From Plectonema radiosum NIES-515 (GTDB lineage Bacteria; Cyanobacteriota; Cyanobacteriia; Cyanobacteriales; Nostocaceae): a stretch of DNA of 43,574 nt. The stretch is taken from positions 1 through 43,574 of the forward strand of contig NZ_JAOWRF010000152.1 in assembly GCF_025753815.1 (NCBI RefSeq), in the 5' to 3' direction. The position numbers and the translations under genes were made by a program. Shown here piece by piece: positions 1 through 43,574 of this stretch. The notes under the pieces were generated by a model that was not told where the DNA came from, searched no databases, and saw nothing but the letters and a program-made list of their open reading frames with translations. Position 1 is the first letter of the stretch; the number at the start of each line of letters is the position of its first letter.

Positions 1-90
1 TGGGGGGATGGGGGGAAAGAAGAATTATTCTCCTTGTCTCCTTGTCCCCCTTGTCCCCCCCGGACCCACTCCCCCACTCCCCCACCCCTC
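1..90. repeat. G-rich tandem repeat inside chlD
   Basis: On the minus strand this is a run of units such as GGGGGAGTG and GGGGGACAA, the same kind of repeat found intergenically at 35512-35589. It lies in the chlD reading frame and encodes Gly/Gln-rich sequence ([18 protein letters not shown]) where the family normally continues with a charged linker. The repeat reaches the window edge, so its full length is unknown. Confidence 0.75.
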
Positions 91-1421
91 AAACGTCGTG
101 CCTTTTGATACGGTGCAGCGGCTCTTAAGGTGGCATCTATGGCGATACGTCGCACTTTTCCTTTGGGTAGCATCGGCTTAATGTAGCGTCCCCGGTCTTC
201 AGAGAGAATTAAGCTGCGACTGCCAGATTTACCCATACGCTGCGCCATTTGAGCAAAATAAAGCACGCTGGGATCAAGAATTACACCTTCAGGATCAAAG
301 ATGAATTCTTCGGGAATGCTGGGTGGTTCTTGTTCTTGTTGATTTTCTTCTTTTTCGTCTTCTTCCTTCTCTTCTTGTTCCGACTCGTCTTGATTTTCTG
401 GTGGTGCTGGTGGTGGTGGGGGTGGAGGTGGTTGTTGTTCTGGTGGTGTCTGCAACACCGTTGCTCGTGGTACAATTACCATCTCTACTGCACGGCGTAA
501 ATCTTCGGCATTTACTGTGGTGCGTCCATCTAAAGCCGCAGATGCTTTAGCCACACGCATGGCGAATAATTCAGCGCGATGTCCTTGCACTGCCCCACGA
601 ATTGCTTCATCTACTAGGTAGGCGATTTGTTCGTGGGTGATGGTAACTTCTTTGAGCCATTCTCGTGCGAGGAGGATTTGAGTTTTTAGGTTATCGATGT
701 CTTCGTTATATTGCTTTATAAATTCTTGGGGAGATTTAGAATAGGCGATCGCTTGTTCTACCGCTTCGACTCTTTGATCTAATCCGAGTACCCCATCAGC
801 CGAAAGTGCGATCGCTATTCTATCAAGCAAATGTTCTCGCAGCGTTCCTTCTTCTGGGTTATAAGTCGCAATAAACAGCGGTTTGCTCGGATGCTGAAAA
901 CTAATACCTTCCCGCTCAATTCGGTTGCGTCCGTCAGATAATACTGTTAAAAGCTGGTTGCTGATTTGGTCATCTAATAAGTTAATTTCATCCACATACA
1001 GCACACCTCGGTTTGCGGCAGCGAGCAAACCTGGCTGAAACACCGTTTCTCCTTGTTTTACCGACTGTTCCACATCCACAGAACCCAAAAGTCGGTCTTC
1101 AGTCACTCCTAGAGGAATTTGCACAAAGGGTGCGGGGATGACTTCGGTTTCTATTGTCTCCCCGACTTCGGCGATAAGCTTATCATCCCATTCTTGTGGG
1201 CGATTGGGATCGCAATTGCTCAATCCACCTTTAACCACTTCAATGGGTGGAATTATAGCATGAATAGCACGAGCCATCACAGATTTTGCCGTACCCCGAC
1301 GACCTGCGATCGCTACTCCTCCTAACTCCGGATCGACCGCAGCTAGCAGCAATGCTAGTTTAATTGCTTCTTGACCGACGACAGCGGACAGCGGAAAGGC
1401 AGTAATTGTAGGCGCAGGCAT
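1..1421 (-). CDS. chlD: Magnesium chelatase subunit D, N-terminal part (runs off window)
   Basis: ATPase-like subunit of magnesium chelatase, which with ChlI and ChlH inserts Mg2+ into protoporphyrin IX, the first committed step to chlorophyll. About 473 codons are visible, from the ATG at 1421. The N-terminus reads [20 protein letters not shown]. It is followed by the P-loop region GRRGTAKS (residues about 40-47), a Walker-B-like segment [12 protein letters not shown] (about 130), and the family's proline-rich then acidic linker around residues 310-360. The conserved segment [15 protein letters not shown] follows, and the VWA/MIDAS domain must lie outside the window. Oddity: right after KARR the frame stays open but turns into a glycine-rich low-complexity stretch made by a G-rich tandem repeat. 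The gene is divergent from the Uma2 gene. Identity is firm; integrity of the C-terminal half cannot be judged here. Confidence 0.93.
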
Positions 1422-1517
1422 GATTTGCACATTTTAGCTTGTCTCGGCTTTTAGCATATCAATTTCTGGCACATTTATAATAAGTATTATCGCAACTTTG
1501 TTTTCGGAGCAAAATGT

Positions 1518-2105
1518 ATGAGTATCGCTCAGGCTAAACGCTTCACATTGGATGAATACCACAAACTCGCAGAATTAGGCTTTTTTCATGAAGATGACCG
1601 AATTGAATTAATCAATGGAGAACTTATTGAAATGGTCTCGAAAGGTGTAGCGCACGAAACTTGTTTGCGAAACTTGTTGCGAGAACTCCCAAAGCTGGTA
1701 GGAAACAGAGCAACTTTGCAATGTCAAGCACCGATTGTTATACCACCTAAAAGTGAACCAGAACCAGATTTTGCCATTCTTCAAAACCGAGGTGATAATT
1801 ATTTTTCTGCTCACCCCAATCCTGCTGATGTCCTGCTGGTGATGGAAGTTTCAGATTCTTCTTTAGATTATGACCAAGATGTCAAAATACCTCTTTATGC
1901 TCAAGCAGGTATTTCTGATTATTGGATATTTAATTTATTTGATAATTATCTAGAATCTTATAATGAACCGTATCAGAATACTCAAGGTAAATATGGCTAT
2001 TTGAATAAGCGAATTATCTTACCCAATCAAGTAATAGCGCTACCTTGTTTTCCTGAACTGTCTGTTGATTTAGGCAAAGTATTTCCACCAAAGGTGAGTT
2101 TTTAA
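1518..2105 (+). CDS. Uma2 family (DUF820) putative endonuclease
   Basis: 195 aa, the normal size for the Uma2/DUF820 family, which is greatly expanded in cyanobacteria and has a PD-(D/E)XK nuclease-like fold; its biological role is unknown. Visible family marks are FTLDEYHKL near the N-terminus, DRIELINGELIEM (about 27-39), the acidic EPEPDFAI (about 78-85), and VMEVSDSSLDYDQDVKIPLY (about 108-127), which supplies the Glu and Lys of the fold, followed by AGISDYWI. The gene has its own promoter space, being divergent from chlD with a gap of about 96 bp. Nothing nearby suggests a partner. Family assignment is confident; nuclease activity is inferred from the fold. Confidence 0.85.
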   Translation: MSIAQAKRFTLDEYHKLAELGFFHEDDRIELINGELIEMVSKGVAHETCLRNLLRELPKLVGNRATLQCQAPIVIPPKSEPEPDFAILQNRGDNYFSAHPNPADVLLVMEVSDSSLDYDQDVKIPLYAQAGISDYWIFNLFDNYLESYNEPYQNTQGKYGYLNKRIILPNQVIALPCFPELSVDLGKVFPPKVSF

Positions 2106-2280
2106 GGTTTGTGAATGTTAGGCGATCGCGTTGGCGAAGCCGGATAGTAGAGAAGTGACTCCGTAGGAGTATCGCATGAAGCAATTTTTAACAAATAAGG
2201 GCATTGACTTAAATCTGATACCATGCGAAACTATAGGTAGACAGCATAATATCCGTAATCTAAAGCGCAGATTTTTTTGT

Positions 2281-2473
2281 ATTGTCTCAGCGGCAGGATT
2301 CCTAGTTTTCTGCCAAATTTCGGGTCATCCCGTTTGCTGAATATTCAGCCTGATGTCACGTCAGGTCATTGACATTGATATTCAGTGGGAAGGCAAGATA
2401 TTTGGATGAATGTTCAGGAAATGGGTTGACTCGGAGTTTGGCAGAAAGCCAGGATTCCTACCGCTGAGACTAG
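2281..2473. repeat. Long hairpin element with arms of about 62 bp, in a gene-free stretch
   Basis: Positions 2281-2345 and 2411-2473 are an imperfect inverted repeat. The left arm begins GTCTCAGCGGCAGGATTCCT and the right arm's complement begins GTCTCAGCGGTAGGAATCCT; both then share TTTCTGCCAAA and end near TGAATATTCA/TGAACATTCA. The loop holds two smaller palindromes (GCTGAATATTCAGC; CCTGA-N7-TCAGG). No transposase or T-tract is present, so it is more like a MITE or a structured RNA than a terminator. The rest of 2106-2615 holds a HIP1-containing cyanobacterial short repeat (about 2122-2175) and no convincing gene. Confidence 0.7.
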
Positions 2474-2615
2474 AATAAAAAATGTGCAAGTAGAGAGTTT
2501 GGTGACAGAGATGTACTCATTGAGTATATGTTTCTGGCATAAAACTTTAGTACAGCTAGATGCATGATTGACTGATGCTGTCCAGTAAATCAAATCTAAA
2601 TCTGGACATACTTCA

Positions 2616-3386
2616 ATGACAGACATTCATCTTGGTTCAAGTGGAAAAACAAACCAGCAGAAACGTTTAGTTTCCATTTATTGGGATTATCAGAACGTGT
2701 CTTTAAGTCAAGAATTAGCAAGTTTATTGCTAGCTTTTGCCAATTCAAAGGGACGTGTGATTGGCAAAAAAGTCTACTATAATTCACTGTTTGAAAACCA
2801 AGCTTCTGCAAAGGATAGCCTACAAAGTATTGGTTTTTGCTGTTATGATGTTACGTGCGTTTTAAAAAACAGTGCAGATAATCAGCTTAAATCTGATTTA
2901 ATTGATGATGTTTATAACAATCAGTCTCCGAACATAGTTATTCTTGTATCAGGAGATGGAGACTTTGCCAATCCAGTTAAATTTTTGCAAGATAGGGGTA
3001 AAAATATCATAGTTTTTGCAAAAAAAGGTAATGTAAAGAAAAAGTTGAAAGAGCTTGCTCATGAATTTTACTTTGTAGATGATTTACCTCAGTTAATTGT
3101 AGAAACAAATCAGTCTCAAATAACGTTCATTAATTCCCAAATTAATTATAATGAGGCTATAGAGTACCTTGTCAAAGCTATCAAGATTGCGTTAAGCCAA
3201 GGGAAGTCTACAGTATTGGGTTACATTAACAGCCTGATGCGTGAACATTTTTCCAATTATCAGGGAGTTTCGTGTATTTGTACACCTGATGGAAAGAAAT
3301 TTTCACGCTTTAGTAAGTTTGTTGATGTTGCTGTGAAAGAAGGGAAAGTCCGAATGCAAAATCAGGAGTTGCTTTTAATAGAGTAA
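2616..3386 (+). CDS. NYN domain (LabA/DUF88-like) putative ribonuclease
   Basis: 256 aa. NYN domains are PIN-like metal-dependent nucleases that act on RNA. The visible acidic active-site positions are YWDYQNV (about 22-28), the central LKSDLIDDVYNN (about 89-100) and VSGDGDFANPVKFL (about 110-123), followed by the KNIIVFAKKGN strand typical of the LabA group. The C-terminal ~85 residues form a separate helical region with a conserved-looking HTH-like pattern (KSTVLGYINSLMREHF...GKKFSRFSKFVDVAVKEGKV), reminiscent of the OST-HTH/LOTUS modules that accompany NYN domains; that second assignment is tentative. It is followed by an intrinsic terminator and then by RNase III on the same strand. Confidence 0.82.
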   Translation: MTDIHLGSSGKTNQQKRLVSIYWDYQNVSLSQELASLLLAFANSKGRVIGKKVYYNSLFENQASAKDSLQSIGFCCYDVTCVLKNSADNQLKSDLIDDVYNNQSPNIVILVSGDGDFANPVKFLQDRGKNIIVFAKKGNVKKKLKELAHEFYFVDDLPQLIVETNQSQITFINSQINYNEAIEYLVKAIKIALSQGKSTVLGYINSLMREHFSNYQGVSCICTPDGKKFSRFSKFVDVAVKEGKVRMQNQELLLIE

Positions 3387-3437
3387 TATAAATTGGCAGC
3401 CTGAAGTTGTTTCCCGGAAATACACTATAGCTTTTGC

Positions 3438-3470
3438 AAACCCAGTTTATTTAAACAGCTGGGTTTTTTT
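3438..3470 (+). terminator. Intrinsic terminator after the NYN gene
   Basis: Stem AAACCCAG / CTGGGTTT closed over an AT-rich loop and followed by a run of seven T. It lies 52 bp after the stop of the NYN gene and before the RNase III start, so the two genes probably form separate transcripts. Confidence 0.75.
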
Positions 3471-3536
3471 AAGTTCGCTGCTATTTGCAGTTTTACAACC
3501 TTCAATTTTGAACACAATAATACTTGGAAAATTTCC

Positions 3537-4262
3537 ATGCAATTAAGTTCCGCAAACAAAAACGAGATAAACATGCACAAAGTTCTGACATTTCGTGATG
3601 AAAAACTTTTACGCAAAGCTTTAACCCATCGTTCTTATGTTAATGAAAATCCAGGAGAAGGAGAACATAACGAACGCTTAGAATTTCTCGGTGATGCGTT
3701 GCTCAATTTTTTAAGTGGTGAATATCTCTTTTGTCATCACCCAGAAAGAGGAGAAGATGAATTAACTCGTCGTCGTTCAGCATTAGTAGATGAAAAACAA
3801 TTAGCAAAGTTCGCTATTGAAGTAGGTTTAGACTTTAGAATGCGGTTAGGAAAAGGTGCAATTCGAGATGGAGGCTTTCAAAATCCCAACTTACTTAGTA
3901 GTACTTTTGAAGCGGTTATTGCTGCTTATTATTTAGATAATAATTCAGATATTGAAGCGGTTAGAGCTATTGTTGAACCATTATTTGATTCTGTACCTGA
4001 AAATATTGTTGTATCTCGCTCTAATGTAGATTCAAAAAATCGTCTTCAGGAATGGGTACAACGTAATGTAACTCCAAATCCCCCTAAATATGACGCAGTT
4101 CAAATAGGTGGTTTATCTCACGCACCAGAGTATCTTGCCAAAGTCTTTGTCGGTGAAAAAGAGTATGGACAAGGTAAAGGACGCAATAAAAAAGATGCGG
4201 AAAAAGCTGCGGCAGAAGATGCGATCGCCCTTTTGAAAAAACAAGGTTTGTTGTTAAGTTGA
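3537..4262 (+). CDS. rnc: Ribonuclease III
   Basis: Double-strand-specific endoribonuclease acting in rRNA maturation and mRNA/antisense RNA turnover. The full family architecture is visible: catalytic domain with signature NERLEFLGDALL (about 45-56), the second acidic cluster in SSTFEAVIAAYYLDNN (about 120-135), and a C-terminal double-stranded RNA-binding domain (about 162-238) with NRLQEWVQ and KKDAEKAAAEDAIALL. Length (241 aa) is normal. The start is uncertain: an ATG at 3573 (MHKVLTFRDEKLL) fits where most family members begin and has a weak GAG seven bases upstream; the upstream ATG at 3537 adds 12 residues. Cyanobacteria often carry more than one RNase III, so this may be one of several paralogues. 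Confidence 0.93.
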   Translation: MQLSSANKNEINMHKVLTFRDEKLLRKALTHRSYVNENPGEGEHNERLEFLGDALLNFLSGEYLFCHHPERGEDELTRRRSALVDEKQLAKFAIEVGLDFRMRLGKGAIRDGGFQNPNLLSSTFEAVIAAYYLDNNSDIEAVRAIVEPLFDSVPENIVVSRSNVDSKNRLQEWVQRNVTPNPPKYDAVQIGGLSHAPEYLAKVFVGEKEYGQGKGRNKKDAEKAAAEDAIALLKKQGLLLS

Positions 4263-4302
4263 ATCATGAAACTTTGACTGACAAAGGCAAAATGACAGTA
4301 AA

Positions 4303-4325
4303 AGTAGGATTAACTCCTGCTTTTT
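4303..4325 (+). terminator. Terminator after rnc
   Basis: Seven-base-pair stem AGTAGGA / TCCTGCT (one G-U pair) with a five-base loop and five T, 41 bp after the rnc stop. It ends the rnc transcript before the long leader of the transporter operon. Confidence 0.65.
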
Positions 4326-4563
4326 GAATCTAGCTTAATTTTGCCTTTCCCTGCTCGGTCTAGCTTTGAAAACAGCGAGCGATCGCTATTTGGATTTTCT
4401 AGCTATTTATCTATATTTCATCTGTCTAAAGACATAATCTGATGATTTATTATTTTGCTTGTTTTCTATGGAAAATATAAGAAATATTTAATTTAAATAT
4501 TTTAAGATAAATATAATATTTACCAAAGAACCATGTTACGATTTATATTCAAATTGAGTAAGT

Positions 4564-4827
4564 CAGCTTAATCTAGCAAATTTCATTACCCAAAGTGTTT
4601 AGGTGGGAGATGATGCTAGAGCGGAGGAACCATATTTTGGGGCGTATTTTCTAGAAAGTTAAGAGTGAGGAGTGAAAAGTGAGGAGTTTTGAACTCATAA
4701 CTTTCGTAGAGACGTTCCGGCAAAACGTCTCTACATAACTCATAACTCATAACTCATAACTCATAACTTTCTTAAAAAGGGTATTTCTCAACCCTAGCCC
4801 GTCAGCTAACTTCGTAGGCATTGAGAA
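4564..4827 (+). promoter_or_regulatory. c-di-AMP (ydaO-yuaA) riboswitch-like leader, first copy
   Basis: The core sequence marks of the ydaO-yuaA class occur in order. AGCTTAATCT is followed by a hairpin with stem TCTAGCA (4572-4578) / TGCTAGA (4614-4620), then GCGGAGGAACCA (4621-4632), GGGGCGTA (4639-4646), and finally CCCGTCAGCTAAC (4798-4810) with TTCGTAGGC. The class binds cyclic di-AMP and usually switches transcription off. Between the two conserved halves sits about 140 nt of repeat sequence that can itself fold: AGAAAGTTAAGAGT near 4652 pairs with ACTCATAACTTTCT near 4760. Downstream, a GC-rich possible hairpin and ATTTTTTG precede the permease start, but I could not resolve a clean terminator. 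The assignment rests on recalled consensus; a covariance-model search was not possible. Confidence 0.8.
4660..4770. repeat. Repeat cluster inside the riboswitch peripheral stem
   Basis: Contains GAGTGAGGAGTGAAAAGTGAGG-type direct repeats, one copy of the 29-bp palindrome family (4706-4734) and at least four tandem heptamers of the type ATAACTC (4735-4768). The whole block is placed between conserved riboswitch halves and closes on itself as a hairpin. Confidence 0.75.
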
Positions 4828-4937
4828 GAGACTGAAGAGGCAGCCAACATTCTTATATAATGTTATGACCTCATCAGTGTCCAAGGCTGGTGCTGCTCAG
4901 ATTTTTTGTACCTGCACTTAAATCTGTTGAGGTGAAA

Positions 4938-5789
4938 ATGATATTTCAATTAAATTTGGCTGCAATTGTTGCAGTTGCGGGACAGACTATATGGAAACAG
5001 GCAAAACCTACGATTTTCAAAGATGTAGTTCTGTTACCTGTGTTTGGGTTCTTGGGGATAATCTTATTGTGGTGGGTTATTGCCCTTGCCAACCATGAAT
5101 TGATGCCCACCCCGCCTGAGGCATTAGCAGCGAATATGGACTACATATTACACCCTTTTTACCAACGCGGACCGGGCAACTTGGGAATTGGTTGGTTATT
5201 GCTAGCAAGTCTGCGTCGGGTAATACTTGGCTTTTTATTAGGTGCTGTAGTCGCAATTCCTTTGGGTTTTTTGATTGGCATGTCGAAATCGGCAATGTTA
5301 GCTTTTAATCCGATCATTCAGATTTTTAAACCCGTATCACCTCTAGCGTGGTTGCCTATTTCCTTAGCCATATTCAACTTAGCAGATCCGTCAGCGATTT
5401 TTGTTATATTCATTACTTCATTGTGGCCGACAATTATTAACACCGCTCTGGGAGTTTCTAGCGTTTCCAAAGATTATTTAGATGTAGCGCGGGTGTTAGA
5501 AATGCCTCGTTGGAGACGGATTACAAAAATTATCTTGCCCGCCAGTTTGCCGTATATTTTTACAGGTTTGCGAATTAGTTTAGGCATTGCTTGGCTAGTA
5601 ATTGTTGCTGTAGAAATGCTCACAGGTGGTATTGGAATCGGCTTTTTTGTCTGGGATGAATGGAGCCGTTTAAACCTGAGTTCAGTGTTTTTAGCTGTGT
5701 TCGTAATTGGCATAACTGGACTACTACTTGACTTCGCCGTCGGCAAAGTCCAAGAATTAGTAACTCATCGTCCAACAGCTTCAAATTAG
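4938..5789 (+). CDS. ABC transporter permease, nitrate/bicarbonate type (NrtB/CmpB-like)
   Basis: Inner-membrane permease of about 283 aa. An N-terminal membrane segment (PVFGFLGIILLWWVIALA) is followed by the BPD_transp_1 domain, with the EAA-loop region DVARVLEMPRWRRITKIILP (about 180-200) that docks the ATPase. It is typical of NrtB, CmpB and SsuC-like proteins. I chose the ATG at 4938 because GAGGTG lies just upstream; an upstream GTG at 4890 would put the start in the leader. It is preceded by a c-di-AMP riboswitch-like leader and followed by repeats, then by the binding protein and ATPase genes. The substrate is not determinable: nitrate, bicarbonate or another small solute. Confidence 0.85.
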   Translation: MIFQLNLAAIVAVAGQTIWKQAKPTIFKDVVLLPVFGFLGIILLWWVIALANHELMPTPPEALAANMDYILHPFYQRGPGNLGIGWLLLASLRRVILGFLLGAVVAIPLGFLIGMSKSAMLAFNPIIQIFKPVSPLAWLPISLAIFNLADPSAIFVIFITSLWPTIINTALGVSSVSKDYLDVARVLEMPRWRRITKIILPASLPYIFTGLRISLGIAWLVIVAVEMLTGGIGIGFFVWDEWSRLNLSSVFLAVFVIGITGLLLDFAVGKVQELVTHRPTASN

Positions 5790-5854
5790 CAATTGGATAG
5801 TGGATAGTTGATGGTGGATAGTGGTTAGTCGTTAGTGGGTCGTTGATAGTGGTT

Positions 5855-5988
5855 ATACCAATTTTATGTGAGGCTGCATATAATGCCCTCAGGCTGAAGC
5901 CTGGGGCTACACAAACAAAGCCTGTCTTGTCTACGACACGCTACGCGAACACAGGCTAATAATATGCATCTTTAAATAAAATTGGTAT
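5855..5988. mobile_element. MITE-like element with ATACCAATTTTAT ends
   Basis: The ends are inverted: ATACCAATTTTAT (5855-5867) and ATAAAATTGGTAT (5976-5988), extending imperfectly inwards through TGCATAT. The interior holds palindromes CAGGCT-GA-AGCCTG and AGCCTGT...ACAGGCT. It has no coding capacity. The element splits a tract of ATAGTGGTTAG-type tandem repeats, which indicates it inserted into the repeats. A related interior (GCCCTCAG...CTGGGGCTACACA) recurs at 21783. Confidence 0.7.
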
Positions 5989-6006
5989 TAGTGGTTAGTT
6001 GTTGGG

Positions 6007-6125
6007 TATCAACCATCAACCATCAACCATCAACCATCAACCATCAACTATCAACTATCAACTATCAACTATCAACTATCAACTATCAACTATCAACTAT
6101 CAACCATCAACCATCAACTATCAAC
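6007..6125. repeat. Heptamer short tandem repeats (CAACCAT / CAACTAT)
   Basis: About sixteen back-to-back heptamers, first CAACCAT, then CAACTAT, then CAACCAT again, ending 30 bp before the binding-protein start. Such STRRs are common in heterocystous cyanobacteria. Together with the MITE-like element they make up most of the 5790-6157 gap; no gene is seen there. Confidence 0.9.
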
Positions 6126-6157
6126 GAACAACGAACAACCATCGGTGAAAATGACAT

Positions 6158-7594
6158 ATGAGTAACACCGACAATAACAACTGGACTCGACGAGACTTTA
6201 TATTAGGAATCGGAGCAACCACAGCGGGAACTCTGCTGTCTTCGTGTGCAATTTCAGGCGATCGCTCGGCTAAAGGACTGACTGAAGAAGCTTTAGCGAT
6301 AAAACCAGTAGTTAGATCCCAAGACTTAGAAAAACCGGATATCACCGTTGGTTATGTGCCGGTAAATGATTGTGCACCATTTGCGATCGCCTGGAAAAAA
6401 GGCTTCTTCCACAAATATGGCTTGAACGTCAAACTCAACCGCGAAGCTAGTTGGGCAACCTCCCGCGACGGCTTAATTTTTGGTCGTCTTGATGCCTCAC
6501 CCGTGGTATCCGGTGCCGTCACCAACGCCAGAATCGGTGCTGAAGGGGCACGTCACGCTCCCTTGTGTGCGGCAATGACCATTCACCGTCACGGCAACGC
6601 CATGACCATGAACAAAGCCATGTGGGATTTCGGGTTGCGTCCGTGGTATGAATACAACGGCGATTTAGAAGCATTTGGCAAACAATTCCGGGCATACTTT
6701 GACAGCCAACCCCCAGAACGCAAAGTTTGGGCTGTGGTGCTAAGTTCCGCCATTTACGAATACTTTGTCCGCTACGTATCCGCTGCCGCAGGTGTCGATC
6801 CCCTGAAAGAGTTTCGCGTCATCATCGTTCCACCCCCGCAGATGGTAACAAACATGCGGATTGGGGCAATGCAAGCTTACATGGTTGCGGAACCTTGGAA
6901 TACACGGGCAATTAAAGGCAACGAGGGTGTTGGCTTTACCTTCGCACAAGGCAAAGAAATTTGGCAGGGACACCCAGATAGGCTTTTAGGGGTAATGCAA
7001 TCATTCATCGACCAATACCCGAAAACCTATCGTTCTCTGGTGAAAGCGATGATTGAAGCCTGCCAATATTGCAGCAAACCAGAAAACCGCCAAGAAGTTG
7101 CCGAACTGATTACAGATCGCTCCTTTACCGGTGCAAAACCGAAAAAGAAAGGTGCAGCGATCGCGCTTTTTACCAGCCCCGGAATTGTCGGCAACTACAA
7201 CTATGGTGGATTTGATGGCAAAGACCGCATCATCAAAGCTGCCGATACTACGATTTTCTACGATATTCCTGACAACATTCCCAAACAGCCTGGAGAACAC
7301 TCGACATTTTTATGGAGATCCAGAAGTCTTTGGTTGATGACACAAGCAGCACGTTGGGGACAAATTAAGGAATTTCCCAAAAATGCTGAGAAACTGGCTC
7401 AACAAGGCTGGAGAACCGATTTATATCGAGAAATTGCCGCAGAAATGGGTATCGATTGTCCCAAGGATGATTACAAAGTAGAACCTCCCGAAGTATTCAT
7501 CGACAAAAAAGGCTTTGACCCTAGCGATCCTGTGCGCTATCTCAACAGTTTTGAGATTAGGGCAAATGCACCCAACCGTTTTTATTTGGGTTAA
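6158..7594 (+). CDS. ABC transporter substrate-binding lipoprotein (NrtA/CmpA-related, Tat signal)
   Basis: 478 aa. The N-terminus has a twin-arginine motif TRRDFILGIG followed by a lipobox ending LLSSC, so it should be exported folded by Tat and anchored as a lipoprotein. The mature part begins DITVGYVPVNDCAPFAIAWKKG, the NMT1/NrtA-type periplasmic-binding fold, with a GFFHKYGLNVKL segment. It is clearly divergent from classical nitrate- or bicarbonate-binding NrtA/CmpA, so the substrate is open. Its length and C-terminal extension (about 330-478) resemble the larger NrtA class. It lies between permease and ATPase genes on the same strand, but repeats on both sides give intergenic gaps of about 300-370 bp. 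Confidence 0.83.
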   Translation: MSNTDNNNWTRRDFILGIGATTAGTLLSSCAISGDRSAKGLTEEALAIKPVVRSQDLEKPDITVGYVPVNDCAPFAIAWKKGFFHKYGLNVKLNREASWATSRDGLIFGRLDASPVVSGAVTNARIGAEGARHAPLCAAMTIHRHGNAMTMNKAMWDFGLRPWYEYNGDLEAFGKQFRAYFDSQPPERKVWAVVLSSAIYEYFVRYVSAAAGVDPLKEFRVIIVPPPQMVTNMRIGAMQAYMVAEPWNTRAIKGNEGVGFTFAQGKEIWQGHPDRLLGVMQSFIDQYPKTYRSLVKAMIEACQYCSKPENRQEVAELITDRSFTGAKPKKKGAAIALFTSPGIVGNYNYGGFDGKDRIIKAADTTIFYDIPDNIPKQPGEHSTFLWRSRSLWLMTQAARWGQIKEFPKNAEKLAQQGWRTDLYREIAAEMGIDCPKDDYKVEPPEVFIDKKGFDPSDPVRYLNSFEIRANAPNRFYLG

Positions 7595-7603
7595 AAAAGT
7601 GGT

Positions 7604-7672
7604 GTTGCATAATACGTATTGTAAAGACGTTCCACCGGAACGTCTCTACGATTCATCCCACGGTTATGCAAC
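7604..7672. repeat. Short element with GTTGCATAA ends around a 29-bp palindrome
   Basis: Perfect 9-bp inverted ends GTTGCATAA (7604-7612) and TTATGCAAC (7664-7672) enclose the palindrome GTAAAGACGTTCC...GGAACGTCTCTAC (7621-7649). It begins 10 bp after the binding-protein stop codon. Confidence 0.65.
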
Positions 7673-7700
7673 GCGAAAAATCATTCTTCATCTGGTGAAA

Positions 7701-7812
7701 AATAGACGTTCCATCGGAATAAATAGACGTTCCATCGGAATAAATAGACGTTCCATCGGAATAAATAGACGTTCCATCGGAATAAATAGACGTTCCATCG
7801 GAACGTCTCTAC
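7701..7812. repeat. Five tandem 21-bp copies of a half palindrome
   Basis: The unit ATAGACGTTCCATCGGAATAA is repeated with a 21-bp period, and the last copy ends in the complementary half GGAACGTCTCTAC. It looks like local amplification of the left half of the 29-bp palindrome family. The 21-bp period makes it readable as a heptapeptide repeat in one frame, but there is no start signal or gene context. Confidence 0.85.
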
Positions 7813-7889
7813 AAGGGTTCGGATAACGCATAATTAATTTCCACATCGTTGTCTATTAGCCATCAGTATTATTTCAGGAGTTAATCGAG

Positions 7890-8726
7890 ATGAAATCTAC
7901 CTCTTTTTCGGAAAATAACTACAATATCGCTACACCCCGCACTGGATTTTTAGAAGTTGAAAATTTAGTGAAAGCTTATCCTTCACCTGATGGGAAAAAA
8001 TCTGTCGTTTTAGATAATGTGAATCTCAGTATTGGTGAGGACGAATATGTTTCTATAATTGGTCACTCCGGTTGTGGTAAATCTACTTTATTAAAAATAG
8101 TAGCCGGTTTAGAAAAAGCAACTTCTGGCTCAGTGCGGCTTGATGGGAAAGAAATTAACAAGCCGGGAGCCGAGAGAATGATGGTGTTTCAAAACTACTC
8201 GTTACTACCTTGGTTAACGGTACGAGAAAACATTCGTCTGGCTGTGGATGAAGTGTTAAAGGGTGCATCTCGTGCCGAGAAAATTAGCATTGTTAACGAG
8301 CACCTAGCAATGGTAAATTTAAATGCAGCGGCTGAAAAATATCCCGATGAAATTTCTGGAGGAATGAAACAGCGTGTTGGGATTGCCAGAGCGATCGCCA
8401 TTCGTCCGAAAATGTTGCTGATGGATGAACCTTTTGGAGCGTTAGATGCTTTAACTCGCGGGAAATTGCAGCGTCAGGTATTAGATATCTGGGAAAATCA
8501 CCGACAAGCGGTAATGATGATTACTCATGATGTGGATGAAGCAATTTATATGAGCGATCGCATTGTCTTGATGACCAACGGTCCAGCGGCTAATATTGGA
8601 GAAATATTACCAGTCATGTTTGAACATCCACGCGATCGCGCAGCCATGCGAAACTCAAAAGAATATTTTGAACTTCGCAACCACGCTTTAAATTTCTTAG
8701 ACCGCTATTTTACTCAAGACGAGTAA
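7890..8726 (+). CDS. ABC transporter ATP-binding protein (NrtD/CmpD-like)
   Basis: 278 aa cytoplasmic ATPase that powers the adjacent permease. It has Walker A GHSGCGKST (58-66), Q-loop VFQNYSLLPWLTV (99-111), signature ISGGMKQR (155-162), Walker B KMLLMDE (174-180) and the switch histidine in MMITHDVDEA. It is the size of the single-domain NrtD/CmpD, without the NrtC-type fused binding domain. An AGGAG ten bases before the ATG supports the start. Most likely it is the third component of the riboswitch-headed transporter. It is followed by a second riboswitch-like leader for the next gene. Confidence 0.88.
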   Translation: MKSTSFSENNYNIATPRTGFLEVENLVKAYPSPDGKKSVVLDNVNLSIGEDEYVSIIGHSGCGKSTLLKIVAGLEKATSGSVRLDGKEINKPGAERMMVFQNYSLLPWLTVRENIRLAVDEVLKGASRAEKISIVNEHLAMVNLNAAAEKYPDEISGGMKQRVGIARAIAIRPKMLLMDEPFGALDALTRGKLQRQVLDIWENHRQAVMMITHDVDEAIYMSDRIVLMTNGPAANIGEILPVMFEHPRDRAAMRNSKEYFELRNHALNFLDRYFTQDE

Positions 8727-8749
8727 AATACACTATCATTTATCCTAGT

Positions 8750-8946
8750 GGGTAGCCTAATTCAAATTCATCAAATCTAGATTTGAAGCGGAGGAACCAT
8801 CTTATGGGGCGTATCTTTTAGTAAGTTAATTAGGAGTTAAGAGTTAATAGTTACTACTATTTAACTCAGTACTGAAAACTCATAACTTTTGGAGAAAGAC
8901 ACCTTCCAGTCTTAGCCCGTCAGCTAACTCCGTCGGCAATGGAAGG
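8750..8946 (+). promoter_or_regulatory. c-di-AMP (ydaO-yuaA) riboswitch-like leader, second copy
   Basis: Same conserved blocks as the first copy: TAGCCTAAT, hairpin TTCAAAT / ATTTGAA (8761-8787), GCGGAGGAACCA (8788-8799), GGGGCGTATC (8806-8815), and after a variable stem TTAGCCCGTCAGCTAAC (8912-8928) with CTCCGTCGGC. CACCTTCC and GGAAGG flank the second block and can pair. The variable stem again consists of GAGTTAAGAGTTAATAG-type repeat sequence that folds back on itself (GAGTTAA / TTAACTC). It lies between the transporter ATPase gene and the USP gene; a terminator-like hairpin follows at once, so it probably controls the USP gene. Confidence 0.82.
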
Positions 8947-8992
8947 AACCCCCAAAACTTTGGCTGTTATAACAGTTGTTATTGGGGTTTCC
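8945..8992 (+). terminator. Hairpin after second riboswitch (candidate expression platform)
   Basis: Stem GGAACCCCCAA (8945-8955) / TTGGGGTTTCC (8982-8992) with one mismatch, enclosing the palindrome CTGTTATAACAG. Its 5' side overlaps the end of the riboswitch closing helix (GGAAGG), which is how a transcription switch could work. The downstream sequence TTAAATATAAA is only weakly T-rich, so termination is uncertain. Confidence 0.5.
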
Positions 8993-9152
8993 TTAAATAT
9001 AAAGATGAATAACAAAGGATGAAGGATTAAAAATATACTTGATTAATTTATACTTCATCCTTCTGCTCCGGAGACGTTCCGCGAATACAATTCAGCCTTT
9101 ACTTACCCTGCTTCTCGTTCATCGTTCATTTTAGTAGAGAGAAGTTAAAGCT

Positions 9153-9809
9153 GTGAAAATCAAGCCAATGTTAGTTCGTCTTCAAAGCGCAATAGGTCGT
9201 GATGACTTAATTGAGCAAATGGTATTGTTATCACCAAAAACATCTTGTACTGAAAAATCTCACCCAGCAAAATCAATTAACTTAATCGTTGGCTACAACA
9301 GTTCTCCCAACAGCCATACCGCACTAGATATTGCCTTTTGGATTACCCATCAAACACGTTTAGCCACTAACGTAGAAGTTATAGTTCAAGCTGTTTATGT
9401 AGTAGAGGATAATCAAAAAAATCAGTATTTAGATGTCTTTAATTCCGAAATGCATGAGCCATCATTGGCATGTCCAGTCAACTATGCATCCAAGTCTATT
9501 ACATCGGTATTATCTGAACCCAAACTCAGATTAAATGCACTTTCTTTAGAAACAAAATTGGTAGACACCCTCACACAAGCAGACCGAATTCTTTGGCAAG
9601 CACGGAGTTTGGCTGAAGAATGGCAAGGTTCTTTTAAAGCTCATTTGCGGTTTGGCTGCGTTGCTGAAGAACTTCAGAAAGTAGTTAAATTAGAAGCTGC
9701 TGATATCCTGTTTCTGGGTTGTCAGTCTATAAATCATCCGATTATCCAGACACTAGACTCTAATTTACCCTGTGTTGTTCTGGGTATTCCCAATTGTATA
9801 AACATTTAA
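9153..9809 (+). CDS. Universal stress protein (UspA-like) family protein
   Basis: 218 aa with a Rossmann-like USP fold: first strand INLIVGYNSSPNSHTALDIAFW (about 44-65), long middle helix ILWQARSLAEEWQGSF, and the late strand/loop AADILFLGCQSINHPIIQ near the C-terminus. Classical ATP-binding USPs end with a GxxGxxxxGS motif. Here only a weak version is visible (LGCQSINHPII), so nucleotide binding is uncertain. The start is GTG 9153, with GAGAGAAG upstream; ATG 9168 is an alternative. The gene has its own c-di-AMP riboswitch-like leader about 200 bp upstream, which links it to osmotic or second-messenger control rather than to a general stress regulon. 8993-9152 holds inverted short repeats only. 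Confidence 0.7.
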   Translation: MKIKPMLVRLQSAIGRDDLIEQMVLLSPKTSCTEKSHPAKSINLIVGYNSSPNSHTALDIAFWITHQTRLATNVEVIVQAVYVVEDNQKNQYLDVFNSEMHEPSLACPVNYASKSITSVLSEPKLRLNALSLETKLVDTLTQADRILWQARSLAEEWQGSFKAHLRFGCVAEELQKVVKLEAADILFLGCQSINHPIIQTLDSNLPCVVLGIPNCINI

Positions 9810-9849
9810 GGCGTTGGATAAATGCGGGATGAATGATATAGGACTACTA

Positions 9850-9945
9850 TTTGATTTTTGAACAAATACGTAGGAGACCTTATTGGGGGATTTTCCACAC
9901 CCCAATCGGGTCCCCGACAATACCTAACCTTGTTCAAAAATCAAA
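9850..9945. repeat. 96-bp hairpin element with 16-bp perfect ends
   Basis: TTTGATTTTTGAACAA (9850-9865) and its exact complement (9930-9945) enclose further pairing blocks, including ATTGGGG / CCCCAAT. It has MITE-like size and no coding capacity; it starts 40 bp after the USP stop. Confidence 0.7.
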
Positions 9946-9973
9946 CCGGATTCCTAGAGAAACACGGGTATTT

Positions 9974-9998
9974 CCCTATACTTCAATTAGGGCTTTTT
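9974..9998 (+). terminator. Possible terminator downstream of the USP gene
   Basis: Short stem CCCTA / TAGGG with a nine-base loop, followed by CTTTTT. The stem is only five pairs, so the call is moderate. Confidence 0.45.
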
Positions 9999-10422
9999 CG
10001 TTAGCGACAACAAGACAATCTTCTCCCTTCGCAAAATAACTTTTCAAATTTATCTGCCATTTTGGCAAGAGATGTCAGATTGTAATTGTTAAAATTAGCA
10101 TAAATATAAACAACGTAGTCATCCTGAATGATAGAATACTTCCCACTTAAAGAAGAATTCTGACTGCTGAATTCAGCTTGGGCAATCAGTAGGGGATTCA
10201 GACTTGCTTACTACTTAAAGCAAGGGTTTTAAGCGATCGCTCCGCCTACTACGTTATCTAAGGTTTATTCAAGTAAAAATTAACACTGTCGTTAATTAAT
10301 TTACAGACAGCATATTTTTTTCCAGGAATCTTAAACGCGTGTTGTGGCGTCATCAATTTAGTAAAATTAATATTCCAAAAGTTTTCTTGCTCAACATCTG
10401 TGGAGATTAAAGGACTTTAATA
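9999..10422. other. Intergenic region before the polysaccharide locus
   Basis: AT-rich, with one HIP1 site near 10234. AAAGGA about ten bases before the GTG at 10423 is the likely ribosome binding site. I see no gene, RNA or clear promoter motif. Confidence 0.5.
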
Positions 10423-12642
10423 GTGGCTAATACTGGTCTGAATCAGGGACAATTAATTACTACTTCCCCACAAAGCACAGTTGACATCAGACAATTATCA
10501 ACTATTTTGTTTCGCCGACGCTTTCTCATTCTTGGTGTTTCTGGTTTAGTTATGTCCCTGGCGATTTTTCTGGCAACAATTGCCAAACCAAAATACCAAA
10601 GCTCTATGCAATTATTGGTAAGTTCCAATTTGTATGAAGGCTTACAATCTAGAAATATCCAAGGAAATACAGATAGCCAATTTACCGACCCAAATTTTCA
10701 AGTTGTTGATTACACTGCTCAGTTAAGGCTAATGCTGAGTACTAAGTTAATCCAAAAAGCTGTAGATTTAATGCGTCCGGAATATCCAGATATTAAAGTA
10801 GAAGATATTTTAGGTAAGAAAGGTAAACAAGCTAAACCAGGTTCTTTAGTTGTGTCCCAACTAGAAGGAGGGACAGGAGTGAATAAAGTTCCTAGTCAAG
10901 TATTTGAAATCACCTTCAAAGACGAAGATGCAATTAAAGCCGAAAAAGTACTGCAAGCATTAAAAAAAGTTTATCAAGATTACAACATAGAGCAACAAAA
11001 GCAACGTCTGAATAAAGGACTTTCTTTTGTTAACGATCGCCTACCAACAATTAAACAAGAGGTGATTAAATCTGAGAATAATTTAGAACAGTTTCGGCGC
11101 AAACATAACTTACTCGATCCCGAAGCACAAAGTAAAATTATCCTCGGTTCTCTAGCCGATACGCAAAAGCAGCTACAAAGCACTCGTGCACAGCTTGAAG
11201 ATGTCCGCGCTCGCTACAATAACTTGGAGCGAAAAATGGCAGCGTCACCGCAGAATGCCCTTATTTCCTCTCGTTTGAGTCAATCAACTCGCTATCAAGC
11301 GCTATTAAACGAGATTCAAAAAACAGAATTAGCTTTGGGTCAAGAACGATTGCGCTATACAGATACCTCGCCGGCGATCGCCAAATTGACCCAGCAACGC
11401 TCCAATCAAGTATCATTATTACGACAAGAAATTGGGCGATCGCTCGGAGACAGAGCACCCACCACACCTGCTACCAGCAAATCACTTTTGACACAAGGAC
11501 AAATGGGAGAAGTTGATGTCAGGTTGCTGGAAGAATTAATACAGGTGCAAACAGCTTCTCTGGGATTAGTTGCCAATGAACAAAGTTTAGCTCAGTCAGA
11601 ACAGCAACTTCGCTCAGAGTTAAGCAGATACCCCACCTTAATCGCACAGTACAATCGGCTGTTGCCAGAAGTAGAAACTAATCGCAAAACACTCGAACAA
11701 CTTCTACAAGCGCAACAATCTTTAGGAATGCAAATTGCTCAGGGAGGGTTTGATTGGCAAGTTTTGGAAGAACCCCAAGCGGGAATTTATATCGGTAGCG
11801 GGAGAGTATTACGTTTAGCTGGGGGAGCAGTAATTGGACCGATTTTAGGTATTGCGATCGCCCTGATTTGGGAAATGTCTAAAGATGCAATTTATTCTTC
11901 ACAAGAGTTAGAAAATTTAACAAATCTGCGTTTACTCGGCAGAGTCCCAAAATTATCTTTACCGCTGAAGAAAAAGCGTCTTTCATCGCTGAGAAAGCAA
12001 AAGGGCAGCTTCACTTCTGCGTATCGTGACAAACAACTTAATATCTACACTCGGTTGCCCAGCCACGAAACTTTGGATATGAGCTACCAAAACATTCAAA
12101 TATCAAATCCCTACGCCTTCAAGTCATTGATGGTCACCTCAGCACTACCTGGAGAAGGTAAGACAACTGTAGCACAGGGACTGGCGTTGAGTGCGGCAAG
12201 AATGCATCGGCGAGTTTTACTGATTGATGCCAACATGCGGCAGCCTCACCTGCACAACATTTTGGAACTTTCTAACGACTGGGGACTATCTCTGCTATTA
12301 CTTGATGAGACAAATACCCCAGTTCCCGATTACATCCAGCCAATTCACCCCGCGATCGATGTTTTGACCGCAGGACCGACACCAGAAGATACAGTTAAAC
12401 TACTGAGTTCTCGACGGATGAAAGAACTAATCCAGGTCTTTGAGCAAACCTATGATTTAGTGTTGATAGATGCCCCAGCAATTTTAGGCACAGTTGATGC
12501 CAGGATTTTAGCAACCTACTGTCATCAGATTGTATTGGTGGAAAAAATGGGTCAAGTGACTAGAACTGAATTGATTCAAGCTATAGACATTTTAGGCAAG
12601 TTGAATGTAGTTGGCATCATCGCTAATGAAGCGAATAATTGA
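10423..12642 (+). CDS. Wzc-like polysaccharide co-polymerase / BY-kinase-type ATPase
   Basis: 739 aa inner-membrane protein controlling chain length and export of polysaccharide. The N-terminal Wzz domain has a first membrane helix around residues 34-54 (FLILGVSGLVMSLAIFLATIA). A long periplasmic coiled-coil region follows (about 195-340), then a second helix around 464-486, and a cytoplasmic CpsD/CapB-type ATPase with P-loop LPGEGKTT (about 574-581), Walker A' LLIDANMRQP and Walker B LVLIDAP. The C-terminus ends ANEANN without the tyrosine cluster that BY-kinases autophosphorylate, so kinase function is doubtful. The start is GTG with AAAGGA upstream. It opens the exopolysaccharide locus and fits the Wzc-like gene that accompanies hepC and hepA in Anabaena. 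Confidence 0.88.
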   Translation: MANTGLNQGQLITTSPQSTVDIRQLSTILFRRRFLILGVSGLVMSLAIFLATIAKPKYQSSMQLLVSSNLYEGLQSRNIQGNTDSQFTDPNFQVVDYTAQLRLMLSTKLIQKAVDLMRPEYPDIKVEDILGKKGKQAKPGSLVVSQLEGGTGVNKVPSQVFEITFKDEDAIKAEKVLQALKKVYQDYNIEQQKQRLNKGLSFVNDRLPTIKQEVIKSENNLEQFRRKHNLLDPEAQSKIILGSLADTQKQLQSTRAQLEDVRARYNNLERKMAASPQNALISSRLSQSTRYQALLNEIQKTELALGQERLRYTDTSPAIAKLTQQRSNQVSLLRQEIGRSLGDRAPTTPATSKSLLTQGQMGEVDVRLLEELIQVQTASLGLVANEQSLAQSEQQLRSELSRYPTLIAQYNRLLPEVETNRKTLEQLLQAQQSLGMQIAQGGFDWQVLEEPQAGIYIGSGRVLRLAGGAVIGPILGIAIALIWEMSKDAIYSSQELENLTNLRLLGRVPKLSLPLKKKRLSSLRKQKGSFTSAYRDKQLNIYTRLPSHETLDMSYQNIQISNPYAFKSLMVTSALPGEGKTTVAQGLALSAARMHRRVLLIDANMRQPHLHNILELSNDWGLSLLLLDETNTPVPDYIQPIHPAIDVLTAGPTPEDTVKLLSSRRMKELIQVFEQTYDLVLIDAPAILGTVDARILATYCHQIVLVEKMGQVTRTELIQAIDILGKLNVVGIIANEANN

Positions 12643-12711
12643 GCAAATTTACTCCTAATATTTTCCCTCATGAATTTTGCGGAAATGGAAAATCTGAATA
12701 TTTGTAGTAGA

Positions 12712-12794
12712 CATCTCCATAAATGAACTATACGTTGCCCGAAACCCTTGATTAGACTACCAAGTGCTACGTCTCTACGTCTTTTATGGAGATG
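12712..12794. repeat. Inverted repeat between wzc-like gene and hepA-like gene
   Basis: CATCTCCATAAA (12712-12723) and TTTATGGAGATG (12783-12794) are exact complements, with ACGTCTCTACGT-type repeat sequence between them. It lies between convergent genes and may act as a shared transcription end or be a small MITE-like element. Confidence 0.55.
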
Positions 12795-12808
12795 CCTAGT
12801 GAATGTTT

Positions 12809-14662
12809 TTAATTCGAGTTCACTTGACCTAATTCATGCTGCATCTGGTGATATTCCCAGAACTTGCCACCTTGGGTGATTAATTCTTGATATCCTCCTT
12901 GTTCGACAATGCGACCTTGCTCAAGTACGACGATTTTATCTGCCCGAAAAATGGTGGATAGTCGATGAGCGATCGCAATCACTGTTCGTCCAACTGCTAA
13001 TTTTTCTAAAGACTGCTGAACTAAGCGTTCGGAAATTGAGTCAAGAGCGCTGGTTGCTTCATCAAGAATCAAAATTTTGGGGTTGCGTAGTAGCGCTCTT
13101 GCGATGGCAATTCGCTGACGTTGACCACCAGATAAACGCACTCCGCGATCCCCTAATTGAGTCGCAAATTTTTCGGGCATATCTAAAATAAATTCCAAAG
13201 CATTGGCAAGTCTTGCTGCTTCTTCAATTGCGGTGTCGTCCACACCTTCTAACCCATAAGCAATGTTATCGTGAACAGAGGTGTTAAAAATAAAAGTATC
13301 TTGACTGACTACCGCAAGTTGAGAACGCAGTGAAGCTAGCTGATATTGCCGCAGGTCAACTCCATCAATCAAAATCTTACCAGCGGTGGGATCGTAAAAG
13401 CGCACCAGCAAGTCTGCCATAGTTGTTTTACCTGAACCAGAAGCTCCCACCAGTGCCACCATCTGACCGCGTTCGATTCTCAGCGTAATATTTTGTAATA
13501 CTAATTTTTCGTCATAGCCAAAGTCTACATCAACGAAGGCGATCGCCTCTTTTAAACTAGAAAACTTCGCTTCTCCATCTCTCAAATAAGTCTTGTCATC
13601 AGTCCGCAACATCTCGTGGACATTTTTCACCGACCCATAATGCATCGCAATTATGCCCCAAGAACTATTCATGTGAGCAATAATTGGCAGCAAGCGGAAC
13701 AGCGCAAACAAAAAAGCTAATAATGAGATTACATGCAGGCTGCCATTAGATACAAGAGTCGAGACTGCCACCAAAATCATCGCAATTAAAATTGTCGTCG
13801 CAACTGCCTCAACAAATGGTTGGACAATTCCACTAATTGCGGAAGCTTTCAGCCAAGCTTTTGCGAAGCGTTCAGCTACTTTATGAAAACGTTTGTTTTC
13901 AAAATCTTGAGTCCAAAAAGCTTGGATGGTGCGAACTCCCCCGATAAATTCTATCGCTTTTGAGGTCAACTCTCCACCTGCGGATGTCATTTCAAAGCTA
14001 GTTTCCCGAACTCGTCGAACTAAAGAAGCTGCGACTACCGCAAGCAAGCTGAATAAAAGTACTGTGAACAGCGTCAGTTGCCAAGAGATGACAAACATGG
14101 CGATCGCATATGCGAGAATAACGCAGGCTTTAGTGACAAAATTAATTATTTCATTAAAAGCATAACTAATATAAGTCACTTCATTAGAAAACGTATTAAT
14201 TAGTTCTCCAGAACGGCTTTGCGTATAATAACTCAAACTAAGTCTTTGAAATTGCTCAAACAGCCGTTTGCGAAGACTGTCTATTAAATTAACTTCACAC
14301 ACTTTGGCAAAATAACGCCCGAAATAGCTGAAGACAGCGCGTAACCAAACCGTGACTAAAATCAACCCAGATATGCGATATATTCGCTCAGGTGCAGCCG
14401 CATTTGTTCCTAATAACCAAACATCCAAAAAGTCAATTCCTGTATGCACAGGTGGCTGGTTGGGATTTGTTAATCCTTGTAGTAAAGATGCAATCAGACC
14501 AATTCCACCAGCTTCTAGAACCGCTCCCAATAAAGTGAAGATTACAGCTAGAATTGCCGTTTTCGCATAAGGTTTGAACGCACGTAAAATTAAATAGTTT
14601 TCCTGCCAAAATTTTGTCGTTAAGAACAGTCTGCGGATAAAAGTTGGTACATGCATTGGCAT
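12809..14662 (-). CDS. hepA: ABC exporter, HepA-like (heterocyst envelope polysaccharide)
   Basis: 617 aa half-transporter with fused membrane and ATPase domains. The transmembrane domain spans about residues 25-330 and ends in the coupling-helix region. The nucleotide-binding domain has Walker A GASGSGKTT (about 405-413), signature LSGGQRQRIAIARALL (about 510), Walker B ILILDEATSALD and the H-loop IAIAHRLST. HepA proteins are MsbA-like exporters needed to deposit the heterocyst polysaccharide layer. I infer HepA rather than a generic MsbA from length, sequence feel and the adjacent HepC-like and Wzc-like genes. ATG at 14662 or, two codons later, 14656. It follows the GT2 gene at a 63-bp spacing, so the two are probably cotranscribed. 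Confidence 0.75.
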   Translation of the reverse strand: MPMHVPTFIRRLFLTTKFWQENYLILRAFKPYAKTAILAVIFTLLGAVLEAGGIGLIASLLQGLTNPNQPPVHTGIDFLDVWLLGTNAAAPERIYRISGLILVTVWLRAVFSYFGRYFAKVCEVNLIDSLRKRLFEQFQRLSLSYYTQSRSGELINTFSNEVTYISYAFNEIINFVTKACVILAYAIAMFVISWQLTLFTVLLFSLLAVVAASLVRRVRETSFEMTSAGGELTSKAIEFIGGVRTIQAFWTQDFENKRFHKVAERFAKAWLKASAISGIVQPFVEAVATTILIAMILVAVSTLVSNGSLHVISLLAFLFALFRLLPIIAHMNSSWGIIAMHYGSVKNVHEMLRTDDKTYLRDGEAKFSSLKEAIAFVDVDFGYDEKLVLQNITLRIERGQMVALVGASGSGKTTMADLLVRFYDPTAGKILIDGVDLRQYQLASLRSQLAVVSQDTFIFNTSVHDNIAYGLEGVDDTAIEEAARLANALEFILDMPEKFATQLGDRGVRLSGGQRQRIAIARALLRNPKILILDEATSALDSISERLVQQSLEKLAVGRTVIAIAHRLSTIFRADKIVVLEQGRIVEQGGYQELITQGGKFWEYHQMQHELGQVNSN

Positions 14663-14725
14663 AAAATTCTCTAATTTTTTGAGGTTTTATTATCAACTAT
14701 TCAGCAGAAAAAATCATAGTAGTTT

Positions 14726-15658
14726 TTAACTTATTCGCTTGACAGAAACAAAGTTACTTTCTCGACTGTGAGGTATTGCTGATGTCTGGAATTGCAGTGC
14801 TGATTTGAATTTTGAATTAAAATTTAGCAACCAGATAACTACCTGCCACCGTTTTTTATATGGTCTGTATTTGGCAAAAAACTTAAGTGCTGAAATCATG
14901 TGCAGCAGCGTTAAGTAGTTCAACTTTGAATTAGTGCTTACCCGCTGGTACAAATGTAGTGCGATCGCTTGGGGTTCAAATAAAACTCTATACCCATTTT
15001 GCCATGCATCTACACACAAACTCACATCTTCAAAATATAAGAAAAACCGTTCATCAAACAAACCATACCGCGCTACATACTCTCCCGATACCACCAGAAA
15101 TGCTCCTATTGCCCAGTTGATTTCTACAACTTTTTCAGGTGCAGGCATTTTCGCATAGTAGTAATCAAAGGGATGCAGTAAACTTTGCAATTCCCCCCCC
15201 AATAAATGCTTGAGTAATAAGTAGGTAAAAGTGGGAAATCGCCGAATCGAGGGTTGAACTGAACGGTCGAGATAAAGTAGTTTTGGACAAACAATCGCAA
15301 TATCTTTAGCTGAACTCAAAGTTGCCGATAGTTGAGTAATTACCTCAGGTTTAAATGTCACGTCAGGATTAACTAAAACATACATATTGCTTGGTGAAGC
15401 TTCTACTGCTCTATTGTTAGCTTTACCAAACCCCAAGTTTTGCTCACCCTTAATACCGATAAACGTCTTTGGATATCTTTTGGCAAAATCATCGATAATT
15501 TGCAAAGAGCTATCCTCAGAAGCGTTATCGTAGACTACAACTTTCCCTGTATCGGGATAGTACGTCTCAACTGCTGTTAAGCAAGATTCAATTGCACCCC
15601 GCAAACTTTTGCCAGAGTTGTAAGAAACTATTACAAACGTTACATCAGTTTTAATCAT
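14726..15658 (-). CDS. Glycosyltransferase family 2 (WbbL/rhamnosyltransferase-like)
   Basis: 310 aa, GT-A fold enzyme adding a sugar to the growing polysaccharide repeat unit on the cytoplasmic side. The N-terminus has VTFVIVSYNSGKSL (about 5-18), then DNASEDSS (nucleotide-sugar loop), NLGFGKANN (about 75-83), the acidic metal motif in NPDVTF (about 97-102), and the WbbL-type block INWAIGAFLVVSGEYVAR...FDERFFLYFEDVSLCVDA (about 178-215). The donor sugar cannot be read from the sequence. It is the first gene of a probable GT2-hepA unit and divergent from the HepC-like gene across 1.1 kb. Confidence 0.88.
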   Translation of the reverse strand: MIKTDVTFVIVSYNSGKSLRGAIESCLTAVETYYPDTGKVVVYDNASEDSSLQIIDDFAKRYPKTFIGIKGEQNLGFGKANNRAVEASPSNMYVLVNPDVTFKPEVITQLSATLSSAKDIAIVCPKLLYLDRSVQPSIRRFPTFTYLLLKHLLGGELQSLLHPFDYYYAKMPAPEKVVEINWAIGAFLVVSGEYVARYGLFDERFFLYFEDVSLCVDAWQNGYRVLFEPQAIALHLYQRVSTNSKLNYLTLLHMISALKFFAKYRPYKKRWQVVIWLLNFNSKFKSALQFQTSAIPHSRESNFVSVKRIS

Positions 15659-16758
15659 CCTAGAAACCCCCCTTTATGTGAACCCGATTATATGTCTCAA
15701 CAACAATTATTTTCTCAATTATTTCTACAGCCAATATGCAAAAACTTTCTTGGTTAAATTCTCATTTAAAAAGCACAAATTCAATTTTACTTTAGCTAAA
15801 AATTCTAACATTAATTACCAGTACATCCAACCTGAGAATATAGCCTCTATCTGAACATATACTCAAAAAATATCAGTGCGTTTAGCAATAAATAATACAA
15901 TAAATCTCAGTTGTTTTTGGTAAAAAGTATTTTTAATTAATATTAAAATTTAATAATTTGAGTATATCTTTAGGTGTCATTATTAGCAAATTATCTACTA
16001 GTTATATTATGATTTTTTATACAATGTCAATCAAATATTTTTTGGATCGTAATTTTTGTGTAGTACAAACTTTCGCAGAAAAACGATACAGGTATAAAAC
16101 ATAACTATAATAAAAAAAGGGATATTGTTAGCTGATAGCGATCGCTACTGAATTATTACCACCCCTTCCTCTGACACAGCAAAAGTTAAACATCTACTGT
16201 TGAATAACAAAGTAAAAATTGACTTAATAATTACAAGTAGTAGCTACAAGTTAATTGAATTATTTTTATACACTAAATTTAAGTAAAACAACTTGAATAA
16301 CCTTCTTGAGTCTCTGACAAAAATAAAGATTTTGTAAATTTTGCGAGAATTTACGGAACACGAGTTGACTTCTTCGTATATATGAACTTATTATTTTTTA
16401 AAGATATATTTTGTATCTCCATCATCCAAGTGACTCTGTAATCACTCTAATCTGCGTTGCAAGAAAAATTTTCTGAGTTGACTAGGCAGATTTTTGGGGT
16501 TTTTCAACTGGGGACTGGGAGTTGAAAAAAAGTTGTCCACTCATTTGCCGGAATTTTTTGAATGTGTGTGCTGATATCTTTGCTTTGACTTCAAAGCAGG
16601 CATTTTTGTCACCAGATTGAGTGATATACCATCAAAAACAACTTGTGTATCTAGGCTCATTTAAAATGACACCAGATGTCAACAACTTACTCACCAAATT
16701 ATGGCTAATTTCCATCAAGAAAACGTACCTTAATACATAGTACTTAACTATACAGACT
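15659..16758. other. 1.1-kb AT-rich divergent regulatory region
   Basis: No convincing gene on either strand. It contains a HIP1 site near 16139, AT-rich tracts, and a strong hairpin at about 16499-16530 (TTTTTCAACT / AGTTGAAAAA around a G-rich loop, with T and A runs so it could terminate in either direction). HEP genes in Anabaena have long developmentally regulated upstream regions, which this would fit. I see no unambiguous NtcA or HetR site. Confidence 0.6.
16499..16530. terminator. Bidirectional terminator-like hairpin within the divergent region
   Basis: Ten-base-pair stem TTTTTCAACT / AGTTGAAAAA with loop GGGGACTGGG, flanked by T and A runs. There is no protein gene ending here, so it could close a short untranslated transcript or be a relic of repeat insertion. 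Confidence 0.45.
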
Positions 16759-17586
16759 GTGAATGAAAAACTTTTAGAATCGGATTACCAAGTTATTAGT
16801 GCCGAAGGATATGTTTCTAAGCATTCAAGACAAATTTATCCGAGCTACAAAATCAAATTGCGACTTGGGCAACTGCTAGTTAGACAAGGAAGTATAGCTC
16901 AAGAACTTCATCTGCTGTCTTCTCGAAACGAACAGTTTTTAGCTGAGTGGTTGCAATATTGTCCCGCACATTTGGTTCGGATAGATCCAGTTTTCGGTGA
17001 ATGCAAACTGAAAACATGGGCAAAGCTTTGCTATGCTGTTGACAAAAAGATATTTTTGTGGATACCACGACATCGGGAACTACCTGAATATCGTCATCCG
17101 ATTCTTTGGTTGCTGAAGCGATCGCTCGATTGGATTATTGCCTTTGTATTGTTGATTATACTCAGTCCTGTTTTAGGAGCGATCGCACTAAAAAGTCTCT
17201 ACTTAAAAAAACCCATCTTTGCCGAAGAATGGTGCGTCGGCAAACAAGGCAAACTTTTCCTTCTTTATAACTTTCAAGATTTGCAACAGCCTGATTATAG
17301 CAGTAAGCAATTGTCCCGAAAATTTGGGATGCGTAAGTATAATTTAAAAAAGTTGCCCCAGTTATTTAATGTACTCAAAGGTGATATGAGCTTAGTGGGA
17401 CGACAGCCAATAATGTTGCATGATGCTATTAAAATTGGCTCAGAAAGCAAGAATTTGTTGAATGCCTTGCCTGGTATCACAGGAGCGTGGCAATTGAAAG
17501 AGAAAATTGATAACTGCGATCAAAGCTACATAAAATATTGGTCTTTATCGCAAGATTTAAAGATTTTACTGCTGACGATATTTTAA
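16759..17586 (+). CDS. hepC: HepC-like bacterial sugar transferase with degenerate catalytic motif
   Basis: 275 aa. The C-terminal half (about 115-275) is a bacterial sugar transferase domain (polyprenyl-phosphate phosphoglycosyl transferase, PglC/WcaJ type): membrane-entering helix LLKRSLDWIIAFVLLIILSP, then VGKQGKLFLLYNFQD, LPQLFNVLKGDMSLVG, PGITGAWQL and YWSLSQDLKILLLTIF. The N-terminal ~110 residues are not the usual multi-pass WcaJ region. Oddity: where active enzymes have the Asp-Glu dyad (LDEL before PQL.NVLKGDMS), this protein has LKKL, and the usual VGPRP is VGRQP. Start GTG 16759. The match to HepC of the heterocyst locus is inferred from architecture and from the neighbouring HepA-like and Wzc-like genes. 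The enzyme may be inactive or act by a different mechanism. Confidence 0.72.
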   Translation: MNEKLLESDYQVISAEGYVSKHSRQIYPSYKIKLRLGQLLVRQGSIAQELHLLSSRNEQFLAEWLQYCPAHLVRIDPVFGECKLKTWAKLCYAVDKKIFLWIPRHRELPEYRHPILWLLKRSLDWIIAFVLLIILSPVLGAIALKSLYLKKPIFAEEWCVGKQGKLFLLYNFQDLQQPDYSSKQLSRKFGMRKYNLKKLPQLFNVLKGDMSLVGRQPIMLHDAIKIGSESKNLLNALPGITGAWQLKEKIDNCDQSYIKYWSLSQDLKILLLTIF

Positions 17587-17650
17587 AGCGGGAATTTTTC
17601 GGGTGCATTTTCTTTTATTGATAGTATCGAAGTATTATGGGAGATAAATT

Positions 17651-18580
17651 ATGTCAGTGTCTTTTCTACCACATCAAACCAAAGATATTAATAATTATTA
17701 CGAAGAGTATGGATATGTTGTTGTCAAAAACGTAATATCAAATGAGCAAATTGACTTCTTCGCTAAAGGCTACCACACTTTAAAAAACTCTAAAAATTAT
17801 TATTTTCTCTCTCAAGATACGAACCGAATAGAAAAGTTGGTAGTTAACGAACAAAATTTTATAGAACACTCTATTCTCGATCCAATCGACTTAAGTTTTC
17901 CAAAATATTTTCAACAATCCGCATTAAATATAGTAGCTTCTAATTCTGTTTCTCAGTTGTTAAATATCTTGACATGTCGCAAAAAACATACTATATGGCA
18001 GACCATGTTTTTTGATAAATCTACTGGTACTGTTCCTCACCACGATCATTACTATCTTGACACCGATCCACCGGGTAATTTAATAGCCTGCTGGTTTGCA
18101 CTTGAGACAATTCACGCAGATGCAGGACCTTTTTTTGTGATTCCCAAAAGTCATAAAGTACTTTTAATTCCCAGAAATTCGGATGTTTCCGAGTTCAGCG
18201 ATCACGAAGATTTTGTCAACAACATACAAGAATTAATTCAAGAGCAAAATTACTCTTTACAACCAATGTTATTAGAAAAAGGCTCTGTTTTATTCTGGCA
18301 TCCTTTTTTAATTCATGGGGCTTTCAAAAATATTAACCCAGAATATTCAAGAAAGTCTTTTACTGCACATTATTTGCCAGAAGGTTATGGGAGATTAGGA
18401 AAAAATTTGCCTGCAACTGTAAGTTCATTCAATCCAGAAATTCTAGTTTGGGAAAAAAGTTTGCTGGATCGTGCGAAAGCTAGAGTTAGACATATACGTT
18501 ACTGGGCAAAATTCAAGTTAAGACTCAGCGACAAGCGTCCGAAAATGGAAATGCGTTCATCTCAATATTCAGATTTGTAA
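17651..18580 (+). CDS. Phytanoyl-CoA dioxygenase (PhyH) family protein
   Basis: 309 aa, Fe(II)/2-oxoglutarate-dependent oxygenase fold. N-terminus NNYYEEYGYVVVKNVISNEQI is the classic PhyH opening. Metal ligands are visible as HHDHYY (about 137-142, H-x-D type) and the distal histidine in WHPFLIHGAF (about 217-226), with the 2-oxoglutarate arginine likely in SRKSFTAHY. GPFFVIPKSHK is a typical core strand. In polysaccharide clusters such enzymes could hydroxylate a sugar, lipid or other building block; the substrate is unknown. Start ATG, 64 bp after hepC-like; the following methyltransferase starts 23 bp after its stop, so these look like one operon. Confidence 0.85.
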   Translation: MSVSFLPHQTKDINNYYEEYGYVVVKNVISNEQIDFFAKGYHTLKNSKNYYFLSQDTNRIEKLVVNEQNFIEHSILDPIDLSFPKYFQQSALNIVASNSVSQLLNILTCRKKHTIWQTMFFDKSTGTVPHHDHYYLDTDPPGNLIACWFALETIHADAGPFFVIPKSHKVLLIPRNSDVSEFSDHEDFVNNIQELIQEQNYSLQPMLLEKGSVLFWHPFLIHGAFKNINPEYSRKSFTAHYLPEGYGRLGKNLPATVSSFNPEILVWEKSLLDRAKARVRHIRYWAKFKLRLSDKRPKMEMRSSQYSDL

Positions 18581-18603
18581 GTATTTTATTCAGAACATCA
18601 ACA

Positions 18604-19398
18604 ATGAAACTAATCGATGTCGCAAAAAAAGCTCTGAAAAATTTCGGATATCATAAATTAGGTAAATGCAATATATGCGGCAACATCACAATTTTTGTTT
18701 GTATTGATTCAAATAATGCTCGCAACAATATGTACTGTCTTTTTTGTCGGAGTTCATCACGCAAAAGACACGTAATTAAAGTACTTCTTAAAGAAGTTAT
18801 TAAAACTGACTCAACCCTTGCCAATATTTTTAAGACACAGGAAATAAATATTTATAATGCTGATGTAAATGACGCTATTTCTCAAGTATTACAAAACTAT
18901 CCCTTATACACTTGTTCTAGCTTTTCTCCAGACATTAAACCCGGAACTGAAATTAGGAAAGGTGTATTTTGTCAAGATTTAGAAAATTTAACCTTTGCAA
19001 ATGAGTCATTTGATGCTGTCATGACTGAAGATGTATTTGAACATGTCAGACATCATGAAAAGGGATTTCGTGAAGTTCATCGGATTTTAAAATTGGGTGG
19101 TTATCATATTTTTACGATTCCTTGCAACTTCGATCAAACTACTATTGTTCGTGTAGATACTTCGGGTGAAAAAGATGTTCATATTTTACCACCTGAGTAT
19201 CATGGGGATAAAATTCGCGGTCAGATTTTGGCATATAGAACATTTGGAATTGATATTTTTGATTTTTTGAAATCGATTGGATTTCAAACCAGAGTAGATT
19301 TCTCTAGCTATCTTGATAAAGATATGGGAATATTTGATAGCTACGTTTTCTGTTCTCAAAAAGTATTGAACAATATAAATGAAGGTATTTGGCAATGA
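18604..19398 (+). CDS. Zinc-ribbon class I SAM-dependent methyltransferase
   Basis: 264 aa. The N-terminal CNICGN...CLFCRSSSRKR (about 22-58) is a four-cysteine zinc-ribbon-like module. The middle has FANESFDAVMTEDVFEHV (about 136-153) and LKLGGYHIFTIP (about 168-179), the acidic and post-motif strands of a class I methyltransferase. The usual glycine-rich GxGxG motif I is hard to see: the expected place reads INIYNADVND. This may point to a divergent SAM site. It is likely to methylate a sugar or other cell-surface precursor, judging from its neighbours. Its stop codon overlaps the next start (ATGA), a sign of translational coupling. Confidence 0.75.
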   Translation: MKLIDVAKKALKNFGYHKLGKCNICGNITIFVCIDSNNARNNMYCLFCRSSSRKRHVIKVLLKEVIKTDSTLANIFKTQEINIYNADVNDAISQVLQNYPLYTCSSFSPDIKPGTEIRKGVFCQDLENLTFANESFDAVMTEDVFEHVRHHEKGFREVHRILKLGGYHIFTIPCNFDQTTIVRVDTSGEKDVHILPPEYHGDKIRGQILAYRTFGIDIFDFLKSIGFQTRVDFSSYLDKDMGIFDSYVFCSQKVLNNINEGIWQ

Positions 19399-20648
19399 AT
19401 CCTTTAATTATTAGTACTTTTGATGTGAATGGGGGAGCTGCTCGTGCCGCATTTCGTCTACACAAAGGTCTAAGGGGGATGAATGTTGATTCCCGAATGT
19501 TAGTTCAGTACAAATCTAACGACGATCAAACAGTAATTGGTTCACAAAATAAATTAGAAAAGTGGATTAATCAAATGCGACCCACTTTAGATAACTTACC
19601 ACTTGCTTTTTATCCTAAAGATAATTATGCTACTTTTTCGCCACAATGGTTTCCTGACTTAATTGATGATAAAATAAAGCAAATATCTCCAGATATCATT
19701 AATATTCATTGGATTTGTGGCTACCTTCAAATTGAGAGCATTACCAAATTTACTCAGCCGTTAATTTGGACTCTTCATGATATGTGGGCTTTTACAGGAG
19801 GATGCCAATATAGTTTAGATTGCGATCGCTATCTCAATTCTTGTGGTGCATGTATTCAACTTCACTCTCAAAAAGAGCAGGATCTATCCCGATGGGTGTG
19901 GGAACGCAAAGCTAAAGCATGGAAGCATCTCAACTTGACAATTGTCACACCGAGTCAATGGTTAGCTGACTGTGTTCGCAAAAGTTTTTTATTACAAAAC
20001 TATCCCGTAGAAGTCATCCCCAACGGTATTGATATTCAAAGGTATAAACCAATTAACCGTTCCATAGCAAGAGAATGGCTGAATCTTCCTCAAGATAAGC
20101 AATTAATTCTTTTTGGTGCTGCGTCAACTAGTCAACCAAGAAAGGGGTTTCACTTACTAAAGTTAGCTTTACAAAGCTTAAGTCAAACTGGGCTACAAGA
20201 CAATCTAGAATTAGTTGTATTTGGGGCTTCCCAACCAACGGAGCAAAGCAACTTTGGCTTTAAGTGTCACTATTTGGGAAACTTCAACGATGATGTCTCC
20301 CTGGCTCTGGTATACGCAGCTGCGGATGTTTTTGTTGCACCGTCAACTCAAGATAATTTGCCGAATACTGTGATGGAAGCGCTAGCTTGCGGTACTCCCT
20401 GCGTCGGCTTTGATATTGGCGGGATGCCTGATATGATTGAACATCAGCGCAACGGTTATTTGGCTAAACCAATTGATGTGGAAAGTTTAGCTGCTGGTAT
20501 CGACTGGGTGCTGTCAGATAGCGATCGCTCTTTATGTTTGCAACAACGTGCTCGTGAAAAAGTCGAACAAGAATTCTCTTTAGAACTGCAAGCTCAACGT
20601 TACTCCAAACTATTTGCAAAAGTTCTCAGCACACTCTCAATTAAATAG
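19395..20648 (+). CDS. Glycosyltransferase family 4
   Basis: 417 aa retaining GT-B glycosyltransferase. The N-terminal domain has STFDVNGGAARAAFRLHKGL (about 7-26), a signature of this GT4 subgroup. The C-terminal donor-binding domain shows VIPNGIDIQRYKP, LFGAASTSQPRKGFHLL and the E-x7-E region VAPSTQDNLPNTVMEALACG (about 312-331). The ATG at 19395 overlaps the methyltransferase stop in an ATGA; the TTG two codons earlier is less likely. Probably adds a sugar to the lipid-linked unit of the envelope polysaccharide. Confidence 0.88.
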   Translation: MNPLIISTFDVNGGAARAAFRLHKGLRGMNVDSRMLVQYKSNDDQTVIGSQNKLEKWINQMRPTLDNLPLAFYPKDNYATFSPQWFPDLIDDKIKQISPDIINIHWICGYLQIESITKFTQPLIWTLHDMWAFTGGCQYSLDCDRYLNSCGACIQLHSQKEQDLSRWVWERKAKAWKHLNLTIVTPSQWLADCVRKSFLLQNYPVEVIPNGIDIQRYKPINRSIAREWLNLPQDKQLILFGAASTSQPRKGFHLLKLALQSLSQTGLQDNLELVVFGASQPTEQSNFGFKCHYLGNFNDDVSLALVYAAADVFVAPSTQDNLPNTVMEALACGTPCVGFDIGGMPDMIEHQRNGYLAKPIDVESLAAGIDWVLSDSDRSLCLQQRAREKVEQEFSLELQAQRYSKLFAKVLSTLSIK

Positions 20649-20661
20649 TAGAGGCAACAAA

Positions 20662-21780
20662 GTGAATCTTAACGCAAACATCATAAAAGGAGAAAAAAAT
20701 TACTTTTTTTATGGACTCATCCTCTACAGCATAGTTGCAATATATATCATTCCTTACGAACTACAACTGCCACATGTAAAAGTCGCTCTACCTTTGTTAA
20801 CGATAATTTTACTTTGGCAACTCTATTATTACAGAAGCAAGCTGCGAAATATCGATATTCTCGCTGTTTGCTTGATAATTATAGAAACTTTTCTCAATTT
20901 TTCCAGCTATCACTTATTTAGATATAGTTTGCCAATTTGTCTGATGGCAATAGGCTTTAGTGGTTCTCCACCTATTAAAATTAAAAGAAGCTATCTAGTA
21001 GGCTTGTGTTGGTTTACAAATGCAGCAATGATTTATCAAATGGCTGTATATAGATTAGTCCAGTTTGATGGAAGTAAAAGAATAACTTTAAGTGTTGGAG
21101 ATCCAAATATCTCCGGATTATTCATGCTGCTCTTCTTTTTCCTTTGCGTTAAAATCAAGTTTAAGCCGGGTATCATTATCGCTTTAGTTTCTACGTTACT
21201 TTTTGCTAGCAGAAATTATTTCTTCACTCTGATATTTTTCTTTTTAATTAGAATTTTTGAAAAAGGATTTACAAAAATAGCCAGTCGGATGAATTTTGTT
21301 ATATTATTTATTATATCTAATTTTATTGGTATTTTCGTCGGAGAATACTTTTTAAACAATGTCGAAGTTGGCATTGGCTATAATACAGATTCAAGTCGGT
21401 TATTTTCTTTTAATGATAAATCTAATTTACTCAGATTTGAAGCCAATAGATTGTTAATTCAATCTTATTCTAATAATTTGGATTTAGCTTTAAAAGGCTA
21501 TGGGGCTGATTATGAATCTGTCTTTAGACCGATTGGTGCTATTATCCATAATTCCTTTCTGGAGGTGATTGCATATACTGGTCTTCCCCTTGGTATTCTT
21601 TATTTCTTTGTTATTTTAAGAGTAGTTAGCGGATACTACAAACCAGAAAATTTTAAATTTATTTTCCCATATTTATTTTTCTGTCTTTTCCTGCACACCG
21701 GACTACAAGGACTTAGCCCTTTTCTTTTCGTCAGCATTCTAGCGATGTCAGTTGAAGATGATACTAGAAGTATATTTTAG
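20662..21780 (+). CDS. O-antigen/polysaccharide polymerase-like membrane protein (Wzy-like)
   Basis: About 372 aa, very hydrophobic, with around ten membrane segments: YFFYGLILYSIVAIYIIPY, VALPLLTIILLWQLYYY, GIIIALVSTLLFASRNYFF and others. A large hydrophilic loop around residues 230-300 holds GYGADYESVF and HNSFLEVIAYTGLPLGILYF, the Wzy/O-antigen-ligase pattern. The start is GTG at 20662 with AGAGGC 8 bases upstream; a TTG 16 codons earlier lies inside the GT4 gene and has no such signal. It would join repeat units on the outer face of the inner membrane, upstream of the Wzc-like protein. Wzy proteins are poorly conserved, so the call rests on topology, the loop pattern and context. Confidence 0.75.
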   Translation: MNLNANIIKGEKNYFFYGLILYSIVAIYIIPYELQLPHVKVALPLLTIILLWQLYYYRSKLRNIDILAVCLIIIETFLNFSSYHLFRYSLPICLMAIGFSGSPPIKIKRSYLVGLCWFTNAAMIYQMAVYRLVQFDGSKRITLSVGDPNISGLFMLLFFFLCVKIKFKPGIIIALVSTLLFASRNYFFTLIFFFLIRIFEKGFTKIASRMNFVILFIISNFIGIFVGEYFLNNVEVGIGYNTDSSRLFSFNDKSNLLRFEANRLLIQSYSNNLDLALKGYGADYESVFRPIGAIIHNSFLEVIAYTGLPLGILYFFVILRVVSGYYKPENFKFIFPYLFFCLFLHTGLQGLSPFLFVSILAMSVEDDTRSIF

Positions 21781-21942
21781 ATTGCCCTCAGACTGGAAGT
21801 CTGGGGCTACACAAGCCAAGTCCACCTGCGCGGACTATGGAAAATTAAGGGTTTCAGCCCACAGAGGTGGGCTTTGTTTGTATAGCCTCACCCTTCCAGG
21901 GTGTAGGTGCAAAATATTAGTTAATATACTTTTATATATACT
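21781..21942. repeat. Palindrome-rich repeat between wzy-like and GT2 genes
   Basis: Three successive hairpins: CAGACT-GGA-AGTCTG, AGTCC...GGACT and GCCCAC-AGA-GGTGGGC. It shares the block GCCCTCAG...CTGGGGCTACACA with the MITE-like element at 5855-5988. It may be a REP-like or transposon-derived sequence; no gene. Confidence 0.6.
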
Positions 21943-22803
21943 ATGTCAATACCTCTAAAAATATCTATCATTTCACCAAGTTTTAACTCAGAAAAAACTA
22001 TTGAAAAAACAATATTAAGTGTTGTTTCTCAGCAAAAAAACTGTCATCTGGAATATATTATTATTGATGGTGGTTCTACAGATAGAACCTGTGAAATTAT
22101 CAACAAATATATCAACTCTATAAATCTATTTATTTCTGAGGCAGATGCAGGTGCTTACGATGCTATAAATAAAGGAATTAGCCTTGCAACCGGAGACATA
22201 ATAGGTATTATAAATTCTGACGATTGGTATCAAAATGACGCAATTAAGATAGTAGAGCAAATATTTAGCAACTACTTAGATATTGATGTACTTTACTCTC
22301 CTATAGACAACTACTTTGAAGGAGAATATGTTGCCACTTTTTCACCTGGGGACTTAGATAAATTACCAATCAGATTTACATTAAACCATCCATCATGCTT
22401 TATCAAAAAATCGGCATATGATTTGGTTGGTTTATATGACTTACAATATAAAATTGCTGCGGATTATGATTTGATTCTGCGTTTATTTATTTCGGGTTTT
22501 AAGTTTCATTATATTGATACTCCCCTTGCAGCTTACTCTCTGAATGGGATGAGTTCTGCTGCTAATTTCTTGGAGAGAGCAAAGTTAATTAAAGAGTGCT
22601 GGAGAATAAGTAAGCAAACTACAAGATATCAGGGAGAAAATTTAGATTATCAACGTAATCAAGCTTATCTAAGATGGGTTTTAAATGAAGTATTTGCTAT
22701 TCCTGCGAGGTATTTTCTTAAACCACCAACGGCAAGAAAAGTAAAAACTTTTATTAACAAATATATCAAAAAGCCAGTTTCGGATGACTACGGTAAGTGG
22801 TAA
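21943..22803 (+). CDS. Glycosyltransferase family 2
   Basis: 286 aa GT-A enzyme of the WcaA type. The N-terminus ISIISPSFNSEKTIEKTILSV is followed by IIIDGGSTDRTCEII (about 38-52), ADAGAYDAINKGI, and the metal-binding INSDDWYQNDA (about 89-99), then KKSAYDLVGLYDLQYKIAADYDLILRLF. All expected GT2 elements are present. Its ATG lies immediately after the palindrome-rich repeat, so part of its leader may be repeat-derived. Likely another step in repeat-unit assembly. Confidence 0.88.
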   Translation: MSIPLKISIISPSFNSEKTIEKTILSVVSQQKNCHLEYIIIDGGSTDRTCEIINKYINSINLFISEADAGAYDAINKGISLATGDIIGIINSDDWYQNDAIKIVEQIFSNYLDIDVLYSPIDNYFEGEYVATFSPGDLDKLPIRFTLNHPSCFIKKSAYDLVGLYDLQYKIAADYDLILRLFISGFKFHYIDTPLAAYSLNGMSSAANFLERAKLIKECWRISKQTTRYQGENLDYQRNQAYLRWVLNEVFAIPARYFLKPPTARKVKTFINKYIKKPVSDDYGKW

Positions 22804-22832
22804 TGATATCATATTAAATTGCCTATATTGTT

Positions 22833-22861
22833 GTAGAGACGTAGCAATGCTACGTCTCTAC
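22833..22861. repeat. 29-bp palindrome family, variant
   Basis: GTAGAGACGTAGC-AAT-GCTACGTCTCTAC, a perfect 13-bp stem with a different centre from the other copies (GTAGC/GCTAC in place of GTTCC/GGAAC). The base changes are paired on both arms, as expected if the hairpin itself is maintained or copied as such. Confidence 0.8.
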
Positions 22862-22914
22862 AAAGTTTGAGAATTTTTTATTATGGTTGATTTGCGCTCC
22901 CATCATATGATTCT

Positions 22915-23991
22915 ATGTCAAAGATTTTATTTATTTCGGCTCATGCACCCACAAATGAGTACCCGCAAGCTGGGCAAAAAATAGCGTTTAAAAATCTCGA
23001 AGAGTATGCGAGTTATGGTATAGTTGATGTAGTAGTTATAGCTAATCAAGCCGAAATAATTGCGGGAAAAGATTTAAGAGAAAAATATAGCGATCGCCTT
23101 TACACTCATCCCCTTTTCAAACTAAACAAAATTAGCGCTTGCTTAACTTATTTTCAGATACCTTTTAAGTTCTCTTCACGTCGGCAAACAGCAGTTATCA
23201 AAAAGCTGCAAGAATTACTCAAACAAAATACATACGATATAATTCACTTTGAATATTCTCATGCTGCGGTGTATCTAGACTTGATCGAGCCGCAAATTAA
23301 TTCAAAGCAAACTAAAACTATAATCAGTATACATGATGTTGTCTCTCAATCCTTTTTAAGAAAGGCAGAGAATAACTTGATTTTAGGTATTGAAGTAGCA
23401 AGAATTTTTCATTATGAAAAAACTCTTTACTCCACAGCAAATGAGTTATGGGTTCTATCTCAAAAAGACCGCGATATTTTGACTTCTTTGTTTAGTATTC
23501 CTCAAGAAAGAATTATTGTCAAACCTCCCCAACTTAGTAACTTTATTTATCAAGTCAAGCGTCATCCAGAAAAAATCGAGAAAAAAAGCTTATTATTTTG
23601 GGCAGCGATGAGTAGACCAGAAAATGAACAAGCTATTCTCACATTTGTGGAGAATTGCTTTTCTAAATTGCGGCAAAAAGACCCAGAATTTAAACTTTAT
23701 ATTGTCGGTTCTAGTCCAACTAAGAAAGTTTTGGCACTGAAGAGTGATAATATTATAGTAACTGGATTTGCCCTTGACCCTACCGCATTTTTTGAGAAAG
23801 CTGAGATAGGTATTGTTCCTTTACTAAAAGGGGCTGGAATTAAACTAAAAACTCTGGAAATGTTAGAAGCGGGTTTACCTGTTATTAGCACTAGTGTAGG
23901 CGCAGAAGGTGTATACTTGACAGGAAAAAAATTGGTGGTCAATGATAACTTTGATGAATGGGTTAATTTGATATCATGTCCCCTTAATTAA
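22915..23991 (+). CDS. Glycosyltransferase family 4, C-terminus shortened by a repeat
   Basis: 358 aa GT-B protein. It opens SKILFISAHAPTNEYPQAGQKIAF, and the donor domain ends with LKTLEMLEAGLPVISTSVGAEGV (about 310-332), equivalent to the E-x7-E/nucleotide-sugar region. Most relatives extend further by some tens of residues. Here the last codons (VNLISCPLN) lie in a 70-bp dispersed repeat that recurs at 43044-43115, so the natural C-terminus was probably cut by repeat insertion. Last gene of the polysaccharide cluster; activity may still be retained because the catalytic motifs precede the cut. Confidence 0.82.
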   Translation: MSKILFISAHAPTNEYPQAGQKIAFKNLEEYASYGIVDVVVIANQAEIIAGKDLREKYSDRLYTHPLFKLNKISACLTYFQIPFKFSSRRQTAVIKKLQELLKQNTYDIIHFEYSHAAVYLDLIEPQINSKQTKTIISIHDVVSQSFLRKAENNLILGIEVARIFHYEKTLYSTANELWVLSQKDRDILTSLFSIPQERIIVKPPQLSNFIYQVKRHPEKIEKKSLLFWAAMSRPENEQAILTFVENCFSKLRQKDPEFKLYIVGSSPTKKVLALKSDNIIVTGFALDPTAFFEKAEIGIVPLLKGAGIKLKTLEMLEAGLPVISTSVGAEGVYLTGKKLVVNDNFDEWVNLISCPLN

Positions 23992-24045
23992 CATTAATAA
24001 AAACATTTTAACCGTCGTAAAGACGTTCCGCCGGAACGTCTCTAC
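23974..24045. repeat. 72-bp dispersed repeat, copy 1
   Basis: Begins ATCATGTCC, continues TTAATTAACATTAATAAAAA and ends with the 29-bp palindrome GTAAAGACGTTCC...GGAACGTCTCTAC (24017-24045). A second copy with the same order is at 43044-43115. Here it overlaps the stop codon of the GT4 gene. Confidence 0.8.
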
Positions 24046-24085
24046 AACATGTGTGATTATGCCTGATTGATATGATTTGATAAAT

Positions 24086-25045
24086 TCAAACTCCTGCCTT
24101 AATTAACTCTACTTCCCGGCGTCTGGGTACTTGATAGGTGAAAAAATCATAAGCCATGTCTGTCTTCGGAAAAATAGCACGGGCTTCTAGAAGCAGATCC
24201 TTTAACTCTACGGAATTTCCCGGAGCGTAGCGGGGACTAAAATGAGTCATAATCAGTCGATGTGCCCCTGCACCTAAAGCTGTTTGCGCTGCCATTGTAG
24301 TTGTCGAGTGCAACCGTTGAAAAGCCATGTCTGCGTCTTGATGGGCAAAAGTAGCTTCATGAATTAACACATCTGCATCGTGTGCTAATTCCACCGCACC
24401 ATCACAAAAAACTGTGTCAGTACAATAAGCAATTTTGCGTCCAATTTCTGTCGGTCCACACAATTGATTGCCGTCAATAACTCGTCCATCGCTCAGGGTA
24501 ACAGTTTCACCCCGCTTGAGTTGACCGTAAATTCGACCGGCAGGAATTTGCAATTCTTTCGCTTTTTCGATATCAAAGCGTCCGGAACGGTCTTTTTCGA
24601 CGACGCGGTAGCCGAAAGCGGGAATGCGGTGTTGCAAAAGACCGCAGCTAACGGTAAATTCATCGTCTTCGTAAATTATCCCCGGACGGACAACGTGAAC
24701 TTTTAAGGGGTAAGAAAAGTGAGTGTGAGAGTAGCGGGAGGCAGCTTGCAAATATTCATTCAATCCCGGTGGACCATAAATATCAATTCGGTCTACATTG
24801 CCGGCTAAACCGCAAGTAGCCAGAAGACCCATTAAACCAAAAATGTGATCCCCGTGCATGTGAGTGATAAAAATTCGGGAGAGTTGGCTGATTTTTAACT
24901 CACTCCGTATAATTTGATGCTGAGTACCTTCACCACAATCAAATAACCACATTTCCGCCCTTTGTGGTAATCTCAGAGCAACGCTAGAAACATTGCGCGA
25001 TCGCGTGGGTACACCAGAACTCGTCCCTAAAAATGTTATCTGCAC
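24086..25045 (-). CDS. rnz: Ribonuclease Z
   Basis: 319 aa metallo-beta-lactamase-fold endonuclease that cuts tRNA precursors 3' of the discriminator base. Starts MQITFLGTSSGVPTRSRNVSS, with the zinc-binding THMHGDH (61-67) and the further metal ligands in the segments YCTDT (about 211), VLIHEATF (about 233) and LIMTHFSPRY (about 268). Length and motifs match bacterial RNase Z/ElaC. It lies convergent to the last GT4 gene, with a 29-bp palindrome in the gap, and 120 bp downstream of the acetoacetate-decarboxylase-like gene on the same strand. Confidence 0.94.
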   Translation of the reverse strand: MQITFLGTSSGVPTRSRNVSSVALRLPQRAEMWLFDCGEGTQHQIIRSELKISQLSRIFITHMHGDHIFGLMGLLATCGLAGNVDRIDIYGPPGLNEYLQAASRYSHTHFSYPLKVHVVRPGIIYEDDEFTVSCGLLQHRIPAFGYRVVEKDRSGRFDIEKAKELQIPAGRIYGQLKRGETVTLSDGRVIDGNQLCGPTEIGRKIAYCTDTVFCDGAVELAHDADVLIHEATFAHQDADMAFQRLHSTTTMAAQTALGAGAHRLIMTHFSPRYAPGNSVELKDLLLEARAIFPKTDMAYDFFTYQVPRRREVELIKAGV

Positions 25046-25167
25046 TACGTTATGCCTGCCTTCCTATTACTGAATTTGGTTGGCGCTACATATCCTATAG
25101 TGGCACGTTTCACTCAAATATGTTAATTGTGACTGGGGATTGGGGACTAGGGACTGGGAAAAATAAG

Positions 25168-25866
25168 TCAGGAATGAGCGCAAAAACTCTCTAAAACTCT
25201 TATCCCTTGGCGTCCTTGGCGCCCTTGGCGGTTCGTTATTTTTTCTCGCACAACATGGGGCGCCGCAACCTGCAAACTCATCTCCTCGCACCTCACCGTT
25301 AAAAAAGGCTGACCTAAATTAATCCCCGCAAAAGGACTTTCAGCAGGAACTTCTAACCTAGAGCCAATCAAACCCAAGCGAGACTCAAATTGGGCGCCAA
25401 ACATCAACAAATCATGACCCATCGTACTAAAAGCAGAACCGCCTAACCACTGTCGCCAAGCCAAGCTTTGTTGCTTATATTCAAGACTACATAAAATCTT
25501 CTTACCCTGACGAACAATAACACGTTTATGATCTTCCCAGGTAAACTCAGCCATTTCCTTTGGAAGTCCCCAAATCTCTCGACCACCAGCCACAGAATCA
25601 GGATTATCTACATAAATATGCGAAACCCAACCACCGAATTTACCTTGATAACTAACCATTGCGGGGGCGACAATTAACTCACTGTATTCCAACACCGAAC
25701 CCGCACCGTAATCAGATACATATACCACACTTAAAGTTTTCCCAGGCAATACAGAAATAATATTTAACTCAGAGGGGATAAGCGATCGCACTTTGTCAAC
25801 ATCGACTAAATGCACAGTTGAGATAGCGTAGCCTTTTAGCATCCAAGGTGCTTGTGGATATCCCAC
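25168..25866 (-). CDS. Acetoacetate decarboxylase family protein with repeat-encoded tail
   Basis: 232 aa member of the acetoacetate decarboxylase-like (ADC) family, typically annotated only by family in cyanobacteria. Visible marks: PWMLKGYAISTVHLVDVDKV, LSVVYVSDYGAGSVLEYSEL, and the motif GREIWGLPKEMAEFTWE (about 97-113). The Lys in LPKE may be the Schiff-base residue. The last ~20 residues (NRQGRQGRQGIRVLESFCAHS) come from a CCTTGGCG-type short tandem repeat, so the original C-terminus was replaced or extended. Function is unproven; it could act on a small keto-acid. It precedes rnz on the same strand. Confidence 0.75.
   Translation of the reverse strand: MGYPQAPWMLKGYAISTVHLVDVDKVRSLIPSELNIISVLPGKTLSVVYVSDYGAGSVLEYSELIVAPAMVSYQGKFGGWVSHIYVDNPDSVAGGREIWGLPKEMAEFTWEDHKRVIVRQGKKILCSLEYKQQSLAWRQWLGGSAFSTMGHDLLMFGAQFESRLGLIGSRLEVPAESPFAGINLGQPFLTVRCEEMSLQVAAPHVVREKITNRQGRQGRQGIRVLESFCAHS
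25190..25235. repeat. CCTTGGCG short repeats forming the ADC-family C-terminus
   Basis: Several CTTGGCG(C/T)C units in tandem. The frame reads (RQG)n on the minus strand. Related repeats (GGGGACTGGGGA type) lie just downstream at 25132-25160. Confidence 0.7.
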
Positions 25867-25952
25867 TTTTTCTCTCCTTCTTTCCTTTGCGTCTCTGCGG
25901 CTTTGCGTGAGCTTTTCATACTTCTAACCATGAATTAATTAACAAATAAAAA

Positions 25953-25984
25953 TAACCACCCAAGGATAGACCTTGGATGGTTTT
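25953..25984 (-). terminator. Intrinsic terminator of dnaK
   Basis: On the minus strand AACCATCCAAGG-TCTAT-CCTTGGGTGGTT, followed by ATTTTTATTT. Near-perfect 12-bp stem, 19 bp after the dnaK stop. Confidence 0.85.
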
Positions 25985-26002
25985 GTTATTAGCGATTAGC
26001 TA

Positions 26003-27910
26003 TTACTTAGATTCAGTGAAATCAGCATCAATCACATCATCACCGCTGCCGCTACCAGAAGAGGTAGAACCAGCGCCATCTTGAGGTTCAGCACCTCCAG
26101 TAGCACCACCACCTTGTTGATAAAGATTACTACCAACAGCAAATAGCGCTTGTTGTAATTCTGGCATCAGCTTCTTGATTTGCTCGTCGTCTTCTTTAGA
26201 GACAGCATCTCGCAAGTCTTTTACCAAACCTTCAACTTTGGTTTTGTCAGCTTCGGGAACTTTATCGCCTAATTCTTGCAACTGCTTCTCAGCTTGGTAT
26301 GACAACGAATCGGCTTGGTTCTTGCGTTCAATTTTCTCACGACGGTCTTTGTCAGTAGAAGCATTTTGTTCAGCTTCTCTGACCATCCGCTCAACATCGG
26401 TTTTGTCGAGGGTAGAAGCGCCTGTAATGCTGATAGACTGCTCCTTACCAGTGCCTTTGTCTTTAGCGGTAACGTTGAGAATACCGTTAGCATCAATGTC
26501 AAAGGTAACTTCAATTTGAGGTACACCGCGAGGTGCTGGGGGAATACCATCAAGTCGGAAGGTTCCCAAACTCTTATTATCGTTGGACATCTCCCGTTCC
26601 CCTTGGAGGACGTGAATTTCCACGTTGGTTTGACCATCCACGGCAGTAGAGAAGACTTCCGATTTCTTGGTAGGAATGGTGGTGTTGCGAGGGATAATCT
26701 TAGTCATCACACCGCCTAAGGTTTCTACACCCAAAGACAAAGGTGATACATCTAACAACAGAATGCCCGTGACATCACCAGCAAGCACACCCGCTTGAAT
26801 AGCAGCACCAACGGCTACAACTTCATCGGGGTTAACGGTTTGGTTAGGTTCTTTACCCAAAACAGTTTTCACCACCTGTTGCACGGCGGGAATGCGGGTA
26901 GAACCACCAACTAAGACGACTTCATCAATATCGGTTTTGCTTAATTTAGCATCACGCAGCGCATTTTCAACAGGAATGCGGCAGCGATCGATTAAGTCGG
27001 AACACAGTTCTTCAAACTTAGCGCGAGTCAACGTCATCTCCAGGTGCTTGGGACCATCCTGGGTAGCGGTGATAAATGGCAAGTTGATTTCTGCTTGGCT
27101 GACGCTAGAAAGTTCAATTTTTGCCTTTTCTGCGGCTTCTGTCAAACGTTGTAAAGCTTGTCTGTCTTTACGGAGTTCGACACCTTCGTCTTTTTTGAAT
27201 TGGTCGGCTAAATAGTCAACGATTTTTTTATCGAAGTCGTCACCACCAAGGTGAGTATCACCAGATGTCGCTAGTACTTCAAATACACCGTCACCCACTT
27301 CCAGGACAGACACGTCGAAAGTACCACCACCAAGGTCAAATACTAAAATGGTTTCGTTACTTTTTTTGTCAAATCCGTATGCTAGTGAAGCTGCGGTAGG
27401 TTCGTTGATAATCCGCAGAACTTCGACCCCGGCAATTTTACCAGCATCTTTGGTGGCTTGGCGTTGCGAGTCGTTGAAGTAAGCGGGAACGGTAATTACA
27501 GCTTGGGTGACAGTTTCACCAAGATATTTACTTGCGTCTTCAACTAGTTTGCGAAGAACTTGGGCAGAAATTTCTTCTGGTGCAAATGCTTTGTTCAGTC
27601 CGGGACATTCTATTTTGACGTTGCCGCTGCTGCTGACGATTTTGTAAGAAACTTCAGTAGTTTCTTTGGTTACTTCGTCGTAACGGCGTCCGATGAAGCG
27701 TTTCACCGAGTAAAAGGTGTTTTCCGGGTTCATCACCGCTTGACGCTTGGCAATTTGTCCAACCAAGCGATCGCCATTTTTGGCAAATGCTACCACACTA
27801 GGCGTTGTCCGAAATCCTTCTGCGTTGGCAATAACTGTGGGTTTACCACCTTCCATCACTGCGACGCAGGAGTTTGTCGTACCTAAGTCAATTCCTACTA
27901 CTTTTGCCAT
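26003..27910 (-). CDS. dnaK: Molecular chaperone DnaK (Hsp70)
   Basis: 635 aa ATP-dependent chaperone. The N-terminal ATPase domain has [19 protein letters not shown] (4-22), [33 protein letters not shown] and [14 protein letters not shown]. The substrate-binding domain has [17 protein letters not shown] and GERE; the lid ends in the bacterial-type acidic tail DVIDADF. All elements are present, and the length is typical of the cyanobacterial DnaK2 type. It sits alone rather than in a dnaK-grpE-dnaJ operon, as is common in cyanobacteria. The start codon is the only ATG preceding the conserved motif. Confidence 0.96.
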
Positions 27911-28358
27911 TTTAAGTGCTGGCTCCGTATAACTACAAACGAATGAAAATGAATGGGAGAATTAGTACTAAATTTTGAACCAACTGGGTTAAGAGAACAG
28001 CTAGTTCAGCATGAATACCTTTTTTTGGGAATCCTTGGGGGTTTTAATCCCAGGCTATGCTGATATATATACTGAGCCTGTGCAGGCAGTCTATGAAGGA
28101 GGGTTTCCCGAACCTTGTTTAGGACGGTTGCTTCAAAGCTGGTCTAATCGGCTCATTGATTTATTTGCTCTCACTTCGTCTAATGTATGAGAATAAGTAC
28201 TTTCAGTAATTAGGGTGAACCGTAACTATCTAGTGGTGTTTGCCGTCTTTAAGTCTGGTTAGGGTTGATTTTTAGTGGTTATTTGCTTTAAACACATATC
28301 GTCACGGTGTTTAAAGGTAAACAATCATGATATTCGCTAGTTATAATCGCCAATATAT
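27911..28358. other. dnaK upstream region
   Basis: Contains the probable dnaK leader with GCCTG-TG-CAGGC and other small palindromes around 28077-28095, and a 9-bp perfect inverted repeat TTTAAACAC (28287-28295) / GTGTTTAAA (28307-28315) that may close the transcript of the kinase remnant. No CIRCE-like element and no gene were seen. Confidence 0.5.
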
Positions 28359-28970
28359 TTACTGTGTGTGAAATTCAGCACTAGGAATAAACCCCGTCTC
28401 TTTCAGCAGAAGCCGTAGTTTTGCGCGATCGAGTTTCGTGTCCTTGTTGTTATTTCCCCACATATCAGCAAAGAAGTCTTGCATCAGCGTAATGATGCTG
28501 CGGTATTTGACGATGCTGGCAACATAGAACTCGTCTAACTTCATCACCCCGTCAGCATGTATCTGCTCAATGTTGTCGAGTAATATCGACCCCACCTCAT
28601 AAGGCTGTAAGCCTTCTTTTATGCCATATTTTTCCATTATCCTGCGTTTATCGTTCTCCGAACATGAATAATAGGACGGTCGAATCAGGTGTCCAAAATT
28701 CCGCAGGACTTCTCCGTAGTCGTAAAATGTGTTCTGCTCAAAGAAAGACTCTTCATCTGAAGTCAAGGCAAAGCTCTTGTCAAGTACCAAACCAAAATCG
28801 GTCAAATATATCTGCTCACCGTCGGTCAGGACGTTGCGAAAATGCGCGTCGAAGTGGATGATTTTCTTCGTCCTCAAAAAGTCAATCGTCGTGCGTAAGT
28901 CATCCAGGGGTTTCTGGAGTTTGTTGGGATTTTCTTGCAGCCATGTTTCCAGAATATGCGGTATGTACTC

Positions 28971-29432
28971 TTTGACACTCCCCGCGATAAATCGACGGGG
29001 ATTCTTGGTTCAACGAGACCACTTAAACTAGGTTCCTTACGTTACCTAGCCCAGAGGTGGGACTCTCCCCAAGCGTAACTTTGGGTATGCCCTACCCTAG
29101 TTGCATTGCTGCAAGTTCTGTTTAACTGAAACGATTTGTTTCAAAATTCACCAGTCGTCTAGTTCCTATGAATCTTTTACCTACTGCTAGGAGGAAACTA
29201 GAACAATGCAGTAGAACCAACAAGATTCAATTGTCAAGGTACAGATTGCTGTTAAGCAGTTAGGTTTTTATACAGGTTGATTACCCTTCCTGTTAAAAAT
29301 AAGATAACACAAAATCAACCGGGGGATAAATCCCCCGCACGGCTTTCCCGTCCCGTCTTAAAAGACATTAAAACCTAAAAACCCAAAAAGTTTTTAGGTT
29401 TTAATTTCGGGGTTTTCAGCTAAAAGTGTTAT
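28971..29432 (-). mobile_element. Non-autonomous IS200/IS605-type element inside the kinase gene
   Basis: About 462 bp between two kinase fragments whose protein sequences join cleanly (NYELVLF + EYIPHIL). Read on the minus strand, the left part has a perfect 16-bp stem (29367-29405), then GTCTTTTAAGAC, GGGACGGGAAAGCC and the palindrome GGGGGATTTATCCCCC. The right part ends with the hairpin CCCCGTCGATTTATCGCGGGG (28980-29000) and GTGTCAA, as in the ends of cyanobacterial IS605/TnpB elements. There are no long direct repeats at the edges, as expected for this single-strand transposition family. The interior encodes neither TnpA nor TnpB. Exact ends are uncertain by a few bases. Confidence 0.72.
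28974..29142 (-). ncRNA. omegaRNA-like structured right end
   Basis: The transcript sense is minus. Pairing blocks in order are GAAAC-AAATC-GTTTC (29142-29128), a long stem AACTAGG (29102-29096) / CCTAGTT (29032-29026) enclosing TTACG / CGTAA and hairpins around GGGCATACCC and GAGAGTCCCACCTC, and then the terminal CCCCG...CGGGG hairpin. TnpB guide RNAs (omegaRNAs) have this layout, with the guide lying just beyond the element end. Here that would be kinase sequence starting near 28970. TnpB itself is absent. The call is by analogy and needs a covariance or structural comparison. Confidence 0.5.
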
Positions 29433-30052
29433 AAACAGAACCAACTCATAGTTGGCGATCGCTCGAGCCAACACACAATTCCTAACGTTCTCACTATTGC
29501 CCCAAGATTCCACATATCCTTGTAGATGCTTTATCTTTGCATCCGTCCGTTGCCAAGAGAAGGGAATAATCCGATAATGGTACATCAGTGGGAAGGTGGC
29601 GATCGCCCCCTCTAATACCCAGTTGGTTGTCTTGATATGGGTCACGAGTTCGCGGAAGACCCCAAAACTAGTGGAACCTAAGTTGTAATTACAGTAAGTC
29701 GGCAGAACAAATTGTCATATTCGAGGTTCGTCATTGGAACCCGTTTCACAAAGACCTTAGATTCTCCAAGAACGATAACGTGATTTATTCCCCAACCTGT
29801 GCTTGACTCATTCGACTCACTATTGTCAAACAGAAAATGCAATTGTGCATTATCCAACTCAGCAATTTGTGAACTAAGTTTGAAGTATTTATTTCTTCTA
29901 AGTTCAATATGATTCTTCGCCATTTTCTGCGTCCAGCCACAGCATGAAAAACCACATAAATATGATAACAGCCGCGCTACACTTAATATCTCTAAGCTAC
30001 AACAATAGATAAATACAGTTAAATATTTACCTTTTGAAATTAAGAATTGTTT

Positions 30053-31099
30053 ATGCTATCTCCCGAACTCAAAGCTAGACTTTCAACACCCCTAAAAATT
30101 GGCTCCCTTGAGGTCAATAGCCGCGTTTTACAGTCGCCTTTGTCTGGGGTGACAGATTTGGTGTTTCGCCGTTTGGTGCGTCGTTATGCGCCAGAATCGA
30201 TGATGTATACGGAGATGGTGAATGCTACGGGGTTGCACTATGTCAAGCAACTGCCGAAAATTATGGAGGTAGACCCCAACGAACGACCAATCAGCGTTCA
30301 ACTATTTGATTGTCGTCCGGATTTTCTCGCAGAAGCAGCGATAAAAGCGGTACAAGAAGGCGCTGATACTGTTGATATCAACATGGGTTGCCCGGTAAAT
30401 AAAATTACTAAGAATGGTGGTGGTTCTTCGCTGTTGCGTCAACCAGATGTGGCTGAGGCAATTGTCCGGGAAGTGGTGAAGGCAGTAAATGTACCAGTGA
30501 CGGTGAAAACACGCATCGGCTGGAATGACCAGGAAATCACGATTCTTGATTTTGCCAAACGCATGGAGGACGCAGGAGCGCAAATGATTACGGTGCATGG
30601 ACGCACCCGCGCTCAAGGTTACAATGGTAACGCTCGCTGGGAATGGATTGCGCGTGTGAAAGAGGTGCTTTCTATACCCGTGATTGGGAATGGCGATATT
30701 TTCTCGGTGGAAGCTGCGGTACGTTGCTTGGAAGAAACTGGTGCCGATGGGGTAATGTGTTCACGGGGGACTTTGGGCTATCCGTTTTTGGTGGGAGAAG
30801 TCGATCACTTCCTGAAAACGGGGGAATTATTAGCGACACCGACGCCAATTCAACGTTTGGAATGTGCTAGGGAACATTTACAAGCGTTGTATGAATATAA
30901 AGGCGATCGCGGTGTGCGTCAGGCACGCAAGCATATGACATGGTATGCTAAAAACTTCGCCGGTGCTGCTGATTTACGCGGACAGTTGAGTGTGGTTGAC
31001 AAAGTGCAGCACGGTTTAGATTTGATTGACCGGGCAATTGAGAAACTGGCTAATGGTTATGAAGTTATTGAAGAAAAGAGAATCGCGATCGCACAATGA
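30053..31099 (+). CDS. dus: tRNA-dihydrouridine synthase
   Basis: About 348 aa FMN enzyme reducing uridine to dihydrouridine in tRNA D-loops. TIM-barrel motifs are in order: LQSPLSGVTDLVFRRLVRRY (about 26-45, FMN site), the catalytic cysteine in INMGCPVNKI (about Cys113), VTVKTRIGW (about 144-152), ITVHGRTRAQGY and PVIGNGDI, then DGVMCSRGTLGYPFL. Length is normal for DusB-like enzymes. ATG 30053 is preferred over a TTG two codons upstream. The C-terminus ends shortly before an inverted repeat. Confidence 0.92.
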   Translation: MLSPELKARLSTPLKIGSLEVNSRVLQSPLSGVTDLVFRRLVRRYAPESMMYTEMVNATGLHYVKQLPKIMEVDPNERPISVQLFDCRPDFLAEAAIKAVQEGADTVDINMGCPVNKITKNGGGSSLLRQPDVAEAIVREVVKAVNVPVTVKTRIGWNDQEITILDFAKRMEDAGAQMITVHGRTRAQGYNGNARWEWIARVKEVLSIPVIGNGDIFSVEAAVRCLEETGADGVMCSRGTLGYPFLVGEVDHFLKTGELLATPTPIQRLECAREHLQALYEYKGDRGVRQARKHMTWYAKNFAGAADLRGQLSVVDKVQHGLDLIDRAIEKLANGYEVIEEKRIAIAQ

Positions 31100-31101
31100 A
31101 A

Positions 31102-31259
31102 AAGAGGGGGAAAGGGTAAAGGGAAAGGGGAAAAGGGTAAGAAATATAGAGTTATAGTGAATAAATCCGTATTTTATTTCCGTACCAATCATAGGCAGAT
31201 GCTCCACCCAGGTCCGACACCAAGACCGCACTGCCTCCCCTTTAACCTTTCCCCCTCTT
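31102..31259. repeat. Element with 21-bp inverted ends between convergent genes
   Basis: AAGAGGGGGAAAGGGTAAAG (31102-31121) matches the complement of 31240-31259 with one mismatch; the ends extend to 21 bp. The 158-bp unit lies between dus (plus) and the secreted-protein gene (minus). It could be a MITE-like insertion or a shared terminator region. Confidence 0.65.
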
Positions 31260-31269
31260 AAAAAACCCC

Positions 31270-32850
31270 TTACTGATAAGTTTTGCGAATTTGATTCCAG
31301 GCTTTGACAACTGCCTGTAGATTCTTGGGTAGGTTATTTTGAGACACATCGTTGTAGCGAACTGTAGTATCATCGCTGGTGAGTGTGTAGGTGATATAAT
31401 CAGCAGAACCCTTGGTTGCTGGGTAACTTAGATTTTCTAATTCCCTGAATCTATGGTCTTTGAGCAGTTGTTGAAACTCTCGCACCTTTTGCTTAGAAAC
31501 CTGCCAAACTCGACGCTCGGAATCATTCGCATCACCAATGGAGTATTGCATCAAACGCCCATCACTAAGCAGAATAGTTTCGTAGGTTTTGCCGATCAAG
31601 CCACCGCTATAAATTTGTCGAAAAACCACATTGCGATCTAATTGTGGTGGTAACTCCCTTAGAGGAATAGGTAAAGGTTTAATTTCATCAGGAATTTGGT
31701 TAGCGATCGCAATATTGCGAATATCATTCCAAGCTTTGACGACTGTCTGCAAATCCTTAGGCAGATCCCACTGCGAAACATCGTTATACTGAATTGTACC
31801 TTCTTTGGTGGTAACAGTGTAGGTGATGTAATCCCCAGAACCTTTTGTTGCTGGGTAATTCAGATTCTGGTATTCACTCAATTTATTCTTTTCTAACAAT
31901 CGCTGAAATTGTCGCATTTGTTCGGGAGAAACCTGCCATACTTGACGTTTTGAATCGTTAGCATCACCCATCTGATAGCGCATCAAATGTCCGTCATTCA
32001 ACAATACAGTTTCGTAGGTTCTCGCAAACAAGCCACCATTGGAGATTTGCCGAAAAATAACATTCTTATTCAAAGCAGGTGGTAACTCACTTGTGGGAAT
32101 CGTTATCGGTGTAATTCCGTTGTCAGCAATTTCGCTATTTTTTTCATTTAGCCTAAGTGCAGAACCAGATGCATTGGTATGATAAACTAAACTTTGGTCA
32201 ACTGCGCCTACAACTACCTTCCAACCGTTAGCGATCGCCTGAGTACAAACCTCATCAGGACGCGGTAGATTCAAACAATTATTATTCCAAGTGCGCTGTT
32301 TCACCTGAACGATATTTAATTGAGAAATCGGCAGATTCAAACGTTGGGATGCAGCTTGGAAAACAGCATTTTTCAGTGATTCTGGTAATTTTGTTTCGGA
32401 GTTTCTCCCAGTCTGGGTAGAAGCTATTCGTAACAAACGTCCGTTACTATTGGTGTGATAAACCCATTTTTGTTTACCGTCAGACACCACAACCTTCCAA
32501 CCAGGAACTAACGCTTGGGTGCAGATTTCATCAGGTTGAGATACTCCCAAGCAACCATTATTCCAAGTTCGTGGAGTGGATTCAACAATTTCCAATTCTT
32601 TGAGCGAAATTTGCGATCTTTTTGATGCATCTTGCAGCACTGCTGCTTTGACTCGACGTGGCAAGTTGTTTGTTCTCAGATTTTCTTTAATGAATTCATT
32701 TGTGCTTTCTGGCATTAAATTCCCAGGCGCTGCGGTAGCATTCTTGATGAGGGTGAAATTGCTACCAATCGACAAAAAGCCAGTCAAAATTAAAGCGGTG
32801 AAAATTCGCGCTCTTTTTGTGGTAAGATAAACCTTGATGATTGTTTTCAT
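31270..32850 (-). CDS. Secreted protein with two duplicated domains, function unknown
   Basis: 526 aa. The N-terminus has a positively charged stretch and a hydrophobic segment ending ATAAPG (about 10-43), a signal peptide. Two internal duplications are visible. Residues about 64-140 and 150-225 share a unit with RTWNN.CL...PDE.CTQA...GWKVVV...VYHTN, including a conserved cysteine pair. Residues about 265-390 and 405-524 share a unit with N.VFRQI..GGL...YET.LL.DG.LM.Y..GDANDS.R.VWQV and PATKGS.DYITYT, ending DLP..LQ.VVKAWN.I. I do not recognise the family and assign no activity; it is probably periplasmic or outer-membrane-associated. The second unit pair, being longer, might be the functional part. 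Confidence 0.7.
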   Translation of the reverse strand: MKTIIKVYLTTKRARIFTALILTGFLSIGSNFTLIKNATAAPGNLMPESTNEFIKENLRTNNLPRRVKAAVLQDASKRSQISLKELEIVESTPRTWNNGCLGVSQPDEICTQALVPGWKVVVSDGKQKWVYHTNSNGRLLRIASTQTGRNSETKLPESLKNAVFQAASQRLNLPISQLNIVQVKQRTWNNNCLNLPRPDEVCTQAIANGWKVVVGAVDQSLVYHTNASGSALRLNEKNSEIADNGITPITIPTSELPPALNKNVIFRQISNGGLFARTYETVLLNDGHLMRYQMGDANDSKRQVWQVSPEQMRQFQRLLEKNKLSEYQNLNYPATKGSGDYITYTVTTKEGTIQYNDVSQWDLPKDLQTVVKAWNDIRNIAIANQIPDEIKPLPIPLRELPPQLDRNVVFRQIYSGGLIGKTYETILLSDGRLMQYSIGDANDSERRVWQVSKQKVREFQQLLKDHRFRELENLSYPATKGSADYITYTLTSDDTTVRYNDVSQNNLPKNLQAVVKAWNQIRKTYQ

Positions 32851-33175
32851 AGCGAGAGTGAAAATTTAGTAGTTAATTAATAGTTATTAGCCAATCATTA
32901 AGCGCTAGTTGAATATTTAATAATTTATAACTAGCGAATAAAGATAAAAAAGTATATTATCCCACAATACAAGTAGCTGGGATTAACTTAACCACTATTT
33001 TCAGTGGTACATGTGAAGACAGACACCGTTATACGGGGTATTAGTTCCTAACTTTTACATTAAATTTATATTTGCCAAATCACATCACCCAATTGACTGA
33101 CCCGGAAGGGTGATTTTGGCGCTTCGACAATCCACTAAAGCTTCAAACGAGCGTTAATTGACTTTGATTAGGATA
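32851..33175. other. Intergenic region with small inverted repeats
   Basis: CGCTAGTT (32903-32910) / AACTAGCG (32929-32936) and ATCACCC (33084-33090) / GGGTGAT (33108-33114) are perfect short inverted repeats. The second may terminate the 33176 gene's transcript, though there is no clear T-run. No gene seen. Confidence 0.45.
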
Positions 33176-33670
33176 TCACGCCGAAAGTGCCGTATGATCG
33201 ACAAAGTGATGATTTGGCGCATCAAATCTAATAGTACTACCTGCCCAGTCTTTTAAATCAGGCGCTAACCAAACTAGCTTTCGCACAATTTCATCATTAA
33301 CCCAGAGCACCACCGGAAAGGGAAACTGTTTTCTCAACTCATCTCGCATGAGATTGGTAGAGATCATAAGTTGATTAATTTCTAGCACCGATTCTAAACC
33401 TCTGACTATCAAAGCTTCGGGTGGTGTAGTGCCCATCGCGTTGATTAAGGGTGTATAAAGTGTCGTAGCACAAGGTGGAATCAGGACTTCTCGGATATCT
33501 GCTGAGGAAAATTCTTTTAACCAGCTGACTATTTGCTGTTGCTTTTTGACATTGCAGGACGCTAACAGTAGTGAAAACTCTCCATCAGACATCATAATTG
33601 CCCGCGTCAGACGAGTAATAGCTGCTGTGTAGTTTGTCGTGCTTTCTTGGTTATTAATTAAGCTAATCAT
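33176..33670 (-). CDS. Hypothetical protein, probably truncated N-terminal domain of a larger cyanobacterial protein
   Basis: 164 aa. The pattern (MMSDGEFSLLLASCNVKKQQ, LESVLEINQLMISTNLMRDE, FPFPVVLWVNDEIVRKLVWLAPDLKDWAGSTIRF) resembles a domain that in cyanobacteria commonly precedes long tetratricopeptide-repeat or NTPase regions. Here the frame stops soon after (DHTALSA), so only this domain remains. The gene has a normal start and its own intergenic space. A MITE-like element lies just upstream. Function unknown. It may be a remnant or a stand-alone version. Confidence 0.55.
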   Translation of the reverse strand: MISLINNQESTTNYTAAITRLTRAIMMSDGEFSLLLASCNVKKQQQIVSWLKEFSSADIREVLIPPCATTLYTPLINAMGTTPPEALIVRGLESVLEINQLMISTNLMRDELRKQFPFPVVLWVNDEIVRKLVWLAPDLKDWAGSTIRFDAPNHHFVDHTALSA

Positions 33671-33685
33671 TGAGAATCCTAAATT

Positions 33686-33935
33686 AAATTTTTAGGACTT
33701 ACGCATTCACATAAATTTGATCTTATGCATAAACCCTTACTTGATTTGCAACAACAGAAGTTAAGTATGAATTCCCCTCTGTATTGAGAATAGGTATAGC
33801 ATCATCAAATTATGCAGTTTTGGAATAGAAATGGAAAAAATTCCCACTATTCTGGTCAGATACTTCAAGCTTGTGAGGGTAGTACCGCTGATCCACATAA
33901 GCGCCTCTTTGTAAAGTAAGTAAGTCCTAATTTTT
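33686..33935. mobile_element. MITE-like element with TTAGGACTTAC inverted ends
   Basis: TTAGGACTTAC (33692-33702) and its exact complement GTAAGTCCTAA (33920-33930) are flanked by A/T runs that extend the pairing. The unit of about 250 bp has no coding capacity. Ends of the type GGACTTACGCA are frequent in cyanobacterial genomes. Confidence 0.65.
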
Positions 33936-34087
33936 ATAATTCAATTGTTATGAGCGGGAAAATTACCTCGGCTTGCGATTCTGACAAGCTGGCGTAATTT
34001 TGATAAACTAATACTACTCGTGATGCTGTTCTTGACTGTGTGGTGTTAGACCCCGCATTTACGAATTTGGAAAGCCTTGATCGCTAA

Positions 34088-34267
34088 ATGTGGTGTATCA
34101 AATTGAGGGGTTTGATAAACGAATTAAAGATAGAATCAGAAAAATTATCCCAACTTCATTATCTACGTCTTGGTCGTCCAGAAAAGTCAGCAGATTTTGG
34201 AGTCTGCCGACAGATAATTGAGAAAGTGGATGTACCACTCGATGTGTTAAGAATCTTCGCACCGTGA
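34088..34267 (+). CDS. Possible small ORF or gene remnant (59 aa)
   Basis: ATG at 34088 opens a 59-codon frame with a protein-like composition (about ELKIESEKLSQLHYLRLG then CRQIIEKVDVPLDVLRIF) ending with TGA at 34265-34267, 31 bp before the next gene. There is no strong ribosome binding site and no recognised family; it may be the tail of a decayed gene. The remaining gap 33936-34087 shows nothing else. Low confidence. Confidence 0.2.
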   Translation: MWCIKLRGLINELKIESEKLSQLHYLRLGRPEKSADFGVCRQIIEKVDVPLDVLRIFAP

Positions 34268-34298
34268 TAGTCGGAGAGTATCAAATTACTGAAAGTAG

Positions 34299-35504
34299 AT
34301 GATGAAGCTTGTGAGTAAACAAAAGGCGTTCTTTTCTGCGGTGCTAGCTTTAAGTATAATAGCGGCGGTGATGTTGTCTTTTCCTTTAAACGCGCAAAAT
34401 CCGTCTGTGGGAGCTGCGGAGTTACGCTCTGTGTGGTTAACTAATATTGATAGCGATGTTTTGTTTGAGCGATCGCGTCTGAATAAAGCTTTGCAACGCC
34501 TAGACGAATTAAACTTTAATACTGTATATCCGACTGTTTGGAATTGGGGCTGGACATTATATCCAAGTTTAGTAGCTCAAAGTGTAATTGGGCGATCGCT
34601 CGATCCCACACCGGGATTGCAACAACGTGATATGCTCAAAGAAATTGTCCATGTCGGACATCAAAAAGGCTTAACAGTCATTCCCTGGTTTGAATTTGGC
34701 TTTATGGCACCGGCTGATTCACAATTAGCCAAACGTCATCCCCAATGGCTAACGAATCGCGTTAACGGTACTCGGATCGTCAAAGAAGGTAAAGACGATC
34801 GCGTTTGGTTGAATCCCTTTCATCCAGAAGTACAGCAATTTATCCAAAACTTAATTGTCGAAATCGTCAGAAATTACAACATCGACGGAATTCAATTTGA
34901 TGACCATTTTGGTTTACCATCAGAATTGGGATATGATGCCTACACTGTTGCACTCTACAAAAAAGAGCATAATGGCAAAGCTCCCCCAAGAGAGTTTCAG
35001 AATCCAGAATGGGTAAGTTGGCGAGCGAATAAAATCACTAACTATATGAAGCGGGTATTCACAGCTATTAAAGCAACGAAAAAGAATTGCATCGTTTCTG
35101 TTGCACCTAATCCCCAGCGCTTCTCCTACGACTTCTTTTTAGCAGATTGGCAGAAGTGGGAACAGATGGGACTAATTGAAGAATTAGTTTTGCAGATATA
35201 TCGCAATGATTTGAATGTGTTTAACAGTGAATTAGAATATCCCGAAGTCAAAGCAGCACGCAGCCATATTCCCGTAAGTATCGGCATTTTATCAGGTTTG
35301 AAAGGTCGATTTGTGCCGATGCAACAAATTGAAACACAAGTGCAGAGTGTACGCGATCGCAAGTTTGCAGGTGTGTCCTTCTTCTTTTACGAAACTTTAT
35401 GGAACCTTGCCAAGGAAAAACCCCCACAACGTCAAACTAGCTTTGCGAAGCTTTTCCCCACACCCAAAGCTTATCCGAACTTGCTTTTAGGTTGGAAAGC
35501 ATAA
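34299..35504 (+). CDS. Family-10-like glycosyl hydrolase (GHL10/DUF187 type)
   Basis: 401 aa. An N-terminal signal-like segment (AFFSAVLALSIIAAVMLSFPLNAQ) is followed by the GHL10 barrel opening AELRSVWLTNIDSDVL, then FNTVYPTVWNWGWTLYPS, GLTVIPWFEFGFM and IDGIQFDDHFGLPSELGYD (about 198-216), where the acidic residues form the likely active site. Relatives such as YngK act on cell-wall or exopolysaccharide glycans, though activity is rarely proven. Start ATG at 34299 (second ATG directly after). It is followed by a G-rich tandem repeat. Extracytoplasmic role likely. Confidence 0.87.
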   Translation: MMKLVSKQKAFFSAVLALSIIAAVMLSFPLNAQNPSVGAAELRSVWLTNIDSDVLFERSRLNKALQRLDELNFNTVYPTVWNWGWTLYPSLVAQSVIGRSLDPTPGLQQRDMLKEIVHVGHQKGLTVIPWFEFGFMAPADSQLAKRHPQWLTNRVNGTRIVKEGKDDRVWLNPFHPEVQQFIQNLIVEIVRNYNIDGIQFDDHFGLPSELGYDAYTVALYKKEHNGKAPPREFQNPEWVSWRANKITNYMKRVFTAIKATKKNCIVSVAPNPQRFSYDFFLADWQKWEQMGLIEELVLQIYRNDLNVFNSELEYPEVKAARSHIPVSIGILSGLKGRFVPMQQIETQVQSVRDRKFAGVSFFFYETLWNLAKEKPPQRQTSFAKLFPTPKAYPNLLLGWKA

Positions 35505-35511
35505 GGAAGAC

Positions 35512-35589
35512 AGGGGGAGTGGGGGACAAGGGGACAAGGGGCACAGGGGGACAAGGGGGACAAGGGGGACAAGGGGGACAAGGGGGACT
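35512..35589. repeat. G-rich nonamer tandem repeat
   Basis: Consecutive units GGGGGAGTG, GGGGGACAA, AGGGGACAA and similar, nine-base period, between the glycosidase gene and the convergent M50 protease gene. The same units make up 1-90 inside chlD. Confidence 0.9.
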
Positions 35590-35671
35590 CCTTGGTGACA
35601 CACAGAACATGGGAAACATCTTTCCCCCCTCTCAAGAACTCTCCCTCTCAAGAACTCTCAAGAACTCCCTA

Positions 35672-37150
35672 TTACCCAATTCCCAAACGTCCAGCCAAAG
35701 CGGGAGCTAAAGGTAAAAGGGTCGCTATCATTAAGAATAAAGCTAAAAGACCCAAAGCAGCGCGTGCGTCGTCGGGTTCGCTAATTTCGTTCAAGCTAGG
35801 ACGTTCTAAATCCCTTTGTAAAAATAAAATCACGATCGCCCAATACATTGCAAGGGGATTCGCTAGAGATGCTATCCCTAAAACAATTAAAGTTGCTACT
35901 GTAACTCTTCCTGCGGTTTTGCGTCCATAAATCGCTTGGACAATCCGTCCACCATCTAATACACCAGCTGGCATTAAGTTGATCGCGGTGATGACCAATC
36001 CTAACCAACCAATCACCACTAAAGGATGAATACTTACCACAGATGATTGTAACGCGGAACCGAGAATTATCCGCGCCAAGCTTCCTACTAAAATCGAACC
36101 TTGGAAAAACTCGCTTGGTAATTGAAACAAGCTACCTTGATGAGAAAGCAGCAAGCCTATTATTAATGTTACCAAAGAAGCAATTCCGCCGGCGGCTGGA
36201 CCTGCGATCGCAATATCAAATAATACCTTGCGGTTGGGTAATAAAGATTCAAACCGAGTAATTGCCCCAAATGAGCCAATTTGCACAGCAGGAAGAAAGA
36301 ATGGTAAACTTAAGCGGATTTGGTGCTGTCGTGCCATTAACCAATGACCAATTTCGTGAAGAAGCAAAATCGCCAAAATACCTGCACCGATGGGTAAAGC
36401 TTCAGCAAAGCGGGATGGATTGTCAAATAAATCAAATCTTAAGAGTAAACCGGCTGCTTCTAAACAGGTGGCGATGGTTGCTATAAATAAAATACCCGCA
36501 AAGATTTTTTGTGATCCTGTTGACGGACGTGGGTCATTACTGCTGGGTAAGACGATAATTACAGGTTTCCCATCTGGGTTTTCGACGAGGAACAAGCGAT
36601 ATTTATCGCCCAAACGTTCTTGTAAACTGATGGTAAGGCGATTGTGAACTTCTTCGGGATCTCCCCGCAAATTACCTTTGAAAATCGCTCCTTGTTGATA
36701 AGCGATCGCTTCTGTGGCAAAAAATGTATCTAAACCGAAAATACCTTTAATTGCGTTCAATTCCTCTTCCGGAATTGGCGGATCTTCCAGCTTTAATTCC
36801 GCATTAAGTGCATTTGTTGGAGTTTCTGTTGCTAGGGTAGCGGCTAATCTTTCGGTTGCACGCTGTTTTAAAATCGCGTCTTGTCCAGCTGCTCGCAATT
36901 TTCTTCCCAAAAATATGTATAAGGCAGTCGATCCCACCAATAAAAATAACACACCGACTATATTGATGTAAATCCCGGCAGCAAACAAGCCAAAAAACAA
37001 CAGCCAAGGAGTCATCAACACCACCGACTGCAACCAAGCTAAGATGCCAAGTTTACCAAATGGTCTGGCGCGATAAAAGCCCCAAGCCAAAATACCGAAA
37101 AAAACCAGCACGATTGCCGTAAGAATAGGAGTTTCTGAAGCAGTAAGCAT
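35672..37150 (-). CDS. Site-2 protease family (M50) membrane metalloprotease
   Basis: About 492 aa. The zinc site is visible as HEIGHW (about residue 264) and the later NLMPAGVLDGGRIVQ (about 390), the HExxH plus LDG pair of intramembrane-cleaving M50 proteases. Many hydrophobic segments flank them, and an N-terminal cytosolic region with a charged linker (about 100-250) separates the first two helices from the catalytic core. The start is the ATG at 37150 (MLTASETP); the upstream extension to 37273 has no ribosome binding site. Cyanobacterial members of this group are related to the EGY1-like chloroplast proteases. Substrate unknown. Confidence 0.88.
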   Translation of the reverse strand: MLTASETPILTAIVLVFFGILAWGFYRARPFGKLGILAWLQSVVLMTPWLLFFGLFAAGIYINIVGVLFLLVGSTALYIFLGRKLRAAGQDAILKQRATERLAATLATETPTNALNAELKLEDPPIPEEELNAIKGIFGLDTFFATEAIAYQQGAIFKGNLRGDPEEVHNRLTISLQERLGDKYRLFLVENPDGKPVIIVLPSSNDPRPSTGSQKIFAGILFIATIATCLEAAGLLLRFDLFDNPSRFAEALPIGAGILAILLLHEIGHWLMARQHQIRLSLPFFLPAVQIGSFGAITRFESLLPNRKVLFDIAIAGPAAGGIASLVTLIIGLLLSHQGSLFQLPSEFFQGSILVGSLARIILGSALQSSVVSIHPLVVIGWLGLVITAINLMPAGVLDGGRIVQAIYGRKTAGRVTVATLIVLGIASLANPLAMYWAIVILFLQRDLERPSLNEISEPDDARAALGLLALFLMIATLLPLAPALAGRLGIG

Positions 37151-37302
37151 TTGAAATCTATTTTTTTTAATTTTCGCACGGGCGACGGTCAATTTTGCGG
37201 TGACATTACTACTAATCTTAGGGATGAGCGCAAATAAATGGAAAACGAACCGCACTACAAGAGCACAGGACACAGAGTTTAGCTAGGGCAATCATATCGG
37301 TC

Positions 37303-37366
37303 GTAGAGACGTTCCACGCTTTAGGTCTCACTGCGGTAGAGACGCTCTGGAACCGGAGCATCTCGA
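37303..37366. repeat. Degenerate 29-bp palindrome family copies
   Basis: GTAGAGACGTTCC followed by a diverged second unit GTAGAGACGCTCTGGAACCGGAGCATCTC, in the gap between the M50 and ankyrin genes. Confidence 0.7.
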
Positions 37367-37383
37367 CAATTTCTGACTTTTTT

Positions 37384-38664
37384 TCATTCTTCTGCGCTAG
37401 CTGCCCGCAGACTTTGCACCACGTCTTTATAACCATTAAATTCGGCGATCGCCAAAGCCGTATAACCACCTTGATTTTTTAAATTTACATCTGCACCAGC
37501 TTTAATTAACATCTGCACCGCTTCGTTATAACCCCGTGATGCTGCCCACATTAAAACTGTTGCTCCGGCTGAATCGATATAATTGACATCTGCACCCTTA
37601 TCTAGCAGTTGCTGCATTATCTTTATTTGATTTTTTTCCGCAGCTTTCATCAAAACCGTTTTGCGATCGCTTCCTTGAGTATTAACATCAGCACCGTAGT
37701 CTAACAATACTTTCACCGTCTCGGTGTGTCCTTGCGATACACAAAGCAACAAAGGCGTTTCGCTTGATTTTCCATTTACATCCGCACCTTGCCGCAACAG
37801 CGCCTCAACAATTTTACTATGTCCCTGCAACGCCGCAACAAGCAATGGTGTATCGCCCAGGTGGTTTTGAGAATGCACATCCGCACCCCGGCTGAGTAAC
37901 ACTTCTACCACATCACCGTAGCCTTCAACAGCCGCAAGGTGTAAAGCAGTTTCACCATCTTTATCTTGGGTATTCACATCCGCACCACAATCTAATAGAA
38001 TTGAAGCGATCGCATTCCTACCCCCTGCTGCTGCTGCTGATAGTGCAGTTCCCCCATCTTGATTTTGCCGCTTTACATCAGCCCCCGCTGCCAGCAATGC
38101 TTGTACAACTGCCAAATGTCCCAAGTCTGCCGCTCCCATCAACAAAGTCTCACCATCTTCATCTTGGCTATTGACATCTGCGCCTGTTTGTAGTAATGTT
38201 TTTACAATTGCAAAGTGTCCGTGTTTAACTGCCACTTTCAAAGCAGTGTCATCATCATTATCTGTGACATTGACATTTGCATTTGCGGTAAGTAAGACTT
38301 TCACCACATCAAGATAACCTTTCAAGGCTGCTGCCATTAAAGCTGTGCTGCCATCTTCATTAATCGCATTGACATCAGCACCTCTAGATATTAAAAGCTG
38401 CACGATATCAACTTGATTGGCACTCGCAGCCAACATTAAAGCTGTCAATTTATAGCGTTTTCTGGGTAAATTGATATTTGCGCCTGCATCTATAAGCGAT
38501 CGCACAATTTCGGTGTAGCCTAAAGAAGCCGCAAACATTAACGGCGTAGTTCCAGTGCGATCGCACGTATCAGCAAGCGTACCATGAGTCAGTAGCGCTT
38601 GCACAAGCTTGAGATCCCCACGAGTAATTGCTTTTATTAACGGAATATCTTGAGTAGAAACCAT
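37384..38664 (-). CDS. Ankyrin repeat protein
   Basis: About 426 aa of tandem ankyrin repeats from end to end, around twelve units of 32-33 residues (for example DEDGETLLMGAADLGHLAVV then QALLAAGADV). Repeats carry the usual DxxGxTxLxxAAxxGHxxVVxxLLxxGADVN consensus. No catalytic domain or signal peptide is visible, so a cytoplasmic protein-interaction scaffold is likely. The start is the ATG at 38664 because GGAGGG lies eight bases upstream; the longer frame to 38760 lacks such a signal. Partner unknown. Confidence 0.9.
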   Translation of the reverse strand: MVSTQDIPLIKAITRGDLKLVQALLTHGTLADTCDRTGTTPLMFAASLGYTEIVRSLIDAGANINLPRKRYKLTALMLAASANQVDIVQLLISRGADVNAINEDGSTALMAAALKGYLDVVKVLLTANANVNVTDNDDDTALKVAVKHGHFAIVKTLLQTGADVNSQDEDGETLLMGAADLGHLAVVQALLAAGADVKRQNQDGGTALSAAAAGGRNAIASILLDCGADVNTQDKDGETALHLAAVEGYGDVVEVLLSRGADVHSQNHLGDTPLLVAALQGHSKIVEALLRQGADVNGKSSETPLLLCVSQGHTETVKVLLDYGADVNTQGSDRKTVLMKAAEKNQIKIMQQLLDKGADVNYIDSAGATVLMWAASRGYNEAVQMLIKAGADVNLKNQGGYTALAIAEFNGYKDVVQSLRAASAEE

Positions 38665-38967
38665 AAATAACCCTCCGAAGTGCGATCGCTTAACGAGTAC
38701 AAATGACTGGGTTACTTCCACACTACAAGAGAATCGGAAATAACCACAGATGCACCCCACCCCCTAAACGGCTCAAGGCAGAATACACAAATAGACATTA
38801 TCTGTGTTTATGTGTGTTTATCTGCGGTTTCTGAAAAATCTTTAGCTTATATCTTCCATCTAGCGATTAAGCGACCATACAAACATTCACAAGCACACAC
38901 CTGACTTTTCACTCTTATTTCTTCCTTTGCGCCTTTGCGACTTGGCGTGAGATAAAAATAACGTAGT

Positions 38968-39175
38968 TCACTTACCTAAAAATTGCTGTAACTTATCCCC
39001 TGCGACAGCGCTGACAGTCTTGCCATTAATCAGACTAACGCCGATGACAATCGACTCTGGGATACCATCTAAAAGTGCGCGGACAGCGATCGCCAAACCA
39101 CTACCACTATCTGCGTCTTCCGATGGTTGATGGTTGCCAGATCGCTTGCGATGCTTGGCTCCCTGAGTCTTCTTC
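38968..39175 (-). pseudogene. Remnant of a ZIP-family metal transporter
   Basis: The open stretch reads QPSEDADSGSGLAIAV then RALLDGIPESIVIGVSLING and stops soon after. GLAIA..ALLDGIPES.VIG.SL is the metal-binding helix of ZIP/ZupT-like proteins. Only this internal piece survives, followed by TVSAVAGDKLQQFLGK and a stop; there is no start. It is a short decayed fragment. The rest of 38761-39255 holds CTTTGCG-type short repeats and no other gene. Confidence 0.65.
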
Positions 39176-39255
39176 TATAAGAAATAGCTTTGCAATCTTT
39201 CCTCAAGGGATTATGCTAACTTTTATAAAGATTTAATAACTAGGCGGGAACACTT

Positions 39256-39726
39256 ATGAATATCGCACTTTCTCCATCCGTGAAATATTGGCTGAACTTC
39301 TTTCACCCGGTAATGATGTGGGCGCTACTGCTATTCTCAATTTACGCTGCCTATTTAGGGTTGCAAGTACAGCGTACCAGACATGCTGGAGGTGAAGAGA
39401 AGAAAGAGCTGATTAAAGGTAAATATAACGTCAAACACTATCAAATCGGGTCAATACTCTTAGGTTTGATGGTGGCAGGTGCCATCGGTGGTATGGCTGT
39501 CACTTACATCAATAATGGTAAGTTATTTTTCGGACCTCACCTCCTAGCAGGGCTTGGGATGACGAGTATAATTGCATTTTCTGCGTCCCTATCTCCTTTT
39601 ATGCAAAAAGGCGCAAATTGGGCGCGGATGACTCACATTTTGTTGAATTTCACACTTTTGGGACTTTTTGCTTGGCAGGCTATTACTGGTGTGCAAATTG
39701 TTCAAAGACTTCTTACTAATGCATAG
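39256..39726 (+). CDS. DUF4079 domain membrane protein
   Basis: 156 aa, four hydrophobic segments: VKYWLNFFHPVMMWALLLFSIYAAYLGL, YQIGSILLGLMVAGAIGGMAVTYI, HLLAGLGMTSIIAFSASLSP and MTHILLNFTLLGLFAWQAITGVQI. Conserved histidines near helix ends (FHP, HYQ, HLL, MTHILLN) match the DUF4079 family, which is cyanobacterial/plastidic and has a cytochrome-b561-like, possibly haem-binding, arrangement. Function is not established. Full-length. It stands alone, with an AT-rich upstream region and tandem repeats downstream. Confidence 0.85.
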   Translation: MNIALSPSVKYWLNFFHPVMMWALLLFSIYAAYLGLQVQRTRHAGGEEKKELIKGKYNVKHYQIGSILLGLMVAGAIGGMAVTYINNGKLFFGPHLLAGLGMTSIIAFSASLSPFMQKGANWARMTHILLNFTLLGLFAWQAITGVQIVQRLLTNA

Positions 39727-39842
39727 TTAGTTAGTTGGTTGTTGGTTGTTAGTGGATAGTGGTTGGTTGTTGGTTGGATAGTTGGAGCGTTGGAGCGTTG
39801 TTAAGATTTACCACTATCCACTATCCACTATCCACTATCCAC
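39727..39842. repeat. Heptamer STRRs forming an inverted pair between convergent genes
   Basis: The left half has AGTGGATAGTGGT-type units and the right half their complement (ACCACTATCCACTATCCACT), so transcripts from either side could fold into a hairpin. Confidence 0.8.
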
Positions 39843-40523
39843 TCAACGCTTTTTCTGAGAATTAACAGGAAAATCTATTCCTAAAGATTGATGAAAATCT
39901 TGCCGAACCTTGCGTGTAAGGCGCTTTGAGACTTGACGGACGATTTGGTTAAGTAAGCGATCGCCTGTAGATTGCACCAAAGACTTAGGCAAACGCTGAA
40001 TAAACTTGGGAAAGTGAATATCAACAATCAAATCCAATTCCCATTCAACTCGTGTGATCTCAGAAATATTTGTGAGTGCATCGTTTGCCGCACCTTCTAT
40101 CATACGTAACGATGCCTTATAATCTACGTCATAACCGGGGGGATAGTAGCCGGGGATGGGTATAGTGTGGATGCAGTAAATACCATCAAGGGGAGGTAAC
40201 AGTTCCAAACCAATTTTTGGCTCCACCTCATAACCAAAAGAGCCAAAACGACCAATTCCTAAAGCATAACCATTTTCCCCTAGCGGTTGCACCTTCATCG
40301 GTTCAGCGCAGCGCGAAAACCATGAAGAATGAGCATTGAGATACTCAGCAACCAAGCTTGCTTGGGCATACAATTCCATCGAGTCGTGATAACGACCATA
40401 AAATTTTGTTGGTGTTCCACCAATTGCCTGCTCTAAGGCGTCTTCAGTATGTGCTAGTGATTCCACAGGTACAACTGCTTCTTTTATTTCAAAGGATTGA
40501 TATTCGCGATTTTGTGAAAGCAT
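39843..40523 (-). CDS. DUF1997 family protein
   Basis: About 226 aa after choosing ATG 40523 (MLSQNREYQSF), which has AGGA upstream; the frame is open to 40625. The pattern (TKFYGRYHDSMELYA, SWFSRCAEPMKVQPLGENGYALGIGRFGSFGYEVEPKI and ITRVEWELDLIVDIHFPKFI) is the DUF1997 family found in cyanobacteria and plants, whose fold may be START/SRPBCC-like and whose function is unknown. No membrane segments. It is divergent from the oxidoreductase gene. Confidence 0.8.
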   Translation of the reverse strand: MLSQNREYQSFEIKEAVVPVESLAHTEDALEQAIGGTPTKFYGRYHDSMELYAQASLVAEYLNAHSSWFSRCAEPMKVQPLGENGYALGIGRFGSFGYEVEPKIGLELLPPLDGIYCIHTIPIPGYYPPGYDVDYKASLRMIEGAANDALTNISEITRVEWELDLIVDIHFPKFIQRLPKSLVQSTGDRLLNQIVRQVSKRLTRKVRQDFHQSLGIDFPVNSQKKR

Positions 40524-40702
40524 ATAAACGTTCCTGTATAATCTTGCGTTTACCTGTATTAATAATAATTCCCACGTCGGGTCAGACAATTCGCACGCTA
40601 GAGTACATTTTGACGGAAACTTCAAAAATCTGCCAGCAACTTCATAGAATCACTAAAATAGTGAACGAAGAAATCAAACATTAGTTTCCCAGGATAGCGT
40701 TT

Positions 40703-41368
40703 ATGATGAAAGCATTTGTAGCAGGGGCAACAGGTGAAACAGGTCGTAGGATAGTACAAGAACTAATTGCAAAAAATATACCCGTCCGTGCTTTGGTACG
40801 TGACGCAGAAAAAGCGAAGGGTATTTTGCCTCCTGATGTTGAGTTAGTTGTAGGGGATGTATTAACACCCCTAAGTCTGACGACTGCTTTAGGAGATAGC
40901 ACAGTATTACTTTGCGCTACTGGAGCTAAACCTAGTTTTGACCCCACAGAACCTTATAAAGTAGATTTTGAAGGCACTAAAAATTTAGTAGATGCTGCCA
41001 AAGCTAAGGGAATAGAGCATTTTGTTTTCGTTTCTTCGTTGTGTACTTCTAAGTTATTTCATCCTTTGAATTTGTTCTGGCTGATTTTGGTTTGGAAAAA
41101 GCAAGCTGAAGAATATATCCAGAAAAGCGGTTTGACTTATACAATTGTCCGTCCTGGCGGGTTAAAAAATGAGGATAATTCCAATCGAATCGTCATGCAA
41201 AGTGCTGATACACTGTTCGAGGGCAGCATTCCCCGGCAGAAAGTAGCCCAAGTTTGTGTCGAGTCACTGTTTGAAAGTGCCGCACGCAACAAAATTGTTG
41301 AGATTGTTGCTAAACAAGAGGCTACCTCGAAAAGCTTTGGAGAGTTATTTGCTAACGTAGCTGAATAG
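40703..41368 (+). CDS. NAD(P)-binding oxidoreductase (atypical SDR)
   Basis: 221 aa. Rossmann fingerprint VAGATGETGRRIVQELI (about 6-22, TGxxGxxG type), then VRALVRDAEKA and DVELVVGDV, the catalytic-region segment FVFVSSLCTSK, and YTIVRPGGLKNE. It is the NmrA/atypical SDR type commonly called NAD(P)H-binding. In cyanobacteria and plants such proteins occur in chlorophyll or quinone metabolism, but no specific substrate can be read here. Start ATG, with a second ATG next to it. Confidence 0.85.
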   Translation: MMKAFVAGATGETGRRIVQELIAKNIPVRALVRDAEKAKGILPPDVELVVGDVLTPLSLTTALGDSTVLLCATGAKPSFDPTEPYKVDFEGTKNLVDAAKAKGIEHFVFVSSLCTSKLFHPLNLFWLILVWKKQAEEYIQKSGLTYTIVRPGGLKNEDNSNRIVMQSADTLFEGSIPRQKVAQVCVESLFESAARNKIVEIVAKQEATSKSFGELFANVAE

Positions 41369-41375
41369 AAGAGTT

Positions 41376-41404
41376 GTAGAGACGTTCCGAGGGAACGTCT
41401 GTAC
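41376..41404. repeat. 29-bp palindrome family copy
   Basis: GTAGAGACGTTCC-GAG-GGAACGTCTGTAC, 8 bp after the oxidoreductase stop codon. Confidence 0.8.
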
Positions 41405-41513
41405 TAAAGGCACTCCCGTTAGGAGTTAGGAGTTAAAATTCCTCACTTTCGGTAGGTTTGGGAGTGCGTCGATTATTCTTGTTGATTATACGCAAATTGT
41501 AAGGAGTCCGAGT

Positions 41514-42173
41514 CTGAAAAGCGTTGAATCGAAAGGTGTTGAAAAACTGATTGGACCGATAGCTGCACTTCTCGGCTTTGTATATTTGTTGCAGTGGTAT
41601 GTATTTGGGGATTTGCGATCGCATAACGATCCCGTCTTTGGTCAAAAAAATCCCCCCTTGGTGATGAAAGGTGGCGATCCTTATATTCGTGCTTTAATGC
41701 GAACTATATCAGCAAGTGAAGCAAATAGCGATCGCCCTTATTCTCTGTTATATGGTGGACAGCAAGTCAACGATTTAAGCCAGCATCCTCAAATATGCGT
41801 CGCAATTGTTACTGGTCCCAATACAGGCAATTGCTCAACCGCTGCTGGGAGATATCAAATCATCAACACTACTTGGTATAGAATTGCCCCTCGCTATCAT
41901 CCCAACCCGACGCGGTTTGTGTTTTGGGCAAATTATAGTTTTGCACCCGAATATCAAGATGCAGTAGTTTACAGTTGGTTAAGCGATCGCAAAGTTTGGG
42001 GAACTGACATTTCTCAACTGCTACATCAAGGAAAGTTAAATGAAGTTTTGAAAAGACTTTCCCCCACTTGGACAAGTCTCGGATATGGCATAGAAACTAA
42101 TTCCGTCAGTCGATATCTACCCAACATTTATCAAAAAAACCTGCAAGAAGAACTAAACGCTACGAAAAATTGA
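41514..42173 (+). CDS. Membrane-anchored lambda-endolysin-like lysozyme (GH104-type)
   Basis: Lytic glycosidase-like protein. The core shows ALMRTISASEANSDRPYSLLYGG (catalytic glutamate in SEA), then STAAGRYQIINTTW and YSFAPEYQDAVVYSWL, as in phage lambda endolysin R-type transglycosylases. The annotated part from 41586 (TTG) is 195 aa, but the frame stays open upstream and would supply a membrane anchor LIGPIAALLGFVYLLQWYVF. AAGGAG at 41501-41506 lies seven bases before an in-frame CTG at 41514; I therefore place a tentative start there (219 aa) with a non-standard start codon. It probably cleaves peptidoglycan at the cell envelope. Confidence 0.7.
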   Translation: MKSVESKGVEKLIGPIAALLGFVYLLQWYVFGDLRSHNDPVFGQKNPPLVMKGGDPYIRALMRTISASEANSDRPYSLLYGGQQVNDLSQHPQICVAIVTGPNTGNCSTAAGRYQIINTTWYRIAPRYHPNPTRFVFWANYSFAPEYQDAVVYSWLSDRKVWGTDISQLLHQGKLNEVLKRLSPTWTSLGYGIETNSVSRYLPNIYQKNLQEELNATKN

Positions 42174-42230
42174 TTCGTAGTAAGCGTTTAAACGCTTATT
42201 TCCCTAACCCCGATAAATATAACTTCAAAC

Positions 42231-43037
42231 CTAAATCAAAAACTTCCTGATATATTCTCCAAAAGCCAAAGTACTTTCAAAATGTATATTATGCCCCGAA
42301 TTACTAATTACTTTTAGCTGGGCTTCACATACATTAACCATTTTTCTATTAACACCTATAAATTTTTCATCGTACTCCCCAACTAATAACAGCAACGGGT
42401 TTCTATTCTCTTCGAGTTTTTTCCACAAACAAGGTTGACATCCAGTACCCATAAAGCGCAATGATTTAGCCAATTCTAAAGGATTATTCTGCAACCGACT
42501 TTCTATCATGCCCTCAAACTCAGGATGATTTTTTATATAACCAAAAATCCGCTGATTATACCAATTTAAGAGAAAAGCTCTAAAATCACTTTCTTCAACA
42601 CATCTTGTTAATTTTCTCGCTATTTGTTCATCAGATTTAACTCGCTCTAATCCTTCGGCTTCTGCTATTAAACCAGGAGAAGCTGATTCTAAGATAACTT
42701 TAGAAAAACGTTGAGGAAAATGCAAATTTAGGTATAAAGCCAATCTTCCACCCATTGAATAACCAACTAAAAAGCATTGAGCAATTTTTAGGTTATCTAA
42801 TAAATTAATTAATGCTTGTGCCGTGTTTGCCATTGTATAGCACTCATCACTACCAAAAACTTGAGTTTTCCCATGTCCTGGAAGGTCAATTGTCAGACAA
42901 TAAAAATCATCTGCTAGTAATTTTATTGTTTCATCAAATTCATGACAATTACCCATAAATCCATGTAAAAAAAGAATTGTTTTTTTTTGATAATTGCCCG
43001 TGAAAGAATAGTGAAATTGGTAATTTTCCAGGGACAT
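42231..43037 (-). CDS. menH: 2-succinyl-6-hydroxy-2,4-cyclohexadiene-1-carboxylate synthase-like
   Basis: 268 aa alpha/beta hydrolase. LHGFMGNCHEFDETI (about 24-38, oxyanion-hole HG) and the nucleophile elbow VGYSMGGRLALY (about 91-102) are the MenH pattern; the catalytic Asp is likely in VGEYDEKF and the His in NSGHNIHFES. Cyanobacteria use MenH in phylloquinone synthesis for photosystem I. Assignment as MenH rather than a general hydrolase rests on the FMGNCHEFD and GYSMGGR..L blocks. No other men gene is in the window. Confidence 0.78.
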   Translation of the reverse strand: MSLENYQFHYSFTGNYQKKTILFLHGFMGNCHEFDETIKLLADDFYCLTIDLPGHGKTQVFGSDECYTMANTAQALINLLDNLKIAQCFLVGYSMGGRLALYLNLHFPQRFSKVILESASPGLIAEAEGLERVKSDEQIARKLTRCVEESDFRAFLLNWYNQRIFGYIKNHPEFEGMIESRLQNNPLELAKSLRFMGTGCQPCLWKKLEENRNPLLLLVGEYDEKFIGVNRKMVNVCEAQLKVISNSGHNIHFESTLAFGEYIRKFLI

Positions 43038-43043
43038 ACTACA

Positions 43044-43115
43044 TCATGTCCGTTTAATTAACAGTAATAAAAACATCGTAACCATTGTAGAGACGTTCCG
43101 GCGGAACGTCTTTAC
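43044..43115. repeat. 72-bp dispersed repeat, copy 2
   Basis: ATCATGTCC, TTAATTAACAGTAATAAAAA and the palindrome GTAGAGACGTTCC...GGAACGTCTTTAC (43087-43115), in the same order as at 23974-24045. It lies just upstream of menH. Confidence 0.8.
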
Positions 43116-43137
43116 AGTATATATCGATTGTTATTTT

Positions 43138-43533
43138 CTAAGGCAAAAACCGATCCAAAGCAGCTTTAAGTTGTTGAATTTCAGCTTCAATATTGCCTTC
43201 TTTGCAAGCTCTACCAATACACTCATTTAAATGTTCATCGAGAACAATTCGCGCCACTTTATCTATTGCACCTCTAACGGCGGCAATTTGCAATAAGACA
43301 TCAGGACAAGGACTATTTTGTTGCACCATTGTTTTGATGCCACGAACGTGTCCTTCTATACGCGACAGTCGATTAACAATTCGCCGCAATGACTCTTCGC
43401 TATGGACGTGTGGATGAGCCGACTGTCCATGCCCATGAGTATGATCTGTGTGGCTGTGGTCTATATCGTTTTGGGAATGTTCTGTTGGTGTTATGGACAA
43501 GGTTTCTTCAGCTAATCGGTTTAATCCATTCAT
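43138..43533 (-). CDS. CsoR/RcnR/InrS-type metal-sensing repressor with His-rich N-terminus
   Basis: About 131 aa. The core is a DUF156 helical repressor: RRIVNRLSRIEGHVRGIKTMV (about 53-73), then SPCPD (first Cys), DEHLNECIGRACKEG (His and Cys ligands) and QLKAALDRFLP. The N-terminal 50 residues are unusually rich in His and Asp (HSHTDHTHGHGQ), as in InrS-like nickel sensors. InrS of Synechocystis represses a nickel-efflux gene. The metal is inferred, and the target is not in view. Start ATG 43533; a TTG three codons earlier is possible. Confidence 0.83.
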   Translation of the reverse strand: MNGLNRLAEETLSITPTEHSQNDIDHSHTDHTHGHGQSAHPHVHSEESLRRIVNRLSRIEGHVRGIKTMVQQNSPCPDVLLQIAAVRGAIDKVARIVLDEHLNECIGRACKEGNIEAEIQQLKAALDRFLP

Positions 43534-43574
43534 AGGTATCAAAGTTCTGGCAATACTAAGATCCTAGCCTAGAG

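Follow-up and report, generated by a model that had tools for sequence, protein, structure and literature searches.

Predicted c-di-AMP riboswitches precede an ABC importer operon and an adjacent USP gene in the cyanobacterium Plectonema radiosum

Overview

We analyzed a 43,574-nucleotide stretch of Plectonema radiosum NIES-515 DNA (contig NZ_JAOWRF010000152.1, hereafter the window). It very probably holds two genuine riboswitches of the RF00379 class, one over an ABC importer operon and the other over the adjacent universal stress protein (USP) gene, which together would be the core members of a c-di-AMP regulon in cyanobacteria with an inferred OFF mechanism. The sequence supports this assignment through the two aptamers, a covarying pseudoknot, conserved hairpins overlapping its tail or lying immediately 3' of it, the conserved pairing of the genes, and a diadenylate cyclase domain encoded in the genome.

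Two RF00379 aptamers with a covarying pseudoknot

An Rfam cmscan of both strands of the whole window revealed two matches at or above the gathering threshold (38 bits for RF00379), both of them to RF00379. An earlier note had assigned the two leaders to this class (ydaO-yuaA) and described the same ordered blocks in each; an RF00379 match was found in both regions, and the blocks are at the places given there. The features of the leaders are as follows.

4564..4835, + strand: predicted c-di-AMP riboswitch aptamer 1, transporter operon leader (RF00379, 57.9 bits, E 5.5e-11, matched at 4577-4835)
4621-4632 (leader 1) and 8788-8799 (leader 2): block GCGGAGGAACCA
4639-4646 (leader 1) and 8806-8813 (leader 2): block GGGGCGTA
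4798-4810 (leader 1) and 8916-8928 (leader 2): block CCCGTCAGCTAAC
4647..4778, + strand: expanded variable helix of aptamer 1 (inverted-repeat arms 4647-4691/4734-4778)
4784..4828, + strand: pseudoknot of aptamer 1, loop 4784-4790 (TTTCTCA) with tail 4822-4828 (TGAGAAG)
4831..4878, + strand: hairpin just 3' of aptamer 1 (ACTGA.. / ..TCAGT; MFE -15.3, z -2.47)
4902-4907: T-run after aptamer 1
8750..8950, + strand: predicted c-di-AMP riboswitch aptamer 2, USP gene leader (RF00379, 53.1 bits, E 1.1e-9, matched at 8759-8950)
8902..8946, + strand: pseudoknot of aptamer 2, loop 8902-8908 (CCTTCCA) with tail 8940-8946 (TGGAAGG)
8943..8994, + strand: conserved hairpin AAGGAAcCCCCAA / TTGGGGTTTCCTT, overlapping the pseudoknot tail of aptamer 2

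Aptamer 2 scored 110.6 bits against model R1. For leader 1, the 5' limit of the earlier note (4564) looks better than that of Rfam (4577), because a GTCAGCYTAAT 5' strand starting at about 4562 is shared by the window and five relatives, and because the Rfam alignment flags non-standard pairs there. The variable helix of aptamer 1, whose size varies among relatives, contains a palindromic repeat (4706-4734) and CATAACT repeats; the fold of 4643-4780 has an energy of -45.4 kcal/mol (z -6.26).

A pseudoknot between a loop and the 3' tail is a defining feature of RF00379 riboswitches. All seven of its pairs can form in either aptamer, one of them as G-U in aptamer 1 and all as Watson-Crick pairs in aptamer 2. 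We examined 30 pairs in 39 compact aptamers picked from 186 RF00379 matches. Two-sided changes were found in 14 of the 30 pairs, compared with 7.7 in shuffles, none of which (0/500) reached 14, and 98.1% of cells were paired, compared with 34-53% when the alignment was slid. In the pseudoknot helix, 98.5% of cells were paired, with two-sided changes in 4/7 pairs.

Importer operon and USP-domain protein

The permease, Tat-lipoprotein-like substrate-binding protein (SBP), ATPase and USP-domain protein described in the earlier note were all found, in the same order.

4938..5789, + strand: ABC permease, NrtB type (TIGR01183, 235.8 bits, cut-off 209.05; PF00528)
6158..7594, + strand: SBP, NrtA/CmpA family, NMT1_2 (PF13379, 223.4 bits)
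7890..8726, + strand: ABC ATPase, NrtC/D type (TIGR01184, 358.9 bits, cut-off 291.8)
9153..9809, + strand: USP-domain protein (PF00582, a marginal 25.1 bits, cut-off 24)

The likely start of the permease is ATG 4938, which has GAGG in front of it, and not GTG 4890 as in the ORF list. The SBP has a Tat-lipoprotein-like N-terminus (RR...LLSSC), and its identity is at least 62% within its own group and 41-45% with a sister clade. For the transporters of that clade, a guanidine riboswitch was considered and rejected: 9 of the 10 loci were scanned, and none of the 9 had an Rfam match at gathering. In the NrtABCD/CmpABCD architecture there is also a second ATPase, NrtC/CmpC, which carries a fused regulatory domain resembling an SBP. 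This fusion is absent from the window operon, the sole ATPase of which has 278 residues and no fused regulatory domain.

The best PDB match of the USP-domain protein had an E value of 0.27. ATP-binding universal stress proteins carry the motif G-2x-G-9x-G-[S/T], which was found in none of 45 proteins (the window protein and 44 homologues); in its place, they have an end resembling GC..S..HP....L....PC.VLG.P.

Expression platforms and switch direction

The conserved hairpin at 4831..4878 is a candidate for the alternative structure formed without ligand. Among 160 leaders examined, the tail motif was absent from 19, and the ACTGA../..TCAGT pairing was present in 132 of the 141 motif-bearing leaders (shuffle mean 61.2). 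In leader 2, the AAGGAAcCCCCAA / TTGGGGTTTCCTT hairpin is the candidate expression platform; it was kept, with few broken pairs, in all 27 sequences compared, the window included. An outer helix P0 between the 5-nt GACTG tail and the 5' flank was rejected, as it could form in 57/141 leaders versus 79.0 in shuffles. Visual inspection does show a possible GAGTC/G[AG]CTC pairing in eight leaders from genus g133.

A pattern scan of 4300-9300 called no canonical intrinsic terminator in either leader, and the pattern was not in excess over shuffles (4 vs 4.3). A run of at least five T residues lies 70-130 nt past the anchor in 49/80 Nostocales-type leaders, and the T tract of leader 2 is only TTTCCTT. 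By eye, a terminator stem CAGTGTC/GGTACTG can be drawn before the T-run, in competition with a recurrent GGTAC..GTACC pairing.

In 10 of 80 leaders compared, the distance between the first base of the CAGCTAAC block and the permease start is 37-51 nt, in frames confirmed to encode the permease. In two of these (L145 and L148), the pseudoknot tail itself serves as the Shine-Dalgarno-like stretch GAGGGGAG, so the pseudoknot would mask the ribosome site. Known c-di-AMP riboswitches are described as OFF-switches in the available text of PMC9960051, and the window leaders are most likely OFF-switches for osmotic, ion or solute homeostasis. Aptamer 1 would control the importer operon (permease, lipoprotein SBP and ATPase) and aptamer 2 the adjacent USP gene. 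At high c-di-AMP, the aptamer and its loop/tail pseudoknot would fold and compete with the hairpin 3' of the aptamer, lowering expression, whereas at low c-di-AMP the alternative hairpin would form and the genes would be on. Ligand binding, the OFF polarity in this species and the osmotic, ionic or solute role are our predictions from sequence.

Conservation and the wider regulon

The comparison covered 98 places with an orthologous transporter, spread over 96 genomes; two fragments, an additional one of the G399 gene and one in G359 (61%), were left out of this count. RF00379 was found upstream in 84/98, compared with 0/10 in the sister clade, and a second RF00379 within 4 kb in 13/98. In the 80 named loci, the upstream leader was present in 79 and the downstream leader in 67. 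The expectation of the earlier note that orthologous loci keep both leaders thus holds for most named loci, but in the wider class sample it holds for the first leader and not for the second, which is uncommon within 4 kb. RF00379 was present in 90/96 genomes with the transporter and in 67/194 without it (Fisher p 3.9e-24, with kinship ignored).

Upstream RF00379 was not called at 14 of the 98 places. In two of them, G255 and G193 (L170, L179), the aptamer and permease lie on another, broken contig. L118 has a cut aptamer at the contig start, L138 a weak aptamer (28.6 bits), and in G170 the match begins at the end of the contig. The gene at G216:C200 is split, and a leader precedes its other piece. 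A short contig of G151 bears an aptamer with a putative link to the transporter, and G307 is a sequence outside the fetched set. In L066, L069, L104, L132, L140 and L152, the transporter is kept without a detectable leader.

The same genomes contain 88 other RF00379 sites, eight of them outside the fetched set; targets were counted over 79. A USP homologue follows 44 of the 79 and a CitMHS/ArsB-type carrier 19, the latter presumably of the same kind as Synechocystis slr0753. Further targets are two Na+/H+ exchanger-Usp fusions and a P-type cation ATPase. The proposal of the earlier note that an NrtA-family transporter and a USP are controlled together is strengthened, because USP homologues unlinked to the transporter often have their own RF00379 leader. 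The link to carbon uptake drawn there gains no special support, as the carriers, exchanger fusions and cation ATPase point rather to ion or osmotic homeostasis. The genome also encodes a diadenylate cyclase (DAC) domain (PF02457, 128.4 bits).

The conservation of the upstream leader and the other RF00379 targets suggest that the locus is one of a widespread cyanobacterial c-di-AMP regulon. We see an even chance that in this regulon an NrtABC-like importer and a USP-fold protein lacking the classical nucleotide motif recur, with CitMHS/ArsB-type carriers in some lineages; that at low c-di-AMP (salt stress, end of night) the importer takes up an osmolyte or a solute linked to ions; and that some lineages have rebuilt the platform, going from 3' hairpins to an aptamer pseudoknot that masks the ribosome site directly.

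Alternative explanations

The leaders could instead be ON-switches in which the 3' hairpin is a terminator broken by the ligand-stabilized pseudoknot pairing. The hairpin AAGGAAcCCCCAA / TTGGGGTTTCCTT of leader 2 does share AAGG with the pseudoknot tail, so a folded aptamer would weaken its base. However, its core CCCCAA/TTGGGG can form alongside the pseudoknot, and both the ribosome-site masking expected in L145 and L148 and the OFF-switches described in the available text of PMC9960051 speak against this polarity, which we regard as improbable. Loss of c-di-AMP sensing in RF00379-like folds, through degeneration or altered specificity, is more improbable still. Aptamer 1 has a repeat expansion, and the two scores (57.9 and 53.1 bits) are below that of a third RF00379 match of the genome, outside the window (81.9 bits), but the expansion sits within the variable helix, folding back on itself, and many core columns are invariant in the alignment of the 39 compact relatives, with which the core blocks of the window agree.

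As to the cargo, the transporter might import nitrate or bicarbonate, the riboswitch coupling carbon or nitrogen uptake to c-di-AMP. The permease and ATPase exceed the NCBIfam nitrate-transporter cut-offs (TIGR01183, TIGR01184), and the SBP is related to NrtA (2g29) and CmpA (2i48). The NrtA ligand pocket comprises a Trp, a Gln, a His-Gly and a Lys, of which the Trp (W99) and His-Gly (H145-G146) are kept in the alignment. However, the region aligned to GGQWQMP (Gln) differs, and among PDB entries the window SBP is closest to the C-terminal domain of NrtC/CmpC. The genome also encodes another SBP, of the NrtA/CmpA type, that lies beside a permease-like ORF and is 28% identical to the window SBP, as well as an ATPase-SBP fusion of the NrtC/CmpC type. 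Since the other regulon members also suggest ion or osmotic roles, we consider a nitrate or bicarbonate importer unlikely and favor OFF-switches with a role in osmotic, ion or solute homeostasis.

Comparison with known systems

Riboswitches of this c-di-AMP class, and their use by cyanobacteria, have been described before. In the available parts of the literature searched, we found no description of a transporter-USP c-di-AMP regulon, and published riboswitch target tables may include such targets. The pairing is kept in many relatives, so a defined set of putatively c-di-AMP-controlled genes is now testable: the transporter and USP, each with its own leader, are named genes for knock-out, substrate and regulation experiments, and a route to what c-di-AMP reports in cyanobacteria, where the available literature ties it to salt, K+ and day/night survival.

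The permease, ATPase and SBP belong to the same superfamily as NrtABCD and CmpABCD, but the window operon has one ATPase and no ATPase-SBP fusion, and its SBP group stands apart from the genome's own NrtA/CmpA-type SBP (28%). The leaders resemble B. subtilis ydaO/kimA (RF00379) in the covariance-model match, the blocks, the covarying loop/tail pseudoknot and the place before a transporter operon. They differ in the expanded variable helix and in that no canonical terminator was called, and they precede genes for an NrtABC-type importer and a USP, compared with a K+ transporter in B. subtilis. The Synechocystis slr0753 riboswitch (PMC10117731, PMC5386190) is, in the available text, likewise a cyanobacterial c-di-AMP riboswitch before a membrane transporter gene, and within the literature examined it is the only such target called verified; the window differs in having an ABC importer operon and a USP gene behind its leaders.

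Two c-di-AMP riboswitch leaders precede a transporter operon and a USP gene

The entire window was scanned with cmscan against Rfam 15, and the only two matches at gathering were both to RF00379 (gathering score 38), the c-di-AMP riboswitch of the ydaO-yuaA class. A whole-genome search revealed one more RF00379 match, on a different contig.

4577-4835, + strand: aptamer 1, ahead of the permease, substrate-binding protein (SBP) and ATPase genes; 57.9 bits
8759-8950, + strand: aptamer 2, ahead of the USP-domain gene; 53.1 bits
G000:C378:4503-4643, - strand: third match of the genome (L001/L163); 81.9 bits

The earlier note's observation of two c-di-AMP riboswitch leaders was correct, and the conserved blocks it cited are present in both. 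The genome encodes a DAC domain (PF02457, 128.4 bits), so the host can probably make c-di-AMP. Behind the third match lies an ORF for a 67-aa protein, and a similar ORF follows the match in the same-genus locus L010. Genes for an NYN-domain protein and RNase III (window 2616-4262) lie immediately upstream of the transporter leader.

Behind leader 1, the permease matched TIGR01183 (235.8 bits, cut-off 209.05), the ATPase TIGR01184 (358.9 bits, cut-off 291.8) and the SBP, with an RR...LLSSC N-terminus, PF13379 (223.4 bits). The nearest solved structures to the SBP were the C-terminal domain of NrtC/CmpC and then NrtA and CmpA. Elsewhere the genome holds a second NrtA/CmpA-type SBP with an adjoining permease-like ORF, and an ATPase-SBP fusion of the NrtC/CmpC type, all labelled by likeness. 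Between the window SBP and this other SBP identity is 28%; in their alignment Trp and His-Gly are kept and the GGQWQMP region is not, NrtA having a Trp, a Gln, a His-Gly and a Lys in its ligand pocket. With the Usp model the 218-aa protein behind leader 2 scored 25.1 bits, barely above the cut-off of 24, and its top PDB match had an E value of 0.27. The intra-operon gaps (window 5790-6157 and 7595-7889) are full of short repeats, including ATCAACT units and several TAGACGTTCCATCGGAATAAA-like units.

The pairing of leader and transporter is conserved

The SBP was searched over 290 genomes of the class, and 98 places in 96 genomes were kept as orthologues (at least 62% identity), distinct from a sister clade of 41-45% identity (10 genomes) and from NrtC/CmpC-like matches. 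Of the 98 places, 84 had a same-strand RF00379 match 0.9-2.7 kb upstream of the SBP, compared with 0 of the 10 sister-clade places; the nine sister-clade loci scanned (L154-L162) gave no Rfam match at gathering. Among the 14 orthologue places without an upstream match, at least four do have an aptamer, weak or cut by a contig end, and six, fetched and examined, have none.

A second set, partly overlapping this sample, comprised 80 named loci of at least 83% identity (Nostoc, Anabaena, Tolypothrix, Fischerella and others), scanned with a model built from the alignment of aptamers described below. The expectation that orthologous loci keep both leaders held for most of these (upstream leader in 79/80, downstream in 67/80), but in the class sample a downstream match within 4 kb was found as well at only 13 of the 98 places. 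A USP homologue follows the ATPase in 69 of the 80 named loci, and in 65 of these the downstream leader is present too. The other four are Chlorogloeopsis L298, where the second match is absent at gathering, and three Fischerella/Westiellopsis loci (L287, L290 and L293), where the USP match starts 133-154 nt past the ATPase match and has no leader to itself, as if absorbed into the transporter operon. The ATPase match begins at most about 110 nt from the SBP match in 51 of the 77 named loci counted.

Structure of the aptamers

From 186 RF00379 matches, 39 compact ones, with transporter and other targets included, were aligned, and 30 named pairs including the pseudoknot were tested. Pairing was found in 98.1% of cells, compared with 91.7% in shuffles and 34-53% when the structure was slid, a control that flatters the structure because it was derived from the same alignment. 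Two-sided changes occurred at 14 of the 30 pairs (7.7 in shuffles). The pseudoknot helix was 98.5% paired, with 4/7 pairs changed on both sides, and all seven pairs can form in each window leader.

The length of aptamer 1 comes from its variable helix, which contains CATAACT repeats and the following palindrome.

4706-4734: palindromic repeat GTAGAGACGTT..AACGTCTCTAC, within the variable helix of aptamer 1

This helix self-folds (-45.4 kcal/mol, z -6.26), and in the relatives aligned it is shorter; here a riboswitch helix accommodates inserted repeats. Stretches resembling the palindrome were seen in Tolypothrix L243 and Hassallia L244.

Competing folds and the probable direction of switching

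Among 160 transporter leaders examined, 141 had the tail motif, and the hairpin ACTGA../..TCAGT immediately 3' of aptamer 1 could form in 132 of these, where 50 shuffles averaged 61.2. A comparison of 27 sequences showed that the hairpin AAGGAAcCCCCAA/TTGGGGTTTCCTT behind aptamer 2 is kept with few broken pairs. The pseudoknot tail overlaps the 5' arm of this hairpin, an arrangement that gives competing folds. An outer helix was not supported (57/141 leaders, 79.0 in shuffles), and no canonical terminator was called in the leaders.

In 10 of 80 leaders from the class sample the permease starts 37-51 nt from the beginning of the CAGCTAAC block. These frames were checked to be the permease; of 12 candidates, L064 and L081 were excluded because their permease begins at the later start, as in leaders of the long type. 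In two of the ten, L145 and L148, the pseudoknot tail itself serves as the Shine-Dalgarno-like stretch GAGGGGAG; folding of the aptamer would mask it and prevent translation, a point in favour of OFF polarity. Known members are described as OFF-switches (PMC9960051), and we infer the same polarity for the window's own two leaders.

The wider regulon and comparison with known targets

RF00379 was present in 90/96 genomes with the transporter and 67/194 without; the Fisher value of 3.9e-24 is only indicative, because the genomes are related and the two 290-genome class draws were assumed to be identical. A search of 106 genomes gave 88 matches not adjoining the transporter, of which 80 were fetched and 79 had an ORF behind. 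The target was taken as the first ORF of at least 100 aa, so a few may be wrong neighbours. Homologues of the window's USP followed 44 of the 79 sites and genes like CitMHS/ArsB-type carriers 19; two were followed by the same permease as in the transporter, at contig ends, and 12 by other genes. The remaining two encode Na+/H+ exchanger-Usp fusions (L193 and L242), joining two functions of the regulon in a single protein. At L174 (G393) the match precedes a lone NMT1_2 SBP and then an ORF that is aminotransferase-like by likeness. Two divergent back-to-back matches lie between a YlmH/S4-domain gene and a USP gene in G353 (L171/L172), and by likeness in the same arrangement in G207 (L180/L181).

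The RNA class and its cyanobacterial members are already known. In the titles and text passages searched, neither the importer nor the USP is named as a riboswitch target. Osmoprotectant genes are reported to lie behind c-di-AMP riboswitches in cyanobacteria (PMC5986932, citing Nelson 2013), Ncr1680-slr0753 is listed with its arrangement conserved in two strains (PMC5386190), and K+ transporter targets are predicted in several phyla, Cyanobacteria included (PMC6488665). Beside these, the value of the finding lies in a c-di-AMP gene set that is well conserved, open to experiment and includes an importer.
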